Source: Oleiharenicola lentus (GTDB taxonomy: Bacteria; Verrucomicrobiota; Verrucomicrobiia; Opitutales; Opitutaceae). From it: a stretch of DNA of 64,000 nt. Both the position numbers and the translations under genes were made by a program. The DNA lies in assembly GCF_004118375.1 (NCBI RefSeq), contig NZ_SDHX01000002.1, positions 671,001-735,000 of the forward strand, given 5' to 3'. Positions 1-64,000 of this stretch are shown here, in pieces. The notes beneath the pieces are model-generated. The model did not search any database, was not told where the DNA came from, and worked only from the letters and a program-made list of their open reading frames with translations. Position 1 is the first letter of the stretch. Every line of letters begins with the position of its first letter.

Positions 1-2055
1 CTCCTCGGTGTTCACATAGCAGCTCTGGCCGCCGCCTGCCCGTGCGAGCAGCTCCAGGCGCAGGTCGTTGCGGTCACTGCGCCCAAAACCAAACACGCTG
101 AGCTTGATGCCCTCGGCGGCGAACCGGTTGGCCAGCGCGGCCAGGGCCTGCTCGTCGGTCTCACCGAGGTTGAAATTGCCGTCGGTGCAGAGAATCACGG
201 CGTTGATGCCGGATGCACGGCGCGCCGCGCGCGCCGTGTCGTAAGCCAGCATCAGCCCCTCGTAACCGTTCGTGCGCCCCCCGGCCGACAAACCGGCCAG
301 CGCGGCGCGCAACTCGCGGCCGCCCACCCCGATGGGTTCGCTGCCGCGCACCTCTTGCGCCGCAGCCGCGTAGGTCACCACCGCCACCCGGTCATCCGGC
401 CGCAACCGCTCCGCCAGCAGCCGCACTCCGGCCTGCACCAACGGCAACCGGTTCGGCGCGTTCATCGAGTCGGAAACGTCGATGGCGAACACGATGTTGG
501 CCGGCGGACGCACCGGCGGCGCCGCCGGCTTCGCCTGCACCACCACGCGCATCACCTGCCGCCCCGGCGTGAACGGCGAAGGCGCCATCTCCATCTGCAC
601 CGCCAACGGCACCGGTTGCGCGCCGGGCGCCGGCCACTCCGGCGGCACCTGCCGAAGCAGCGCGGCCGGGCTCACCCGCTGCGCAGCCGACCACTCGCCC
701 CGGGCCAGGGCGTGCTGCAGGTCCTTCAAACCCGGTTCCGGCGGACGCGCCGTTCCCTTCGAGGTCGGCAAGTTTACGGACGCCGGCTTCCCGGAAAATA
801 CCACGCGTGACTCCGCGTTCGGCGTGCCGGTCGCAGCGCCGGACCCCGCCGCCGGTGCCTTGTCGGGCAAGGCCCCCGAGACCGCGCCCGCCCCACCCGC
901 TCCGCCCGGCAACAACACGGCCGCCGGCTCTTCGCGATCCCGCGCTCCCCGCTCCGGCTCGGGCTCGCCGGGCGAATCGATGCTCGCTTGAGACCCCGTT
1001 CCCCCGCCGCTGCTTTCGCGCGGACTCGAATCACCCGCAGACTCCGCCGCTCCGCCTCCGCCGCCCGCGAGCCCTGCGGCCTGTCCGGAGCCGCGTCCAA
1101 AGGCCTTGCGCTCCCACTCGGCCTCGCCCGGACGCAGCTCCCGCTTCCGTGTCCGCAGGCTGCCAGCCACGCCGTCGGCCTCCGGCGCGTGCTCCTCCTG
1201 CGCTTCACCACCTTCTTGCGCAGCGACGGACGGTGCCGGCTTTGAGTCTTGGACAGGTTCACCGCGTCCCTTCGCCCACCACCAGACGGCACCGGCCACC
1301 GCGAGCAGCGCGGCCACGCCGAGGATCACCCGGGTGACCGGGACTCCACCGCTCCGCTTCCGCCGCGGCGGCGGTGCGCCGTTTTGCAAAATCTCGGTGA
1401 GCGTGCGCACGGCGCGCCGGATCGTGTCGGCCGTTTCCAGCAGGTCCTTTCCGCCGGAGGCGGCTTCGACAAAAGCTTTCTTCTCCGCCGCGCCCATCTC
1501 GTCCAGCGCGTAGCCGATGATCCGCGGGTCCGTGATTCGCACGGCCGCCTTGCCTTGCGTCGCAGGCATCGCCTGCACAATCCGGCTGAGCGCATGCTCC
1601 ATCAGGCCTTCCGCGCCGCCCAGCGACAAGCCGGTGATCCGCGCCATTTCCTCCGGGTTGAAGCCAAACTGAAACCGCAGGCGTACCGCCTCCTGCTGCT
1701 TGGCAGTGAGGCGCGCAAAGGCCCGGTGCACCGCCACGCGGGCATCCTGCCCTTCGTTGCTTTCCTCCTCGTCTGCCGCCCCGGCCGCTTCGCCCAGCAG
1801 CACGTCGCCGCGCTGACCTGCCCCGAGCATCTGCCGGCGCACGTGCGCGAACAGCCACACCGCCGGATCGTCATCCAGCTCACCCGCTTTTTCCAATTCG
1901 CGCGGCAAGGCCAGCAGCACGGCCTCCGCACGCGCCGCTTCCGCCCCGGGCAGCGTGCCCAGATAGGTGCGCAGCGCCGCGCCGTGCCGCTCCAGCATGG
2001 CCGAGGCGGCCGGCGGGGCATTCCGACCGGCGGAAGGTGATGACAATCTGCTCAC
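1..2055 (-). CDS. Sigma-like / anti-sigma-like / vWA (YfbK-type) fusion protein, partial
   Basis: The frame is open from a GTG at 2055 (GGGGG five bases upstream) to the window edge, giving 685 codons with no stop, so the C-terminus is missing. Residues about 110-155 resemble sigma-70 region 4 (LTAKQQEAVRLRF then a helix-turn-helix-like stretch). About 178-195 (GYALDEMGAAEKKAF) resembles the ALGEL motif of anti-sigma-like proteins. A single membrane helix lies at about 241-262, followed by a long low-complexity Gly/Ser/Pro linker. A von Willebrand A domain then begins, with the MIDAS motif DVSDS (first Asp at residue 526) and a later CTDG. The vWA part looks like the YfbK family. The function is unknown; it may be a membrane-anchored metal-dependent protein-binding protein. 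It is divergent from the lipoprotein gene at 2141. Confidence 0.8.
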   Translation of the reverse strand, partial: MSRLSSPSAGRNAPPAASAMLERHGAALRTYLGTLPGAEAARAEAVLLALPRELEKAGELDDDPAVWLFAHVRRQMLGAGQRGDVLLGEAAGAADEEESNEGQDARVAVHRAFARLTAKQQEAVRLRFQFGFNPEEMARITGLSLGGAEGLMEHALSRIVQAMPATQGKAAVRITDPRIIGYALDEMGAAEKKAFVEAASGGKDLLETADTIRRAVRTLTEILQNGAPPPRRKRSGGVPVTRVILGVAALLAVAGAVWWWAKGRGEPVQDSKPAPSVAAQEGGEAQEEHAPEADGVAGSLRTRKRELRPGEAEWERKAFGRGSGQAAGLAGGGGGAAESAGDSSPRESSGGGTGSQASIDSPGEPEPERGARDREEPAAVLLPGGAGGAGAVSGALPDKAPAAGSGAATGTPNAESRVVFSGKPASVNLPTSKGTARPPEPGLKDLQHALARGEWSAAQRVSPAALLRQVPPEWPAPGAQPVPLAVQMEMAPSPFTPGRQVMRVVVQAKPAAPPVRPPANIVFAIDVSDSMNAPNRLPLVQAGVRLLAERLRPDDRVAVVTYAAAAQEVRGSEPIGVGGRELRAALAGLSAGGRTNGYEGLMLAYDTARAARRASGINAVILCTDGNFNLGETDEQALAALANRFAAEGIKLSVFGFGRSDRNDLRLELLARAGGGQSCYVNTEE

Positions 2056-2140
2056 TAAGCCCCCGTATATCGGCGCAAACCGGCGAAACTTGCCCGCTTC
2101 GTCACTTGCGCCGGTCGCGGCAAAGCCCAACGTATCCATC

Positions 2141-3751
2141 GTGTTACGCCGTCTGACCCTGATTCTTCCGTACCTCGTGCTGCTCGGCGGTTGCGCCAAG
2201 CGTGAAACCCCCGCCGAGGCCGGCCTCCGCACCGGCACGCTGCTGGTGGGCAACCTCGCCGAGCCGCAGGAACTCGATCCGCAGCTCATCGCCGCCTACA
2301 CCGACCAGAATATCGCTGTCGCGCTCTTCGAGGGCCTGTGCGCACTGGACGAACGCTCCTCCCAACCCGTGCCGGGCGTGGCCGAGCGCTGGGTGGCCTC
2401 GCCCGACGGCCTGACCTGGACCTTCCACCTGCGCGCCACGGCAAAATGGTCCAACGGCGAATCGCTCACCGCCCATGACTTCGTCGCCTCCTGGCGACGG
2501 GTGCTCAACCCCGCCCTCGCCGCCGAATACGCCTACCTCCTCTACCCGCTCAAGAACGCCGCCGCCCTTAACGCCGGCCAAATGACCGACTTTTCCGCGC
2601 TCGGTGCCGAAGCCCTCGACGACCGCACGCTGCGCATCACGCTCGAACGTCCCACGCCCTTCCTGCCCGCGCTGACGGCCCAGCCCGTCTGGTTTCCCGT
2701 CAACCCCCGCGCCTTGGCGAAATTCGGCGACGCCAACCGCCGCCAGTCCGCGTGGACGCGTCCGGAGAATCTCGTCGGCAACGGCCCCTTCACGCTGGCC
2801 GAGTGGACGCCCAGCGCCCGCCTCGTCGTTGCCAAGAACCCGGCCTACTGGGACGCCGCAAGTGTGCGCCTCAGCCAGATCATCTTCTTCCCCACCGAGA
2901 GCCCCGACGTCGAGGAACGCAACTTCCGCGCCGGCCAGGTGCATCTTACCTACGGCCTGCCCACCTCGAAGCTCGCAACCTACCAAAGGGAAAACCCCGC
3001 CGCGCTGCGCCTCGATCCGTTCCTGCAGGCGATTTTCCTGCGCTTCAACACCACGCGTCCGCCCTTCACCGACGCCCGCGTCCGCCGCGCGCTCTCGCTC
3101 GCCGTGGACCGCGACGCCATCGCCGCGAGTGTGCTGCGCGGCGCCGGCACCCCCGCCCGCAGTTTCACTCCTCCCGACTGCGCCGGCTACACCGCACGCG
3201 CCTCGGTGCCGACCGACTTCGAGGCCGCCCGCCGCCTGCTTGCTGAGGCCGGTTTTCCCGGCGGCCGCGGCCTGCCCGTGCTCGAACTGCAGGTCCGCAA
3301 CGACGAACACCAGCCGCGCGTGGCCGAGGTCTTGCAGGCCCAGTGGGCCAAGGAACTCGGCGTCTCGCTCACCCTCGCGCCGCTCGAGCAAAAGACCTGG
3401 GTGCAGAACCAGCAGACGCTCAACTACACGCTCTCCGGTGCGGGCTGGATCGGCGACTTCGTGGACCCGGTCACCTTCCTCGACCTCTTCGTCTCCACCG
3501 GCGGCAACAACTGGACCGGCTGGGCCTCCGCCGACTACGACCGCTTCATCGCCCAAGCCGCCGCCACACCCGATCCTGCTGCCCGCCGCGAGATCTTCCA
3601 GCAGGCCGAGATCCTGCTCCTCGAACAGGCCCCCGTCGCGCCGGTGTTCTTCGGCACCCGTGCCTACCTGATCCACTCTTCCGTGAAAGGTTGGGAACCT
3701 TCCCTGCTCGGCCTGCACCAATACAAAAGGGTTTACCTTCAAAAACCCTGA
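2141..3751 (+). CDS. Oligopeptide ABC transporter substrate-binding lipoprotein (SBP_bac_5)
   Basis: A 536-residue extracytoplasmic solute-binding protein of the OppA/MppA type. I chose the GTG at 2141 because it gives a clean lipoprotein signal (VLRRLTLILPYLVLLGGC, lipid-anchored Cys18); upstream codons in the same frame would put a non-signal extension in front. The sequence follows the family through AEPQELDPQL, GLTWTFHLR..KWSNGE, NGPFTLAEW and VRRALSLAVDRDAI, and the length is normal. By family it binds peptides and delivers them to a permease, but no permease or ATPase gene is adjacent, so it may serve a transporter encoded elsewhere or take part in cell-wall peptide recycling. The specificity cannot be read from sequence. 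Confidence 0.9.
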   Translation: MLRRLTLILPYLVLLGGCAKRETPAEAGLRTGTLLVGNLAEPQELDPQLIAAYTDQNIAVALFEGLCALDERSSQPVPGVAERWVASPDGLTWTFHLRATAKWSNGESLTAHDFVASWRRVLNPALAAEYAYLLYPLKNAAALNAGQMTDFSALGAEALDDRTLRITLERPTPFLPALTAQPVWFPVNPRALAKFGDANRRQSAWTRPENLVGNGPFTLAEWTPSARLVVAKNPAYWDAASVRLSQIIFFPTESPDVEERNFRAGQVHLTYGLPTSKLATYQRENPAALRLDPFLQAIFLRFNTTRPPFTDARVRRALSLAVDRDAIAASVLRGAGTPARSFTPPDCAGYTARASVPTDFEAARRLLAEAGFPGGRGLPVLELQVRNDEHQPRVAEVLQAQWAKELGVSLTLAPLEQKTWVQNQQTLNYTLSGAGWIGDFVDPVTFLDLFVSTGGNNWTGWASADYDRFIAQAAATPDPAARREIFQQAEILLLEQAPVAPVFFGTRAYLIHSSVKGWEPSLLGLHQYKRVYLQKP

Positions 3752-3759
3752 ACGCATCT

Positions 3760-3791
3760 TTCATCCGTGCTTATCCGTGTCATCCGTGGCG
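3760..3791. repeat. ATCCGTG-type dispersed repeat
   Basis: Tandem ATCCGTG units (ATCCGTGCTTATCCGTGTC and onward). The same word recurs at 14046-14074 and about 25185-25217 in the opposite sense. It overlaps the start of the next gene and supplies its first codons. Confidence 0.7.
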
Positions 3792-4246
3792 GTCTCCTCT
3801 TCCTCTTGCTGGGGCTCTGCACCGCGTCCGCAACCGACCTCACCATCGTCCGCGTTTTCACCGGCTGGCGCGACGCCGCGTCCTTCAAGCGCATCTCCGA
3901 ATACTTCGACGGCAAGGAGAACACCGGCGGCGAAGCCGTGCTCCGCACGCACCCCGAACAGCGCGGCGGCTACTACTTCCTCGTGCGCGTGACCAACCCG
4001 GCCGCCGCCCGCCCCGTGACCGCCCGGCTGCAGGTCATCACCCACACCGCCGCCCAGCCGCAGACCTTCACTTTCGCCCCCGCGCTCAAAGCCGGTGCGA
4101 CCGTCTTCCACCTCGGTCTCACGGGTCCCGACTGGCCGGACGCCAAAGCCGACCCCGTCGCCTGGAAACTCGAGCTGACCGACGCCGACGGCAAAGTCCT
4201 CGCCACCGAGAAGAGCTACTTGTGGGAGAAGCCAACGGGCAGGTAA
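3767..4246 (+). CDS. Small secreted protein of unknown function
   Basis: A 159-residue protein starting with GTG, with an N-terminal signal peptide (LIRVIRGGLLFLLLGL, cleavage probably after ATASA) and a mature part that looks like a beta-rich domain (YYFLVRVTNPAAARPVTARL). I do not recognise a family. It follows the peptide-binding lipoprotein by 15 bases and could be cotranscribed. The start codon and about nine codons lie in the ATCCGTG repeat, so the annotated start may be a product of the repeat insertion; no better downstream start keeps the signal peptide. Confidence 0.6.
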   Translation: MLIRVIRGGLLFLLLGLCTASATDLTIVRVFTGWRDAASFKRISEYFDGKENTGGEAVLRTHPEQRGGYYFLVRVTNPAAARPVTARLQVITHTAAQPQTFTFAPALKAGATVFHLGLTGPDWPDAKADPVAWKLELTDADGKVLATEKSYLWEKPTGR

Positions 4247-4255
4247 CCCTGTCCT

Positions 4256-4339
4256 GTCATTCTGAGCGGAGCGAAGAATCCAGAGGCAACCGCCCATCGC
4301 ATCCGCATACGCTGGATTCTTCGCTCCGCTCAGAATGAC
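4256..4339. repeat. Family A palindromic repeat (GTCATTCTGAGCG type)
   Basis: A perfect 28-bp inverted repeat: left arm 4256-4283 and right arm 4312-4339 (CTGGATTCTTCGCTCCGC then TCAGAATGAC), with a 28-base loop. Other copies lie at 6398-6478, 14094-14175 and 17930-18023. The right arm contains the ATG of the following glycosylase gene. Confidence 0.9.
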
Positions 4340-5261
4340 CCGCTCCGGAAGTTCAAAGGGATTCTCCGACTGGCAGCCGCTGCCCGGCTGGGCTCCGTCA
4401 CCTGACGTCCTCCGCGAGACCCTCGACGGCGGCCAAGCCTTTCGCTGGAACGAGGCGAACAACATTTGGACCGGCACCTGGTCCACGCATTGCGTCCAAC
4501 TCCGGCTCGGCGACACCGGGCTGCAATGGCGCGGCACCCCCGGCACCACCGCCGCCGATCTCCGCCGCTACCTTGCCCACGAACTGGATTGGACCGCGCT
4601 CACCAACTCCCTCCCGTGGCGGAGCGACACCCATCTCGCCCATTGCATCACCGCCTTCCCGGATCTCCGTATCCTCCGCCAACCTTTCGGCGAAACCCTT
4701 CTCGGCTTCCTCTGCAGCGCCACCAAGCAGATCGTCCAGATCAAGCAGATGGTCGCCCTGCTGGCCGAGCGGCACGGCCAATCATTGCCCCCTTGGAGGG
4801 CCCAGCTCCCGCTGGGCCGCGGCTCAGCAGGAGCTGAGCCCTCCACCTGCCACCGTCTCCCCACCTGGTCCGAAATCGCCACGATCCCCGAGAAAGATCT
4901 CCGCGCCTGCCTGCTGGGCTTCCGGGCCCGCTACATTTCCGAGACGGCGACATTCCTCTCCAAGCATCCCGGCTGGCTCGATGAGACCGAGGCCCTGCCC
5001 TACCCCGCCGCCAAGGCCCGGCTGATGGAATTGCCCGGCGTCGGTGAGAAGGTCGCCGACTGCGTGCTGCTCTTCGGCGCCGGCAAACTCGAAGCCTTTC
5101 CCGTGGACACGTGGGTGCTGAAGTCCCTCGCCCGCCGCTACGGCCTCGACGGCTGGAAGCCGGCGCAGGTCGCGCATTTTGGCCGCACCCACTTCGGTCC
5201 CCTCGCCGGACTGGCCCAGCAATACTTGTTCTCGTGGGAGCGAAAGTTCGGCGGCCGTTAG
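4335..5261 (+). CDS. 8-oxoguanine DNA glycosylase / AP lyase (OGG1 type)
   Basis: A 308-residue base-excision repair enzyme that removes 8-oxoguanine. The OGG N-terminal domain (about 1-120, GGQAFRWNE) precedes the HhH-GPD domain. The hairpin-helix LPGVGEKVADC holds the Schiff-base lysine (K239), and FPVDTWV holds the catalytic aspartate (D258), both at the spacing of the family. The start ATG lies in the right arm of a palindromic repeat, so the native start may have been altered; the first ten or so residues are not conserved-looking. Residues about 154-171 are encoded by another palindromic repeat (4794-4845), an in-frame insertion between the OGG_N part and the HhH domain. It is probably functional because the catalytic motifs are intact. 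Confidence 0.9.
   Translation: MTRSGSSKGFSDWQPLPGWAPSPDVLRETLDGGQAFRWNEANNIWTGTWSTHCVQLRLGDTGLQWRGTPGTTAADLRRYLAHELDWTALTNSLPWRSDTHLAHCITAFPDLRILRQPFGETLLGFLCSATKQIVQIKQMVALLAERHGQSLPPWRAQLPLGRGSAGAEPSTCHRLPTWSEIATIPEKDLRACLLGFRARYISETATFLSKHPGWLDETEALPYPAAKARLMELPGVGEKVADCVLLFGAGKLEAFPVDTWVLKSLARRYGLDGWKPAQVAHFGRTHFGPLAGLAQQYLFSWERKFGGR
4794..4845. repeat. Family G palindromic repeat inside the glycosylase gene
   Basis: A 52-base element bounded by TGGAGGG and CCCTCCA, with two inner hairpins (CCCAGCTCCCGCTGGG and GGCTCAGCAGGAGCTGAGCC). It is read through in frame as a Gly/Ala/Pro-rich loop. Confidence 0.8.
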
Positions 5262-5968
5262 CCTGACGCGGCCGGTTTCGCGCCGGCCAGCAGACGCCAC
5301 GGAAAGAAATACACGGCATAAACGACCGCGTAGACGAGGAAGCTGTCCAGCTTCAGGAAATGCGCGCCCGCGAAGAAGAAGATCAGCAGGTGCAGCCGGA
5401 CCACGTTCTTGTAGGGTCCGGCCACTGAGCTGGCCGGGGAGGAAAGCGCGTTCCGCGCCTTCCGCGCCTCGATGTCGGCCGCCTTCACCGAGGTCGGCGG
5501 GGGCGCGGGCGGCAGGGGTGCGAACCGGAAAGCCTGCCGTTCCGCCAGCAGCGCCATCGGCAGGAAATACCAGTAGCGCTGCACCACCTCGGCATACAGC
5601 TCGAGGTTGAACAGTCCCGCCACCTTGGGTCCGACCGGGAAGAACATGTTCAGGAACACCGAGTGCACCAAGTGAAACATGCCGAAATGGACGGTGAAGA
5701 AGGCGAGCATGAACACCCCACCGATCAGGGCGGCGACCGCGGCTCCGGCACTGCCTTCGCGCTGCAACCGCAGGGCCGGACTGAATACCGACCACACAAT
5801 CACCGCGTAACCAATGCCCAGGCTCGACAGCCACAAGCTCCAGACCAGATCCGTGGTCTGCCACCCGGCATACCAGGCCAGCGCCAGCCCGCCGACGAAA
5901 GCGAGAGCATCGGGCCAGGCCGAAACCCAGCCCGGACGCTCAGCGGCTTCAGCGGCGGCCACGCTCAC
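5258..5968 (-). CDS. Multi-pass membrane protein, DUF6498-like
   Basis: A 236-residue protein with about six hydrophobic segments, an HFGMFHLVH motif in the middle and a Pro/Ala-rich cytoplasmic linker (about 150-185). The FHxVH region is reminiscent of DUF6498 membrane proteins; I could not confirm this. The function is unknown. The start overlaps the stop of the upstream glyoxalase-like gene by 4 bases (ATGA), so the two are probably translationally coupled. The 3' end overlaps the convergent glycosylase gene by 4 bases. Confidence 0.75.
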   Translation of the reverse strand: MSVAAAEAAERPGWVSAWPDALAFVGGLALAWYAGWQTTDLVWSLWLSSLGIGYAVIVWSVFSPALRLQREGSAGAAVAALIGGVFMLAFFTVHFGMFHLVHSVFLNMFFPVGPKVAGLFNLELYAEVVQRYWYFLPMALLAERQAFRFAPLPPAPPPTSVKAADIEARKARNALSSPASSVAGPYKNVVRLHLLIFFFAGAHFLKLDSFLVYAVVYAVYFFPWRLLAGAKPAASG

Positions 5969-6351
5969 TTCGCCTTCTGGATCAGCTCCACCTCGTAGCC
6001 CTCGGGTGCGTCAATGAAGGCGATCACCGAGCCGCTGCCGGTCTTGGTCGGACCGTCGCTCAGTGCGTAACCTTTCTTCGCGGCCGCGGCGGCAAAGGCT
6101 TCAAGGTTTTCCACTTCGAACGCGAGATGCATGAGGTCGGGCTGCACCTTCACCGGCTCGGCGCCCGGCGGCATCTGGCAGAGTTCGATCTCCTCGTCGC
6201 TGTTGGGTGTGGCGAGGAACACCAGCTGGGCACCGCGCGGCGAGGTGTGCCGGCGCGAGGCGGTCAGGCCAAGGGCCTCGGTGTAGAACTTCACGGAACG
6301 CTCGATGTCGTTCACGCGCATGCGGGTGTGGAGCAGCTTTTTGACGGTCAT
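5965..6351 (-). CDS. VOC/glyoxalase I-fold protein (lactoylglutathione lyase-like)
   Basis: A 128-residue vicinal-oxygen-chelate protein. Candidate metal ligands follow the GloA pattern: His in LLHTRMRV, Glu in EEIELCQ, His in LMHLAFEV and Glu in GYEVELI. The two beta-alpha-beta modules and the length fit lactoylglutathione lyase, which detoxifies methylglyoxal using glutathione or another thiol. Since Verrucomicrobiota often lack glutathione, the true thiol cofactor is uncertain. It is the first gene of a two-gene unit with the membrane protein. Confidence 0.8.
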   Translation of the reverse strand: MTVKKLLHTRMRVNDIERSVKFYTEALGLTASRRHTSPRGAQLVFLATPNSDEEIELCQMPPGAEPVKVQPDLMHLAFEVENLEAFAAAAAKKGYALSDGPTKTGSGSVIAFIDAPEGYEVELIQKAK

Positions 6352-6397
6352 GTGCGCAGGCTAGAAGGCCGGTCCAGAAATGCAAACATCGTAACCT

Positions 6398-6478
6398 GTC
6401 ATCCTGAACGAAGTGAAGGATCCAGCATAACGGCCGTAGCGAATATCGTGCTGGATTCTTCGCTCCGCTCAGAATGAC
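6398..6478. repeat. Family A palindromic repeat, copy 2
   Basis: Imperfect inverted repeat: left arm GTCATCCTGAACGAAGTG onward from 6398, right arm 6449-6478 ending CGCTCAGAATGAC. It sits between two divergent genes, and the dehydratase ATG is the next base after it. Confidence 0.85.
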
Positions 6479-7447
6479 ATGCCGGTGATGTCTGAAACAC
6501 TGACCTTCGCCGACATTCGCGACGCCCACGAACGCATCCGCCCGTTCATCAAGCGCACGCCCGTGCTGACGAGCGAACGGCTCGACGCGGCCGTCGGCGC
6601 GTCACTGTTTTTCAAGTGCGAGAACTTCCAGGAGGCCGGTGCGTTCAAATCCCGCGGCGCCTGCAACGCCGTCTTTTCGTTGACCGACGAGGAAGCCGCC
6701 ACCGGCGTCGTCACCCACTCCTCCGGCAACCACGCCGCCGCCCTCGCCCGCGCCGCCCAGCTGCGCGGCATCACCGCCCACATCGTCATGCCCGCCGGCG
6801 CGGCCCAGTCCAAGGTGCAGAACGTCGGCCACTACGGCGGCTGGATCACCTTCTGTGAGCCCAACCTCACCGCCCGCGAGGCCGCCTGCGCGCGCGTGTC
6901 GAAGCAAACGGGCGCCACCATCGTTCACCCCTTCGATGATCTGCGCGTCGCCGCCGGTCAGGGCACCGCAACGATCGAGCTGCTCGAAGACATGCCCGAC
7001 CTCGACCTCATTCTGTGTCCCGTCGGCGGCGGCGGGCTGCTCAGCGGCACCGCCGTGGCCGCCAAGGCCATCCATCCCGGCATCCGCGTGATCGGCGTCG
7101 AGCCCGAGCTGGCCAACGACGTCCAACAGTCCTTCCGCGCCGGACGCCGCATCTCAATTCCGACCCCCGCCACGATCGCCGACGGCCTGCGCACCAACTG
7201 CACGGGCGAAAAGAATTTCCCGCTGATCCAGCAGCATGTGGACGACATCGTCACTGTCTCCGAGGAAGCCATCGTCGCCGCCATGCGCGCCGTGTGGGAC
7301 GCGCTGCACATGGTGATCGAGCCGTCCGCCGCCGTGCCCTACGCGGCATTGTTGGAGAAACGCGTGCCGCTCACCGGCCAGCGCATCGGCCTCATCGTGA
7401 CAGGCGGCAACGCCGACCTCGACAAGCTGCCGTGGCTGAAGGCGTGA
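6479..7447 (+). CDS. Threonine/serine dehydratase or serine racemase (PLP fold type II)
   Basis: A 322-residue PLP enzyme of the IlvA/serine racemase group. The PLP lysine lies in GAFKSRGA (K57), the phosphate-binding loop is CPVGGGGLLSG and the SSGNHAAALA motif is present. It has no C-terminal ACT regulatory domain, so it resembles catabolic threonine dehydratase or serine racemase rather than feedback-regulated IlvA. Two ATGs (6479 and 6488) are possible; the second, giving MSETLTF, is the more natural N-terminus because the first abuts the palindromic repeat. It probably deaminates threonine or serine to the 2-oxo acid. Confidence 0.88.
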   Translation: MPVMSETLTFADIRDAHERIRPFIKRTPVLTSERLDAAVGASLFFKCENFQEAGAFKSRGACNAVFSLTDEEAATGVVTHSSGNHAAALARAAQLRGITAHIVMPAGAAQSKVQNVGHYGGWITFCEPNLTAREAACARVSKQTGATIVHPFDDLRVAAGQGTATIELLEDMPDLDLILCPVGGGGLLSGTAVAAKAIHPGIRVIGVEPELANDVQQSFRAGRRISIPTPATIADGLRTNCTGEKNFPLIQQHVDDIVTVSEEAIVAAMRAVWDALHMVIEPSAAVPYAALLEKRVPLTGQRIGLIVTGGNADLDKLPWLKA

Positions 7448-7451
7448 ATTC

Positions 7452-7517
7452 GTAGCTGCGCTTGAGGCCCTGGGCCGAAAGCGTGGCCACGTTGTCGCTG
7501 CGCTCCAACGCAGCTAC
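7452..7517. repeat. Family D palindromic repeat (GTAGCTGCG / CGCAGCTAC)
   Basis: Short inverted repeat (arms 7452-7460 and 7509-7517) with an inner GTGGCCACGTTGTCGCTGCG. It matches the element at 16278-16363. It lies between the convergent dehydratase and ferredoxin genes. Confidence 0.75.
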
Positions 7518-7524
7518 TAAATAC

Positions 7525-7758
7525 TCACGCACCGTCGTCGCCGATGGAGCCCGTGGCGCAGTTCATCGCCGCCTGCTGCACCAGCGCAACATCGTCGGCC
7601 GTGTCCGGCTGCCGTTTCAGGAAGGACGTGCCCGTGTCCGCATCGCGTTCGAAGAAATCGGGCGCCTCGGTGCGGCATTGGTCGCAATCGATGCAGGACG
7701 AATCGACGTAGAAACGTCCGGCGACATTGAGGGGAAGACGATCGGCAAGCGTGGCCAT
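7525..7758 (-). CDS. Single-cluster ferredoxin
   Basis: A 77-residue acidic protein with CIDCDQC (Cys22, 25, 28) and a distant Cys67 in MNCATGSI, the pattern of a one-cluster [4Fe-4S] ferredoxin of the Fer4_15 type; the proline usual after the last cysteine is replaced. I chose the ATG at 7758 because upstream sequence in the frame is unlike the family. It is divergent from nuoA by 237 bases. The neighbouring complex I operon lacks the NADH-oxidising subunits, so this ferredoxin is a candidate electron donor. That is inference from position only. Confidence 0.85.
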   Translation of the reverse strand: MATLADRLPLNVAGRFYVDSSCIDCDQCRTEAPDFFERDADTGTSFLKRQPDTADDVALVQQAAMNCATGSIGDDGA

Positions 7759-7953
7759 GGTGGGATGGGGTTGGAGGATATGGTTGGCAGCCTCATCCTG
7801 CCACATCCGGCACGCGAGCGCTCGGCACGCGTTGACCGGAGCTGCGCATGTTTTGGCGACCGCATCGCCGGCGATTCCTACGCTGGTCTCGGGGCTCATG
7901 CCGCGCGACCACAAGAGATGAGCAGCTTCTGGCAAACGGCGGAGCTGCTTCGC

Positions 7954-7981
7954 CATTGAACCCCGCCGCACTTTTTCAATG
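7954..7981. promoter_or_regulatory. CATTGAA...TTCAATG inverted repeat upstream of nuoA
   Basis: Seven-base inverted arms CATTGAA (7954-7960) and TTCAATG (7975-7981), ending 14 bases before the nuoA ATG and inside the ferredoxin/nuoA divergent region. It could be an operator or an RNA hairpin in the leader. No clear -35/-10 pair could be assigned. Confidence 0.3.
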
Positions 7982-7995
7982 CTCGGGGCTCTTCC

Positions 7996-8367
7996 ATGAG
8001 CGAGCATCCCCACGCGTTCCTGGCTCTCTTCCTCGGCGTCGCCCTCGCCTTCCCTCTCCTGCTGCTCGCAGTGGCCTGGCTCTGGGTGAAGTTTTTCCAA
8101 CCGCGCCGCCCCGGTCCGGTCAAGAACGCCACCTACGAATGCGGCCTCCCGGCGACCGGCGACTCGTGGATCCAGTTCAAGGCGCACTATTATCTGTATG
8201 CGATTCTCTTTCTCATCTTCGACGTCGAGGTGCTGTTCCTCCTGCCCTTCGCCGTCGCCATGACCGGCCTCCCATCAGGCGCGCTGATTGCGATGCTGGT
8301 ATTCATCCTCCTTCTCGCCGAGGGCCTCGTCTGGGCCTGGGCGCGCGGCCACCTGGAGTGGAAATGA
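7996..8367 (+). CDS. nuoA: NADH-quinone oxidoreductase subunit A
   Basis: A 123-residue membrane subunit with three hydrophobic helices and the conserved [12 protein letters not shown] loop and [13 protein letters not shown] segment. NuoA sits at the junction of the membrane arm and the quinone site of complex I. It is the first gene of a 12-gene plus-strand operon. Its stop overlaps the nuoB start by 4 bases (ATGA), indicating translational coupling. Confidence 0.96.
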
Positions 8368-9062
8368 CCATGAGCGACGCCTCCTCACTTCCGTCCTCGG
8401 GCGCCGCCCGCCCTGAGCCTGTAGCAGGGTTTCCCGCTGCGGGAAACCTGTCCGATGCCGAACGCGAGGACCTGCGCCGCCACGGCATTCTGCTCACCAG
8501 CCTTGAGGAACTTTACAACTGGGGCCGCAGCAATTCCATCTGGCCGCTCCAGTTCGGCCTCGCCTGCTGCGCCATCGAGATGATCGCCGCCGCGACGGCG
8601 CGGTTCGACATCGCCCGCTTCGGCGCCGAGATCTTCCGCCCTTCGCCCCGTCAGGCCGACCTCATGATCGTCTCCGGCACCGTCACCAAGAAGATGGCCC
8701 CGCTCGTCGTCCGCCTCTGGAACCAGATGCCCGAACCGAAATACTGCATCGCGATGGGCGCCTGCGCCATCTCGGGCGGCCCCTTCAAGCAGGGCTACAA
8801 CGTCCTGAAGGGCATCGACCGTTTTATCCCGGTGGACATCTACATCCCCGGGTGCCCGCCGCGCCCCGAGGCGCTGCTGCACGGGCTCACCCAACTGCAG
8901 GAGAAGATCAAGGCCGAGCGCCTCGCCGGCCCCGACACCGCCCGCCACCTCCGCCCGGAAAACCCCGGCGAATTCCCCATTCCGGACTACGGCGCGCACG
9001 ACCTCCAGCCGCCGAACAACCCCGCCCTCTTCTCGCCGCCCTCCCTGCCGCGGAAACCCTGA
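8364..9062 (+). CDS. nuoB: NADH-quinone oxidoreductase subunit B
   Basis: A 232-residue subunit carrying the terminal N2 [4Fe-4S] cluster. The cluster ligands are visible: the tandem Cys68-Cys69 (ACCAIE), Cys134 (GACAISGG) and Cys164 (PGCPPRPE). I chose the ATG at 8364 because it gives the ATGA overlap with nuoA; an ATG at 8370 is also possible. Residues about 18-29 are encoded by a GTTTCCC/GGGAAAC palindrome and are absent from typical NuoB. The C-terminus carries about 50 extra Pro-rich residues. nuoC follows after one base. Confidence 0.96.
8420..8450. repeat. Family F hairpin inside nuoB
   Basis: GGTTTCCC (8428-8435) and GGGAAACC (8441-8448) around GCTGC, preceded by TGTAGCA. It is read in frame near the NuoB N-terminus as VAGFPAAGN. 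Confidence 0.6.
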
Positions 9063-9063
9063 C

Positions 9064-9786
9064 ATGGAATCCCTCGAGCAACTCCGCGACCGCCTCCTGA
9101 CCCGCTTCCCCGCGGCCAAGGTCGAGCTTGTGCTCAATCCCGGCGCTTCGCCCGAGCATTCGCTGCTGCTCGAAGCCGCGTCCGCGCGGGAGATCGCGCT
9201 CTTCCTGCGGGACGACCCGTTCGTGAAGCTCGACTACTGCTCCAACGTCACTGGCCTCGACTGGCCCGACAAGGAGATCATCGAGACGAAGAAGGTCTCC
9301 GTGCCCGACCCGGCCGGCGGCCCGGCCAAGGTCGTCGAGGAAAAGACCAAGCGCCTTCAGCCCGGCTATCTCGAGGCCGTCTATCACCTCTACTCGATGG
9401 CGCTGAAGAGCACCGCGCCCGTCATCCTGCGCCTGCGCACCGTTAACCGCTCCGACCAGGTCACGCTGCCGTCGCTCACGCCGGTGTGGCGTTCCGCCGA
9501 TTTCCAGGAACGCGAGATCTACGACCTCTACGGCATCATTTTCGAGGGCCACCCCGACCTGCGCCGCCTGCTCATGTGGGACGGTTTCAAAGACCACCCG
9601 ATGCGCAAGGACTACGTCGCCCCCGACGACTTCGAGTGGGAGCCCACCCCGCACGGTGTCGTGCACGAGCGGGCGAAGGCCCATTATCCTTTGCCGGGCG
9701 ACCGGCTCGGACAAACACCGGCCGGCCAGCAGCCCGGAACGGTGTCGCCGGCCAATCCGACCACTCAACCGGAGGCGAAGCCATGA
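9064..9786 (+). CDS. nuoC: NADH-quinone oxidoreductase subunit C
   Basis: A 240-residue 30-kDa-type peripheral subunit, separate from NuoD. The signature [20 protein letters not shown] is present (about 149-168), followed by [14 protein letters not shown]. About 40 C-terminal Pro/Gln-rich residues extend past the conserved domain. It forms part of the connecting arm next to NuoB and NuoD. The nuoD start overlaps its stop by 4 bases. Confidence 0.96.
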
Positions 9787-10982
9787 ACCCTCCTCAGGTT
9801 TCAGGTTCCCAGTCTCAGGGTTCCTCCGGGCCGCTCGGCGGCCCGGCCGGCCCCACCGTCCGCGCCGTGCACGACGAGTTCCACGGCGACCTCCTCGAGG
9901 TCTCGATGGGCCCGCAACACCCGTCCACCCACGGTGTGTTTCGCATGATCGTGACGCTCGACGGCGAGCGCATCGTGAAGCTCAAGCCCGTCTTCGGCTA
10001 CCTCCACCGCAACCACGAGAAGATCGCCGAGTCCACGAGCTACCTGGCGTCGATGCCCTACACCGACCGGCTCGACTACCTCTGCTCGATGACGAACAAC
10101 TGGGCCTACGCGCTCGCGGTCGAGAAGCTCGGTGGTCTCACCGTCCCCGACCGCGCCCAATACCTGCGCGTCATCATGGCCGAGCTCACGCGCCTGGTGA
10201 ACCACAGCTGCCTCGTCGGCTTCCTCTTCAACGACCTCGGCACCTCGTTCACTCCGCTCCTCTACGCCTTCCGTGAGCGCGAGAAGATCCTCGACCTCTT
10301 CGAGGCCCTCAGCGGCTCGCGCATGATGTGCAACTACCAGCGCTTCGGCGGCTGCCGCGTGGACCCCTCGCCCGAGTGGCTCGCGGCGGCCAAGGCGCTC
10401 GTGGACAACTTCCCGCGCTTCCTCGACGAATACGAGACGATGCTCACGGGCAACGAGATCATGCTCGCCCGCACCCAGGGCGTCGGCCGCCTGAGCGCCG
10501 CCGACGCGATCAACGCCGGCATCACCGGCCCCATTCTCCGCGCCAGTGGCGTGGACTACGACCTGCGCAAGGTGGACGGCACCGGTTTCTACCCGCGCTT
10601 CGACTTCCGCGTCCCGCTCGGCGCGCACGGCGACACCTACGACCGCTACATGATGCGCATCCTCGAAATGCGCGAATCGGTGAAAATCCTCCAGCAGGCC
10701 TTCCGCGACCTGCCCGCCGGCCCGATCATGGACCCCAAGGCCAAGCTCCGCGGTTTCCGCCCCAAGGCCGGCGAAGCCTACGGCCGCCTCGAAGGCCCGA
10801 AGGGCGAACTCGGCTTCTACCTCGTCAGCGACGGCAGCCCGAATCCCTACCGCTACCGCGTCCGCCCGCCCTCCCTCATCAACCTCACCCTCCTTGAGGA
10901 CATGTGCCTTGGCCACACCATCGCTGACTCCGTCGTCATCCTCGGCTCCATCGACATCGTCCTGGGAGAAGTAGACCGATGA
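9783..10982 (+). CDS. nuoD: NADH-quinone oxidoreductase subunit D
   Basis: A 399-residue 49-kDa-type subunit that forms the quinone site with NuoB. The conserved blocks [39 protein letters not shown] and [14 protein letters not shown] are present, and it ends in [11 protein letters not shown], the usual C-terminus. I chose the ATG at 9783 (ATGA overlap with nuoC). The first 30 residues, Gly/Ser/Gln rich, are encoded by a TTTCAGGTTCC-type repeat and are not part of the conserved protein. At the 3' end a GGGAG and an ATG overlapping the stop (10979) look like a former start for the next gene. Confidence 0.96.
9795..9830. repeat. CAGGTTTCAGGTTCCCAG-type repeat inside nuoD
   Basis: Imperfect direct units (CAGGTTTCAGGTTCCCAG then TCTCAGGGTTCC) at the extreme 5' end of nuoD, read in frame as a [11 protein letters not shown] linker. 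Confidence 0.5.
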
Positions 10983-10987
10983 ACCTG

Positions 10988-11113
10988 TTTTCGATTTTTG
11001 ATTCTCGATTTTCGATTGCCGGCCCGACGCCGGCGAATCGCCCAGCCGTATTCTCGCTTCGCGCCGGCTGACCGTCTCCATCAATCGAAAATCGAGAATC
11101 CAAAATCAAAAAT
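10988..11113. repeat. Family C palindromic repeat (TTCGATTTTTGATT) between nuoD and nuoI
   Basis: A long AT-rich inverted repeat: left arm from 10988 (TTTTCGATTTTTGATTCTCG onward), right arm about 11082-11113 (CAATCGAAAATCGAGAATCC onward), with a GC-rich centre. It separates two operon genes that would otherwise probably touch. Confidence 0.85.
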
Positions 11114-11119
11114 CCCACC

Positions 11120-11761
11120 ATGCTCGGCTCCGGCATCCTCAAAGGCCTCGCAGTCACCGCGAAAAATTTCGTGGGGAGCTATCATGACCCGGCCCGGATG
11201 GTGACGCAGGAATACCCCGACGTCCCCGCCAAGCTTCCGGCGGCCTACCGCAATTTCCCGTTCCTCGTCACGGAGAACGCCACCGACCCGATGGGCACGC
11301 TGCGCTGTGTCGCCTGCCAGATCTGCGAGAAGGAATGCCCGCCGCAGTGCATCTACATCGAGAAGAGCAAGGACAAGAAACCCGACGCCACCGGCAAGCC
11401 CCAGATCTACCCCGCCGTCTTCGCCATCGACACCGCCGTGTGCATGAGCTGCCAGCTCTGCGTCGAGGTCTGCCCGTTCGACGCGATCAAGATGGACCAG
11501 GTGTTCGAGATTGCCGCGACCGACCGTTTCACCGGCCTGCTCCTCAACCGCGAGCAGCTCGCCAAGCCCAACACCTACTTCCACCAGATCCACCCCGAGG
11601 AAGCCGCCGAGGTGGACGCCCGGCTCAACGCCGAACGCAAGGCCGCCGAGGAAAAGGCCAAGGCCGCCGCGGCTGCGGCGGCTGCGAAAGCGGCGGCGCC
11701 GAAACCGGCCGCGGGAGCAGCGCCCACCCTGCCGCCCACCACCGGAGGCCCTTCAGCATGA
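11120..11761 (+). CDS. nuoI: NADH-quinone oxidoreductase subunit I
   Basis: A 213-residue 8Fe ferredoxin-like subunit. The two [4Fe-4S] motifs are CVACQICEKEC (Cys63, 66, 69, 73) and CMSCQLCVEVC (Cys108, 111, 114, 118). It carries electrons between the input module and N2 in NuoB. A Lys/Ala-rich C-terminal tail (about 165-213) is unusual in length. nuoI lies before nuoH here, the reverse of the common order. The stop is overlapped by an ATG (11758) preceded by GGAGG, the apparent old start context of the next gene. Confidence 0.95.
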   Translation: MLGSGILKGLAVTAKNFVGSYHDPARMVTQEYPDVPAKLPAAYRNFPFLVTENATDPMGTLRCVACQICEKECPPQCIYIEKSKDKKPDATGKPQIYPAVFAIDTAVCMSCQLCVEVCPFDAIKMDQVFEIAATDRFTGLLLNREQLAKPNTYFHQIHPEEAAEVDARLNAERKAAEEKAKAAAAAAAAKAAAPKPAAGAAPTLPPTTGGPSA

Positions 11762-11895
11762 CCTCCACACCCCGCCCTGTCGGGCACCCCTCTCCAGAGG
11801 GGATTTCCGACCAGCTTTCCATCAGCCTGAGATCCCCTCTTGAGAGGGGTGGCGCGAAGCGCCGGGGTGTGGTTCCGGAGGATTCCCGGCCATGA
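11758..11895 (+). CDS. Bridging small ORF between nuoI and nuoH (45 aa)
   Basis: An ORF that starts with an ATGA overlap on the nuoI stop (GGAGG nine bases upstream) and ends with a TGA that overlaps the nuoH ATG by 4 bases. Its body is almost entirely the family E palindromic repeat. The peptide (MTSTPRPVGHPSPEGIS and onward) has no recognisable domain. Its likely role, if any, is to carry ribosomes across the inserted repeat and keep nuoI and nuoH coupled. Whether it is translated is unknown. Confidence 0.4.
   Translation: MTSTPRPVGHPSPEGISDQLSISLRSPLERGGAKRRGVVPEDSRP
11765..11872. repeat. Family E palindromic repeat (CACCCCTCTCCAGAGGGG) between nuoI and nuoH
   Basis: Inverted arms of about 40 bases: CCACACCCCG to CAGAGGGGAT on the left, and GATCCCCTCTTGAGAGGGG to GGGGTGTGG on the right. 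Each arm contains a smaller hairpin. Confidence 0.85.
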
Positions 11896-13118
11896 GCGAT
11901 TTCCTCGAAGTCATTCCGCTCGTCGTGCGCGACTGGATCGTGGAGCTATTCCCGACCCCGCTCCAGTGGCTCGTCCACCATCTGCTCACGATCGCCGTCA
12001 TCCTGACGTTTTTTGGCCTGTTCTTCGCCTTCACGACCATCGCCGAGCGCAAGCTCCTCGGCCGCCTCCAGAATCGCCTCGGCCCCAACCGCGCGGGCGT
12101 GCCGAAACTCTCGATCCTGCCCTTCCATCTGAAACACAAGCTCTGGGGCCTCACCCAGCCCTTCGCCGACGCCGTGAAGGCGCTGACCAAGGAGGACGTC
12201 ATTCCCGACGCCGCCGACAAGGTCCTGCACTTCCTCGCCCCCGTCTGCATCGTGGCGTTCTCGCTGCTCGGCTTCGCCGTGCTGCCCTTCGGCCGCGCAC
12301 TCATCCCGGTCGAACTCGACGCCGCGCTACTCTACTTCTTCGCCGCCGGCACGGCCACCGAGCTGGCCATCTTCATGGCCGGCTGGGGCAGCCGGAACAA
12401 ATACTCCCTGCTCGCCGCCATGCGCGCCCTCGCCCAGCTCATCAGCTACGAGTTGCCGCTGATTCTCTCCGTCGTCCCCGCCGTGCTCGTCGTCGGCACG
12501 CTCTCCCTCCGCGAGATCGCCGAAGCCCAGGGCGGCTGGATCTTCGGTTTTCTCCCGCACTGGCACGTGTTCACGCCGTGGGGCTTCGCGGGCTTCATCA
12601 TCTTCCTCATCGCGGCGCTCGCCGAGAGCAACCGCTCGCCCTTCGACCTGCCCGAGGCCGAGAGCGAGCTCATCGCCGGCCACCTTACGGAATACTCCGG
12701 CTTCAAATACGCGCTCTTCTTCATGGCCGAGTATTTCGGTCTCACCGCCCTCAGTGGGCTCGGCGTCACGATCTTCCTCGGCGGCTGGCAGGCGCCGTTC
12801 GCCTTTCTGGAGTTCATCCCGTCCTACCTCTGGTTCATGCTCAAGCTGGCCGGCATGATTGTGTTCTTCATCTGGGTGCGCGGCACGCTGCTCCGCCTGC
12901 GCATCGACCAGCTGACGCGCCTTTCCTGGCAGTTCCTCGTGCCGCTGGCCCTGATCAATCTCGTGAATGGCGCCTTCTGGGCCCTCACCCCCGGCTGGTC
13001 CGGACCGATGCTCGCGGTCCGCTGGGCCGTTTCCGCGGCCCTCATCGTGATCCCCTTCCTCCTGCTGGCCCGCCGCCTCAACCCCGGCCGTGGTCCGCGG
13101 ACCTACCGGTATGCATAA
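11892..13118 (+). CDS. nuoH: NADH-quinone oxidoreductase subunit H
   Basis: A 408-residue membrane subunit linking the quinone site to the proton channels. Conserved features are AERKLLGRLQNRLGPNRAG near residue 50 and the charged loop AESNRSPFDLPEAESEL (about 244-260), with eight or more hydrophobic helices. A CCGGAGG precedes the ATG. It is probably coupled to the bridging ORF in front of it. Confidence 0.96.
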   Translation: MSDFLEVIPLVVRDWIVELFPTPLQWLVHHLLTIAVILTFFGLFFAFTTIAERKLLGRLQNRLGPNRAGVPKLSILPFHLKHKLWGLTQPFADAVKALTKEDVIPDAADKVLHFLAPVCIVAFSLLGFAVLPFGRALIPVELDAALLYFFAAGTATELAIFMAGWGSRNKYSLLAAMRALAQLISYELPLILSVVPAVLVVGTLSLREIAEAQGGWIFGFLPHWHVFTPWGFAGFIIFLIAALAESNRSPFDLPEAESELIAGHLTEYSGFKYALFFMAEYFGLTALSGLGVTIFLGGWQAPFAFLEFIPSYLWFMLKLAGMIVFFIWVRGTLLRLRIDQLTRLSWQFLVPLALINLVNGAFWALTPGWSGPMLAVRWAVSAALIVIPFLLLARRLNPGRGPRTYRYA

Positions 13119-13214
13119 TTACGATTTACGAGTTACGAATTACGATTGCCGGATCTCCGTCGGCGACAGGCCCATGCTTGGGCATGCCCAAATCGTAACT
13201 CGTAAATCGTAAAT
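13117..13214. repeat. Family B palindromic repeat (AATTACGATTTACGAG) between nuoH and nuoJ
   Basis: Left arm 13117-13147 (AATTACGATTTACGAGTTAC onward) and right arm 13191-13214 (AATCGTAACTCGTAAATCG onward), around a GC-rich centre. Related copies lie at 23518-23606 and about 25239-25268. Confidence 0.85.
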
Positions 13215-13225
13215 CTGAAATCCCC

Positions 13226-13732
13226 GTGATCGCCCTCGCCATCATCGCCCTCCTGACCTTCGCCGCTGCGATCTCAGCTTTCGTCCTCCGAAATCTGATC
13301 CACAGCGTGCTGCTGCTTGTCGGCGCCTGGGCGGGCATCGCGGCCTTCTACCTCTGGGCCGGGGCCGAGTTCGTGGCCTTCGCCCAGGTGCTGGTTTATG
13401 TTGGCGCGGTCTCGATGGTCGTGCTCTTCGCCGTGCTGCTGACGCGTCAGGGTGCGACGACCGCGCCGGTGGAGTTCGATTCCCTCAAGCGCGGCGTCTT
13501 CGGCTTCGTCGTGGCCGGTGGCGTCGGCGGACTCCTGGTCGGCGCGATCTTGGGCAGCCCGCTTGATGTGCACACCGCCGCGACGAATCCCGCGGTCTCC
13601 GTGAAGGAACTGGGCCACCTGCTCATGGGCCCACACGCCGCGGCCCTGCTCATTGTCGGCGTGCTGCTGACCGTCGCCCTGCTCGGGGCGATGGTCATCG
13701 CCGCCAGCGACAAACCGGAGGATACCCCGTGA
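13226..13732 (+). CDS. nuoJ: NADH-quinone oxidoreductase subunit J
   Basis: A 168-residue subunit with five hydrophobic helices and the conserved [15 protein letters not shown] segment (TM3). The start is GTG at 13226, just past the family B repeat. There is no good Shine-Dalgarno sequence in front, and the stop is overlapped by the nuoK GTG (GTGA). Confidence 0.94.
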
Positions 13733-14040
13733 GCCCGCTGCAACTCTGCCTCCTGTTCTCCAGCCTGCTCTTCTGCGTCGGGCTCGCCGGTGCGCTGTCG
13801 CGCAGCAACACCATCCTCGTGCTCCTCGGCATCGAGCTGATGCTGAACGCCGCCAACCTCAACTTCATCGCCTTCTGGCGCTACGGCCCGCACCCCGAGG
13901 CCGGCACCGGTCTGATCTTCGTTTTGTTCGCCATCGCCGTCGCCGCCGCCGAGGCCGCCGTTGGCCTGGCGCTCGTCATCGCCATCCACCGCCACCGGAA
14001 GTCCATCCGCCTGCAGGAGGCGAACTCGCTCAAAGGCTGA
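13729..14040 (+). CDS. nuoK: NADH-quinone oxidoreductase subunit K
   Basis: A 103-residue subunit with three helices. The conserved channel glutamates are in [12 protein letters not shown] (TM2) and [12 protein letters not shown] (TM3). The GTG start overlaps the nuoJ stop by 4 bases. Confidence 0.95.
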
Positions 14041-14045
14041 ACTAC

Positions 14046-14175
14046 CGCGGATTACACGGATGAACACGGATAAATTCATAATTCCCGGAACCTGTCATTC
14101 TGAGCGCAGCGAAGAATCCAGCGGCACGACCGCCTGCGCACGTCATTCTGGATTCTTCGCTCCGCTCAGAATGAC
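14046..14175. repeat. ATCCGTG-type repeat plus family A palindrome between nuoK and nuoL
   Basis: 14046-14074 is the ATCCGTG-type unit (GGATTACACGGATGAACACG). 14094-14121 and 14148-14175 form a perfect 28-bp family A inverted repeat. An ORF from ATG 14060 runs through both repeats and ends at 14236, overlapping the nuoL ATG by 4 bases; unlike the other bridging ORFs it does not touch the nuoK stop. Confidence 0.85.
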
Positions 14176-14232
14176 ACGCAGAAGCGAATCGGTTCGTCCG
14201 CGTCCATTCGCGACATCCGCGGAAAATCTTTC

Positions 14233-16257
14233 ATGACCTTGGCCGCGCAACACCTCTGGCTCATCCCCGCTCTGCCGCTCGCCGCGGCGGCGGTCGGCGC
14301 GTTGACGCCTCGCAGCGGACGCTCCCTCGCCGCCGGCGCCGCGATCGGAGCGATGGGCGCTTCTCTCCTGCTTTCGTGCCTTGCCCTCGCCGGGGCCTTG
14401 GCCGATCACGCCGCGCATCAGGTGTTCAACTTCGCCTGGTTCGATCTCGGGGCCACGTCACTCCGCCTTGGCTTCCTGCTCGACCCGCTCACGGCCTTCA
14501 TGTGCGTGATGGTCACCTTCGTCGGCCTGTTGATCTTCATCTTCAGCACCGGCTACATGCACGAGGACCGCAACGCCAAACAGTTCTTCTGCTTCCTCAG
14601 CCTCTTTGCCGCCGCGATGCTCGGACTGCTCGTCGCCAACAGCCTGCTCCTGCTCTTCGTCTGCTGGGAACTCGTCGGCCTCGCCTCCTACCTGCTCATC
14701 GGTTTCTGGTTCCACAAACCCGCCGCGGCGGCTGCCGCCAAGAAGGCCTTCATCACGACGCGCATCGGCGACCTCGGTTTCCTCCTCGGCCTGCTCTGGC
14801 TGCAGGACGCCCAGGGCACGCTGCTCTTCTACGACGGCGGCGCGGGCATCCTCGAACCCGCCGCGCTGGCCAATCTCTCTATCCTGCTTCCGTGCGGTCT
14901 CGCCGCCTCCACCGCCATCGGCCTGCTGCTCTTCTGCGGCGCCGTCGGCAAGTCCGGCCAGTTCCCGCTGCACGTTTGGTTGCCCGATGCGATGGAAGGC
15001 CCGACGCCCGTCTCCGCCCTCATCCACGCCGCCACGATGGTCGCCGCCGGCGTGTTCCTCATCGCACGCATCTTCCCGCTGATGTCCGCCGACCAAGGGC
15101 TGGCCGGAGTCCCGGTCCATGCACTGAGCGTCGTTGCCTTCATCGGCGCCATCACGGCCCTGCTCGGCGCCCTGATCGCTGTCGCGCAAAATGACATCAA
15201 GCGCATCCTCGCTTTCTCCACCGTCTCCCAGCTCGGCTACATGATGCTGGCCCTCGGCGTCGGTTCGTGGGTCGCAGCCATCTTCCACCTGCTCACCCAC
15301 GCCTTCTTCAAGGCCCTGCTCTTCCTCGGCGCCGGCTCCGTCATCCATGCCGCCCACCACGAGCAGGACATCCGCCAACTCGGCGGGCTGTCGGGCAAGA
15401 TGAAGGTCACCTTCATTACCTTCACGATCGGCACGATGGCCTTGGTCGGCGTGCCGCTGCTCTTCTCCGGTTTTTGGTCCAAGGAAGCCATCCTCCACGC
15501 CGCCCACGGCTGGGAGGTTTCCCATCTGCCCTTCTACGTCGCCCTGTTCGGCGTGGTGCTCACCGCCTTCTACAACACGCGCCTGATGGCCGAAACTTTC
15601 TTCGGGAAACCCCGCTCGCACGCCGCCGAACACGCCCACGAGAACAAACCGGCGATGACCCTCCCTCTCGTCATCCTCGCCGTCTGCGCCATCGGTCTGG
15701 GCTTCCTCAACACGCCCGCCTGGCCCTGGCTTGACGCCAAACTGCTCGGTCGCACCGAGGTCCATGGCCACTCCCTCTTCGAAGGCGCCGGCCTGATGGG
15801 CCTTTCGGTGGTCCTCGTCGCCATCGGCATCGGCGCCGGCTGGGCGCTGTATGGCCGCCGCCCGCGCGCCACCGCCACCTCGCCCGATCCGCTCGCCACC
15901 CAGGCCCCCGGGGTCATCGCCGCTTTGGCCGCCCGCCTCGGCTTCGACGAACTCTACGGCGCCACGGTGATCCGACTCACCGACGCCTTCGCCTCGCTCA
16001 GCGCCTTCCTTGAAAAATGGGTCTGGGACGGCGCCGTCCGCTTCCTTGCCGCGCTCGGTGAGTTCACCGGCTCGACTGGACGTGACACCGACGAGCAGGT
16101 GCTCAACGGCGGCTTCGACGCTACCAGCGAAAAGCTCCGCGGCACCGGCACCGCCTACTCCAAGGCCCAGACCGGTGACGCCCACGGCTACCTTCGCACG
16201 CTCGCCCTCGGCGTGGTGTTCCTGCTCATCCTCGTGATTTTGGGAGGTGCGCGATGA
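14233..16257 (+). CDS. nuoL: NADH-quinone oxidoreductase subunit L, extended C-terminal region
   Basis: A 674-residue antiporter-type subunit at the distal end of the membrane arm. The proton-path residues are present: Glu in CWELVGLASYLL and Lys in AVGKSGQFPLHVW. From the DELYGATV motif (residue 572) to the GYLR before the last helix there are about 80 residues, against about 50 in E. coli NuoL as I remember it. This is the amphipathic lateral helix that lies along the other pump subunits. The extension fits a longer arm with an extra NuoM. The stop TGA is overlapped by an ATG at 16254. Confidence 0.95.
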   Translation: MTLAAQHLWLIPALPLAAAAVGALTPRSGRSLAAGAAIGAMGASLLLSCLALAGALADHAAHQVFNFAWFDLGATSLRLGFLLDPLTAFMCVMVTFVGLLIFIFSTGYMHEDRNAKQFFCFLSLFAAAMLGLLVANSLLLLFVCWELVGLASYLLIGFWFHKPAAAAAAKKAFITTRIGDLGFLLGLLWLQDAQGTLLFYDGGAGILEPAALANLSILLPCGLAASTAIGLLLFCGAVGKSGQFPLHVWLPDAMEGPTPVSALIHAATMVAAGVFLIARIFPLMSADQGLAGVPVHALSVVAFIGAITALLGALIAVAQNDIKRILAFSTVSQLGYMMLALGVGSWVAAIFHLLTHAFFKALLFLGAGSVIHAAHHEQDIRQLGGLSGKMKVTFITFTIGTMALVGVPLLFSGFWSKEAILHAAHGWEVSHLPFYVALFGVVLTAFYNTRLMAETFFGKPRSHAAEHAHENKPAMTLPLVILAVCAIGLGFLNTPAWPWLDAKLLGRTEVHGHSLFEGAGLMGLSVVLVAIGIGAGWALYGRRPRATATSPDPLATQAPGVIAALAARLGFDELYGATVIRLTDAFASLSAFLEKWVWDGAVRFLAALGEFTGSTGRDTDEQVLNGGFDATSEKLRGTGTAYSKAQTGDAHGYLRTLALGVVFLLILVILGGAR

Positions 16258-16391
16258 ATCAGGGTTCGCGCCTTCTCGTAGCCGCGCTTGAATCCCGCAC
16301 CGGCGGGATGAAAGCGTGGTGGATTGATTCAACCACGTTGTCGCTTCGTTCCAACGCGGCTACAGTCAAACGCCTCGGAGGTGCGCGATGA
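16254..16391 (+). CDS. Bridging small ORF between nuoL and nuoM1 (45 aa)
   Basis: Starts with an ATGA on the nuoL stop (GGAGGT upstream) and ends with a TGA overlapping the nuoM1 ATG by 4 bases, 138 bases in all, the same length as the nuoI/nuoH bridge. It ends RLGGAR, echoing the ILGGAR end of NuoL because of the 15-bp duplication. It has no recognisable domain; a role in ribosome transit is inferred. Confidence 0.4.
   Translation: MNQGSRLLVAALESRTGGMKAWWIDSTTLSLRSNAATVKRLGGAR
16278..16363. repeat. Family D palindromic repeat, copy 2
   Basis: GTAGCCGCG (16278-16286) and CGCGGCTAC (16355-16363), with inner AAAGCGTGG and CCACGTTGTCGCTTCGTTCC as in the copy at 7452-7517. Confidence 0.8.
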
Positions 16392-17905
16392 GCCTCCTCT
16401 CCTGGATTGTCTTCACCCCTTGGATCGGCGCACTGCTCGTCTTCCTGCTGCGCTGCAAACTTTCGCCCCGGCTCGGGCGCCTGCTGCCCATCGTCTTCAG
16501 CCTCTCCACCCTCGCCCTCGGCCTCCTCGCGCTCACCCGCTTCGACCCGGCGGTCACCGGTCTGCAGTTCGTGGAGAAACAACCGTGGATTCGGGCGCTG
16601 AACGTCCGTTACCACCTAGGCCTCGACGGCCTGAGCCTCGTGCTCGTGCTGCTCACCGGCCTGCTGGCCCCGCTCGCGCTCCTCGGCACCACGCGCACCG
16701 CTCGCTGCCCGGCCATCCACGGTGCGCTCTTCCTCCTCCTGCAGGGCAGCGCCCTCGGCGTGTTCCTCGCCTTGGATTTCTTCCCCTGGTTCATCTTCTG
16801 GGAACTGAGCCTCGTGCCGGCCTTCTTCCTGATCAAATTCTGGGGTGGCCCCGGCTCTTCCCGCGCCGCCTACCAGTTCGTGATCTACACCATCGGCGGC
16901 AGCGCCTTCATGCTGCTGGGCTTCGCCGCCCTCTACGCCGCCACCGGCACCTTTGATTTCACCGAACTCGCCGCGCTCGCCCGGGCCGGGATGATTGCCG
17001 AACGCCTCGCCACTTTCGGCGGCTTATGGCCGCAGGCCGTCTTCCTCGGCGTCCTCCTCGGCCTCGCGGTCAAGGTTCCGCTCTTCCCCTTCCATGCCTG
17101 GCTGCCCCCGGCCTACGCCGAGGCCCCGACCGGCACCTCGATGTTCCTCACCGGCGTGATGTCCAAGATGGGCGTCTATGGTTTCCTGCGCATCCTCTGG
17201 CCGATCTTCCCGCAACCGCTGCAGGCCGCCGCGACGCCCCTGCTCTGGCTCGCCCTCGCCGGGGTGGTGCTCGGCGCCTTCGCCGCGATGCGGCAGACCG
17301 ACCTCAAGCGGCTCGTCGCCTACTCCTCCATCAACCACCTGAGCTACTGCCTGCTGGCGCTCTTCGCGGTCGCGGCCGGCGGCGCCAGCAACCCGGCAGC
17401 CACGACCGCCGCCCTGAGCGGCGCGGTCCTCCAGATGTTCAACCACGGCCTCTCCGCCGCGGCGCTGTTCTTCTGCGTGGGCGTGCTGGAAGACCGTTCC
17501 GGCGGCCAACGCGGCCTCCACGACTTCGGCGGCGTGCGCTCCGCCGCGCCGGTCTTCGCCGGTTTCTGCGGCATCGCGCTGTTCTCCTCGCTCGGCCTGC
17601 CAGGCCTCAACGGCTTCGTGGGCGAGTTCCTCATCTTCCGCGGCGTCTTCGGCCTGACCCCCTGGATCGCCGCCATCGCTACGCTCGGCCTGCTCGCCAC
17701 CGCGCTCTTCCTCCTGACCTTCTGGCAACGCGTCTTTCACGGCCCAGCGGCGGGGGCCGGCGTGGGCTTCCGCGACCTCGATTTTACCGAGAAGGCCACG
17801 TTGCTTCCGCTCCTCGTGCTCATGTTCGCGCTCGGCATCTGGCCCCAGCTTCTCGCCGGCCTCATCAATCCGCTCGTCACCGCCTGGGCGACCTCCCTGC
17901 CATGA
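16388..17905 (+). CDS. nuoM: NADH-quinone oxidoreductase subunit M, first copy
   Basis: A 505-residue antiporter-type pump with about 14 helices. All key residues are in place: TM5 Glu in FWELSLVPAFFLI, TM7 Lys in LAVKVPLFPFHAWLP, TM8 Lys in VMSKMGVYG and TM12 Glu in GFVGEFLIF. It is therefore the canonical NuoM of the pair. The ATG at 16388 has GGAGG eight bases upstream. A second, divergent NuoM follows after 193 bases of repeat DNA. Confidence 0.95.
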   Translation: MSLLSWIVFTPWIGALLVFLLRCKLSPRLGRLLPIVFSLSTLALGLLALTRFDPAVTGLQFVEKQPWIRALNVRYHLGLDGLSLVLVLLTGLLAPLALLGTTRTARCPAIHGALFLLLQGSALGVFLALDFFPWFIFWELSLVPAFFLIKFWGGPGSSRAAYQFVIYTIGGSAFMLLGFAALYAATGTFDFTELAALARAGMIAERLATFGGLWPQAVFLGVLLGLAVKVPLFPFHAWLPPAYAEAPTGTSMFLTGVMSKMGVYGFLRILWPIFPQPLQAAATPLLWLALAGVVLGAFAAMRQTDLKRLVAYSSINHLSYCLLALFAVAAGGASNPAATTAALSGAVLQMFNHGLSAAALFFCVGVLEDRSGGQRGLHDFGGVRSAAPVFAGFCGIALFSSLGLPGLNGFVGEFLIFRGVFGLTPWIAAIATLGLLATALFLLTFWQRVFHGPAAGAGVGFRDLDFTEKATLLPLLVLMFALGIWPQLLAGLINPLVTAWATSLP

Positions 17906-18102
17906 ATGCCGCTGCCACATTCGCCACCTGTCATCCTGAGCGCAGCGAAGGATCCAGAAGAATTTTCGAAACTGGCTGCGCGGACGAAGCTCCTGCTGGA
18001 CTCTTCGCTTCGCTCAGAGTGACAGGTATCGAAGGTTGTTACGATATCCCGAACACAGGCGCTCAGCACTCCGCGCTCAGCACTCCACCTTCCGCCTCAT
18101 GA
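17902..18102 (+). CDS. Bridging small ORF between the two nuoM genes (66 aa)
   Basis: Starts ATGA on the nuoM1 stop and ends with a TGA overlapping the nuoM2 ATG by 4 bases. The body is the family A palindrome plus a GCTCAGCACTCC duplication. Its first bases (ATGAATGCCGCTGCC) resemble the nuoM2 start (ATGAACGCCCTGCCC), which suggests a duplicated start region. The Shine-Dalgarno sequence is weak. The peptide shows no domain. Confidence 0.35.
   Translation: MNAAATFATCHPERSEGSRRIFETGCADEAPAGLFASLRVTGIEGCYDIPNTGAQHSALSTPPSAS
17930..18023. repeat. Family A palindromic repeat, copy 4
   Basis: Left arm 17930-17957 (GTCATCCTGAGCGCAGCG onward) and right arm 17996-18023 (ending CGCTCAGAGTGAC). A few mismatches mark it as an older or different copy. 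Confidence 0.85.
18061..18086. repeat. Tandem GCTCAGCACTCC
   Basis: GCTCAGCACTCC at 18061-18072 and again at 18075-18086, immediately upstream of nuoM2. Confidence 0.7.
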
Positions 18103-19622
18103 ACGCCCTGCCCTGCACCATCTACGTTTCCTTCCTCGGCGCGGCCCTTGCGCTGGCGGCCGGGACGCGCTCGGCGGCGGCGGCGCGGATCGTGGCTCTC
18201 CTCACCGCCCTGACCGCCTGGGGCATCACCCTCGCCGCCGCCCGCAGCTTCGTGCCGACCGCCGGCCTGCAGGAACTCGTCAACGCCGCGTGGATTCCCG
18301 AGCTCGGCATCCGCTACCACCTCGCGGCCGACGGCATCAGCCTGACCTTGCTCGTGCTCACCGGCCTCGCGGCCACGGCGGGCGTGCTCTTCTCCTGGAA
18401 CATCGAGCACCGCACCGGCGAGTTCTTCGCGCTTTACCTCGCGCTCATCGGCGGCGTTTACGGCGTGTTCCTCAGCGCCGACGCCTTCGTCCTCTTTGTC
18501 TTCTACGAGATCGCCATCGTCCCGAAGTATTTCCTCATCGCGAACTGGGGCTCCACCAACCGCGAATACGGCGCAATGAAACTCGTGCTCTACTCCTTTG
18601 CGGGTAGCGCGCTCGTCCTCGCCGGCCTGCTCTGGGCCTACGGCGCTGGCCACGCCACGGGCTTCGGTTTTCCCGAACTCATCGCCGCCACCGGCCGCCT
18701 CGGCCTCCCCTCGCAGGTCGGTGTGGTCGCGCTGGTCTTCACCGGCTTCGCCACGCTCGCGGGCATGTTCCCGCTGCACACCTGGGCCCCGACCGGCCAT
18801 GTCGCCGCACCAACCGCCGCCTCGATGCTGCTGGCCGGCGTGGTCATGAAACTCGGCGCCTACGGCTGCCTGCGCGTGGCCCTGCCGCTCTCCCCCGAGG
18901 CCTTTGCCCTGCTCCAGCCTTATATCGCGTGGCTGGCCATCGCCGGAATCCTCTATGCCGGCTGCGTGGCGCTGGTGCAGGAGGACTTCAAGTTCGTCAT
19001 CGGCTACTCGAGCGTGAGCCACATGGGTTTCGTGCTCCTCGGCCTCGCCGCCGCCAACCCGGCCGCCGTGAGCGGCGCGGTCTTCCAGATGTTCTCGCAC
19101 GGCGTCGTCGCCGGCCTGCTCTTCGCCGTCGTCGGCCGCATGGTCTATGAGCGCACCCACACGCGCCGCCTCGCCGACCTGCGCGCGATGCCGCTGCACA
19201 AGCTGATGCCCTTCGCCGCCGTCGTGTTCGTGCTCGCCGGCCTCGCCTCCATGGGCATCCCCGGCTTCAGCGGCTTCCCGGCCGAGCTGACCATCCTCAT
19301 CGGCTCCTGGCAGGCCAACCCGGTCTGGGCTCTGGCCGCGGCCACCGGCGTCCTCATCGCCGCCGCCTTCACGCTGCGCGCCATCCAAGTGTCGTTCTTC
19401 GGCAAGGTGGAGCGCGGCGTCCCCCACGCGCTTGAGCGCGTTGAGAGCAACGCCCACCACCACGATTTCCCGCCCATCACCTGGCCCGAAAAGCTTGGGG
19501 CCCTGCTTCTGCTCGGCGCGACGATCTACCTCGGCCTCAGCCCCGATACCCTGTTCAACTGGATCCGCCCCGCGCTCCAGTCGCCCGTCTTCCAGTCCAT
19601 CCTGACCGGAGGTGCCTCATGA
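18099..19622 (+). CDS. nuoM: NADH-quinone oxidoreductase subunit M, second copy, TM7 lysine absent
   Basis: A 507-residue NuoM homologue. The TM5 Glu (FVFYEIAIVPKYFLI), TM8 Lys (GVVMKLGAYG) and TM12 Glu (GFPAELTI) are kept. The TM7 Lys of the VKxPxxPLH motif is replaced: the segment reads GFATLAGMFPLHTW. It is clearly paralogous to NuoM1 but diverged, so it is unlikely to be a recent duplication. It probably adds a fourth antiporter-type module to the membrane arm. I chose the ATG at 18099. The stop overlaps nuoN by 4 bases. Confidence 0.92.
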   Translation: MNALPCTIYVSFLGAALALAAGTRSAAAARIVALLTALTAWGITLAAARSFVPTAGLQELVNAAWIPELGIRYHLAADGISLTLLVLTGLAATAGVLFSWNIEHRTGEFFALYLALIGGVYGVFLSADAFVLFVFYEIAIVPKYFLIANWGSTNREYGAMKLVLYSFAGSALVLAGLLWAYGAGHATGFGFPELIAATGRLGLPSQVGVVALVFTGFATLAGMFPLHTWAPTGHVAAPTAASMLLAGVVMKLGAYGCLRVALPLSPEAFALLQPYIAWLAIAGILYAGCVALVQEDFKFVIGYSSVSHMGFVLLGLAAANPAAVSGAVFQMFSHGVVAGLLFAVVGRMVYERTHTRRLADLRAMPLHKLMPFAAVVFVLAGLASMGIPGFSGFPAELTILIGSWQANPVWALAAATGVLIAAAFTLRAIQVSFFGKVERGVPHALERVESNAHHHDFPPITWPEKLGALLLLGATIYLGLSPDTLFNWIRPALQSPVFQSILTGGAS

Positions 19623-21079
19623 CCGCCGACTACGCCGGACTCTTCCACGCCCTGCGCCCCGAAATCCATCTCGTGGCCGGCGCCCTGCTCGTGCTGGGTT
19701 TCGACCTCGCCTGGGCCCGCCACCGCCCGGCCAACCGCCATCATGTGGCCCTCCTGCTCGGCACCATCGCGCTGCTCATGGCCGGCTACGAAGCCGCCAC
19801 CCTGGGTGCCACGGGACGCGTCTTTGGCGGCGCCTTCTTCTACGACCAGCTGGCCAACCTCACGCGGACCGGCGTGATCGGCCTCGCCGTGCTTGCGCTG
19901 GCGCTGTTGCCGCACTCCGCGAAACTCCGTCATCCCGCCGAGTTCACCGCCATCCTGCTCTTTGCCACCACCGGCTTCAGCCTGATGGCCGCAGCCAACA
20001 ACCTGCTCGTTGCCTTCGTCGCGCTCGAACTGGCCAGCCTCTCGCTCTACGCGCTGGCCGGCTTCGACAAGACCAGCCCGGCTTCCGCCGAGGCGGCGCT
20101 CAAGTATTTCCTGTTTGGCGGCATGTCTGCAGCCTTCCTGCTCTTCGGTTTCAGCCTGCTCTACGGTCTGACCGGCTCGATCAACCTGAACTACATCGCC
20201 GCCCACCTCGCCCAGGCCCAGTCGCCGCTGCTGATCGTGGCGCTGGTGATGATCCTCGCCGCCTTCGGCTTCAAGGCTGCCGCCGCGCCCTTCCATCTCT
20301 GGGCGCCCGATGTCTATCAGGGCGCGCCCGCCCCTGCCGCCGCGCTCATTGCCTCGGCCTCGAAACTCGCCGGCCTCGTGCTCTTCACCCGCCTGCTCTG
20401 GCCCGGACTCGGCGCTGCCGCCGGCACGGTGGCCCACACGCCGATCACCGTCGGCTGGGCCCCGGTGGTCGCGCTGATCGCCGGCGCCTCGCTGCTGCTG
20501 GGCAATATCGGCGCCCTCGCGCAGTCGAACGTTCGCCGCCTGCTCGCCTACTCCGCCATCGCCCACGCCGGCGCGCTCCTGCTCGGCGTGCTCGCCGCCG
20601 GCCGCGTCGGCCCTGGCTCGCTGTTCTACTACGCCGCCACCTACGGCCTTGCCACGGTCGGCGCCTTCGGCGTCATCGCCGCGCTGGAATCCTCAGGACG
20701 CGTTCAATCGCTCACCGATCTGGCCGGCTTGTCTAAGCGCTCGCCCTTCCTCGCCGGCTGTCTCGCGATTTTCATCCTCTCGCTCGCCGGCATCCCGCCG
20801 CTCGCCGGTTTCTTCGGCAAGTTCGCGGTCTTCGCCTCCGTGCTCAAGGTCGGCGGCCTCGCCGGTCCCGCCGGCTGGCTCGTGATCCTCGCCATCGCGC
20901 TGAGCGCCGTGGCGCTTTACTACTACCTGCTGATCCTGAAGCAGGCGCTCGTCGCAGGAGTAGCGGCAGACGCCGCCCCGGTGCGCGTGCCCCTGCCCGC
21001 ACGCCTGTCGCTGCTGATCGCCGCCGCACTCATCGTGCTCTTCGGTGTGTGGCCCTCGCTGCTGCTGGGGTTGTTCTAA
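19619..21079 (+). CDS. nuoN: NADH-quinone oxidoreductase subunit N
   Basis: A 486-residue antiporter-type subunit adjoining NuoK. Glu in ALELASLSLYAL and Lys in GFKAAAAPFHLWAPDVYQGAP are the conserved proton-path residues. It is the last gene of the operon; its TAA overlaps the stop of the convergent four-helix-bundle gene (CTAA), and I see no terminator hairpin between them. Confidence 0.95.
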   Translation: MTADYAGLFHALRPEIHLVAGALLVLGFDLAWARHRPANRHHVALLLGTIALLMAGYEAATLGATGRVFGGAFFYDQLANLTRTGVIGLAVLALALLPHSAKLRHPAEFTAILLFATTGFSLMAAANNLLVAFVALELASLSLYALAGFDKTSPASAEAALKYFLFGGMSAAFLLFGFSLLYGLTGSINLNYIAAHLAQAQSPLLIVALVMILAAFGFKAAAAPFHLWAPDVYQGAPAPAAALIASASKLAGLVLFTRLLWPGLGAAAGTVAHTPITVGWAPVVALIAGASLLLGNIGALAQSNVRRLLAYSAIAHAGALLLGVLAAGRVGPGSLFYYAATYGLATVGAFGVIAALESSGRVQSLTDLAGLSKRSPFLAGCLAIFILSLAGIPPLAGFFGKFAVFASVLKVGGLAGPAGWLVILAIALSAVALYYYLLILKQALVAGVAADAAPVRVPLPARLSLLIAAALIVLFGVWPSLLLGLF

Positions 21080-21633
21080 GATTTACGCCCCCGGCTGCGC
21101 AGCCGGGCCTGCGTCATCCGCTCTCGCATGCCGCCTTCCTTGAGAAAATCCGCCTCCAGCCGCATCAAAAGGCGGTCCAGCAGGAAGTTTGTTTGGTGGA
21201 TCAGGCAAATCATGATGTTCGCCACGATCTCCGGCGGTCGGGTTTCAAAATAGGCCCTATAGGACTCATAGGACGCATCTTTGGCACCGAGCTTGCGCAC
21301 GTAGAGTGCTTCGCGGCAGTCCTTTGACCACAGCTTAAAATCATGCGTGCGCAGGTGGTCCAGGTAGTCTTCGAGCAATTCCTCGAAACTGGCCCGGGCC
21401 ACTCCCACCAGCTTGATCTCCATCTCTTTGGAGGTGCCCGAAGCCTGGCTGCCTTCGAGGATGTTCTGCTTTCCAGACCGCGCCGCCTGCACCATCTGAT
21501 CAATCGTGCGGTCGCGCTTATCCATAAAACGCCGGCAGAAGCACACCGTGCCATCATAGACGATGCGCGCCTTCTGAAAGGCCTTGAGACTTTCGTAGCC
21601 ACCGTGAGCCGGGATGAATCCTTCGTCTGCCAT
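21076..21633 (-). CDS. Four-helix-bundle protein (S23 / suffix-domain family)
   Basis: A 185-residue protein. I chose the ATG at 21633 (MADEGFIPAHGGYESLKAF); sequence upstream is repeat DNA. It has the family hallmarks RTIDQMVQAARSGKQNILEGSQ and VGVARASFEELLEDYLDHL, and a C-terminal PEIVANIMICLIHQTNFLLDRLL block as in four-helix-bundle suffix proteins. The family is related to the protein encoded in 23S rRNA intervening sequences; the cellular role is unknown. The segment SYESYRAYFE is encoded by a CCTATAGG repeat, which also lies directly upstream of the start. Confidence 0.85.
   Translation of the reverse strand: MADEGFIPAHGGYESLKAFQKARIVYDGTVCFCRRFMDKRDRTIDQMVQAARSGKQNILEGSQASGTSKEMEIKLVGVARASFEELLEDYLDHLRTHDFKLWSKDCREALYVRKLGAKDASYESYRAYFETRPPEIVANIMICLIHQTNFLLDRLLMRLEADFLKEGGMRERMTQARLRSRGRKS
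21249..21274. repeat. CCTATAGG repeat inside the four-helix gene
   Basis: TAGGCCCTATAGGACTCATA then GGAC, read in frame. The same units occur at 21641-21672. Confidence 0.65.
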
Positions 21634-21640
21634 AATTGCA

Positions 21641-21672
21641 GACCCATCGGCCCTATAGGTCGTATAGGACCC
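21641..21672. repeat. CCTATAGG repeat upstream of the four-helix gene
   Basis: GGCCCTATAGGTCGTATAGG then ACCCA, between the four-helix gene start and the next gene. Confidence 0.65.
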
Positions 21673-21704
21673 ATATTCTCCGCCATCCCCCAGGCAACCC
21701 CCGA

Positions 21705-22700
21705 TTAAATGGCCCGGCTCTGCAGCACCTTGATGTAATTCGCCCGCTCGTGCGCCTCGGGATTCGTGCAACGCTTGAGGTTCAGCGCGCCGCGCAGGTC
21801 GTTGAGGTCCTCGTAGCCGCGCTGGGTCATCCAGTTTCGCATGCCGCCAAGCAGCTGCGTGAGCACGCGGGGCCCCTCCTTCAGCAGCACCGAGACCACC
21901 TGCACGGTGCTGGCTCCGGCAAGCAAGGCCTTGATGATGTCCTCGGCGCGATGCACGCCACCGGTGCAGCTGAGCGACCCCTTCACGTGCGGCGAGATCA
22001 CCGCCAGCCAGCGCAGGCGCAGCAGCAGTTCTGACGAATCCGACAGCTTGAGCTGCGGATGCACCTCGAGTTCCTGCAGGTCAAAATCCGGCTGGTAGAA
22101 CCGGTTGAACAGCACCACGCCCTTCGCGCCGGCCTTTTCCAACTCGAGGGCAAACTGCGCGGGCGCCGCGTGAAAGGGCGAAAGCTTGGCCGCCACGGGA
22201 ATCTTCACGGTGCCGCTGATGTCGCGGACGGTCTCGAGCATCTCGTCCTCCACCTGTCGGCCGCTCATGCGCGGGTCAGTGATGAGGTGGTAGAGGTTCA
22301 GCTCGATGGCATCGGCGCCAGCCTGCTCCAGCTTGCGCGCGTAGTCGATCCAGGCCCCGGGCCGGTGCCCGCAGAGCGAGGCGATGACCGGGATCTTGAG
22401 CGTGTTCTTCAGGTGGCTGAGCTGCTCCAGGTAGGTGTTGGGCGAAAGCGGGTAGTCCGCGTAGGACGGAAAAAACTCTCGCACGCCAGAGGCGATTTCC
22501 CCCGGGCTGGTGTCGAGCAGGTACGACAACGTGCGCTGCTGGTGGTCGATCTGCTCCTCGAAAAGCGAGCGCATGACGATGGCCGCCGCGCCGGCGTCCT
22601 GGAGGCGCTGGGCCCCGTCCACCTCGTCGCAGAACGGTGACGCACCGACGATGAGCGGATTCCTGAGGGAGAGACCGAGGTAGTTGGTCGCGAGGTTCAT
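21705..22700 (-). CDS. Dihydroorotate dehydrogenase-like flavoprotein
   Basis: A 331-residue TIM-barrel protein beginning MNLATNYLGLSLRNPLIVGASP (ATG at 22700). FMN-type loops are visible in DAIELNLYHL, PVAAKLSPF and CTGGVHRAEDIIKALLAGAS. It aligns with the DHOD-like group often annotated beside pyruvate:ferredoxin oxidoreductase in anaerobes rather than with authentic PyrD; the substrate is not established. Its 3' neighbour is the four-helix-bundle gene, separated by a CCTATAGG repeat. Confidence 0.85.
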   Translation of the reverse strand: MNLATNYLGLSLRNPLIVGASPFCDEVDGAQRLQDAGAAAIVMRSLFEEQIDHQQRTLSYLLDTSPGEIASGVREFFPSYADYPLSPNTYLEQLSHLKNTLKIPVIASLCGHRPGAWIDYARKLEQAGADAIELNLYHLITDPRMSGRQVEDEMLETVRDISGTVKIPVAAKLSPFHAAPAQFALELEKAGAKGVVLFNRFYQPDFDLQELEVHPQLKLSDSSELLLRLRWLAVISPHVKGSLSCTGGVHRAEDIIKALLAGASTVQVVSVLLKEGPRVLTQLLGGMRNWMTQRGYEDLNDLRGALNLKRCTNPEAHERANYIKVLQSRAI

Positions 22701-22862
22701 GGGGCGTGGCTCCGGGGGTTGGCACGCCGGCAGGCTCCGCCCGAGAGGAGTCGGAAAGCCTGAAGCGTGGAGGACATGGGACTCGGGGTTTGTCCGTATC
22801 ATCGCACAATCCCGTCCCTTCGACAGCGCAGATTTTGCTCAAGAGTCGGCCCAGCCTAACGT

Positions 22863-22880
22863 CTAAAACCCTGGTTTTAG
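22863..22880. terminator. CTAAAACC/GGTTTTAG hairpin
   Basis: A perfect 8-bp inverted repeat with a 2-base centre at the 3' end of the orphan gene, overlapping its TAA. It lacks a strong U-run and may instead be an attachment or protein-binding palindrome. Confidence 0.4.
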
Positions 22881-23371
22881 TCAGCCCGCCTAGGTTTAGA
22901 TGGGAAAAATCGGCTGTATTGCCTTATCCATCGAGGAGCCTTGGCTCTTTTGTCGCTTGGCCCGAACAATAGTCCAGTTCCCATCAAACTGAACATACCA
23001 TCCGTTACTCCTATTTCATAACGGCCCGCCAAGAATGGGTAAGCCGTAACTGTCCACCTAAAGTCGCGATGATTATTAACGACCAATTGGAAGAAGTAGG
23101 TGGAAATCATCGCCTGGAACTCAGACTTAGTCACACCTATCCGCCTAAATCTACGCCCACTTAGCAGGGTGTTATACCACACCTCAAGACGCTCTAAACT
23201 CTCGGGAGAATAGTCAGGGACGAAGTCTCTCGATGATGCGGCCAATTCACGGAGACGAGCCAAATGAACTTTGCGAGCTGACATGAGCTCTTTGCGAGCA
23301 GTGCGCAGGTTTGGATATTTCGAAAGAAGATATCCATATTCGACTGCCAACCCGTTCCTTGAATTTTTCAT
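22877..23371 (-). CDS. Orphan protein in a less GC-rich segment
   Basis: A 164-residue basic protein (MKNSRNGLAVEYGYLLSKYP and onward) that I do not recognise. The frame stays open into the tRNA gene upstream, so the ATG at 23371 is the sensible start. The N-terminal half is Arg/Lys/Leu-rich and probably helical; the C-terminal part (YPFLAGRYEIGVTDGMFSL) looks like beta strands. Base composition is visibly more AT-rich than in neighbours, and it lies directly downstream of tRNA-Leu, a common integration site. Acquisition by transfer is likely; the function is unknown. Confidence 0.55.
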   Translation of the reverse strand: MKNSRNGLAVEYGYLLSKYPNLRTARKELMSARKVHLARLRELAASSRDFVPDYSPESLERLEVWYNTLLSGRRFRRIGVTKSEFQAMISTYFFQLVVNNHRDFRWTVTAYPFLAGRYEIGVTDGMFSLMGTGLLFGPSDKRAKAPRWIRQYSRFFPSKPRRAD

Positions 23372-23427
23372 TGGGCAAATGACAAATCCATACCTCAAGC
23401 ACACGGAGGTTCTCAGCAAATATTTCT

Positions 23428-23511
23428 TGGTGCTCGGGACAGGACTCGAACCTGCACGCCTTACGGCAAGGGCTTCTAAGACCCTCATGTCTGCCATTCC
23501 ATCACCCGAGC
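23428..23511 (-). tRNA. tRNA-Leu (anticodon UAG)
   Basis: A class II tRNA with acceptor arms GCTCGGG and CCCGAGC, T-arm GGTTCGAGTCC, a variable arm TGCCGTAAGGCG and anticodon stem AGGGT/GCCCT around the loop CTTAGAA, giving anticodon UAG (codon CUA). The CCA end is encoded (23428-23430). The gene proper without CCA is 23431-23511. Confidence 0.93.
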
Positions 23512-23517
23512 GAAGGG

Positions 23518-23606
23518 AATTACGATTTCAGAATGACAATTGACGATTTCCCGAGGCAAGCGCCGTTTCGGTCAGCCGCCTCGTAATTCGTAAATCGTCC
23601 CTAGTA
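23518..23606. repeat. Family B palindromic repeat, copy 2
   Basis: AATTACGATTTCAGAATGAC on the left and CGTAATTCGTAAATCG on the right, upstream of tRNA-Leu and downstream of the amidase gene. Confidence 0.7.
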
Positions 23607-23608
23607 AA

Positions 23609-25168
23609 TCACCTGATCGTCGGCAGGAATTGCGGCTCGCGGCGGGCCTTGGCGGCCGCCTCGAACTCCGCGGCATAGGCCAGCAGTTTCGCCTCGGTCC
23701 ACGCGGCACCGGTGAAGGAGATCCCCACGGGCAGGCCGCGCCAGTCGCCGGCGGGGACGGTCACGCTCGGGTAGCCGGCTACGGCGGCCAACGAGGAACT
23801 GCCGCCGGTGTAGGCGTCGCCGTTGACAGGATCGATCAGCCAGGCCGGGCCGTTAGTAAGGGTCACGAGCGCGTCCAACTTGTGCTGGGCCAACAAGGCA
23901 TCGATGCCCTCCGTGCGCATGACGCGCAGGCAGGTCGCGCGGGCGTCGAGATAGGCCTGCTCAGTCAGCGGGCCCTTGGCCTGAGCCTTCTCCATCAGCT
24001 CCTGGCCGAAGTGCGCGAGTTCCTTGTCGGCATGGGCGCGGTTGAAGGCGATGACGTCGGCCAGGGTCTTGATCGGCGAATCCGGCCCAAGCGTGGCGAA
24101 GTATTTGTTCAGGCCATCCTTGAATTCGTAGAGCAACACCTCCATCTCCGCCTCGCCCGCAGCATTGAACTGCGGGAGGTCGCCAAGGTCCACGATCTCG
24201 GCGCCGGCGGCTTTCAGCTTATCGATCGCCCCGTCCAGAATTGGGTTCAGCCGCGCATCCATCCCGAAGGGTCCGCGGATCACGCCGAGTCGCGCTCCTT
24301 TTATCAGCCTCTTCCTCATCTTCACCGCCACGGAGAAAACCGTATCCACCGTGTGCGGGCGGGACAGCGTTGCCTGATCACCTGGATCTTTTTGGGCCAT
24401 GATATCGAGCAAAAGGGCGGCGTCTTGCACGGTCCGGGCCATCGGCCCGGCGGTGTCCTGCGAGGCGGAAATCGGAATGATACCGCTGCGGCCAACCAAC
24501 CCGATCGTGGGCTTCACGCCCACGAGCCCGCATACCGAAGCTGGCGATACGATCGATCCGTCGGTCTCCGTGCCCACGGCCGCAACGCACAGATTGGCCG
24601 CCACCGCCGCAGCCGAGCCGGAACTGGAGCCCGATGGGCTGCGATCAAGCGCATAGGGGTTGCGCGTCTGTCCTCCGCGAGCGCTCCATCCACTGATGGA
24701 TCTCTCCCCGCGGAAGTTGGCCCACTCGCTGAGGTTGGTCTTTCCGAGGATGACAACCCCGGCCTGTCGGAGCCGTCCGACCACCCAAGCGCCATTAACG
24801 GGCCTGGTCCCGACTAGGGCGAGGGAGCCGGCCGTCGTCTGCATCTTGTCCGACGTGACAATGTTGTCCTTGATGAGAATCGGAATGCCATGCAGGGGAC
24901 CACGCACAAAGCCGGCTGAGCGCTCGGCATCGAGCTGCGCCGCGATGGTCAGGGCATCGGGGTTGATCTCGATGACCGCATTCAGCCTCGGGCCGGCCTT
25001 ATCCACCTCGGCGATGCGATCGAGGTAGGCCTGGGTCAATTGCACGGCGGTCAAGCGTCCGCTCTTCATCTGCGCGTGCAGGTCCTCGATGGTGGCCTCG
25101 GCGAAGGCGAACTCCGCCCGGACGCTTACAAGCATCAGACAGAACAGAAGCAGCAGTCGGGTTTGCAT
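23609..25168 (-). CDS. Secreted amidase (amidase-signature family)
   Basis: A 519-residue amidase with an N-terminal signal peptide (LLLLFCLMLVSVRAEFAFA). The Ser-cisSer-Lys triad is visible: Lys in HGIPILIKDNI, the cis-Ser in the GSSSGSAAAVAA loop and nucleophile Ser in GTETDGSIVSP. It resembles exported amidases near GatA; the natural amide is unknown. It stands alone between palindromic repeats, with its own start at 25168. Confidence 0.88.
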   Translation of the reverse strand: MQTRLLLLFCLMLVSVRAEFAFAEATIEDLHAQMKSGRLTAVQLTQAYLDRIAEVDKAGPRLNAVIEINPDALTIAAQLDAERSAGFVRGPLHGIPILIKDNIVTSDKMQTTAGSLALVGTRPVNGAWVVGRLRQAGVVILGKTNLSEWANFRGERSISGWSARGGQTRNPYALDRSPSGSSSGSAAAVAANLCVAAVGTETDGSIVSPASVCGLVGVKPTIGLVGRSGIIPISASQDTAGPMARTVQDAALLLDIMAQKDPGDQATLSRPHTVDTVFSVAVKMRKRLIKGARLGVIRGPFGMDARLNPILDGAIDKLKAAGAEIVDLGDLPQFNAAGEAEMEVLLYEFKDGLNKYFATLGPDSPIKTLADVIAFNRAHADKELAHFGQELMEKAQAKGPLTEQAYLDARATCLRVMRTEGIDALLAQHKLDALVTLTNGPAWLIDPVNGDAYTGGSSSLAAVAGYPSVTVPAGDWRGLPVGISFTGAAWTEAKLLAYAAEFEAAAKARREPQFLPTIR

Positions 25169-25181
25169 GGACCGAGCCTAG

Positions 25182-25268
25182 CCACGGATTCCACTGATCG
25201 GCACGGATAAAACCGTGGAAACCAGTCGCGCTTTCGCGAAATCGTAATTCGTATACCGTCCCTCGTAA
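25182..25268. repeat. Mixed ATCCGTG-type and family B repeat
   Basis: CCACGGATTCCACTGATCGG and CACGGATAAAACCGTGG followed by AATCGTAATTCGTATACCG. It fills the gap between the amidase and phosphatidylserine decarboxylase genes. Confidence 0.6.
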
Positions 25269-25269
25269 A

Positions 25270-26193
25270 TCAACCCGCCTCGCCCAGCCGCTCGCCCATG
25301 CGCGCATAAACCTCGAGTCCAGCGGCGGTCTGCTCGACCAGGTCGGCGTCGAGCCTGATGCGGCCGGGCTGGAAGATCGTCACCACGCAGGAGCCGCCGA
25401 ACTTGAACAGGCCCTTCTCCTCGCCCTTGGCCACGGCCCGGCCGGGCACATGCGTCTGGACAATGCTCCCGACCATGGTCGCGCCGATTTCGCACACGGC
25501 GACGGTGCCGAACACCGGCGACTCGACAAGCGTGACCATGCGCTTGTTTTCCCAGAGATAGGCAAGGTTCCGCTGCAGCGCGATGGGTGAGACCGAATAG
25601 AGGTATCCGTTGATCAGCCGCGGTTCGCCGGGCTGACCGGCCACGGGAAAATGAAAGCGGTGGTAGTCCACCGGGCACAGCCGCGAGATGAGCAGCGACC
25701 CGCCGGCGAATTTCGCCGCGAGCGCCTCGTCACCGAGGAACGCCTTGAGGTCGAATTTCTGCCCCTTGGCGTAGAACCCGGCTGCCGCCTCCACGTTCTG
25801 AAACGCCAGATGCCGGCCGTCCGCGGGCAAGACGGCGACTCGGTCGCCGTCTTGGCCTGAGCTTGTCGAATGGCCAGCAATGGGCCGCGCGCCAGGCTTG
25901 AGCGCGCGGTAGAAGAACTCGTTGAAGGTCCTGAACGAATACGGCTTCTTCGCGAATTCGTCCACATCGAGGCCGTAGTCCACGACGAACGGCAGCACGC
26001 GGTTGGCGCTCGCGCGCAGGCTCATCCGCCAGCCGTAATAGCGCGAAAGCAGCGCGCGCTTCACGAGCGCGTGGAGCGACAGCCGGCCAAGCGACGACCC
26101 GTAGGTCCAGCGCAGCCAGGCCTCGCCATAGACCTGCTCGGTCTCGACGGTCTTCTTTGCACGGTGGAAGTAGCGGATGGGCTCGGCGGGCAT
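25270..26193 (-). CDS. psd: Phosphatidylserine decarboxylase
   Basis: A 307-residue proenzyme that makes phosphatidylethanolamine at the inner membrane. The self-cleavage site is FKFGGSCVV, where the serine becomes the pyruvoyl group. The conserved VLPADGRH and CPVDYHRFHFPV blocks are present. About 15 residues near 105-120 (GHSTSSGQDGDRVAV) come from an inserted palindrome plus a GAGCTTGTCGAA repeat, in the linker before the catalytic core, so activity is probably kept. Confidence 0.92.
   Translation of the reverse strand: MPAEPIRYFHRAKKTVETEQVYGEAWLRWTYGSSLGRLSLHALVKRALLSRYYGWRMSLRASANRVLPFVVDYGLDVDEFAKKPYSFRTFNEFFYRALKPGARPIAGHSTSSGQDGDRVAVLPADGRHLAFQNVEAAAGFYAKGQKFDLKAFLGDEALAAKFAGGSLLISRLCPVDYHRFHFPVAGQPGEPRLINGYLYSVSPIALQRNLAYLWENKRMVTLVESPVFGTVAVCEIGATMVGSIVQTHVPGRAVAKGEEKGLFKFGGSCVVTIFQPGRIRLDADLVEQTAAGLEVYARMGERLGEAG
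25829..25875. repeat. Palindrome plus GAGCTTGTCGAA repeat inside psd
   Basis: AAGACGGCGAC (25829-25839) and GTCGCCGTCTT (25843-25853) form a perfect 11-bp inverted repeat, followed by CCTGAGCTTGTCGAATGG. It is translated in frame as the STSSGQ peptide seen in many environmental genomes. Confidence 0.75.
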
Positions 26194-26221
26194 GCTGGAC
26201 CCAACACATCACACAAAGCAG

Positions 26222-26261
26222 CGAAGCCGCAAAGTCAGAACTTCGCTCCCTGGCGGCTTCG
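26222..26261. repeat. CGAAGCCGC/GCGGCTTCG inverted repeat
   Basis: Arms 26222-26230 and 26253-26261 in the 73-base gap between the sensor kinase and psd. It could act as a transcription stop for the kinase gene or be another dispersed repeat. Confidence 0.5.
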
Positions 26262-26266
26262 TGTTT

Positions 26267-28696
26267 TCACGCCCGGGCCACGTGATCCGCGACGATGCGG
26301 CCGATGCTCTCGTAGGAGAGCGGCTTGTGCAGCGTGGCGGATACCTGCAACCGGCGGGCCTCGGCCAGGTCGCTTTCCGGCCAGTAACCGCTGACCAGCA
26401 CGAGCGGACTCCGCGGACGCCGCGCCCGCACGCGGGCGGCCAGCTGGAGGCCGTTGACGCCGGGCATCGTGAGGTCGCTCAGCACGAGGGCGAAGCGGTC
26501 CGGCGCGGCCTCGAATTCCGCCAGTGCATCCTCCGCCCGCAGGTGTGCACTGACCGTGTAACCCAGCCGCTGCAGCACCTTGCGCACCGTTTCGACGATC
26601 GAGGCGTCATCATCCACCAACAGGATTGATTGCCCCTGGCCAAGCTGCACGGCGGCCGGCCGGGTCTCGGTGGCGGCCGGCGCCGGCCGGGCCGTCGCCA
26701 ACGGGAAATAGAGCTGAAACAGCGTGCCGCGCCCCAGCTCGCTGGTGACCGTGACGGCACCGTCGTGCTGCTGCATGATGCCATGTACGACCGACAGGCC
26801 GAGGCCGGTGCCCTCGCCCATCGGCTTGGTGGTGAAAAAGGGCTCGAAGATGCGGTCCACCACCTCCCGGCTCATGCCGGGACCGGTGTCGGCCACGCCA
26901 ATCCGCAGGTAGCGGCCCGGCTTCAGGTCGGGCTGCAAGGGTGTGCCCGCCTCGAGCACGACCTCTTCCTCGGTGAACAGCAGACGCCCCTGCGTGCCGC
27001 GCATCGCCTGCAGGGCGTTGGTGCCGATGTTCATCAGCACCTGGTGGACCTGCGCCGGGTCGGCGAGGATTTCTGTGTCGACCGGGCCGGTGCGGTGGGC
27101 GAACTCCACGGTGCCCCGGGCCACGGCGCGCAGGAAGCCCATGACCTCCTCGATCAGCGGGCTGATTTTCACCGCCTGCCGGCTGGCCTCGGAACGGCGC
27201 GAAAAGGTGAGGATCTGCTTCACCAGCTGCTGGGCCCGGCGCCCGGCCTTGAGCACCTGCTCCAGCGACGCCACCTCGGGGTGGTCGGGCGGCAGGTTCA
27301 TCAGGCTCAGCTGCGTGTTGCCGATGATCGCGGTCAGCAGGTTGTTGAAATCGTGCGCAATGCCCCCCGCCAGCGTGCCGATCGCCTCGATCTTCTGCGA
27401 ATGCCGCATGCGTTCTTCCTGCCGCTGCAAACGGAGCCGCGCCTGCGTCTGCTCGCTGATGTCGCGCAGGGAAACGAGAAACCGCGATCCAAGCGGGCTC
27501 ACGGACACACGCCACCAGCCGGCGGCGCCCGGCTTCTCATGCTCAAACTCCGTGGCCTCGCCCTGCCGCGAGGCGGCGGTGAGGCGGTCGGCCAGCGTCG
27601 CATCCGCGGACAGCACATGGTGCAACCGCGCCCCGGGGGCGGGACCGCTGCCGGTCTGGAGCAGCCGGCGCGCGGATGGATTGGCCTGCACCACGACCAC
27701 GGCGCCGGAGGTCGCGGCGGTTTCCAGGACCAGCAGGCCGTCAGGTGTGCCCTCGAAGAGGCTCCGGTAGCGCTCCTCGCCGGCCCGCAGCTCCGCCGCC
27801 TGCCGGGCGATCTGCCGGCGCAGCCGGCGTTGCCTCGCGGCCGCCCACAACACCACCAGCAAGGCCAGCGCCAGGCCCACGGCCACGGCCATGAGCACTT
27901 GTTCGAGCGTGTAACGCGACGGCTCCACGTGCGAAAACCACTTCCGGTAGTATTCATCGAAACGCCCCGTGCGCACCAGAATGGCCAGGCCCTCGTTGAC
28001 CTGGGCCAGCAACCGGTGGTCGCCCTCGCGCACCGCCACGCAATAGCGCACATCATAGCCCGGCACCTCGATCTGCAGCGCCTTGATGTTCTTCCAGCCT
28101 TCGCGGCGCGCCAGTGAGAGCCCGGTCAGCCGGCTCGCCAGCGTGGCGTCAATCTGGCCGTTGTTCACCTGCTCCAGGGCCGCCTGCACGGATTCAACAT
28201 ACACGATCGAGTCGCCCAGTCCGGACTGTCGCAGCAACATCTCGCCCAGGCTGCTGCGATGGACCCCCACCCGCCGCCCGCGCAAGTCCTCCACCCGCAA
28301 CACGCGCTGGTCGTCCTTGTGCACGAAAATGGTGCCGACCATGTTCAGGTAAGGGACGGAAAAATCGGCCACGGCTTCCCGCTCCGGCATTTGCGCCAGG
28401 CTTTGCAGGATATCCAGCTCGCCGCGCTCAAACCGAGCGTAGATTTGCTGGGTGTTGCCCTCGATGCGCTCAACCTTCAGTCCCATCACCTCCACCACGC
28501 CGTCCACCACATCGTAGGCGAAGCCCTTCACCTTGCCGTCCGAGTCGCGAAAAGAATAGGGATAGTTGTCGGTCAGCACGCCCACCCGCAGCACGCGCGA
28601 TTCCCCGGGCGGCTCCGCCCCGCCCATGGCCCCCGCCCCCGCCAGCAACAGGCAGGCGAACAGCACCCGGTAATACGGCTGCTTGGGGTAGATCAT
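26267..28696 (-). CDS. Hybrid sensor histidine kinase with a periplasmic SBP_bac_3 domain
   Basis: An 809-residue kinase. After a signal/anchor (1-27) comes a solute-binding family 3 domain (about 36-257), one membrane helix (about 270-290), a PAS domain (about 305-430), then a HisKA domain with phosphoacceptor His448 in GGIAHDFNNLL. The HATPase follows, with DTGPGMS and GEGTGLGLSVVHG, and a C-terminal receiver with Asp741 in LVLSDLTMPG. It probably senses an amino-acid-like ligand directly. No output regulator is adjacent, so phosphotransfer partners must be elsewhere. Confidence 0.93.
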   Translation of the reverse strand: MIYPKQPYYRVLFACLLLAGAGAMGGAEPPGESRVLRVGVLTDNYPYSFRDSDGKVKGFAYDVVDGVVEVMGLKVERIEGNTQQIYARFERGELDILQSLAQMPEREAVADFSVPYLNMVGTIFVHKDDQRVLRVEDLRGRRVGVHRSSLGEMLLRQSGLGDSIVYVESVQAALEQVNNGQIDATLASRLTGLSLARREGWKNIKALQIEVPGYDVRYCVAVREGDHRLLAQVNEGLAILVRTGRFDEYYRKWFSHVEPSRYTLEQVLMAVAVGLALALLVVLWAAARQRRLRRQIARQAAELRAGEERYRSLFEGTPDGLLVLETAATSGAVVVVQANPSARRLLQTGSGPAPGARLHHVLSADATLADRLTAASRQGEATEFEHEKPGAAGWWRVSVSPLGSRFLVSLRDISEQTQARLRLQRQEERMRHSQKIEAIGTLAGGIAHDFNNLLTAIIGNTQLSLMNLPPDHPEVASLEQVLKAGRRAQQLVKQILTFSRRSEASRQAVKISPLIEEVMGFLRAVARGTVEFAHRTGPVDTEILADPAQVHQVLMNIGTNALQAMRGTQGRLLFTEEEVVLEAGTPLQPDLKPGRYLRIGVADTGPGMSREVVDRIFEPFFTTKPMGEGTGLGLSVVHGIMQQHDGAVTVTSELGRGTLFQLYFPLATARPAPAATETRPAAVQLGQGQSILLVDDDASIVETVRKVLQRLGYTVSAHLRAEDALAEFEAAPDRFALVLSDLTMPGVNGLQLAARVRARRPRSPLVLVSGYWPESDLAEARRLQVSATLHKPLSYESIGRIVADHVARA

Positions 28697-28891
28697 GAAG
28701 TCATCTTCCCCAAAGCCGCCGCCGGCGCAAGCCCGGGACGCCCCTGGGTGATGAGGCTACTTCGTCACGCCTTCGCCGTCCTTGACCCCAAATGTCTGTC
28801 AGGCTGCCCCCGGCGGACCAAACGGAGGCGGCCGGCATCGCTGTAAAAACCGATCGGCGGGTTGCTCCGAGGCGGTGCGTCCTTCGCCGGA

Positions 28892-29674
28892 TCAAAAATC
28901 CGTTTCCGGCTCGGCCAGATCCAGCTCCTGAATCCAGAGGTTGCGGTAACGGACATCATGGCCCTCGCCCTGTAGCTTCAGCGGACCGGGCCCATCGGTG
29001 ATACCCTTACCGCCATCGTTGCCGCCATCGAGGCCGGAGTTGGGCCCACCCCACACCTGGTTGATCGGCTGGTTCACGTGCACCTTCACCCCGTTGAAAT
29101 ACAGCGTCACCAGCGCGGGCTGCACGCGGCGACCCGCCTCGAACCGGGCGGCACGGAACAACAGGTCGTAGGAATTCCAGCGGCCGAGTCCGCGGTAGTG
29201 AGCGTAGGGTGACTCCGTCTCGTTGATCACCGCGCCCATGCCGTGGCGGGTGCGATCGCCGTCGCAGATCTGGATCTCATAGCGATTCTGCAGATAGACT
29301 CCGCTGTTGCCGCCGGGATGGTTGACCAGAAACTCCACGTGCAGGCGGAAGTCCCGGTAGGTTTTCTTCGTGATGATGTCCGCGGCGCCATACTTGCCGC
29401 CCGCCGCCGCCGGATCATGGGTCTGCAGCACCTGCCCGGCGTCCACCGGATCGTCCACCAGGCGCCACTTGATGGGCAGCGCCGAGGCGAAACGCGGCCC
29501 CTCCCAATAGGTCCATTTTTCATCAAGCATGCGGCGCGTGCCATCGAACAGGATCTCGGCGCCGGACGGTGCCGGCGTTCCCAGGCCCGCTCCCGCGGGC
29601 GGCGCGGCGCACAACAGGGGGCCAACGAGCAACAAACTGATAACGATTTCTGGGATCGGGATGTTTGATTTCAT
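28892..29674 (-). CDS. Secreted DUF1080 (3-keto-disaccharide hydrolase-like) protein
   Basis: A 260-residue secreted protein (ATG at 29674; signal peptide IVISLLLVGPLLCAAPPAGA) with one DUF1080 beta-sandwich: FRLHVEFLVNHPGGNSGVYLQNRYEIQI and the C-terminal GPLKLQGEGHDVRYRNLWIQEL. The family binds or cleaves 3-keto-glycosides and is common in Planctomycetota and Verrucomicrobiota. It is divergent from the XylR-type regulator and may belong to the same sugar locus. The 195 bases between it and the kinase show no clear feature. Confidence 0.88.
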   Translation of the reverse strand: MKSNIPIPEIVISLLLVGPLLCAAPPAGAGLGTPAPSGAEILFDGTRRMLDEKWTYWEGPRFASALPIKWRLVDDPVDAGQVLQTHDPAAAGGKYGAADIITKKTYRDFRLHVEFLVNHPGGNSGVYLQNRYEIQICDGDRTRHGMGAVINETESPYAHYRGLGRWNSYDLLFRAARFEAGRRVQPALVTLYFNGVKVHVNQPINQVWGGPNSGLDGGNDGGKGITDGPGPLKLQGEGHDVRYRNLWIQELDLAEPETDF

Positions 29675-29738
29675 GGGGTGCACCCATGAAGTCACACCCT
29701 GGCCCGGCGGAAAACCGGAAGCGAAGGCGTTAAGCAAC

Positions 29739-29760
29739 GAAGCAAGCATTCTCATTTTCA
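29739..29760 (+). promoter_or_regulatory. Candidate operator, AAGCAAG motif (site a)
   Basis: GAAGCAAGCATTCTCATTTT followed by CA, 82 bases upstream of the regulator start and in the same sense. It matches sites at 38819, 51600 (minus), 59159 (minus) and 59219; see the findings. Confidence 0.5.
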
Positions 29761-29841
29761 CTTCGGGGATATCCTGCTAGCCTCACCAGCGAGAACGGCC
29801 TTGGCCCCCCGCAAGGATTCTCCACCACTCCTACCCCGCCT

Positions 29842-31170
29842 GTGATCGCCCCTGTTGCCCCCAAGAATCGGCCGTCCCCGGTCGGACTCCAGCGCTGCGT
29901 GCTGGTGGTCGCCCACCCCGTCTGGGAAGAATCCGCCCCCCGCCTGCTCCACGGCATCGCGCTCTACCAGCGCGAGCACACCCCGTGGGAGGTGCACTGG
30001 GACAACCTCGGCCAGTCGCTCTCCGATGCCAACTGGTTCAAGCGCCAGCCATGGGACGGCGTGATCAGCCGCCACACCAACGCCCTCCAGGTCGAGGCCT
30101 GCCGCCGGCTCGGCATCCCGCTCGTGGACGTCAACAATGCCGATGCCCTGGCCGGCGTGCCCAATATCGTGCTCGACAACTTCGCCGTCGGCCAGCTCGG
30201 CGGCGAGCACTTCATCGACCGCGGCTTCCGCGACTTCGCCTTCTGCGGCTTCGGCAACGAGGCCTGGTCCTGCGAGCGCCGCGACGGTTTCCGCGACGCC
30301 ATCAGCACCTTCGGCCGCTCTTCCACCGTCTTCGACCGCGACTATCCCGGCACCTACACCGGCGGCTGCACGCCCCAGTGGCAGGCCGAGGAGATTGACC
30401 ACATCGCCCGCTGGCTGCTGACCCTGCCCAAGCCGGTCGGCATCATGTGCTGCAATGATTTTCGCGCCCTGCAGGTGCTGCACGCCGCGCGGCACGCGAG
30501 CCTCCGCGTCCCGGAGGACATCGCCGTGCTCGGGGCCAACGACGACGAGGCCCGCTGCGAGCTCGCCAATCCGCCGCTCTCCAGCGTGGCCACCAACCAC
30601 CTGCGCTCCGGCTACCTGGCGGCCGAGGCCCTCGACCGCCTCATGCAACAGCGCCCGCTCGACGGCCTCAGCCTCGTGGTCGAGCCCATCGAGGTCATCG
30701 CGCGCCAATCCACCGACCTGCTGGCCGTCGCCGACCGCAAGGTGGCCACGGCCGCGCGCTTCATCCGCCAGAAAGCCTGCGAAGGCCTGACGGTGGACGA
30801 GGTCTGCCGCCACGCCGGCATCGCCCGGACCCAGCTGGAGGAGAAGTTCCGCAAGTATTTCGGCCGGTCCCCCAACAGCGAAATCCGCCGCGTGCAGCTG
30901 ATGCGCATCCGGCAGCTGCTCCAGGAGACCGACCTGCCGCTTGACGCCATCTCCGAGCTCACCGGCTTCAAGCATCCCGAATACCTCATCGTCTTCTTCA
31001 AGCGGGCCACCGGCGAATCCCCGGGGCGCTTCCGCCGCAAGATGCGCTTCCAGGCCCGCCTCGCCGAACCCGTCTCATGTACGCCCCGCTCTTCCGCCCC
31101 TTCCGCTATCTCATCGCCGGCCTCCTCCTCAGCCTCGCGGTCGGCCCCGGCCTCCTCGGCGAGACCATGA
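29842..31170 (+). CDS. XylR-type transcriptional regulator (LacI-like sensor, AraC HTH)
   Basis: A 442-residue regulator starting at GTG. Residues about 18-285 form a periplasmic-binding-like sugar sensor (GVISRHTNALQ, DNFAVGQLGGEHFIDRGF, GVPNIVLDN). A C-terminal AraC-type double HTH spans about 300-405 (VDEVCRHAGIARTQLEEKF and AISELTGFKHPEYLIVFFK). There is no N-terminal LacI HTH, as in XylR. The last 30 residues are a Ser/Ala/Pro tail that reads through the 5' end of the next gene; the stop TGA overlaps an internal ATG of that gene (31167). It is probably the local activator and possibly autoregulated through the motif at 29739. Confidence 0.9.
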   Translation: MIAPVAPKNRPSPVGLQRCVLVVAHPVWEESAPRLLHGIALYQREHTPWEVHWDNLGQSLSDANWFKRQPWDGVISRHTNALQVEACRRLGIPLVDVNNADALAGVPNIVLDNFAVGQLGGEHFIDRGFRDFAFCGFGNEAWSCERRDGFRDAISTFGRSSTVFDRDYPGTYTGGCTPQWQAEEIDHIARWLLTLPKPVGIMCCNDFRALQVLHAARHASLRVPEDIAVLGANDDEARCELANPPLSSVATNHLRSGYLAAEALDRLMQQRPLDGLSLVVEPIEVIARQSTDLLAVADRKVATAARFIRQKACEGLTVDEVCRHAGIARTQLEEKFRKYFGRSPNSEIRRVQLMRIRQLLQETDLPLDAISELTGFKHPEYLIVFFKRATGESPGRFRRKMRFQARLAEPVSCTPRSSAPSAISSPASSSASRSAPASSARP

Positions 31171-32426
31171 GCCGCGCCGATGAATTCGTGCGCGTCGACG
31201 GCACCCGTTTTCTCCGCGCCGGCCGCCCCTACGCCTTCGCCGGGGTGAACTTCTGGTTTGCCGCCTGGCTGGGCCGGAGCGGCGACGGCGGCGACCCGGC
31301 CCGCCTGGGGCGCGAACTCGACCAGCTGCGCAGTCTCGGCGTCACCAACCTCCGCGTGCTCGCGGCCGCCGAGCCCACTCGCTATGCGCCGCTGACGCCG
31401 GCCTTTCAGCCCGCCCCCGGCCGCTACAACGAGGATCTGCTCCGCGGCCTCGACCGGGCCCTCGACGAGATCGGCCGTCGCGGCCTGACGGCCGTGCTCT
31501 ACCTCAACAACCAGTGGGAGTGGTCCGGCGGCATGGCCACCTACGTCGAATGGGCGACCGGCGAAAAACGTCCGCCCGCCGACCGCTGGCCGGACACGCT
31601 CCGCTTCGACACGCGCTTCTACTCCCTGCCCGCCGCGCGCACCCTCTACTTGGATTACGTCCGCCACCTCGTCACGCGCGTCAACTCCGTGAATGGCCGC
31701 CGTTATGCCGACGACCCGACCATCATGGCCTGGCAACTCTGCAACGAGCCGCGAACCGGCGACGGCGAGGATCTCGCCCGGGTGGGCGACTCCCTGCTGG
31801 CGTGGGCCGACGAAAACTCCCGGCTGATCCGCCGCCTCGCCCCGCGTCAGCTGATCAGCACCGGCTCCGAGGGCGTCATCGGTTGTGGCTGGGATGCCGA
31901 CTTCTACCGCCGGCTGCACGCCCTGCCCGCCATCGACTACCTCACCGCGCACATCTGGCCCCTCAACTGGGGCTGGTATAAGCCCGCGGACCGCGCGGGC
32001 ACGCTGCCGGTTTCGATCCAACGCACCCGCGAATACCTGTCGCAGCACATCGCGGTGGCGCGCGCCCTGGGCAAGCCTCTTGTGCTCGAGGAATTCGGAC
32101 TGGGCCGCGACGATGCCCGGTACCTGCCGGGCACGCCGGTGACCGCCCGCGACGCCTATTTCTCGGCGGTCTTCGAGACGTTTCGCGCCGAACTGGTCAC
32201 CGGCAGTCCGCTCACGGGCCTGAACCTTTGGTCGTGGGCCGGCGAGGGCGTGCCCGTCGACCCAGCCGGAGCCTTCTGGCGACCGGGCACGCCGTTCACC
32301 GGCGACAACGGCATCGAGCCGCAGGGCCTCAATTCCCTGTTCGCGACCGATCACTCCACCCTCGCCCTCCTGCGCGACCTCAACCGTCACCTTTCGGCGA
32401 ACGCCGCCCCCGTCCTTTCCCGATGA
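31077..32426 (+). CDS. Secreted GH5 endo-beta-mannanase (GH5_7-like)
   Basis: A 449-residue enzyme. The ATG at 31077 gives a signal peptide (RYLIAGLLLSLAVGPGLLG) but a 94-base overlap with the regulator. An ATG at 31167 gives a neat ATGA overlap but no signal; I prefer the first because relatives are secreted. The acid/base Glu224 is in WQLCNEP and the nucleophile is probably Glu339 in VLEEFG. NNQWEWSGGMATYVEWATG matches mannan endo-1,4-beta-mannosidases. It cleaves the backbone of mannan or glucomannan. Confidence 0.88.
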   Translation: MYAPLFRPFRYLIAGLLLSLAVGPGLLGETMSRADEFVRVDGTRFLRAGRPYAFAGVNFWFAAWLGRSGDGGDPARLGRELDQLRSLGVTNLRVLAAAEPTRYAPLTPAFQPAPGRYNEDLLRGLDRALDEIGRRGLTAVLYLNNQWEWSGGMATYVEWATGEKRPPADRWPDTLRFDTRFYSLPAARTLYLDYVRHLVTRVNSVNGRRYADDPTIMAWQLCNEPRTGDGEDLARVGDSLLAWADENSRLIRRLAPRQLISTGSEGVIGCGWDADFYRRLHALPAIDYLTAHIWPLNWGWYKPADRAGTLPVSIQRTREYLSQHIAVARALGKPLVLEEFGLGRDDARYLPGTPVTARDAYFSAVFETFRAELVTGSPLTGLNLWSWAGEGVPVDPAGAFWRPGTPFTGDNGIEPQGLNSLFATDHSTLALLRDLNRHLSANAAPVLSR

Positions 32427-33943
32427 CACTCCGCCCCCTGCTGGCCGGCTTCGGCCTGCTGCTATTCCCGCTTTGTCTCAACGCGGCCGATGCCTGGCCC
32501 CTCATCACGCGCCGCGGCGATGCGCTCTACGAGGGCGACCGGCCGTTCCGCTTCCTCGGCCTCGCCGCGCCCAACCTCCAGGCGCACGAGTCGCAGATTC
32601 ACGCGGACTTCGGCAACCGTTTCCCCGACGACTACGAGACCCGCGACATGCTCGACAGCATGCAGCGGCTCGGTGGTCGCGCCACCCGCATCTTTGCCCT
32701 CAGCGTCGCCAGCCCGGCCGACCGCGGCATGCCGGCCTACATCACCGGCCGCCGCCAATACAACGAGCAGGCCTTCCGCTGCCTCGACCTGATCCTCGCG
32801 CGCTGCCACGAATACGACATCCGGCTCATCATCCCGTTCATCGCCTCGCAGTCGTTTCCGTTCGTGCGCGGCGTGGACGAGTTCAGCGCGTTGTCCGGCA
32901 AGCCGCCCGGCTCCTTCTGGATCGACGAGGAGGTAAAGGCCGACTTCCGCCACTTCCTGGATTTCGTGCTCAACCGCCGCAACACGGTGAACGGCCGGCT
33001 CTACAAGGACGACCCCGCCATCCTCGCGTGGCAGCTCGGCAACGAGTTCATGAGCTACCCCGGCGATCGCAAGCTGGACGCGGCCGTCTGGGTGCCGCGC
33101 CTCACGGCGTGGTCGCTGGAAATGGCCGCCTATATCAAGCAGGTTGACCCGAACCACCTCGTCATGGAGGCCGGCGGCGACCGTGAGGCCTTTCTCGCCA
33201 GCCCGCACATCGACGTGATGAGCGCACACCTCTACGAATATTGGAGCCGCCAGAAGGGCGAACCCTCGGACCTCGCCGTGCTGGCCCGCGCCGAGTGGGA
33301 AAATTGCCGCGGGCGGAAGCCGCTCATGGTGGATGAATTCGGCCTGGCGACGATCGACAACAACCGCGCGCTGATCGCCACCATCCGGGAAACCGGCATC
33401 GTGGGCGGCCTGCTCTGGAGCCTGCGCTCCCACCGGCGTGACGGCGGCTTCATGCTCCACAACGAGGAGGGCACGCCCATCAACTCCTACCACTATCCCG
33501 GCTTCGGCGCCGGACAGGGCAACCAGGAGACCCAGTTGTTCGACCTGCTGCGCCACGCCGCCTTCGCCCTCCGCGGCCTGCCGCTCCCGCCCCTGCGCCC
33601 GCCGGCGCCCGCCCCGGTGCTCTTCGCGACACGCGGCGGCTTCACCTGGCGCGGGTCCACCGGCGCCAACCATTACGCCATCGAGCGCGCCGCTGCCCCC
33701 GCCGGCCCCTGGGAAGTGCGCGCCGTCGGGCTGCACGATTCCGTGGTGGCGCACCCCGAGCAGGTCCTCGCCCTCGAGGGCAAGCGCGGCCCCGCGGGCG
33801 GCCCGGCCGGCGATCCGCGGCCGGTGGCGCTGTGGTTCGACGAATCCGCCGCCCCCGGCTCGACCTGGCACTACCGCATCCGCGGCTTCAATGCGGCCGG
33901 CGCCACCGATTACTCGCCGGTCTTCACGATCACCAAACCCTGA
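32423..33943 (+). CDS. Secreted GH5 mannanase-like enzyme with a C-terminal Fn3-like domain
   Basis: A 506-residue protein starting at the ATGA overlap with the previous GH5. It has a signal peptide (LLAGFGLLLFPLCLNAADA), a GH-A barrel with acid/base Glu208 (WQLGNEF) and nucleophile Glu305 (MVDEFGLA), and a C-terminal Fn3-like domain (about 395-500, GFTWRGSTGANHYAIERA). It is a clear paralogue of the enzyme at 40050, with long identical stretches such as FVLNRRNTVNGRLYKDD. It probably acts on oligomers or substituted mannan. Confidence 0.88.
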   Translation: MTLRPLLAGFGLLLFPLCLNAADAWPLITRRGDALYEGDRPFRFLGLAAPNLQAHESQIHADFGNRFPDDYETRDMLDSMQRLGGRATRIFALSVASPADRGMPAYITGRRQYNEQAFRCLDLILARCHEYDIRLIIPFIASQSFPFVRGVDEFSALSGKPPGSFWIDEEVKADFRHFLDFVLNRRNTVNGRLYKDDPAILAWQLGNEFMSYPGDRKLDAAVWVPRLTAWSLEMAAYIKQVDPNHLVMEAGGDREAFLASPHIDVMSAHLYEYWSRQKGEPSDLAVLARAEWENCRGRKPLMVDEFGLATIDNNRALIATIRETGIVGGLLWSLRSHRRDGGFMLHNEEGTPINSYHYPGFGAGQGNQETQLFDLLRHAAFALRGLPLPPLRPPAPAPVLFATRGGFTWRGSTGANHYAIERAAAPAGPWEVRAVGLHDSVVAHPEQVLALEGKRGPAGGPAGDPRPVALWFDESAAPGSTWHYRIRGFNAAGATDYSPVFTITKP

Positions 33944-33970
33944 ACGGCGGCCCGCCGCGACCTCCCGCCC

Positions 33971-34684
33971 ATGAAATCCCGGATCCTTCACCCCGGCCTC
34001 CTGCTCGCGTTGCTGCCGACCGCCTTCGCGGCGTTGCCCGCGGACTACACCGGCCGGCCCTTTTCCGACGCCTATCACCAGACCGGGCCCGCCCGCATCC
34101 CCGGCGTGGTGCAATGCGCGCGCTTCGACCTCGGCGGCGAGGGCGTGGCCTATCACGACACGACGCCCGCCAATGAAGGCAGCGGCGTGCTCAACCGCCA
34201 GACCGCCCCCTACAACCACCAGCGGGCCCACGCCGGGGAATACGTCTGGCATTTCCGCGCCGACGAGGGCGTGGATGTTTCCTACGTGAAGGACTGGGCC
34301 GACCTGAACCACGACCGCAACGCCGTCGTCCCGCCCATCAACCAGTTCTACCTCGGTTGGACCGATGACGGCGAGTGGGTGAACTACACCGTGGAGGTGC
34401 GCGAGCCCGGCACCTACGCCGTCCACGCGCTCTACAGCCAGTCCGCCGCCCACGTCACGCGCGACGCCGCGGGTCGCCCCGCCGCGGCGCTGCGTTTCGA
34501 GCTCAACGGACGCCCCGCCGGCGACATTGGGCCGCCCCGGGACACCGCCGACTGGCACGCGTGGGATTTCGGCCGGATTGCCACCGTGACTTTCCCCGAG
34601 GCCGGACTGCAGCTGCTGACCTTCCGCTACCGGCGCGGAAACAACTGGGCCTTCTTCGTCTTCGAAAAGATCACGCCACCCTGA
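33971..34684 (+). CDS. Secreted CBM6/CBM35-like carbohydrate-binding protein
   Basis: A 237-residue secreted protein (signal LHPGLLLALLPTAFAALP) made of a single beta-sandwich: FYLGWTDDGEWVNYTVEV and YAVHALYSQSA then RFELNG. DDGEWVNYTVEV is the hallmark of CBM6/CBM35 modules. It has no catalytic domain. It is probably a sugar-binding helper made with the mannanases. It follows the GH5 gene by 27 bases. Confidence 0.82.
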   Translation: MKSRILHPGLLLALLPTAFAALPADYTGRPFSDAYHQTGPARIPGVVQCARFDLGGEGVAYHDTTPANEGSGVLNRQTAPYNHQRAHAGEYVWHFRADEGVDVSYVKDWADLNHDRNAVVPPINQFYLGWTDDGEWVNYTVEVREPGTYAVHALYSQSAAHVTRDAAGRPAAALRFELNGRPAGDIGPPRDTADWHAWDFGRIATVTFPEAGLQLLTFRYRRGNNWAFFVFEKITPP

Positions 34685-34691
34685 TTTCATC

Positions 34692-35210
34692 ATGCCCGGT
34701 TACCCTCCTCCCCACGTGGTTGAATCCGCCCCGACCGTTCCCGTCCCGTCTCCTCTCGTCGCCGAACCGCCCGGCGCACGGCTGCTCGCCGAGATCGCCC
34801 GGCTGATGCCGCGTTTTCTGCGTCACCCGGTTGACCGCCGTCAATCGGGCGGCAACGCCGCCGCGCTCGTCATCGCGCCGACGGGCGAGGTGCATGGCCG
34901 CATCTTCGGCCGCGACGCCGCGCGTGGCCAGTGGTGCTGGGGCATCGCGCACCGCAAGGTGACACAGGTCTGGCGCACCGGCTACGCCACCGGCCGCTTC
35001 GAGGAGCTCGTCTACGCGGGCAAGCTCGACGAGGGCACCTTCGGCGTGAACCGGCCCGACTTCATCGGCTGGGAGGGCGGCGTGCCCTTGGAGGATACAG
35101 CCGGCCGGCTCTACGCCGCCGCGTTCTCCGGCTTTCGCGGCGTGAAGGATGTGGAAATCATCACCCGCGCCGCCCCGGTCGCCGGACTGCGAGTCCGGCA
35201 GACCGACTGA
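34692..35210 (+). CDS. GlcG/HbpS-like (DUF336) protein
   Basis: A 172-residue protein without a signal peptide. KVTQVWRTGYATGRFEELVY and GWEGGVPLEDTAGRLYAAAF resemble the GlcG/HbpS fold, in which the GG.PL motif is typical, though it is diverged. Members bind haem or small ligands, or accompany sugar and glycolate pathways; the role here is unknown. It is the last gene of the regulator/GH5/GH5/CBM unit, 7 bases after the CBM gene. Confidence 0.6.
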   Translation: MPGYPPPHVVESAPTVPVPSPLVAEPPGARLLAEIARLMPRFLRHPVDRRQSGGNAAALVIAPTGEVHGRIFGRDAARGQWCWGIAHRKVTQVWRTGYATGRFEELVYAGKLDEGTFGVNRPDFIGWEGGVPLEDTAGRLYAAAFSGFRGVKDVEIITRAAPVAGLRVRQTD

Positions 35211-35222
35211 GACCGGTCGCCA

Positions 35223-35244
35223 ATTTCTGAAGATGCCTTGCTTG
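35223..35244 (-). promoter_or_regulatory. AAGCAAGG motif (site b)
   Basis: On the minus strand CAAGCAAGGCATCTTCAGAA then AT, resembling the site at 38819. It points away from the TonB-like gene at 35303 and has no minus-strand gene close downstream, so it is the weakest member. Confidence 0.25.
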
Positions 35245-35302
35245 CGCGTCGCCGCGCCGCGCGCCGAGGTCCACGCTCGGCGGAACTTACCCCCGTTTTC
35301 CG

Positions 35303-36070
35303 ATGCGCGCTGTCCTGCTTTTGTCCGCCCTGCTCGCCACCCCCGGGTTCGTCCCGCTCACCCATGCTGCCGCCAGCGCCTGGTCGCCCACCGCCCCGCT
35401 CGAGGTCGCCGCGACGGACGCAACGACCCGCGCGTCGCGCGATCTCTATCAGGGACGCCTGACTCCGACCGCAGCCGCCGCCGCGACGGAGCCCGGCTAC
35501 CGGGTGATCATCGCCGTTGACTACGACGAAACCGGCACGCCGCGGGATGCGCGCGTGCACGCCTCGGACGACATCACGCACGGCCGGGTGCTGGAGCAGG
35601 TCTCCCTGCAGCTGGCCCGCGGCGCCAAGCGTGAGCCGCGCATCAAGGACGGCCGGCCAGTCGGTTTCACGGCGCACGTGCCGTTTCATTTCCCCGTGCG
35701 GGACGACGAAGGTCCGGCCACCAGCGCCGCGCCCCGCCCGCGCCTGCAGCGCAGCCAGCCGCCGGCCTTTCCCGACCTGCTCGTCCAACGCGGCGAAAGC
35801 GGCGGCGCGATCCTCGAAATCACGATCGACAAGACGGGCGAGGTCAGCCGCGCCCGTGTGCTGGAGACCTCGCACGAGGTCTGCGGTGACGCCGCCCGGG
35901 CTGCGGTGAAGAACTGGGTGTTCACTCCGGTGGAGGAAAACGGCCGGCCGGTGCGCTCGCGCTGGCGGATCGCCTTTGCCTTCGAATCGACCGGCCGGCC
36001 CGCCGAGTTGAAGTGGCGCCTCGCCCCGCGGCCCAATCTCGGCGCCTACACCGTGATCGCGGCGCCCTGA
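35303..36070 (+). CDS. TonB-like protein with two TonB C-terminal domains
   Basis: A 255-residue exported protein (signal LLLSALLATPGFVPLTHA). It carries two repeats resembling TonB_C: about 65-140 (YRVIIAVDYDETGTPRDARV) and about 155-235 (GGAILEITIDKTGEVSRARV then AARAAVKNWVFTPVEENGRP). It lacks the N-terminal anchor helix and Pro-rich spacer of classical TonB, so it may be a periplasmic or outer-membrane partner rather than an energy transducer. It lies inside the sugar locus and could serve the receptor at 55201. Confidence 0.7.
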   Translation: MRAVLLLSALLATPGFVPLTHAAASAWSPTAPLEVAATDATTRASRDLYQGRLTPTAAAAATEPGYRVIIAVDYDETGTPRDARVHASDDITHGRVLEQVSLQLARGAKREPRIKDGRPVGFTAHVPFHFPVRDDEGPATSAAPRPRLQRSQPPAFPDLLVQRGESGGAILEITIDKTGEVSRARVLETSHEVCGDAARAAVKNWVFTPVEENGRPVRSRWRIAFAFESTGRPAELKWRLAPRPNLGAYTVIAAP

Positions 36071-36080
36071 GGCGACCCGC

Positions 36081-37493
36081 TCAGGGCGCGGGCCCGAAGC
36101 GCGCGACCACCGCGTCGCGCAGGCGCCGCGTGGCAGTCGCGGCCGGGGCCACGCGCTCCACGCGCGCGAGCAAATCCCGTGCGGTCGTGGCATCCCCGCG
36201 CGCCACGGCGTCGAGCACGAGATAACCGAGCGTTTCTTCATGGTCGGGGAATCGGCGCAGGTTTTCCTGCAACCCGGCGCGCGCCCCGGCTTCGTCGCCG
36301 CTGCGAAAAGCCGCCCGGGCCGCGGCCAGGGCGGTCTCCGGCCGGTCCGGGCGCAACGTCTGGAGTCTCCGATAAGCGTCCACGGCCTGCGCCCACTCCC
36401 CGGTGCGCTCGCGGGCCGTGGCCAGACGGGCGAAGAGCTCCGCCTCGGCGGGATTTTTCTCCGTGGCGCGCTCCAGCAGGACGCGGCTCTCGGCCGTCCG
36501 CCCCTGCCTTTCCAGCAGGTTGGCATAACGCAGCGCCAATGTCGCGGAGCCCGGCTCCAACTCCAGCCCACGCCGATAAGCCCGCTCGGCGGCGGCCTCA
36601 TCGCCGGCGACGCCATGGAGCGTGGCGAGCAGCTGGAAGTTGAGCGCTCCGCCGGGCTCGAGCGCGATGGCGCGCTCGATGCGCGCGAAGGCGCCGCGCA
36701 GGTCCGCGTCCGCCCGCAGACGGTCGGCGTCCACGCGCAGACGGTAGGGATCAAAACAGTCGGCGGGATCCACCTCGACCCAAGGATCGGGAATGTCCCG
36801 GAAGCGACCGAGCCGCTTAACCTCGCGATCCGCGGCCGCCGCCCCGGCGCTGTCGCCGGTTTCGCGCGCGACCGTCGCGGCCAGGGCGTGCAGCCCGTAA
36901 AACTCCGGCGCCCGCGGAAGCGCCTCCCGGAGCAGGGTCCGCGCCTCCGCCCAACGGCGCTGCCGCACCTCGAGCCGCACGAGACCGTGCCAGGCATGCG
37001 GCTGGTCCGGCTCGGTCCGCAGCACCGCGCGATATTCCGCCGCGGCCTCCGCGTCGCGGTTCAGCTTCACCAGCGCGTCCGCCAGCTTCACGCGCACGGG
37101 CGCGGGTGCGACGCCGCGATCCACCAGGCCACGCCAGAGGACGACCGCCTCATCCAACCGCCCGCCGTCCGCCGCGAGCACCGCCTGGCGATGAACCCAC
37201 TCGGGCGCGTCCGGCCGGCGCGCGCTGATGCCGGGGAGGAGCGCCGCGGCTTCGGCGTTGAAACCATTGGCCAGGTAAAGTCGCGCCAGTCGTTCCACCG
37301 CCTCGCGCCGCACCGGCCAGCGCCTCGCCTCGGCATGGGCCGCGCGCAGCGTCTCCGCGCCGGGCCACTCGCGCCCCGCCGCCGCCGGCCAGGGCACCGT
37401 GTCGGCCCAGCGCCGGGCCGACCACGCCGCCACCAGCCCGAAAATCGCCACGGTCACGGCGAGCAGGACCCATATCAGGCGGGGCCGCGTCAT
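36081..37493 (-). CDS. Membrane-anchored TPR-repeat protein
   Basis: A 470-residue protein with one N-terminal membrane helix (LIWVLLAVTVAIFGLVAAW) and at least eight TPR units across about 60-450 (for example NPAEAELFARLATARERTGE and EPGSATLALRYANLLERQGR). It is a scaffold-type protein, probably facing the periplasm. The start overlaps the stop of the FG-GAP lipoprotein gene by 4 bases (ATGA), so the two are made together and may interact. Confidence 0.82.
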   Translation of the reverse strand: MTRPRLIWVLLAVTVAIFGLVAAWSARRWADTVPWPAAAGREWPGAETLRAAHAEARRWPVRREAVERLARLYLANGFNAEAAALLPGISARRPDAPEWVHRQAVLAADGGRLDEAVVLWRGLVDRGVAPAPVRVKLADALVKLNRDAEAAAEYRAVLRTEPDQPHAWHGLVRLEVRQRRWAEARTLLREALPRAPEFYGLHALAATVARETGDSAGAAAADREVKRLGRFRDIPDPWVEVDPADCFDPYRLRVDADRLRADADLRGAFARIERAIALEPGGALNFQLLATLHGVAGDEAAAERAYRRGLELEPGSATLALRYANLLERQGRTAESRVLLERATEKNPAEAELFARLATARERTGEWAQAVDAYRRLQTLRPDRPETALAAARAAFRSGDEAGARAGLQENLRRFPDHEETLGYLVLDAVARGDATTARDLLARVERVAPAATATRRLRDAVVARFGPAP

Positions 37494-38746
37494 GGTGCGG
37501 GGACCGGCCGCCAGCGCGAGATCCGGCTCATCCGGTCGTAGGGCGGATAGGCGTGGAATCCGCCGGTCACCAGACCCGGCCGGCCGTCGCCGTCGAAATC
37601 CCCGGCGGCGAGCGTCACCAGGTGCGTGGGCGCCAGCGCGAGCGGTTCCGCGGTGAAGTTCATGCGCCCGTCATTGCGGAACAACACGAGGCTCGCCCGC
37701 GGCGACCGCACCCAGTCCTGAAAACAGCTCACGATCAGCACATCGCGGTCGCCATCCCCGTCGTAGTCCACGGCCACCGGACTGTAGGCGCCGGGCCAGT
37801 CGCCGAGGCGGTGCAGCCGGAACTGGCCGCTGCCCAGGTTTTCAATCCACTGCACGCCGTGGCTCGGCCGCGACCCGGGCTCCGCGTAATCGAAGCCGTC
37901 GCCGTTAGTGAACAACAGGTCGGGTCGGCCGTCGCGGTTGAGATCGGTGGCAATGAGCCCGCTGCTGCCGAAGTCCTCGTTCGTCGAGCCGAAGAGCGTC
38001 ACCGGCGTGAACCGGCCGCGCCCGTCGTTCTGCCAGAGGATCACCTCCTCCGTGTTCTGCGAGATCAGCGCGGCGAGGTCCGGATCGCGGTCGCCGTCAA
38101 AATCCTCGATCACGATGTTGATGGCGCCCGGCAGGCTGAGCAGCCCGTGTGGCTGGAAGCTGCCGTCCGGCCGCTGCTCGAACCACTGCACCTCGCCGTC
38201 GTCGTAGCCGAACTGGGCCACCGCGAGGTCGGCCCGGCCGTCGGCGTTCAGGTCGCCGACGCGTACGTCCGTCACGCGGGCCAGCCTGTCTGCCAGCACG
38301 CGTTTGGTGTAACCGCCGTTGCCGTCGGCGATGAGCACCACGATGCTGCCGATCCGGTCGTTGTTGGGGTAAACCACGCCCATGCACGCCACCAGGATCT
38401 CGCGGCGACCGTCGCCGTCGAGGTCGGCGACCTCGGTCCGCACCGGTGCCCCGAGCCCTTCAGCCAGCACGGTTTCCTCAAACCGGCCGCGCTCAACCTG
38501 GCGCAGCCACACCACCCGGCCGGCGCGAACGTCGCAGGCGATGACATCGAGCCGTCCGTCTGCATCGAGGTCGATCGCGTTCACGTGCGCCACCAGCGGC
38601 CTGTCCACCGCCGGTTCCCCGATGGCCTCGGCCACCAGCACCGGGGCAGGCGGAAGGGCGGCAGCGGGCGGCGCGGGGCGGGACGCCGGCGCGCACCCCG
38701 CCAGCAGTACGGCGCCCAGCAGGGGCAGGAGCAGACTCATGCGCAT
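37490..38746 (-). CDS. FG-GAP/VCBS beta-propeller lipoprotein
   Basis: A 418-residue lipoprotein (LLGAVLLAGC, Cys18). It contains about six FG-GAP/VCBS blades with the calcium-binding DxDxDGxxD pattern (DLDADGRLD, DLDGDGRRE, DLNADGRAD, DFDGDRDPD, DLNRDGRPD, DYDGDGDRD). By family it forms a beta-propeller and probably displays or binds ligands on the cell surface or in the periplasm. It is the first gene of a unit with the TPR protein, divergent from manA. Confidence 0.85.
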   Translation of the reverse strand: MRMSLLLPLLGAVLLAGCAPASRPAPPAAALPPAPVLVAEAIGEPAVDRPLVAHVNAIDLDADGRLDVIACDVRAGRVVWLRQVERGRFEETVLAEGLGAPVRTEVADLDGDGRREILVACMGVVYPNNDRIGSIVVLIADGNGGYTKRVLADRLARVTDVRVGDLNADGRADLAVAQFGYDDGEVQWFEQRPDGSFQPHGLLSLPGAINIVIEDFDGDRDPDLAALISQNTEEVILWQNDGRGRFTPVTLFGSTNEDFGSSGLIATDLNRDGRPDLLFTNGDGFDYAEPGSRPSHGVQWIENLGSGQFRLHRLGDWPGAYSPVAVDYDGDGDRDVLIVSCFQDWVRSPRASLVLFRNDGRMNFTAEPLALAPTHLVTLAAGDFDGDGRPGLVTGGFHAYPPYDRMSRISRWRPVPAP

Positions 38747-38818
38747 GGCGACGGCGGAAAACCCACGTTTTCCCTCCCTAACCGCCCGCGCGATGCGAAA
38801 CCAACCGGACGAAGGAAT

Positions 38819-38840
38819 GAAGCAAGGAATCTCTGTTTAC
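38819..38840 (+). promoter_or_regulatory. Candidate operator, AAGCAAG motif (site c)
   Basis: GAAGCAAGGAATCTCTGTTT then AC, 97 bases upstream of manA and in the same sense, in the divergent gap with the FG-GAP lipoprotein. It shares 16 of 22 bases with site a. Confidence 0.5.
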
Positions 38841-38937
38841 GTCCGGCTCAGGTTGAGAGCCCGGTCCAAAAAACCGAGAGCGTTTGCTTCCCGATGGCCG
38901 TTGCGGGCCCGGTTCCGACACTGGACGACCGCGCTCC

Positions 38938-40041
38938 ATGCCGCCCCCCACCCCGCCGTTTCTCCTGCCCCTTTTGCCCGCCCGGGTGCGGCGCAACTAC
39001 CGGGGTGGCCGCCAGCTCGACCTGCTGGCCGGAGCCGCCCGGCCCGCGGACGGCTCCGAGCCGGAATCGTGGCTCGGCTCGACCACCGTCGCGCTCAATC
39101 CCGGCCTGCCGCCGCAACCGGGCGAAGGCCTCACCCGCGTTGGATCAGGCGCCGGCACCCCCACGCTCGCCGCGGAGCTGCAAGCCGCCCCAGATTTTTA
39201 TCTCGGCCGGGAACACGCCGCCCAACTGGGCCCACAGCTCGGGTTTCTGGCCAAGCTGCTCGACGCCGCCATCCGTCTCCACATCCAGGTCCATCCCACG
39301 GCGGAATTCGCCCGGGCCCGGCTCCAGTCGCCCCACGGCAAGCTGGAGGTCTATCATATTCTCGCGGTGCGACCGGACGCCGCGGGCGAAATCTGGCTCG
39401 GTTTCCAGCATCCGCCCACCCGCGCCGAGTGGCGGCGCATCATCGAGGAGCAGGACATCGCGGCGATGGCGGCCTGTTTCGAGCCGATCCGTGTCCAACC
39501 GGGTGAAACCTGGATCGTGCCCGGCGGCCTGCCCCATGCGATCGGTCCCGGCGTGCTGATGGTGGAAGTCATGGAGCCGAGCGACTGGGTCGTGCGCTGC
39601 GAGTTCGAGCGCGAAGGCGTGGTCGTGCCGCCGGCGGGGCGCTTCATGGGCCGAGACCTCGACTTCTGCCTCGACGTGTTCGACTACCTGCCGCGCTCGG
39701 TCGAACTCGTCCGCACCCTTTGCCGCCTGCAGCCGCGCTGGCTCGCGGGCGATGCTTCCTGGGAATTGCAGGAGCTAGCTGGGGCCGGGCGCACGCGCTG
39801 CTTCTCCCTGCGCCGGCTGTCCGCCCGCGGGACCGCGACGCTCCCCGGTGACGGCCGCGCCACGCTGGTCATCCCGACGCGCGGCCGCGGCACGGTGTCC
39901 GTCGAGGACGAGACCATCGCCGTTGCGCCCGGCACCGCGGCCTTCGCGGCAGCGGCGGCACCCGGCCTGGAATTTTTCCCGGACCACCGGCAGACCGGGC
40001 CGACCGAGTGGCTCCTCGTCTCGCCGGCCGGTCCCGGCTGA
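38938..40041 (+). CDS. manA: Mannose-6-phosphate isomerase, class I
   Basis: A 367-residue type I phosphomannose isomerase that interconverts mannose-6-phosphate and fructose-6-phosphate. The zinc ligands are Gln117 and His119 (IQVHP), Glu137 (KLEVYHIL) and His200 (GGLPHAIG). I chose the ATG at 38938. It starts a plus-strand unit with a GH5, GH42 and MFS gene, so it probably feeds mannose released from the polysaccharide into glycolysis. This is the strongest pointer to mannan as substrate. Confidence 0.92.
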   Translation: MPPPTPPFLLPLLPARVRRNYRGGRQLDLLAGAARPADGSEPESWLGSTTVALNPGLPPQPGEGLTRVGSGAGTPTLAAELQAAPDFYLGREHAAQLGPQLGFLAKLLDAAIRLHIQVHPTAEFARARLQSPHGKLEVYHILAVRPDAAGEIWLGFQHPPTRAEWRRIIEEQDIAAMAACFEPIRVQPGETWIVPGGLPHAIGPGVLMVEVMEPSDWVVRCEFEREGVVVPPAGRFMGRDLDFCLDVFDYLPRSVELVRTLCRLQPRWLAGDASWELQELAGAGRTRCFSLRRLSARGTATLPGDGRATLVIPTRGRGTVSVEDETIAVAPGTAAFAAAAAPGLEFFPDHRQTGPTEWLLVSPAGPG

Positions 40042-40049
40042 TTTTTCCC

Positions 40050-41564
40050 ATGCGTTCCCCCATGCTCACCCTCCTCGCGTTCATGACCGCCGGTTCCGCC
40101 GGTTTCTCCACGGTGCCGGACGACCGCCCTTTCATCACCCGGCAGGGCGACCAGTTGATGGAAGGCGAAACGCCGTTCCGATTTTTCGGGCTCTGCGCCT
40201 CGACGCTGAACATGAACAAGGAACAGATCCTGCCCGACTGGAGCAACCGCTGGCCCGACGAGTTTGAGATGCGCTCCACCCTCGACCACCTCCGCCGGCT
40301 CGGCGCCCGCGCGACGCGGGTCGGCATCGGGCTCTCCATCGCCAGCCCGAAGGACCCGGGCGCCCAGGTGCATGTAACCGCGCGGCGCACCTACAACGAG
40401 GAAGCGTTCCGCGCGCTCGACCGGCTGCTCGCCCTCGCGCGGGAATACGACATCCGGATCATCTTTCCCTTCATCGCCTCGCAATCCTTCAAAAACACGC
40501 GCGGGGTTGACGAGTTTGCCGCGCTGGCCGGCCAGCCGCCGGGCGCGTTCTGGACCGATTCCGGGGTGAAGGAAGATTTCAAGCACCTGCTCTCTTTCGT
40601 ACTGAACCGGCGCAACACGGTCAACGGCCGGCTCTACAAGGACGACTCCACGATCCTCGCCTGGCAGCTCGGCAACGAGTTCGACAGCTACGCGCCCGAC
40701 CGCGGGTTTAAGCCGGCGGACTGGACGGGCGCCATCCGGGACTGGAGCCTCGAGATGGCCGCGCACCTCAAGGCCGAGGCCCCGCGGCACCTGGTGATGG
40801 AAGCGGGCGGCGTGGATCATGCCGCGCTGATTGCGGACCCGCACATCGACATCCTGAGCGCGCACCTCTACGAATACTGGGCGCGGTTCAAGGGCGAGCC
40901 CTGGGATCTCGCCCCGGTGGCGCGCGAGCGGCGCGAGGCCCTGCGCGGGATCAAGCCGCTCGTCGTGGACGAGCTCGGCCTCGCGTCCTACGCCAACCTG
41001 CGCGCGCTGCTGGAGACCATCCGTGAAACCGGAATCTCCGGCGGCCTGCTGTGGGGCCTCCGCGGCCACCGGCGCGATGGCGGCTGGTATTATCACAACG
41101 AGGGCGGCACCCCGGTGAACTCCTATCATCCGCCCGGCTTCCCGGCCGGCCATGCTTATGAAGAGCGGCGCACGCTCGACCTTCTCCGGAAAGAGGCGTG
41201 GGCAATCCGCGGCCGGCCCGTTCCGCCCATTGACCAGCCCACGGGCACGCCGGAATTGCTCCCGCTCGCCGATGGCTTCACCTGGCGCGGCTGCGCGGGT
41301 GCCAGCGCCTATCGGATCGAGCGCGCCCCGACCGCGGACGGCCCCTGGCAGGTCCTGGCCACCGGCCTTCACGACTCCGTGATCGCCGACGTGAAGGCCC
41401 ACGAGGCCGCCGGCGCGAGCGCAACCCCCGTGCTCTGGCATGACGAACTGGCCGCACCGGGCGAGACCTGGTTCTACCGCCTGCAGGCCTACAACGAGAC
41501 TGGCGCCACGCCTTGGTCCCCCGTCATCCCGCGCACCGCCCAACCGCCGCTCCCGCCCCGCTGA
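40050..41564 (+). CDS. Secreted GH5 mannanase-like enzyme, paralogue of the 32423 gene
   Basis: A 504-residue enzyme with a short signal (MLTLLAFMTAGSAGFS), acid/base Glu210 (WQLGNEF), nucleophile Glu308 (VVDELGLA) and a C-terminal Fn3-like domain (GFTWRGCAGASAYRIERA). It shares the whole architecture of the enzyme at 32423, at roughly half identity by eye. It lies 8 bases after manA. The loop after the acid/base differs, so the two copies may prefer different chain decorations. Confidence 0.88.
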   Translation: MRSPMLTLLAFMTAGSAGFSTVPDDRPFITRQGDQLMEGETPFRFFGLCASTLNMNKEQILPDWSNRWPDEFEMRSTLDHLRRLGARATRVGIGLSIASPKDPGAQVHVTARRTYNEEAFRALDRLLALAREYDIRIIFPFIASQSFKNTRGVDEFAALAGQPPGAFWTDSGVKEDFKHLLSFVLNRRNTVNGRLYKDDSTILAWQLGNEFDSYAPDRGFKPADWTGAIRDWSLEMAAHLKAEAPRHLVMEAGGVDHAALIADPHIDILSAHLYEYWARFKGEPWDLAPVARERREALRGIKPLVVDELGLASYANLRALLETIRETGISGGLLWGLRGHRRDGGWYYHNEGGTPVNSYHPPGFPAGHAYEERRTLDLLRKEAWAIRGRPVPPIDQPTGTPELLPLADGFTWRGCAGASAYRIERAPTADGPWQVLATGLHDSVIADVKAHEAAGASATPVLWHDELAAPGETWFYRLQAYNETGATPWSPVIPRTAQPPLPPR

Positions 41565-41577
41565 GCGCCCCTGCCGC

Positions 41578-43767
41578 ATGCACCCGAATCCGTCCGATCC
41601 CTCCGCCCCGCCGCCGCGCCCCTGGCACGACGGCTCCATCCTGCTCGGCACCGTCTACAACGTGTTCCACAGCGAATACGCGACCGACGAGGAATTCTTC
41701 GCGCGGGTCGACACCGACCTCGCGGCCATCCGGGCGGCCAACATCCGCCACCTGCTCGTCTTTCCCCTCAGCCAGTGGGACCACGCGACCCGCCGCCTGA
41801 AGTGGGAGCGGACCGACTATCTCGTGCGGAAGATCGAGGAGGCGGGCCTCAAGTTTGTGCCGCTGCTGCTCAAGGAGGAACAATGCGGCCACTATTTCCC
41901 GCCCTGGCAGTTCGAGACCCTGCCCGAGATCCGGCAGCAGCACCACGTGCCCGGCCCCAACCGCAACAACCGCGAGCACGTTGACTTCATCCACCCGGAG
42001 GTTTTCCCGCTGCTCGAGGACTATTTCCGCGCCGTGATCGGCCGCTACGGCCGCAGCCCCGCCCTCGCCTTCTACAATATCTGGAACGAGCCGCACTACA
42101 GCCACCAGTCGCCCCACGTGGTGGCGCGCTTCGGCGACTGGCTGCAAAAAAAATACGGCACGCTGGCGGAGCTCAACCGCGCCTGGGGCGACGACTTCAC
42201 CGCCTGGGAACAAGTCACGCCGTTCCTCGCCGACGACTGGGACTCGAGCATGCCGTCGATCGACTGGGGCCTTTTTCGCAACGAGCTCAACGGCGTCATC
42301 CTCGGCGAACTGCGCGCGATGCTGCACCGTTACGACCGCAGCCGCGCGATCAATGCGAACCCCGTGGGCACACCGTGGAGCAACTTCGGCGACTTCGGCG
42401 GTTACAACACCGACAACTGGCAGTTCACCGCGCACGAGGAATTCGCCGGGCTGTCCTACTACCCCGATGCGCTCGACCGGCCGCACCGCGAACAGCCCTT
42501 TCCGCTCTGGTGGCACAATCTGACCTTTGCGGTCACCCGCTCGGCCGCCGGGCCGAAACCCTATATCCTCACGGAACTCTACACGAACGGTAAGTCCGGC
42601 CTTACGCTCGGCGGCTGGCTGGACCGGGCCACGGTGTGGCAGCTGGCCTGGACCGCGCTGGCGAACGACTGCAAGGGGCTGTTCTATTGGAAATGGCAGC
42701 CCTTCGCGCGCGGGCGGCAGGCGCTCGGCCGCGGCCTCACGACCATGGACGGCACCCTCGCCCCCCGCGGCGAAGCCGTGCGCGAACTCGGGGCGGTGCT
42801 CGCGCAGTGGGGCGACACCCTCATGGCCGCCCGTCTGGAAACCCGGCCGGTCGGCGTCCTGCTCGACATGAACGGGCTGCTGAAATGCCTTGAGCAAAAC
42901 CCGCAGCGCGGCCTCCGCCACTTCCTCTACCAGAGCAACGCCGGACTTTTCCGCGCACTCGACGAGGACAACCACGGGGTGGATTTTCTCCGGACGGACC
43001 GGCCGCTCGATCTCGCGCAACTGCGCGCCTACCGCGTGCTCTTCCTGCCGTTCCAGATCGTCCTGCGCCGCTCGCTCGCCCCGCTCCTGCGGGAATACGT
43101 GGCCGCTGGCGGCTGCCTTGTCGCCGACTGCATGACGGCGAGTCTCGACGAGCTCGACTTCGCCTATGCCACGCAGCCGGGCGCGGGCCTCGACGAGGTG
43201 TTCGGCGCCCGCCGGCTCGACTGGGTCGCGGAGGAAAAATCGCACCGCGTGATCTGGTCGCGCGAGTCCGGTCCGACGCACTTCACGGCCGCGGTTTACC
43301 GGGAAATCCTCCAGCCGGCCCCCGGCGCGGAAGTGCTCGCAACTTTCGCCGACACCGGCACGCCGGCGGCGGTCCGCCACCGCCACGGTCTCGGCCAGAC
43401 CCTGCTCCTGGGCTTTGCCCTCGGCGGCACCCTGCACACGGATCCGGGCAGCCCGCTCCGCTCCCTGCTGCACGGTTGGCTGCGCCCGCTCCTCGGGCCC
43501 GCCGCGTTCACCTGGGCCGGCGCCGGCGCTCCCCCGATGATCCGCCGGCATGAACGCGGACGGGATCAGGTGTTCTATCTCATCAACCCTGCCGCCACCA
43601 CCGTGGAGGGCACGCTTTCAGTGCCGGTGACCGGAGCGGTGACTGTGGAAACTCTGGTCGGGCCGAAGGCCTGCTCCGTGCAACCGGCCGACGGCACTTC
43701 GTCCCTGCGCCTGCACGTGCGGCTCGAACCGGCCGGCGTCCTCGTCTTGCTGCTCCACCCTGCCTGA
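41578..43767 (+). CDS. GH42-like beta-galactosidase
   Basis: A 729-residue GH42-type enzyme without a signal peptide (ATG at 41578). The acid/base Glu171 is in IWNEPH and the nucleophile Glu333 in LTELYTN. The barrel is followed by the trimerisation-like domain (about 400-610, FLPFQIVLRRSLAPLLREYV) and a C-terminal beta domain. It is probably cytoplasmic and acts on imported galactosyl or arabinosyl oligosaccharides. It lies 13 bases after the GH5 gene and is followed by an MFS symporter. Confidence 0.9.
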   Translation: MHPNPSDPSAPPPRPWHDGSILLGTVYNVFHSEYATDEEFFARVDTDLAAIRAANIRHLLVFPLSQWDHATRRLKWERTDYLVRKIEEAGLKFVPLLLKEEQCGHYFPPWQFETLPEIRQQHHVPGPNRNNREHVDFIHPEVFPLLEDYFRAVIGRYGRSPALAFYNIWNEPHYSHQSPHVVARFGDWLQKKYGTLAELNRAWGDDFTAWEQVTPFLADDWDSSMPSIDWGLFRNELNGVILGELRAMLHRYDRSRAINANPVGTPWSNFGDFGGYNTDNWQFTAHEEFAGLSYYPDALDRPHREQPFPLWWHNLTFAVTRSAAGPKPYILTELYTNGKSGLTLGGWLDRATVWQLAWTALANDCKGLFYWKWQPFARGRQALGRGLTTMDGTLAPRGEAVRELGAVLAQWGDTLMAARLETRPVGVLLDMNGLLKCLEQNPQRGLRHFLYQSNAGLFRALDEDNHGVDFLRTDRPLDLAQLRAYRVLFLPFQIVLRRSLAPLLREYVAAGGCLVADCMTASLDELDFAYATQPGAGLDEVFGARRLDWVAEEKSHRVIWSRESGPTHFTAAVYREILQPAPGAEVLATFADTGTPAAVRHRHGLGQTLLLGFALGGTLHTDPGSPLRSLLHGWLRPLLGPAAFTWAGAGAPPMIRRHERGRDQVFYLINPAATTVEGTLSVPVTGAVTVETLVGPKACSVQPADGTSSLRLHVRLEPAGVLVLLLHPA

Positions 43768-43831
43768 AGCCGTTTTCTCCGTTCGTTCCCCCTCGGGCCC
43801 GGACAATCTCCCCACCCCAACCCACCTCGCC

Positions 43832-45235
43832 GTGACCGCTCCCTCGCCCTCTCCTTCCGCCGGCCCCACCATCCCGTCGGGCCCGGCTCTGCGCTTGCCG
43901 GAAAAAATCGGCTACGCCTGCGGTGATGTCGCCTCCGTGCTCTACTACCGCACGGTCGCGCTCTTCCTGCCGATCTTTTATACCGATGTCTTCGGGATCA
44001 CCCCCGCCGCCTTCGCGCTGATGCTGCTGGTCACGCGGGCCTGGGACGTGGCGAACGACCCGATGATGGGCATGATCGCCGACCGCACCCAAACGCCACA
44101 CGGCAAGTTCCGGCCCTGGCTCCGCTGGATGGCCCTGCCTTGGGTCGTCTGCGGCGTGGCCATGTTCACGGTGCCGGATCTTGGCCCGACTGGAAAACTC
44201 ATCTACGCCTACGTCACCTTCACTCTCTACCAGATGGTTTATACGGCCGTGAACATCCCTTACGGCGCGATGCTGGGCGTGATCTCCCCCAACCCGGCCG
44301 ACCGCACCGTGCTCGCGTCCTTCCGCTTCTACGGGGCCTACACCGGCGACCTCGTCGTCAAAGGCTCCATGCTCTTCCTCATCGCCTATCTCGGGGCGGG
44401 GGACGAGGCCGCCGGCTACCAGCGGACCGTGCTGCTTTACGGCCTGCTGTCCGCGGGCCTTTTCCTGGTGACCTTCCATACCACCCGCGAACGCGTCCTG
44501 CCGCCTCCGGGCCAGCAGATGAACATCCGCCAGGACCTCGCGGAACTCGTGCGCAACGGCCCCTGGCTCGTGGTCTGCGGACTGGGCGTGTTCAAGCTGC
44601 TGTGGATCTCGATCCGCGACGGCGCCACCCTCTACTTCTTCAAATATTTTGTCACGGATTGGCAGGTCTGGACCACACCCTTCCTTATCCTGACCACGGT
44701 CGCCACGCTCGCGGGCGTGGCCTGCACCCGGCCGATCACCGATTTGCTCGGCGGGAAACGCCGGGCCTTTATCATGGTCAACTTTGCCGTGGCGCTGGTT
44801 TCGCTCGGCTACTTCTTCGTCGGTCCGGCCGACATCGGCCTGATCATCGGCATCGGCGTGTTGTCCTCATTCCTCGGCGGCCCGCTCCTACCGCTGTTCT
44901 GGTCGATGATCGCCGACACCGCCGACTACGGCGAATGGAAAAACGGCCGGCGCATCACCGGCCTGACGTTCTCCGCGGGCACCTTCTCGCACAAGGCCGG
45001 TGCGGCGCTCGGCGGGGCCGCCGCCGCCTTCGTGCTCGGGCTCTCCGGCTACGAGGCGAATGTCGCCCAGTCCGAGGAGGCCCTCGGCGGCATCCGCCTG
45101 CTCATGGGCGTCGTGCCCGCCGCCATGGGCGCGCTGACCGCGCTGTTCGGTCTCTTCTATCCGATCGACGGCCGGATGGAAAAACAGATGGAAGCCGAGT
45201 TGGCGGCCCGTCGCCGTGAACAGACGGCGACCTGA
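43832..45235 (+). CDS. GPH-family sugar:cation symporter (MelB-like MFS)
   Basis: A 467-residue transporter with 12 predicted helices, starting at GTG. RAWDVANDPMMGMIADRT and GKFRPWLRWMALP are the conserved loop motifs of the GPH/MelB family. It imports glycosides or oligosaccharides with Na+ or H+. It is the last gene of the manA-GH5-GH42 unit and ends 6 bases from the convergent GH30-like gene. Confidence 0.92.
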   Translation: MTAPSPSPSAGPTIPSGPALRLPEKIGYACGDVASVLYYRTVALFLPIFYTDVFGITPAAFALMLLVTRAWDVANDPMMGMIADRTQTPHGKFRPWLRWMALPWVVCGVAMFTVPDLGPTGKLIYAYVTFTLYQMVYTAVNIPYGAMLGVISPNPADRTVLASFRFYGAYTGDLVVKGSMLFLIAYLGAGDEAAGYQRTVLLYGLLSAGLFLVTFHTTRERVLPPPGQQMNIRQDLAELVRNGPWLVVCGLGVFKLLWISIRDGATLYFFKYFVTDWQVWTTPFLILTTVATLAGVACTRPITDLLGGKRRAFIMVNFAVALVSLGYFFVGPADIGLIIGIGVLSSFLGGPLLPLFWSMIADTADYGEWKNGRRITGLTFSAGTFSHKAGAALGGAAAAFVLGLSGYEANVAQSEEALGGIRLLMGVVPAAMGALTALFGLFYPIDGRMEKQMEAELAARRREQTAT

Positions 45236-45241
45236 TTCAGC

Positions 45242-47179
45242 TCATGGCACCGTCTCGCCGAAGGCGCTCGTGAGCCCCGCCGCGACCAACGGAATCTCCG
45301 CGCGGCCGCCGGCCACCGCCACCGTCACCTCGGGCTGAAGTCCCGTGGCCGTCGCCGTCGCAACCACGCGCAACACCTTGACCCCGTCCGGCAGGCCGGA
45401 AACCAGGGCGGTGCGCGCGGCGCCGGTGTTGACCAGGTGCAGCGCGTAGCGGCCGTTGGCCCGGTCCCCGAAGGCGGCCACCGTCACGTCGCGCCGGTCC
45501 TTGGTCACCGGCAGCGCAAAGGCTCCGGGCGGGGTCGCGCCGAGCTGCTGAAACGCGTGAAAGCGCGGCGTGTGCGCCAACGGCCCGGCGTGGCCGTAGG
45601 CGCCGCCACCCTTGAGCAACGTGTAGTCCGCCGTCAGCTGCCAGTGCATCAGCGACGCGGGTTGCGCGAGGGCAGCGATGCGCACGTAGAGCTCGATCTC
45701 GTCGAGCGCATAAGCGGGCTCGAGAAAAAGGTCGGGATGGCGGTGCGCCTCGGCGTCCGGCCCGCCTTCGCTGAGCAGGAGCGGCACACCGAGCTGCCGC
45801 GCTGCGGCGCCCCATTGCACGAGGTTCTCATCGTCGCACCCGCCCCAGCTGTGGAAACCGACGGCACCGATGAAAGGACGCGTCTCGATGTCGTTGATCA
45901 CGGCCTGAGCGAAGCCGAGCGACTTCGCCGTGGCGTTCGAGGTGTCGGCCACCAGGTGCTTCGTCGCGAGGCCGCGCGCGAGGCAGGCCCGGCCGAGGAT
46001 CTTGATGAAGGCGGCGTGATCCGCGGGCGCGGGCATCAGACCGAGGTCGGGTTCGTTGAAGGAGAACATCACCGCCTCCACACCGTAGCCTTCCTTCAGG
46101 AACTGCAGATAGGCCGCGATGGACTCGGCCATCCGCGCCCATTTCGCGGGATTGACCGGGTCGTTGTAGGTGTGCGGCGGCCGCGGGCCGGTCAGCTGCG
46201 CCCACGCGGGCGGATCCCACACGCTGACGATGACCGGAATCCCGCGCTGGGCGAGCCGGCGGGCCATTTCCATCTGGGCGTGCTGCCGCGGCGTCACGCG
46301 GCCCGCGCGCGCCGCAGCGAGCGGATCGGCGGCCTCGTCGGCGTCCCAGTCCCGCCACCACAGCGCGATGCGGCCCCAACTCACCCGCAGATTCGCCAGC
46401 TTGTAGTCGATGATGGCCGGGTCGCTCTCCGGGAATTGCAGGCGGAAATTTCCGCCGATGCCGTCAAAGCGCGCGCCCGGCCGCGCCGGCTCCACGGCGA
46501 TCGCCACCGGCCGGCGATCCGGCTCGCCTCCCACCTGGAGCTGGAAGGTCCGGCTCGCCTGCGCGGTGCCGGCGGGTCGGACCGGCACGCTCACGCGCAC
46601 GACGTTCTCGGAGTCGGCCGGCATCCGCGTGACCCGCAGCGGCACATCCCCGCGGCCGCGGATTTCCCACGTGCGCCCGACGCCCGTCAGCCGCACCCCG
46701 GCGGCGGAGCGCTCCTGAATCCCGGCGGTGTCCGCCACGGCCTCCTCGCCCACCACGCCGCCAATCGCATCGAGCCAGGTCAGGCGTCCGCCGAGGAAAT
46801 CCGCGCGCGGCAGGTCTACCGTGAGCACGCCCTGATCCGATCCGTTTTCCGGCGCCGCGGTCATGGCCACGTCGAGGCGCGCGGCGCACGGCCCGGTCTC
46901 CTCGACGGCGATCACGGCCTTCTCGCCGCGCAGCTCCACCTCCACGCGCTGCCCCGCGCCCTCGCGCCGGTAGCGCGAGGCGTTCGCGTAATGGGCGGTG
47001 CGAGCGGCCACGGTGCCGTCCGGACGCACGACTTCCATCCGCGCCGCAAAGGCGTGGAGGTGCCCTTCGATCCGCAGGCCGCGCAGGCTGCCCCATTGGG
47101 CGAGCTCAGGCTGCGCGAAGCCGGAATTAAAGGCGACCGCGAGCGACGCGGCGATCAACCAACGGGGAGCATGCATCAT
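45242..47179 (-). CDS. Secreted GH30-like glycoside hydrolase
   Basis: A 645-residue enzyme with a signal peptide (LIAASLAVAFNSGFA), an N-terminal beta-rich region (about 25-220) and a clan GH-A barrel: FDGIGGNFRLQFP, then acid/base Glu376 in FSFNEPD and nucleophile Glu471 in LLLSEGGPD, with a C-terminal beta domain. The layout resembles GH30, although the large N-terminal part is unusual. It is a paralogue of the next upstream gene, and the pair is last in the aldo-keto reductase unit. Confidence 0.8.
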   Translation of the reverse strand: MMHAPRWLIAASLAVAFNSGFAQPELAQWGSLRGLRIEGHLHAFAARMEVVRPDGTVAARTAHYANASRYRREGAGQRVEVELRGEKAVIAVEETGPCAARLDVAMTAAPENGSDQGVLTVDLPRADFLGGRLTWLDAIGGVVGEEAVADTAGIQERSAAGVRLTGVGRTWEIRGRGDVPLRVTRMPADSENVVRVSVPVRPAGTAQASRTFQLQVGGEPDRRPVAIAVEPARPGARFDGIGGNFRLQFPESDPAIIDYKLANLRVSWGRIALWWRDWDADEAADPLAAARAGRVTPRQHAQMEMARRLAQRGIPVIVSVWDPPAWAQLTGPRPPHTYNDPVNPAKWARMAESIAAYLQFLKEGYGVEAVMFSFNEPDLGLMPAPADHAAFIKILGRACLARGLATKHLVADTSNATAKSLGFAQAVINDIETRPFIGAVGFHSWGGCDDENLVQWGAAARQLGVPLLLSEGGPDAEAHRHPDLFLEPAYALDEIELYVRIAALAQPASLMHWQLTADYTLLKGGGAYGHAGPLAHTPRFHAFQQLGATPPGAFALPVTKDRRDVTVAAFGDRANGRYALHLVNTGAARTALVSGLPDGVKVLRVVATATATGLQPEVTVAVAGGRAEIPLVAAGLTSAFGETVP

Positions 47180-47209
47180 AAAACAAGGGGCGTGGCCGGA
47201 CGACGCGGT

Positions 47210-49222
47210 TCAGGGCCGGCCGGTCAGACTGAGGTAGGCGCCCGCCGGCGCGATGAACCGCGCGACCCCGTGCTCGGGCACCACCGGGGCCATCCGCTCC
47301 GCGCCGTGCACCGCATCGGTCTGCCGCACCTCGAGCGTGCGCACGCCGGAAGGCAACCCCCGCAGCTCAATCTCGCGGGCGGCCCCGTCATTCACGAGGT
47401 GCAGGCCGGTCTCGCCGGTCCCGGGCACGGTCCACGCGGCCGCGGTGAGGGCCGGGCCCGCCACTTTCAACGGAATCCAGTGCGCGCCGACCGGCGTATC
47501 CCCGAGTTGCTTCAGGTTCCAGAAGCGCTGCGTGGGCCGCAGCGGACCTTGGTCGCCATAAAGGCCGCCGCCCGTCAGCACGGAATAATCCGCGGTGAGC
47601 TGCCAGGGCATGATGGTCTCCGGCTGGCAGGCCGCCGCGATGCGGAGATAAAGCTCGATCTCGTGCAGGGCGAACCACGGTTCCAGAAAAACCTGCGGGT
47701 AACGGTGCGCCGCGGAGTCGGGCCCGCCTTCGGTCACCATCAGCGGCAGGCCGAGCTCGCGGCTCGCCTCCGTCCAGGCCGACAAGTCCTCGGGCGTGCA
47801 CCCGTGGTAGGTGTGAAACGCGACCGCCCCGCCGTGGGCCCGCGCCGCCGGATCGCGCCGCACGACCCCGAGGATCCGGCTGGCCACCGCGGTGCCGTGT
47901 CCGGTGTCGCCGAGCAGCATCTTCGTCCGCAACCCGCGCGCCGCGAAAGCCGCGCCCAGCACCCGGGCGTGCCGGGCGTGCATCTCCGGGGTTTCCCGCA
48001 CCTCGACGCCGACGTCGGTCTCGTTGAAGGAAAACAGGTCGGCCTCGACGCCGTAGTGGTCGCGCAGGTGCACGAGATAGTCGGCGATCGACCGGGCGAT
48101 GGCGTCGAGCTTCTCCGGCCGGAGCGCCTCGCCGCGCTCGCCGCCCGGCCACGGTTCCGCGGCCCACCGCGGCGGATCCCACACGCTCACGATCACGGGC
48201 AGGCCGCGCCGCGCAAAGGACCGGGCGAGTTCCAGCTGGCGCTGCAACAGCGGGGACAACTGTCCCGCCTGCGCCCGCGCCAGCGGGTCCATCGCCTCCT
48301 CCGGATGCCACTCGCGCCAATACATCGCGATGCGGGTCCAGGTCACCCGCAGGTTTTCCAGACAGTAGGCGATCACCGCCGGATCCTGCTCGGGAAACTG
48401 CAGCCGGAAATTGCCGCCGATCCCCGTGAAGGGCCGGCCCGGCTTGGCGGGATCCAGCGTGAGCGTGACCGGACGCTGATCCACCGGCGCGGCCACCTGA
48501 ATCTGAAACACGCGCTCCACCACCTGGTCGCGGCGCACCGGGCCGGTCACCAGCGGGAAATAGCACTGCAAATCCACGGGCCGCCCCTGCGGATCACGTT
48601 GGGCGAAATCCTGTGCCGGGCGCGGATCGTTGAGGTAGGCGGGATGGGTGGTGGCGTCCTGCCGGAGCAGCCAGCGCCCGGGCTCGTCGGCCCGGCACTG
48701 GATTTCCTGTTCACCGATGCGAAAGCGCAGCCCTTGTCCGTTCCCCGGCAGGGAGTGGGGCAGGCTGAGCGCCGCCAGCGGCTGGGCGTGGACGCCTCCG
48801 GCCGGATCCACGCGCTCCAGCGTGCCGCGCGCGAATTCCGGCGGAAGTGAAAGGCAAAAGTAGAGGCCGGCCAGATCGGCGTCCGCCGTCGCGCGCAGGC
48901 GCACATGAAGTTCCACTGTGCCGGCACCGCGATCGTGCACCCGCACGGTGTAGTTGACCGGCAAGCCGGCGAGCGCGTGCTCCGCAGTCTGGGCGTCGCC
49001 CTCGCGCGTGTAGGTCTGGTGACCTTCCCAATTGTATTTGGAGGACTGCGTGTAGCCGGACCAGTCGGCGCGGACGGCGCGCACCGAGGTCTCGAAGGGG
49101 AACCGCTGGCCCTCGATCCGCAGGCCCGTCAGATTGCCCCAAGGCATGAATTCGGGCTGGGCGGCGAGTTCGACAAGGGCGGGCATGACAAAAATCAGGG
49201 CAAGCAGGAGACGGGGTTTCAT
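47210..49222 (-). CDS. Secreted GH30-like glycoside hydrolase, second copy
   Basis: A 670-residue paralogue of the 45242 gene with the same order: signal (LLLALIFVMPALVELAAQ), N-terminal beta region, FTGIGGNFRLQFPEQDPAV, acid/base in FSFNETDVG, nucleophile in LMVTEGGPD. The acid/base motif is NET rather than NEP. The divergence suggests different substrate decoration. It is separated from its paralogue by 30 bases. Confidence 0.8.
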   Translation of the reverse strand: MKPRLLLALIFVMPALVELAAQPEFMPWGNLTGLRIEGQRFPFETSVRAVRADWSGYTQSSKYNWEGHQTYTREGDAQTAEHALAGLPVNYTVRVHDRGAGTVELHVRLRATADADLAGLYFCLSLPPEFARGTLERVDPAGGVHAQPLAALSLPHSLPGNGQGLRFRIGEQEIQCRADEPGRWLLRQDATTHPAYLNDPRPAQDFAQRDPQGRPVDLQCYFPLVTGPVRRDQVVERVFQIQVAAPVDQRPVTLTLDPAKPGRPFTGIGGNFRLQFPEQDPAVIAYCLENLRVTWTRIAMYWREWHPEEAMDPLARAQAGQLSPLLQRQLELARSFARRGLPVIVSVWDPPRWAAEPWPGGERGEALRPEKLDAIARSIADYLVHLRDHYGVEADLFSFNETDVGVEVRETPEMHARHARVLGAAFAARGLRTKMLLGDTGHGTAVASRILGVVRRDPAARAHGGAVAFHTYHGCTPEDLSAWTEASRELGLPLMVTEGGPDSAAHRYPQVFLEPWFALHEIELYLRIAAACQPETIMPWQLTADYSVLTGGGLYGDQGPLRPTQRFWNLKQLGDTPVGAHWIPLKVAGPALTAAAWTVPGTGETGLHLVNDGAAREIELRGLPSGVRTLEVRQTDAVHGAERMAPVVPEHGVARFIAPAGAYLSLTGRP

Positions 49223-49320
49223 GACGGGCTCCGGGGATGGAGCACCGCATCAGCGTATCCGGAGCGCAGCGCCAAGACCATGAGAACGCCCTCCCGTTTT
49301 CTGCGAACCGTTCCGTGGAT

Positions 49321-50412
49321 TCAGGGTGCGGGGGACTCAAACAATCCCGCCAGCACCGGCGTCGGCGCGCCGCCGGCATCACGCACCGCCATGCCGCCGT
49401 TGTAGCTCCAGACGCACCAGCCCCAGCCCCGCCGCTCCGCCGCGGCACGCACGGCGCGCACATAGCGCGTGCGCGCGGCGGCGGGCGCGGCTTCGTTGAC
49501 GCCAAAACCGCCCAGCCGCACCTCGCACGCAGGCGCGTGCTGCCGAAACCAGGCCTCCACCCGCGCAAAGTCCGCCTCGATGCCCGCGGCCCCGATCTCG
49601 GTCAGCGAGGCCTCGTAGGCAAAATGACCCGGCTGGAACAGCGGGCGCAGATCCGGCACGCGGCCGGGAAAGTCCACCGGTGGCATGTCGGGCGGACACT
49701 GCTTCCACGCCGCGCGCTGGTGCGTGAACACGAGCGGTTCGTCGTAGTGCAGCGTGATGCCGATCCGCGGGTCGGCCGGCAGACTCAGCTCCGCCAGCGT
49801 GGTGAAACGGCTCGCGTGGTTGGTGGTCAGGTAAACCAAACGCCGGGCATCTACCGCCCGCACCGCCGCGAGCAAAACGCGATTGAGCGCGTTGAGAGCG
49901 TCGCCCGTCGGTGCCTCGGGCTCGTTGATGAGCTCGAACCGGAGATAGTCGCCTTCGGCAACAAAGCGTTCGGCGAGCCGCCCCCAGCATGCGGCCGCCT
50001 CGGCGCGAGCGCGCGGATCGGTGAAGATGTCGGGGTCCTGCGCATCTTTCTCGAAACGTCCGCCCGGCAGAAAATGCAGGTCGAGCACCGCGCCGAGTCC
50101 GGCGTCGCGCGTCGCATGGAGCGCGCGCAGCAGCGGGGCCAGCGCAGCCTCGTCAAGCGTGCCGTCAGCCCGCCAGACCAACCGGCCGTCGAGCGGATAG
50201 CGGATGTGGTCAAAACCCTGGCGCGCGATCCACGCGATGTCGGCTGCACCGAACCACGGCGCCCCCGGACCGGCCGGATCGTAAACCTTGGCCATCCAGT
50301 GCGCGATGCTCACCCCCCGCCGAAAACCGGGCTCGGCCTTCAGGCCGGCCGCGGCGGCGAGCAGCAGCACGAGGCCGAGGGCCAGCTGCCGGAAAAGAAA
50401 CATTCTATTCAT
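49321..50412 (-). CDS. GH5 cellulase-like protein lacking the nucleophile Glu
   Basis: A 363-residue exported protein (signal LALGLVLLLAAAAGLKA). The barrel follows GH5 cellulases: FRRGVSIAHWM, acid/base in FELINEPEA, and LHYDEPLVFTHQ. In the family the nucleophile sits in GEFG, but here the strand reads RLGGFGVNEA, with Gly in place of Glu. Unless the downstream Glu (VNEA) takes over, it should be catalytically dead and act as a binding protein. The ATG at 50412 overlaps the aldo-keto reductase end by 8 bases; an ATG at 50403 is also possible. Confidence 0.78.
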   Translation of the reverse strand: MNRMFLFRQLALGLVLLLAAAAGLKAEPGFRRGVSIAHWMAKVYDPAGPGAPWFGAADIAWIARQGFDHIRYPLDGRLVWRADGTLDEAALAPLLRALHATRDAGLGAVLDLHFLPGGRFEKDAQDPDIFTDPRARAEAAACWGRLAERFVAEGDYLRFELINEPEAPTGDALNALNRVLLAAVRAVDARRLVYLTTNHASRFTTLAELSLPADPRIGITLHYDEPLVFTHQRAAWKQCPPDMPPVDFPGRVPDLRPLFQPGHFAYEASLTEIGAAGIEADFARVEAWFRQHAPACEVRLGGFGVNEAAPAAARTRYVRAVRAAAERRGWGWCVWSYNGGMAVRDAGGAPTPVLAGLFESPAP

Positions 50413-51391
50413 CGCGCAGGATTGTCTCGATCGCGTTGAGTTCAGCACCGGTGAGGCCGGCCTGCCCGATGGCCTGGAGATTTTCCTCCAACTGCTCCAC
50501 GCGACTGGCCCCGATGATGGCCGAGGTCACGGCCGGATTACGCCGCACCCAGGTGAGCGCCAGCTGGGCCAGCGTCTGGCCCCGGTCCGCGGCCAGCGCC
50601 GCCAGCGCCGTGAGCTGCCGGCGCCGGGCCGGCGTCAGGTCCCCGGCGAGATGCGGCGAACGCGCGGCGCGCGCATCGGCGGGCACGCCCTGCAGGTAGC
50701 GGCCGGTCAATAGCCCCTGCGCCAGCGGACTGAACGGAATGCACCCGACGCCTTCGCGCCCGAGCAAATCCAGCAAGCCCGCCTCGGGTGTCCGTTCAAA
50801 CAGGTTGTATTTGGGCTGGTGGATCAGCAGCGGCGTGCCGAGTTCGCGCAGCAGCGCCACCGCGCGGGTGGTCTGCTCGGCATTGTAGTTCGAAAGCCCC
50901 ACGTAGAGCGCCTTGCCGGCGCAAACGGCGTGGGCCAGCGCCCCCATCGTTTCCTCCAACGGCGTGTGCGGGTCCCAGCGGTGGTGGTAGAAGATGTCCA
51001 CGTAATCGAGGCCAAGCCGCCGCAGACTCTGGTCCAGGCTGGCCAGCAGGTATTTTCTCGAGCCGCCGTCGCCGTAGGGACCGGGCCACATGTCGTAACC
51101 GGCCTTGGTGGCGATGATCAGTTCGTCCCGGTGCGCACCAAGTCCGTCCGCCAGCAGGCGGCCGAAGGTCCGCTCGGCCTCGCCGGGGGGAGGGCCGTAG
51201 TTGTTGGCCAGATCGAAATGGGTGATGCCCCGGTCAAAGGCGCGCCACACGATCGCCCGGGCCGCCTCAAGCGGCCGGGCGTCGCCAAAATTCTGCCACA
51301 GCCCGAGCGACAGCGAGGGCAGCTGCAGGCCGCTGCGGCCGCAGCGGCGATAGAGCGCGGGTGAATCGTAACGGGAGGCGGCGGGCATCAT
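50405..51391 (-). CDS. Aldo/keto reductase, YghZ/Gpr type
   Basis: A 328-residue NADPH-dependent reductase (MMPAASRYDSPALYRRCG). The catalytic tetrad is in DLANNYGPP (Asp, Tyr), ATKAGYD (Lys) and FYHHRWDP (His). RYDSPALYRRCGRSGLQLP and SLGLWQNFG are close to YghZ (L-glyceraldehyde-3-phosphate reductase, AKR14). I chose the double ATG at 51391 because the upstream frame is non-conserved. It is the first gene of the unit with the GH5-like and two GH30-like genes and may reduce a sugar aldehyde. Confidence 0.87.
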   Translation of the reverse strand: MMPAASRYDSPALYRRCGRSGLQLPSLSLGLWQNFGDARPLEAARAIVWRAFDRGITHFDLANNYGPPPGEAERTFGRLLADGLGAHRDELIIATKAGYDMWPGPYGDGGSRKYLLASLDQSLRRLGLDYVDIFYHHRWDPHTPLEETMGALAHAVCAGKALYVGLSNYNAEQTTRAVALLRELGTPLLIHQPKYNLFERTPEAGLLDLLGREGVGCIPFSPLAQGLLTGRYLQGVPADARAARSPHLAGDLTPARRRQLTALAALAADRGQTLAQLALTWVRRNPAVTSAIIGASRVEQLEENLQAIGQAGLTGAELNAIETILRDE

Positions 51392-51427
51392 GGGACCGGA
51401 CGGCGGGCGGGGAAAAAGTGAACCGCT

Positions 51428-51526
51428 CGGAACCGTGGTTCCGGGCGGCGGTGGGGCGCTCGGGCCCGGTCGCTGCTGCGAACACAGAATTTGGTTACCC
51501 CTAACCATGGACCGGGGCCCGAGCGC
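51428..51526. repeat. Cluster of palindromes in the aldo-keto reductase leader
   Basis: CGGAACCGTGGTTCCG (51428-51443); a 16-bp inverted repeat GCGCTCGGGCCCGGTC (51456-51471) against GACCGGGGCCCGAGCGC (51510-51526, one-base bulge); and GGTTACCCCTAACC between the arms. It may form a long leader hairpin or a terminator for the upstream FG-GAP gene; there is no U-run. Confidence 0.5.
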
Positions 51527-51578
51527 TGGCGGCGAGCATAGCGAACCGGGCGCGGCGCAACCATGAGAGCCCGCCCTG

Positions 51579-51600
51579 CAAATATGAGTGCGCTTGCTTT
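51579..51600 (-). promoter_or_regulatory. Candidate operator, AAGCAAG motif (site d)
   Basis: On the minus strand AAAGCAAGCGCACTCATATT then TG, 187 bases upstream of the aldo-keto reductase and in its sense. It shares AAGCAAGC...CTCAT.TT with site a. Confidence 0.5.
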
Positions 51601-51604
51601 GCGC

Positions 51605-54600
51605 TCAGGGCTCCGGCTGGCCGTCTGTCGCGCGCCACCGCAGCGTGCTGCCGGACGGCGCCGGGGACACGGCGTGCCGGGTCGTGCGACCGTCCGGCCA
51701 ACGCGCCTCCAGCCGAACCACCGGGTTGCGCGGATCGCTGGCCACGAACGCGAACGGCGCACTCTGGGAGTTGCGCGCGGTCACGGGCTGGAACTCCACC
51801 GTGTAGCGCCCGCCATCGCGATGCACCACCGTGAGGCGGGCGCCCCAGGCGGGCCCGCCCGCGTCCGGTCCGGCCCACAGGCCGATCCGCCAGCGGGGCA
51901 AGGCCGCCGCCCGCTGCTGCAGGAAAAGGGCGGAGGGACGATTGTTGCGGGTCACATAAAAATCGGGCCAGCCGTTGCGGTCGAAATCCGTCGCGACCAG
52001 CCCGCGGGCGTCCCCGGGCAGGCTCCAGCCGCTCTCGCTCCAGGGCACGAAGGTGAATCCGCCGCGACCGTCGCCGCGCAGGACCACGCCGAGCCCGGCA
52101 TCGGCCCGGCCGTGCTCGGGGATCGCGTCGAAGGCGTTCTGCGCCGCCACGAGGTCGAGCGCGCCGTCCCCGTCTACATCGAGCGCGAGCATGCCCTGCA
52201 AGGGCGCCAGCTGCGCCGGCCAGGGCAGCGGGCTGAAACGGAAGCGACCGTCCGGCCCGCCCCACAGCAGGCCGCTGCGTTTCTCGCGCAGCTCGCGTCG
52301 CTCGGCGAGCGCGAGTTCGGCGGCCGGGAAGATTCCCGCCAGTCCGGCCGCGGCAAAACGATCGTTGCTCGGAAAGCGCCGCGGCAGGTGGCGAAAGGTG
52401 GAGCCCAGCGTCGCCAGCCCGCGGCGCGGCCACTCCCGGCCGCCGTGCTGCACGGCTTCGATTACCTGCGGCCCGGTCGCACCGGAAAAGCTCCCTGTGT
52501 AGAGCACCGCGGTTTCCCCGGGCATCGCCGCCAGCGGCGTGTTCGTGCCGACGTTGCCCACGGCATAATCCATGAAACCGTCGCCATTGAAATCCCCGGC
52601 GGCCAGCGAATGCCACAGCCCGACGCCCACTTCGCCGAGGCCCGCGACCGCACTGGCGTTGGTGAAACCCCGACCCGACTCGTTGTGCCACAACTGCAGC
52701 GTGTCCCATTCGCGCGCGACCAGCAGGTCCGTCCAGCCGTCACCGTCCACGTCCGACGCGAGCAGGGCCGTGACGAGCCCGAGGGCCGGGCCCAGCCCGG
52801 CCGCGCCGGGTTCGTCCCGAAATCCCGCGGGACTGCCGCGCCACAGCGCCACCGGGGCCGCGGCGGGGAAAGCTCCGGGCACGACCCGCCCGCCCAGAAC
52901 AACATCCAGCCAGCCATCGCGATCAAAGTCGGCCACCGCCACGGCGCCAACCGGTCCGGGGAACGGCGGCAGACTCGCCGCCTTGGGTTCGAGCCGCTGG
53001 GCCGCGCCCAACTGCCAGAGCTGCGCGCCATAGTCCGTGTCGCCGGCCGGCGCCGGGTTGCCGCCGCTGGTCACCAACACTTCCGGGCGTCCGTCGCGGT
53101 CAAAGTCGGCCACCAACAGCGGTCCCCGGTTGACCGGGGCGCCGGCATCAAAATCCGAGCGTGTAAATCCGCCGCGGCCGTTGCTCAGCAGCACGCTGCC
53201 TGCATCCACTGTGGTTGCTCCGGTGACAAAGTCCTCGAGGCCATCGCCATTGAGGTCGGCAGCCGCTAGGGCGGGACCGGCGCGGTTGAAGGCGGCGGGA
53301 GCGAGCGGCTGGCGGATGAGCTCGGGACCGGGGGCTTCGCGCGCCAGCGTGGCGAGGCCGGCGGACGCGGCCACCTCCCGCCACCAGCCCGGGGACGGAC
53401 GCGGCGCGGCGGCCGGGGGCAGCGATTCGTCCTCGACGACCGTGACGCGGCTTCCGGCCGCGACTCCCGCGACCCGCTGGATGCGGCCGGAGGGCCAGCG
53501 CACCTCGATCTCGGCCACGGTGTCGCCCGGGGGCAGGCCGAAATGCACCATCGGCTCGGAGGTGGAGAGATAACCCCGCGCCTGTTGCAGGTCGCGCACC
53601 TGCCGGCCCGACGACGTGGTGAGCGTGACCTTCGCGCCCACGCCGAAACGGTTCGGCCCCGGGCTGCGCAGGTCGACGATCACGCTGCGGCCGCGCGCGT
53701 AGTCGTTGCGGTAAACGGCGGGCGGTTTGCGAAACTGCACATAGACGAGGTCAAGGTCACCGTCGCCATCAAGATCGCCCGTGGCGGCGCCGAAACTGAC
53801 GCCGTCGTCCGCCAGACCCGCCGCCGTGGCGCATTCCTCAAACTTCAGTCCCGGGCGCGACACATAGAACAGGTTCGGTTCCCGGTAAACCGGACAGGTC
53901 CGGATGATGGCCAGTTGCTCAGCGACCGAGACCGCCTCGGCGGAGCGCGCCGCGAGGTCGATGTTGTGCAGCTCGCGGAACACGCCGTTAGTGACATGCA
54001 GGTCGGGACGACCGTCCTGGTCGAAGTCACCGAACAGCACCGACCAGGTCCAGTCGGTGCGCGCGAGACCCGCGTGGTGCGCCGCCTCGACGAAGCGGCC
54101 GGTGCCGGTGTTCAGGAGCAGCGAGTTCGCGGGATACTGGCGGAGCGCATCGGGCCGGTCGAGCGGCTCCACCCCGCCCAGCCGGCGCTTCACCATGCCG
54201 CGCAGGTCCTTTTCGGGCGTCGTCGCGGCCATGTCGGCGACGAAGAAATCGAACCGGCCGTCCCCGTCCACGTCGGCGGTGTCGAGGCCCATGGAGGAAT
54301 TGGCGATGCTGGGCATCACCTCGGCGATCACGTCGCGAAACGTGCCGTTGCCCTGGTTGCGGTAGAGCCGGTCCGGCTCCTCGAAGTCATTGGCCACATA
54401 GACATCAGGCCAGCCGTCGTCGTCGTAATCGCACCAGACCACTCCATGCCCCTGGGTCACCCCGTGCAGGCCGGAGGTGGCGGTCGTCTCGACAAAATAA
54501 CCGCGGCCGGTGTTGCGAAAAAGGCGGTCGGGCTCGCCGTCACGGTGGTCCGCGCGATGGATGTTCGTCTGCAGGTAGAAATCCAGCCAGCCGTCGCGAT

Positions 54601-55129
54601 CGTAGTCCGCGAACGCGGCCATGTTGCTGCCGTCGATCACGGCCACGCCGCGGGCGGCGGCCTCGTCGGTGAAGCGGGCGCGGCCGTCGTTGATGAAAAG
54701 CTGGTTCGGGGCGCCAATGCGGCAGACATGCAGGTCGAGGTCGCCGTCTCCGTCCACGTCCACGGCGCTGACGCCCTGATACCATCCGGGCTTGGCCCCC
54801 GCCGCGCGGGCCGGGGCGGCCAATCCCGCCGCCTCGGTGATGTCCTCGAACCGCCAGTCGCCCTGGTTGCGGAAACAGCGCAGGCCCTCGCTCTTGCCGG
54901 TCACGACAAGATCGGGCCGACCGTCGCCGTCGAGGTCGGCGATCGCCAAGCCGCTGCCGAGGGCGCCGCGCATGATCTCCTCGAAGCGACCGTGGAGATC
55001 CGGATAGGCGTTGGCCGCCGTCACGCCGGTCGCCTCGGGTGGCAGCAGGACAAAACGGCCGGCGTCCGCCGCGATCGCCGGGGCGGCGGCCGAAAAAGCA
55101 AGCAAAGCGGTCAGCAGCTGCAGGCGCAT
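51605..55129 (-). CDS. Large secreted FG-GAP / ASPIC-UnbV protein
   Basis: A 1174-residue secreted protein (signal LLTALLAFSAAAPAIA). Two arrays of FG-GAP blades (about 55-440 and 610-1010) with calcium motifs such as DLDGDGRPD, DVDGDGDLD and DFDRDGRPE are each followed by an ASPIC/UnbV domain (FGVGAKVTLTTSSGRQVRDL at about 480; a weaker one at the C-terminus). It resembles CRTAC1-type proteins duplicated head to tail. It lies directly behind the TonB-dependent receptor gene, where Bacteroidota have SusD, so it is a candidate surface glycan-binding partner. The ATG has no Shine-Dalgarno sequence, only a terminator U-run, in front. Confidence 0.85.
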   Translation of the reverse strand: MRLQLLTALLAFSAAAPAIAADAGRFVLLPPEATGVTAANAYPDLHGRFEEIMRGALGSGLAIADLDGDGRPDLVVTGKSEGLRCFRNQGDWRFEDITEAAGLAAPARAAGAKPGWYQGVSAVDVDGDGDLDLHVCRIGAPNQLFINDGRARFTDEAAARGVAVIDGSNMAAFADYDRDGWLDFYLQTNIHRADHRDGEPDRLFRNTGRGYFVETTATSGLHGVTQGHGVVWCDYDDDGWPDVYVANDFEEPDRLYRNQGNGTFRDVIAEVMPSIANSSMGLDTADVDGDGRFDFFVADMAATTPEKDLRGMVKRRLGGVEPLDRPDALRQYPANSLLLNTGTGRFVEAAHHAGLARTDWTWSVLFGDFDQDGRPDLHVTNGVFRELHNIDLAARSAEAVSVAEQLAIIRTCPVYREPNLFYVSRPGLKFEECATAAGLADDGVSFGAATGDLDGDGDLDLVYVQFRKPPAVYRNDYARGRSVIVDLRSPGPNRFGVGAKVTLTTSSGRQVRDLQQARGYLSTSEPMVHFGLPPGDTVAEIEVRWPSGRIQRVAGVAAGSRVTVVEDESLPPAAAPRPSPGWWREVAASAGLATLAREAPGPELIRQPLAPAAFNRAGPALAAADLNGDGLEDFVTGATTVDAGSVLLSNGRGGFTRSDFDAGAPVNRGPLLVADFDRDGRPEVLVTSGGNPAPAGDTDYGAQLWQLGAAQRLEPKAASLPPFPGPVGAVAVADFDRDGWLDVVLGGRVVPGAFPAAAPVALWRGSPAGFRDEPGAAGLGPALGLVTALLASDVDGDGWTDLLVAREWDTLQLWHNESGRGFTNASAVAGLGEVGVGLWHSLAAGDFNGDGFMDYAVGNVGTNTPLAAMPGETAVLYTGSFSGATGPQVIEAVQHGGREWPRRGLATLGSTFRHLPRRFPSNDRFAAAGLAGIFPAAELALAERRELREKRSGLLWGGPDGRFRFSPLPWPAQLAPLQGMLALDVDGDGALDLVAAQNAFDAIPEHGRADAGLGVVLRGDGRGGFTFVPWSESGWSLPGDARGLVATDFDRNGWPDFYVTRNNRPSALFLQQRAAALPRWRIGLWAGPDAGGPAWGARLTVVHRDGGRYTVEFQPVTARNSQSAPFAFVASDPRNPVVRLEARWPDGRTTRHAVSPAPSGSTLRWRATDGQPEP

Positions 55130-55140
55130 GAAAGAAAAAG

Positions 55141-55167
55141 CACCGGGCGGAGAAAATCCGCCCGGTG
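55141..55167 (-). terminator. Rho-independent terminator after the TonB-dependent receptor
   Basis: On the minus strand an 11-bp stem CACCGGGCGGA/TCCGCCCGGTG with a 5-base loop is followed by CTTTTTCTTT, which ends at the ATG of the FG-GAP gene. It is probably a strong or partial stop that sets the receptor:FG-GAP ratio. Confidence 0.85.
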
Positions 55168-55200
55168 CGCGTAGTTCAAGCCGGTCGTGCCGGCGGGGGA

Positions 55201-58200
55201 TCAGAAGCGGAAGCCCGTGGTGATCTCCCAACCCATGCCCTCGGCGATGCGCGCCTCGCGGATCGAGCCGTTGGGCTGGGCCGAGGTCGAGACGAGCCGG
55301 TCCTGCTGGCCGACGTTGTAGAGGTTGAGCTGGACGTTCCAGTCATACTTCTCGCGCAGCTTCTTGCGGTAGGCGAACCAGAGGTCCACCGAGGTGTTCG
55401 CATCCACGTAGTAGGGATGGTCGAGGTCGGAGACCCAGACGTCGAGGTCGCGGAGGTATTTCGGACCGTAGCCGATGATGCCCTTGTCCTCATACCGCAC
55501 CGCGCCGCCCACCGTGAAGCCCTTGAGGCGGCCGCGGGTGAAGTCGTACGTGGAGATGACATTCCAGCGCCACTTGCGGATCTGGTCGAGGGACTTGCCC
55601 TCGGCGGCCTTGGCGGTCTCGAGGCGCGAGATCGTCTCGGCGTTCATATACTGGCCGAAATCCTCCGTGTTCTTGTTGCCCCAGGTGCTCGAGTCGGCCC
55701 AGCCGTCGAAGTCCCAGTAGCTGATGAACAGGCTGGCATCGGCGGAGTTCCAGCCGGAACGCCAGACATCCATGTATTTTTGGATGAACTCGTTGAAGTC
55801 GCCGGCGATGTTCGTCGCCTGCGCCACGGTCTCGGCGGCGTTGAGCGTGACGCGCCAGTTCGGCGTGGGGTTGAGGGTGACCTCATACTCCATGCCCTCG
55901 GAGGTGCGGTCGGAGACGGTGGCGAAGGAGCGCTTGTCGTAGTTCCAGAAGCCCCACTTGTTCTGCACGCTGTAGTTGCGGGTGAGGCCGAGGCCCTGCG
56001 CCACTTCCTGGCCGAGCGGGCCGAACCAGCGGGAATCGGGCTGGTTGGTGAACCACCAGATGCGGTAGTTCAGCTCGTCCACGGTGAGCGGAGGTGCCCA
56101 GGCGGCCGCCGGGGCGTTGTTCTGGACGGCACTGGAGCGCCAGTCCGAACCGTAGGCGCGGAAGGCCGCCAGATAGGAGGGATCCAGCGCCGAGGCGCGG
56201 ATGCGCAGCGGCTCGTTGATCAGGGTGGCCTTGTTGGCTTCCCAGCCCGGACCGATCGGCGTGTTGGCCACGGGATCGGACTTCCAGTTCTTGGCGTTGC
56301 CAAAGAACCACGCGTTGACCGCCCACTCGGGGGTCAGCTGGTTGCGCTGGCCGAGCGCGCTGGTGATTTTGCCGGACTGGTAGTTCTGCACGTCCCAGGT
56401 GGCGCCGTCGTAATAGACCTCCTTCATCATGCCGTTGAGGAAGCGTTGCACGCCCTCGAACACGCGCTCGCCGCCGTTGGGCAGGTCGTAGCGCACGTTC
56501 TGTTGCTCGGTCTTATACTTGGTCACCCGGACGTTCAGCTTCCCGTCGAGGGTGTCGAGCATCAGCGTGTAGTCCTTGGTGTTGCCCGAGGTCGGCGGCA
56601 CCTGCCGGCCGTAGACGTCGGTGGAGGCGGACGTCGGGTTGAAGTTCGACGACTTGTTGTAACCAAGGCGGATGTCGGTGTTGTAGGGCAGCCGCTCGCG
56701 CAGGCGCTCCGGCAGAGCGACGACGAGACCGTAGGTCTTGTTCTTGGCATCCACCACCCGGTGGCTGGCCGAGTTGTGGCCGGTGACCTTGGCCTGGTAG
56801 TCGAAGGTCCAGTCGGGATCGTACGGATCGACGATGCCGGCGAAGGCCGGGTTGGTGAAGACGCCGCCGTTGCCACCGATCGCCGGCTTCTTGTCGGCGC
56901 GGAACGAGTCCTTGCGCCAGCCGAAGAGCGGATAGACCGTGCCCCAGAGCATCTTGCCCTGCCAGACAAAGGAGCGGTTCTTGGTCTGCTCGCGCGAGGC
57001 GTCGGCCCCGGTGTAGAGCCAGTTGATGCCGTCGTTGATGTCCTGCACCTCGTTGACGAAGTAGCGGGAGGTCGCGCCGGCGGGGGGCTGCGCGAAGAAG
57101 CTCAGGCGGTCGAGCGAGCTCCGCTGCGCCTGGACGCCGGTGAGATTCAGCCCGGAGGGATTGGCGGCCCCGCGCACGTCGCCGCCGATGTAGGCGAGTT
57201 CCCAGAGGTCGGTGGTGGCGGTGTAGCCGCCCGCGGTGCTGGGCGCGAGGCGGTGCTTGGCGTAGCTGCGGCTGAGTTCCTGGCGGCGCTGGTTGGCGGC
57301 CACGAGGGTGACGGTGTGCTCGCCCATCAGGTTGGAGAGGAAACGGCCGTCGCCGAAGAAGCGCGCGGTGTCGAGGCGGCCGAACGCGGTGGCGCGGAAG
57401 GCCTCGCGATCGCGCTCGCTGACCTGGGCGCGGGACTTGCCGATCGTGTAGGGGCGGCCGACGTTCGGGTTGCGGGTGCCGTCGCGGAGGAAGTCATTCA
57501 CGTCGATGTCGACGCCGGCGGTGTTGTCGAACATGGACTGCCAGTTGACGCGCGAGTCTTCCTTGCCGTAGGCGACTTCCCAGCCGAGCTGGTTGGTCAG
57601 GTAGGTCTGGCGCACCGTGGCGTTGATGGCGTCGAAGCGCTCCTGCTGGCCCGCGTTGGGGCCCTCGAGGTCGCTGCCGTAGAAATCAAAGATCCCGGGG
57701 TCCATGATGCGGTAGGCGCCAAAGCCGCCGAAGCCCGAGAAGTTCTTGCCGGCGTCGGTGTAGCTCTTGATCACGGCGGAAAGATAGGGGTCGTTCGCAT
57801 AGGTCGCGGCCTGGCCGAGCGGGTTGCCGCTGTCGACATTCTCGCCGTTGAACTTGAGCGAATTCCAGTCACCCCAGGTGAGCGCGCCGCCGTCCACCTG
57901 CGCGAGGTTGCCGCGGTTGCGCATGCCCTGGACCGTGTTGTTGACGCCGATGGCGTTGGAGTTGGGGTCGCCGTAGATGACGCCGACATTGTCCCACCAA
58001 TTCGAGCCCAGGCCCGGGTAGTTCTGGTGATAGGTGTCCCACCACTGCCGGTTCACGTCGGGATTGGTCGCCTTGTTGGTCGTCCAGAAAGGCGTGACCG
58101 CATCGCGCGGGGCGATGGGCTGCGGCCGGTTGGCGTCGGTCTTGCCCGACTCGTAGTTGGCCGTGACCTGCGTGAAGACGCCGGCGCCCAGCTTCGGCTC

Positions 58201-58989
58201 CCAGCGGGCGGCCGCATAGTAGCGGCGCTGGTCCTCGAACTTGTGGCGCTGGTCGAACTTGCGGCCCTGCTCCATGCCGATGACGCGGAGGCCGAGTTCG
58301 CCCTTGATCAGGGTGACGTCGGCGTCCAGCACCTCGCGGTGCTTGCTGTTTTTGCCGGCGCGGAACTCGAGGGCATACTTGTTGTGGTCGAGATTCGGGA
58401 CCTTGAGGTTGGAATTGATGATACCCGCGGGCGAACCCAGGCCGAAGAGGATGGAGTTCGGTCCGCGCTGGATATCGACGTTGTCGATGTTGTAGGAGTC
58501 GAGCCCGATGTCCGTGAGGAAGAAATCGCGGGTCAGGTCGGCCTCCGCGAGGCCGCGGACGCGGGTGGCGCGCTGCGGCTGGCTGAGCGCCCGGTTGATG
58601 TCGTCCGCGCTGGAGCCGGCGAGGTAGTTGCCGCCGAGGCCGCTGGCCTCGGTGTTCGTGGTGTAGACGAGCAGCTCGGCGATGTTGGTCACGCCGGTGT
58701 CGGCCAGGAACTGCGGCGTCACCACCTGGATGGCCGAGGCCACTTCCTTGAGGCTGGTGTTGAGGCGCGTGCCGGCGAGCGAGGAGGTCGCGGCGTAGCC
58801 CTCGTTCTTGGAGGTGTTGACCACGAAGGGCGAGAGGGTGATCACCTCGTCGCTCGCGGTCTGGTCCTCCGGCTTGGTGGGGTTGGCCGTCTGCTGGGCA
58901 AACAGCCCGCCTGCGCTGAGCAGGCAGAGCGCACTGACGGCCGTGGTGGCCCTCAGGCGCGAGTATCTGGAGTGGGTGCTAGGATGCAT
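55201..58989 (-). CDS. TonB-dependent outer-membrane receptor
   Basis: A 1262-residue receptor with a signal peptide (LRATTAVSALCLLSAGGLFA), an N-terminal segment EVITLSPFVVNTSKNEGY and a plug domain (about 60-210, AGTRLNTSLKEVASAIQVV and NVDIQRGPNSILFGLGSPAG). A large beta-barrel follows, ending in EITTGFRF with the terminal Phe needed for outer-membrane insertion. It is of the Opitutaceae/Verrucomicrobiota type and lacks the CarboxypepD_reg domain of SusC. It probably imports oligosaccharides of the locus. No SusD gene is adjacent. Confidence 0.94.
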   Translation of the reverse strand: MHPSTHSRYSRLRATTAVSALCLLSAGGLFAQQTANPTKPEDQTASDEVITLSPFVVNTSKNEGYAATSSLAGTRLNTSLKEVASAIQVVTPQFLADTGVTNIAELLVYTTNTEASGLGGNYLAGSSADDINRALSQPQRATRVRGLAEADLTRDFFLTDIGLDSYNIDNVDIQRGPNSILFGLGSPAGIINSNLKVPNLDHNKYALEFRAGKNSKHREVLDADVTLIKGELGLRVIGMEQGRKFDQRHKFEDQRRYYAAARWEPKLGAGVFTQVTANYESGKTDANRPQPIAPRDAVTPFWTTNKATNPDVNRQWWDTYHQNYPGLGSNWWDNVGVIYGDPNSNAIGVNNTVQGMRNRGNLAQVDGGALTWGDWNSLKFNGENVDSGNPLGQAATYANDPYLSAVIKSYTDAGKNFSGFGGFGAYRIMDPGIFDFYGSDLEGPNAGQQERFDAINATVRQTYLTNQLGWEVAYGKEDSRVNWQSMFDNTAGVDIDVNDFLRDGTRNPNVGRPYTIGKSRAQVSERDREAFRATAFGRLDTARFFGDGRFLSNLMGEHTVTLVAANQRRQELSRSYAKHRLAPSTAGGYTATTDLWELAYIGGDVRGAANPSGLNLTGVQAQRSSLDRLSFFAQPPAGATSRYFVNEVQDINDGINWLYTGADASREQTKNRSFVWQGKMLWGTVYPLFGWRKDSFRADKKPAIGGNGGVFTNPAFAGIVDPYDPDWTFDYQAKVTGHNSASHRVVDAKNKTYGLVVALPERLRERLPYNTDIRLGYNKSSNFNPTSASTDVYGRQVPPTSGNTKDYTLMLDTLDGKLNVRVTKYKTEQQNVRYDLPNGGERVFEGVQRFLNGMMKEVYYDGATWDVQNYQSGKITSALGQRNQLTPEWAVNAWFFGNAKNWKSDPVANTPIGPGWEANKATLINEPLRIRASALDPSYLAAFRAYGSDWRSSAVQNNAPAAAWAPPLTVDELNYRIWWFTNQPDSRWFGPLGQEVAQGLGLTRNYSVQNKWGFWNYDKRSFATVSDRTSEGMEYEVTLNPTPNWRVTLNAAETVAQATNIAGDFNEFIQKYMDVWRSGWNSADASLFISYWDFDGWADSSTWGNKNTEDFGQYMNAETISRLETAKAAEGKSLDQIRKWRWNVISTYDFTRGRLKGFTVGGAVRYEDKGIIGYGPKYLRDLDVWVSDLDHPYYVDANTSVDLWFAYRKKLREKYDWNVQLNLYNVGQQDRLVSTSAQPNGSIREARIAEGMGWEITTGFRF

Positions 58990-59137
58990 TGTGTCTGGGG
59001 TTGGCGCGATTCCCGCAAGATCACGGGCCGCGACGGAAACCCGGGGAGGGTGGCCGATGGGCGGGGCGAAGCGGGCGGGGCGGACGCAGGCGGAGACTAC
59101 CGGGTGTCACGGGCCCCGACCATGAGATGGCCCCCAT

Positions 59138-59159
59138 AAAAACTATGGGCGCTTGCTTC
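59138..59159 (-). promoter_or_regulatory. Candidate operator, AAGCAAG motif (site e)
   Basis: On the minus strand GAAGCAAGCGCCCATAGTTT then TT, 149 bases upstream of the receptor and in its sense. The plus strand also shows CCCATAAAAACTATGGG here. Confidence 0.45.
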
Positions 59160-59218
59160 CGGGCATTGAGCGCGTGCCCCGGGACGCCGGCGGCGCCGCC
59201 GGCCACGATGACAGCTTT

Positions 59219-59240
59219 CAAGCAACGGTTCTCATGTTCC
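59219..59240 (+). promoter_or_regulatory. Candidate operator, AAGCAA motif (site g)
   Basis: CAAGCAACGGTTCTCATGTT then CC, 28 bases upstream of the DUF5060 hydrolase gene and in its sense; it keeps TTCTCAT.TTC of site a. With site e, the divergent gap has one copy facing each gene. Confidence 0.5.
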
Positions 59241-59268
59241 CCGCCTGTGGTCTGCGCTAGCGTGACGG

Positions 59269-61002
59269 ATGCCGCTCCGCCGCCCTTCCCTGTCCTGGCC
59301 AACCCTGCTCGCCGGTCTCTTCGCGGCCGTGACCGCGGCGGCCGGGGTGGAGATCGGGAGCGTCACCCGCGTCACGCAGCGTGCCGTCCAGCATGAGCGC
59401 GTGGACTTCACCGTCGTGCTGACCGCGCCCTGGACCGATCCGCATGATTCCGCGCAGGTGCGGCTGGATCTTGAGTTCATGGGCCCCGACGGCCGCCCGC
59501 ACCTGCTGCCGGCCTTTCACGAGAGCGGAACCGGGGGCACGCCCTCCGTGTGGCGAGCGCGCTGGGCGCCCCGGGATGCCGGGGAGAACCGGGTGCGTTT
59601 CCGGCTGACGACTCCCGTCGGCGCAACGGAGTCGGCGCCGCTCACGGTGCCGGTGGAGCCGGGCCGCGGCCGGGGTTTCCTGCACGCCGCGGGTCCGTGG
59701 GTGCTGCGCTTCGACAACGGCGAGCCGTTCCGCGGGCTCGGCGAGAACCTCGGGTGGGAATCCCGCTCGCCCGATGACTCGCGTCACTTCCGCGCGCTGC
59801 ACGAGCACCCGCGCTTCCACTACGAATACCTCGTGGGCCGGCTGGCGGCGAACGGCGGCAACTTCTTCCGCACCTGGATGTGCGCGTGGAACCTCCCGCT
59901 CGAGTGGAACCGCGTCATGGACACCCGGCGCTACGCCGATGAAACCGGTCGGTTCCACTCCGGCGCCGCCGCGCGGCTCGACGAGCTGGTGGCGGTCGCC
60001 GCGGCCAGCGGCACCTATTTCATGCTCACCCTCGACCCGCATGTTTCCTACATGGGCCGCGGGTGGGAGCTCAACCCCTACAACCGGGCCAACGGCGGAC
60101 CCGCCGCCACGCCGGAGGAGTTCTTCACCTCCGAGGCGGCGCGGGCCCGCTACCGCGACCGCCTGCGCTACCTCGTGGCCCGCTGGGGTTACAGCCCGCA
60201 CCTCGGCGTCTGGGAATTCTTCAACGAGATCGACCATGTCGTCCATCTCGACCCCGCCGCGCCCATGCCCGCGGAGGTCATCACCCGCTGGCATGCCGAA
60301 ATGGCCGCCCACCTCCGGGCCCTCGATCCCTATGGCCGGCCCGTGACGACGAGCGTGTCGCACCGCGACATCGCCGGGTTGAACCAACTGCCGGGACTCG
60401 ATTTCAACCAGCGACACCTCTACCGCGACACCGCGGCCCTACCCGCCACCCTGCGCCAGCGCTGGGCCGACGAGGGGAAGCCCTACGTCATCGGCGAATA
60501 CGGCTACGAGTGGGACTGGACGAAAAACTTCGATGAGTTCGCCGGCGCGATGGACGCGGACTTCCGGCGCGGCCTGTGGCTGGGACTGTTTTCGCCCACC
60601 CCGATCCTCCCGTTGTCCTGGTGGTGGGAATACTTCGACGAGCGCGGCACGACCGCCGGTTTTGCCGGGGTGCGGACCATCCACGAACGCATGCTGGCCG
60701 CCGGCGGAGGCGACTTTGCCGAGGTGACGGCGGAGGCGGACGGCAGCCCCGTGCTGGCGGTGCGGTGCGGGCGCACGGTCTTTGTGCTGTTGGAAAACCC
60801 CGGCACGACGGAACGGCGGCTCACCGTTCGGCTGCCCGCCAGGGCGGCCGACTTCGTCCCGGCCGAGTTGTTCGATCCCGCCACGGGCGAGTGGACCCGG
60901 TTGCCCGACGCTCAGGCACAGCCGGGCCCGGTGGTGTTCTCCAATCTGGCACTGCCCGCCGGGGCGATCCGGGTGCTGCAACTCGGCCACTCGCGCGGAT
61001 AA
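59269..61002 (+). CDS. Secreted DUF5060 / GH5-like glycoside hydrolase
   Basis: A 577-residue enzyme with a signal (LLAGLFAAVTAAAGVEI), an N-terminal DUF5060 beta-sandwich (about 30-115, VDFTVVLTAPWTDP), a GH-A barrel (about 130-490) and a C-terminal DUF5605-like beta domain. The acid/base is Glu in WEFFNEIDH and the nucleophile Glu in VIGEYGYEW. Proteins with this order are usually annotated as cellulase or mannanase-like. It is followed after 66 bases by a sodium symporter gene, with AT-rich DNA (AATAACTATTAATTTTTGCG) between. Confidence 0.83.
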   Translation: MPLRRPSLSWPTLLAGLFAAVTAAAGVEIGSVTRVTQRAVQHERVDFTVVLTAPWTDPHDSAQVRLDLEFMGPDGRPHLLPAFHESGTGGTPSVWRARWAPRDAGENRVRFRLTTPVGATESAPLTVPVEPGRGRGFLHAAGPWVLRFDNGEPFRGLGENLGWESRSPDDSRHFRALHEHPRFHYEYLVGRLAANGGNFFRTWMCAWNLPLEWNRVMDTRRYADETGRFHSGAAARLDELVAVAAASGTYFMLTLDPHVSYMGRGWELNPYNRANGGPAATPEEFFTSEAARARYRDRLRYLVARWGYSPHLGVWEFFNEIDHVVHLDPAAPMPAEVITRWHAEMAAHLRALDPYGRPVTTSVSHRDIAGLNQLPGLDFNQRHLYRDTAALPATLRQRWADEGKPYVIGEYGYEWDWTKNFDEFAGAMDADFRRGLWLGLFSPTPILPLSWWWEYFDERGTTAGFAGVRTIHERMLAAGGGDFAEVTAEADGSPVLAVRCGRTVFVLLENPGTTERRLTVRLPARAADFVPAELFDPATGEWTRLPDAQAQPGPVVFSNLALPAGAIRVLQLGHSRG

Positions 61003-61068
61003 TAACTATTAATTTTTGCGTTTGCCCGATGACGGGACGGAGTCAGCCTGCCGTATCCGCCCGTCCGC

Positions 61069-62817
61069 ATGCCCCCGCTCCACTGGCTCGATTACGCCAT
61101 CATTGCCGGCTACCTGCTCCTGTCGCTGGTGATCGGCCTGCTCGCCGGGCGGCGCACCGGGGCGGGCAGCGAGGGTTACTTCCTGGGGGGCCGCCGGCTG
61201 CCATGGTGGCTCAACGGAATCTCGCTGGCGGCGACCAGCTTCGCCTCCGACACGCCGCTGGTGATCACCGAGATGGTGCGTGGCCGCGGCCTGCAACGGC
61301 TGTGGTGGCTGTTCGCCGGGGTGCTGGCGCTGGTCGTCGCGATTTATGTCTTCTCCCGACTGTGGCGGCGGCTCGAGGCCGTCACCGACGCGGAGTTCTG
61401 CGAGCTGCGCTATGACGGCCCGGCCGCCGGGGTGCTGCGGGCCGTGCGGGCTTTCCTCAGCGGCATCGTGGCCAACCTCATCACCATCGCGTGGGTGACG
61501 CTCGGCATGGGGGCGGTCCTCTCCGTGGTGCTGCCGGTCGACCAGTGGGTCGCGATCCAGGTCGCCATGATTGTGACGGTCGCCTACACCGTCTTCGGGG
61601 GATTCCGCAGCGCGGTGCTGACCGACCTCCTGCAGTTCGTCATCGCGCTCGGCGCGATGCTCCTCTTTGCCGTGATCGCGGTCCACGAATACGGCGGCCT
61701 GTCCGCGGTGCTGACCGCCGTGCGGGAGGCCCCGGGCTACGGGGAGCGCACGCTGAGTCTCCTGCCCCGCTTCGACCACGCCAACCTGGACCTGGCCTGC
61801 TTCCTCATCCTGCTCACGCTCTGGTGGACCGACACGGGCGGCCATGTGATGCAGCGCATGAGCGCGTGCCGCACCGAACGCGACGCCGCCCGGGCGATGC
61901 TCTTCTTCGCCATCTGGCAGGCCGTGCGGCCGTGGATGTGGGCGGCCGTGGCCCTGGTCTCCATCGCGGTGTTTCCCGTGATGATGGCGCCGCACACCGA
62001 CATGCACGCCTACCCGCTCGTGCTGGACCGCTACCTCGGCGTGGGGCTGCGCGGCCTGCTGGTGGCGGCCTTCGCCGCGGCGTTCATGTCCACCATCACG
62101 ACCCACCTGAACTGGGGCGCCTCCTACCTGGTGCGCGACGGCTACTGCCGCTTTTTCCGGCCGGCGGCCCCCGAGCGCGAACAGCTGCTGGTCTCGCGTC
62201 TCATGACGGTGCTGCTGGCCGGGGCCGGCCTGCTGCTGACGCCGCTGTTCGGCTCACTGACCGCCGCGTGGGAATTCCTTGCGCTGCTGCCCGCCGGATT
62301 CGGGATCATCAGCGTGCTCCGCTGGTTCTGGTGGCGGGTGAACGCCTGGACGGAACTGAGTGTGCTGGCCGTGGGGTTGGTTTTTGCCGGGTTTGACCTG
62401 GCCCTGCGCGTCTGGGCACCGGGGGCCGAAATCCTGGGCCTGCCGTGGAGCGAATGGCGCTACGAGCTCAAGCTGCTCCTGTTCACCAGCGTCGCGGTCA
62501 CGGTGGCGTTGGCCGTAACCCTGCGGACGCCCCCGGTCTCGCGTGAGCAGCTCCGACGCTTCAACCGCAAGGTGCGTCCTGGCGGCTGGTGGGGACCGGT
62601 GGAGGCGGGCGAAGACCTGCGCGAACTGCCGGAGCCGGTGCTGACCCGCCGGACCGCGCTGGACTGTCTCGGCGGGCTGGCACTCTGCCTCGGCCTCACC
62701 ACCGGAATCGGGTATGGTCTGCTCCTCCAGCCCGGGCCCGCCGTGCTGGCCTTCGGTCTGGCCGCCATCGGGGGCGTGCAGGTTTACCGCTGGCTGAAAA
62801 ACGGCCGCTGGGCCTGA
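61069..62817 (+). CDS. Sodium:solute symporter (SSS family)
   Basis: A 582-residue transporter with about 14 helices. The family motifs SEGYFLGGRRLPWW, VFGGFRSAVLTDLLQFVIALG and FAAAFMSTITTHLNWGASYL are present. A long C-terminal part (about 490-582) adds two further helices. It probably imports a monosaccharide or uronate with Na+. It shares its unit with the DUF5060 hydrolase and ends 13 bases from the convergent clpB. Confidence 0.9.
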   Translation: MPPLHWLDYAIIAGYLLLSLVIGLLAGRRTGAGSEGYFLGGRRLPWWLNGISLAATSFASDTPLVITEMVRGRGLQRLWWLFAGVLALVVAIYVFSRLWRRLEAVTDAEFCELRYDGPAAGVLRAVRAFLSGIVANLITIAWVTLGMGAVLSVVLPVDQWVAIQVAMIVTVAYTVFGGFRSAVLTDLLQFVIALGAMLLFAVIAVHEYGGLSAVLTAVREAPGYGERTLSLLPRFDHANLDLACFLILLTLWWTDTGGHVMQRMSACRTERDAARAMLFFAIWQAVRPWMWAAVALVSIAVFPVMMAPHTDMHAYPLVLDRYLGVGLRGLLVAAFAAAFMSTITTHLNWGASYLVRDGYCRFFRPAAPEREQLLVSRLMTVLLAGAGLLLTPLFGSLTAAWEFLALLPAGFGIISVLRWFWWRVNAWTELSVLAVGLVFAGFDLALRVWAPGAEILGLPWSEWRYELKLLLFTSVAVTVALAVTLRTPPVSREQLRRFNRKVRPGGWWGPVEAGEDLRELPEPVLTRRTALDCLGGLALCLGLTTGIGYGLLLQPGPAVLAFGLAAIGGVQVYRWLKNGRWA

Positions 62818-62829
62818 CAGGCGCGTCAT

Positions 62830-64000
<1,171 letters not shown>

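What the first reader, a model, noticed from the sequence alone, without database searches (positions are those of the whole stretch)
11758..18102. Three bridging ORFs restore ATGA coupling across repeats
ORFs 11758-11895 and 16254-16391 (both 138 bases) and 17902-18102 (201 bases) each begin with an ATG overlapping the upstream stop and end with a TGA overlapping the downstream ATG by 4 bases. All three consist of repeat DNA. Frame match plus no stop in all three is unlikely by chance, though high GC lengthens open frames. They may be selected to pass ribosomes through the palindromes and keep operon stoichiometry.
Basis: partly seen in the sequence, partly recalled or inferred. Interest (0 to 1): 0.75.

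Follow-up and report, generated by a model that had tools for sequence, protein, structure and literature searches.

The report
Repeat inserts kept as ribosome relays
When repeated DNA lands between two genes whose stop and start codons overlap, these bacteria often keep the insert as a tiny open reading frame that seems to hand ribosomes from one gene to the next, whatever peptide it happens to spell.

Summary
Three small ORFs (11758-11895, 16254-16391, 17902-18102) run from ATGA to ATGA between nuoI-H, nuoL-M and nuoM-M2 and are made of repeat DNA. Relatives turn this into a natural experiment. At gene junctions that are intact stop/start overlaps in at least two other genomes, 46 of 65 inserts (nuo, dcw, his) are such in-frame bridges; at junctions with no intact overlap, 3 of 191 are. 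Where both ends carry an overlap codon, 39 of 42 nuo and dcw inserts are bridges against 6.3 expected; collapsed to 27 events, 24 against 4.5, P about 2e-17. The inserts fall into 25 groups without detectable similarity to each other. Between similar bridges, substitutions are flat over codon positions and 25 of 32 gaps are not multiples of three, yet both members stay open in frame. Frame is kept, peptide is not. Best reading: relay cistrons that preserve termination-reinitiation coupling through RNA hairpins. Limits: 19 of 65 are unbridged, another genus shows 0 of 5, the unbiased sample of this genome gives a weak excess, and there are no expression data. Closest precedent: mycobacterial MIRUs.

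The parts
11758..11895 (+). Bridge ORF 1 (45 codons) between nuoI and nuoH
   Evidence: ATGA at both ends, no stop; repeat DNA; inverted-repeat arms 11770-11807/11829-11866; nuoH frame closed by a stop at 11841 inside the insert
16254..16391 (+). Bridge ORF 2 (45 codons) between nuoL and nuoM
   Evidence: ATGA at both ends; repeat DNA; arms 16278-16292/16349-16363; nuoM frame closed at 16325
17902..18102 (+). Bridge ORF 3 (66 codons) between nuoM and the second nuoM-like gene
   Evidence: ATGA at both ends; contains a motif with 156 copies in the genome; downstream frame closed at 17937
16243..16257 (+). Left copy of an exact 15-nt direct repeat (GGAGG motif + ATGA)
   Evidence: D7
16377..16391 (+). 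Right copy of the exact 15-nt direct repeat (GGAGG motif + ATGA)
   Evidence: D7
9783..10982 (+). nuoD (49 kDa subunit)
   Evidence: Pfam Complex1_49kDa on 9486-10982; start from my gene caller
11120..11761 (+). nuoI
   Evidence: 4Fe-4S families; gene position
11892..13118 (+). nuoH
   Evidence: NADHdh
13226..13732 (+). nuoJ
   Evidence: Oxidored_q3
13729..14040 (+). nuoK, intact GTGA overlap with nuoJ
   Evidence: Oxidored_q2
14233..16257 (+). nuoL
   Evidence: Proton_antipo_N and _M
16388..17905 (+). nuoM
   Evidence: Proton_antipo_M
18099..19622 (+). second NuoM-like subunit (nuoM2; called N1)
   Evidence: 37% identity to nuoM, weaker matches to nuoL and nuoN
19619..21079 (+). nuoN (called N2), intact ATGA overlap with nuoM2
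   Evidence: Proton_antipo_M
10983..11119 (+). Unbridged palindromic insert nuoD-I; the junction has no intact overlap in the relatives: internal control
   Evidence: (I2)
13119..13225 (+). Unbridged palindromic insert nuoH-J; the junction overlaps in relatives: counterexample
   Evidence: (I1)
14041..14232 (+). Unbridged palindromic insert nuoK-L (one intact overlap among relatives), of the same repeat family as bridge 3: internal control
   Evidence: (I4)

Best explanation
The three ORFs are relay cistrons. The ancestral junctions were 4-nt stop/start overlaps, at which a ribosome that ends one gene can start the next. Palindromic repeats then arrived at the junctions. Such an insert separates the genes by more than 100 nt and puts a hairpin after the stop codon, both of which are reported to hinder reinitiation. 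Inserts that are open in the one useful frame, with an overlap codon at each end, let the ribosome translate through the hairpin and restart at the downstream gene. Selection keeps the frame and the two overlap codons and ignores the peptide. Shown here: the anatomy, intact overlaps in relatives, the excess of in-frame open inserts, its restriction to junctions that overlap elsewhere, frame kept while sequence changes. Inferred: that ribosomes translate the bridges, and that reinitiation rather than another effect of translation is what is selected.
For: Relatives have intact overlaps at the same three junctions, among them G003, sister of G000 plus G020 in the nuo tree. Junctions with at least two intact overlaps: 39 of 51 inserts bridged in nuo+dcw, 7 of 14 in the his loci; junctions with none: 1 of 88 and 2 of 103; with one: 0 of 12 and 0 of 7. 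Overlap codon at both ends: frame classes 39/2/1 of 42, 6.3 bridges expected; collapsed 24 of 27 against 4.5, P 1.7e-17; his set 7 of 8 against 1.6, P 6e-5. The 51 inserts form 25 groups, and different sequences fill the same junction in different genomes. In this window one repeat family makes bridge 3 at an overlap junction and the unbridged nuoK-L insert. Ten pairs: substitutions 81/89/87 by codon position; in nine bridge-bridge pairs 25 of 32 gaps are not multiples of 3, yet both members are open in frame. Codon usage: 0 of 39 bridges above the 5th percentile of gene pieces; 28 of 39 fold with z below -2 against shuffles. nuoM-M2: SD-like motif at 0 of 7 bridge starts, 0 of 7 downstream starts and 0 of 23 intact overlaps. 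Passages: coupling almost abolished at about 20 nt, and reduced 80-90% or lost at 38 nt in E. coli (PMC10666635); structure after a stop codon lowers expression of the next gene (PMC7518266).
Against: 19 of 65 inserts at such junctions are not bridged, among them nuoH-J 4 of 8 (this window included), hisF-hisI 5 of 6, murC-ddl 5 of 13. G022, another genus of the family, has gaps of 40 nt or more at 5 of the 6 nuo overlap junctions and bridges none; I left it out; with it the count is 46 of 70. The G012 nuoI-H insert, alignable to two bridges, is out of frame. The unbiased sample gives a weak excess. In other phyla 7 inserts at overlap junctions are bridged and 44 not, with looser gene matching. 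The same paper that reports strict distance dependence cites earlier reports of coupling over 73 nt and over 150-850 nt. For relatives, copy number of the inserts was not tested. No expression data.
Confidence: 0.84

Rival explanations
1. MIRU-like elements: the repeats themselves carry an ORF with built-in overlap codons and move as cassettes into overlap sites, so the architecture is a property of the element, not of selection at the junction.
For: Described for mycobacterial MIRUs (review passage PMC12548453). In G020 the nuoL-M and nuoM2-N inserts are alike, including GGAGGTGCGC.ATGAACCC on the left; inserts in G018 (nuoJ-K) and G007 (nuoL-M) end in a similar small hairpin followed by GGAGG. 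Exact local duplications at nuoL-M.
Against: 25 groups without detectable similarity. One family makes bridge 3 and the unbridged nuoK-L insert of this window. Left and right flanks of one bridge are on average no more alike than flanks taken from different genomes, 7.75 against 7.58 of 16.
Confidence: 0.11
2. Translation of the insert matters because it shields the mRNA from Rho or RNases; exact reinitiation at the downstream start is secondary.
For: Most bridges are structured (28 of 39), and untranslated stretches can cause polarity (general knowledge).
Against: Inserts of similar length sit without a bridge at nuoD-I (0 of 10) and nuoK-L (0 of 8) of the same operons. Shielding would not need the ORF to end precisely on the next start codon.
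Confidence: 0.09
3. The bridges are genuine small genes whose peptides matter.
For: Open frames with start and stop in conserved operons.
Against: Unrelated peptides at the same junction, flat substitution pattern, non-genic codon usage (0 of 39 above the 5th percentile of gene pieces), no ORF in relatives with intact overlaps.
Confidence: 0.02
4. Chance: GC-rich palindromic repeats are often open, and frame agreement is luck or a product of start-codon choice.
For: Reverse-complemented interiors are still bridges in 16 of 42 cases, so such DNA is poor in stops. The unbiased excess is weak.
Against: The frame class alone is 39 of 42 where one third is expected. The nulls keep dinucleotide composition. 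The downstream start was called without using overlaps and agrees with the bridge end in 37 of 39 cases and 7 of 7 in the his set.
Confidence: 0.02

Closest known systems
MIRU, mycobacterial interspersed repetitive units (Supply et al. 1997, seen only as cited in review PMC12548453)
   Same: Short repeats at gene starts; an ORF inside the repeat is coupled to the downstream gene at -4 nt, explained as limiting harm to expression (review passage).
   Different: Here many dissimilar inserts, another phylum, comparison with intact overlaps at the same junctions, and evidence that the frame is kept while sequence and peptide change. MIRU sequence itself was not compared.
Termination-reinitiation coupling at ATGA overlaps (PMC6728339, PMC10666635; passages)
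   Same: The -4 overlap that the bridges restore on both sides; strong distance dependence.
   Different: There two genes share the overlap; here a third cistron without a conserved peptide lies between them.
Rickettsia palindromic elements (RPE)
   Same: Palindromic elements of several families kept in the reading frame (review passage PMC10969869).
   Different: RPEs lie inside genes and become part of the protein; here both neighbouring genes keep their own stop and start.
REP/BIME and MITE repeats
   Same: Short palindromic multi-copy intergenic DNA.
   Different: In-frame relay cistrons between genes are not mentioned in the passages and listings I saw; a link to a transposase is not shown here.
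Enterobacterial RU elements with ORFs (PMC2759123; abstract and outline)
   Same: Small mobile repeats with open reading frames that are used.
   Different: Fusion into genes rather than coupling between genes.

Membership tests
MIRU | ORF within the repeat coupled at -4 nt to the downstream gene | tested here: met
   Sequence arrangement only: 40 bridges with NTGA at the downstream start (39, G020 nuoL-M)
MIRU | One related repeat family that inserts at start codons | tested here: not met
   51 inserts fall into 25 unlinked groups
MIRU | Sequence homology to mycobacterial MIRU | not tested
   No MIRU sequence was fetched or typed
Termination-reinitiation coupled gene pair | -4 nt stop/start overlap | tested here: met
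   ATGA at both ends of the three bridges
Termination-reinitiation coupled gene pair | Downstream translation depends on upstream translation | not testable with these tools
   Needs reporters or ribosome profiling
Rickettsia palindromic elements | In-frame insertion within a protein-coding gene, fused into its product | tested here: not met
   Upstream stops intact; downstream frames closed inside the three inserts at 11841, 16325 and 17937
REP/BIME | Short palindromic multi-copy intergenic repeat | tested here: met
   For this window. Copy number in the relatives not tested
REP/BIME | Mobilised by a RAYT (Y1_Tnp) transposase | tested here: inconclusive
   4 Y1_Tnp matches in the genome; no link to these repeats tested
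Conserved small protein gene | Peptide conserved across relatives | tested here: not met

The most novel reading that the evidence does not exclude
Relay cistrons are a general class of bacterial gene selected only for being open, in frame and overlap-coded at both ends. A repeat that lands in a strongly coupled junction survives mainly in that form, the sequence inside then turns over freely, and many genomes in several phyla carry such cistrons that annotation ignores or misreads as small proteins. Early signs outside Verrucomicrobiota: bridges in Acidimicrobiia nuo operons, one made of two tandem copies of a short unit (L106).
Probability: 0.5. Interest if true: 0.85.

Novelty: new variant of a known kind. 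Interest (0 to 1): 0.74.

Why it matters
It gives evidence from natural genomes, rather than reporters, that translational coupling at overlapping genes is strong enough to decide which insertions survive. It shows ORFs under selection as ORFs and not as proteins, which matters for small-protein annotation and for de novo gene birth: such frames would be a supply of translated, unconstrained peptides. It also makes an open question testable: how much each operon junction depends on coupling may be read from whether its inserts are bridged.

Tried and rejected
Target-site duplication as the general origin of the two overlap codons: visible at nuoL-M (left and right flank identical at 12 to 14 of 16 positions in G000, G007 and G020, 11 in G012, 7 in X079); over the 40 bridges the two flanks of one bridge are no more alike than flanks of different genomes. 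Left open, not claimed.

Genome-wide survey in G000 as the main test: weak, probably because most gaps between co-directional genes were never overlaps; replaced by junctions with intact relatives. One search also flagged two ORFs (in L181 and L192) that end on an alternative downstream start well before the called one; they are in no total.

Net length differences between bridges as evidence: all multiples of three, but that follows from the definition of a bridge, so I use only the single gaps.

Flagellar operons (10 loci): no insert at a junction with two or more intact overlaps, so no test. ATP synthase loci (15): likewise none; two 51-nt ORFs over a short hairpin count as the 2 bridges of 103 at junctions without intact overlaps.

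Rfam on the window at gathering thresholds: one tRNA. Five repeat words in the paper library: one unrelated hit. Structure prediction was not used, since the peptides are not conserved.

Rows dropped: G022/L075 (another genus; 5 gaps at overlap junctions, 0 bridged; its nuoI-H gap of about 1 kb may hold another gene). L078, L083 and L094 as duplicates of G012, G008 and G006. A 9-nt ORF counted as a bridge at (7,8) was removed. G020 nuoL-M is absent and was added. L079 nuoI-H was scored unbridged because its candidate start lies 96 nt from the expected one, outside my 60-nt limit; its 138-nt ORF does end on an ATGA in the nuoH frame; it is in no total. Junctions seen in fewer than four loci were not tabulated. 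In the trees gaps under 40 nt were coded as overlap.
Full report
What is there. The window carries a complex I operon with the order nuoD-I-H-J-K-L-M-M2-N (the gene called N1 in my scripts is a second NuoM, 37% identical to NuoM). Six of its gene gaps hold inserts of 107 to 193 nt; inverted repeats are listed in five of them. At nuoI-H, nuoL-M and nuoM-M2 the insert forms an ORF that starts on the upstream stop (ATGA) and stops on the downstream start (ATGA): 11758-11895, 16254-16391, 17902-18102. At nuoD-I, nuoH-J and nuoK-L it does not. The three bridging inserts resemble other places of the genome, and a motif of the third has 156 copies at up to two mismatches. In all three cases the frame of the downstream gene is closed by a stop inside the insert (11841, 16325, 17937), so the bridges are not N-terminal extensions.

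Relatives as a natural experiment. I took nuo loci of 17 relatives found by the genome search and, of the 80 loci kept by a genome-contig scan, the 18 whose titles or identity place them in Opitutaceae, Opitutae or Verrucomicrobia (three are duplicates of genomes already held). Many have the intact 4-nt overlap at the same junctions, among them G003, which in the nuo tree is the sister of G000 plus G020. Others carry an insert, often of a different sequence, and again ATGA or GTGA at both ends. On the tree the seven nuoM-M2 bridges need six changes (gaps under 40 nt coded as overlap).

Extension to other operons. I then took the dcw region (18 loci) and a flagellar region (10 loci), called genes with a codon-usage caller that does not use overlaps (written, run on these loci), grouped orthologues, and classed every junction seen in at least four loci. 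At junctions with two or more intact overlaps there were 51 inserts of about 40 nt or more: 39 bridges, 12 not. By junction, bridged/not: ftsW-murG 10/0, murC-ddl 8/5, murG-murC 2/0, nuoM-M2 7/0, nuoL-M 4/0, nuoH-J 4/4, nuoI-H 2/1, nuoJ-K 1/1, nuoM2-N 1/0, one further junction 0/1. Four of the five unbridged murC-ddl gaps belong to one clade (G002, G006, G008, G014). murG was found by its family; the other dcw names and the his names except hisF come from my reading of protein starts and gene order, not from a call. At junctions with no intact overlap in the set: 1 of 88. With one: 0 of 12.

Further set. I named his (hisF) and atp as test regions in the notebook before searching for them; the search listing showed hisA-hisF spacing before I fetched the DNA. 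Twelve his and fifteen atp loci gave 7 of 14 at junctions with two or more intact overlaps, 0 of 7 at single-overlap junctions, 2 of 103 at junctions with none. All 14 are in the his loci and they are mixed: hisH-hisA 5 of 5, another junction 1 of 1, hisF-hisI 1 of 6, hisB-hisH 0 of 2. Summed over both sets, 46 of 65 against 3 of 191 (Fisher P about 1e-31, rows treated as independent); with G022 counted, 46 of 70.

Is it chance? For nuo and dcw inserts with an overlap codon at both ends the three frame classes are 39, 2 and 1 of 42. A null that shuffles the interior with dinucleotides kept and removes 0-2 bases expects 6.3 bridges. Collapsing alignable inserts at one junction into a single event leaves 27, of which 24 are bridged against 4.5 expected, P 1.7e-17; the frame class alone gives P 3e-9. 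In the his set it is 7 of 8 against 1.6, P 6e-5. Caveat: for bridges the downstream start is the bridge end, for the others the called start; the independent call agrees with the bridge end in 37 of 39 cases and 7 of 7. The unbiased sample of the window's own genome (40 stretches plus the window, 864 kb, 428 co-directional pairs) has 26 gaps of 40-400 nt with overlap codons at both ends, 9 bridged, 3.6 expected, P 0.005; without the three nuo bridges 6 of 23, 3.1 expected, P 0.08. So the strong signal is tied to junctions that overlap in relatives.

What is conserved. Of 25 alignable same-junction pairs listed I compared 12. In the ten pairs used for the sum, differences fall 81, 89 and 87 on the three codon positions (frame counted on the first member), so I see no constraint on the peptide. 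In the nine pairs in which both members are bridges, 25 of 32 gaps are not multiples of three, yet both members are open in frame. That their net lengths differ by multiples of three follows from the definition of a bridge and is not counted as evidence. The three pairs with an unbridged member differ by 7, -7 and 13 nt. Whether a pair is one old insert or two arrivals of a family cannot be told. Codon usage of the bridges is far from that of genes, 0 of 39 above the 5th percentile of gene pieces, though above that of a shifted frame; 28 of 39 bridges fold with z below -2 against shuffles. In the relatives the repeat nature of inserts rests on folding and on the eye; their copy number was not tested.

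Mechanism. Reporter work says that coupling is almost abolished at about 20 nt, and falls by 80-90% or fully at 38 nt in E. coli (PMC10666635, passages); the same text cites earlier reports of coupling over 73 nt and over 150-850 nt. A stable structure just after a stop codon lowers expression of the next gene, and its authors conjecture a barrier to a scanning but not to an elongating ribosome (PMC7518266, passages). A hairpin insert of 100-200 nt should thus weaken coupling, and an ORF through it should restore it. SD-like motifs occur at 25 of 40 bridge starts and 25 of 40 downstream starts, against 13% of places inside the inserts, and they follow the junction: present on both sides in 10 of 10 at ftsW-murG and 5 of 5 at nuoL-M, absent on both sides in 7 of 7 at nuoM-M2, where 23 of 23 intact overlaps also lack one. 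Those nuoM2 genes have no visible start signal other than coupling. That ribosomes use the bridges is inferred.

How the second overlap codon arises is open. At nuoL-M the SD motif plus overlap codon is duplicated exactly in G000 and almost exactly in G020 and G007, which suggests a local duplication on insertion; over all bridges there is no such sign. Two related G020 inserts hint that whole bridges may be copied from one junction to another.

Known and new. The closest precedent is the MIRU of mycobacteria; I saw it only in passages of a review (PMC12548453); the original paper is not held. The finding differs in the number of dissimilar inserts, in phylum, and in the evidence that the frame is kept at the junction. 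In ten literature searches I saw no listing that describes such bridges in Verrucomicrobiota or for many repeat families; the lists were capped and most subscription papers are not in that library. Outside the family the picture is thin: among 62 nuo loci of other phyla, 7 inserts at overlap junctions were bridged and 44 not, with loose gene matching; the bridged ones include Acidimicrobiia loci L106, L114 and L151. In the longer of these loci 13 gaps had overlap codons at both ends, frame classes 9, 2 and 2, 6 bridged.

Odds.

Noticed in passing
16388-21079: The operon encodes two NuoM-like subunits in a row before NuoN (L-M-M-N), and matches to NuoM show a second cluster with three antiporter-like genes at G000:C1:959676-964391.
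   Followed up: partly
L106:15683-15802: In an Acidimicrobiales nuo operon a 120-nt bridge ORF consists of two tandem copies of a short unit, reminiscent of MIRU.
   Followed up: partly
L158:12148-12226 and L158:19266-19344 (G000:C1:40001-60000): Two further 87-nt bridges with perfect stems of 14 and 12 nt in the same genome, outside the operons compared.
   Followed up: no
L061 (G020), nuoL-M and nuoM2-N junctions: Two bridges of equal length and related sequence including their left flanks, as if one bridge had been copied to another junction.
   Followed up: partly
G000:C1:1944717-1945043 and three other places: Four Y1_Tnp (RAYT-like) matches that could move palindromic repeats; no link tested.
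   Followed up: no
L226-L237, hisF-hisI: Five of six inserts at this junction are unbridged; in four of the five the upstream stop is CTGA, CTAA or ATAA rather than an overlap codon: a junction that may have given up coupling.
   Followed up: no
L202 and L064 (G012): One MAG, G012, accounts for 4 of the 12 unbridged inserts of the nuo and dcw set while also holding several bridges.
   Followed up: no
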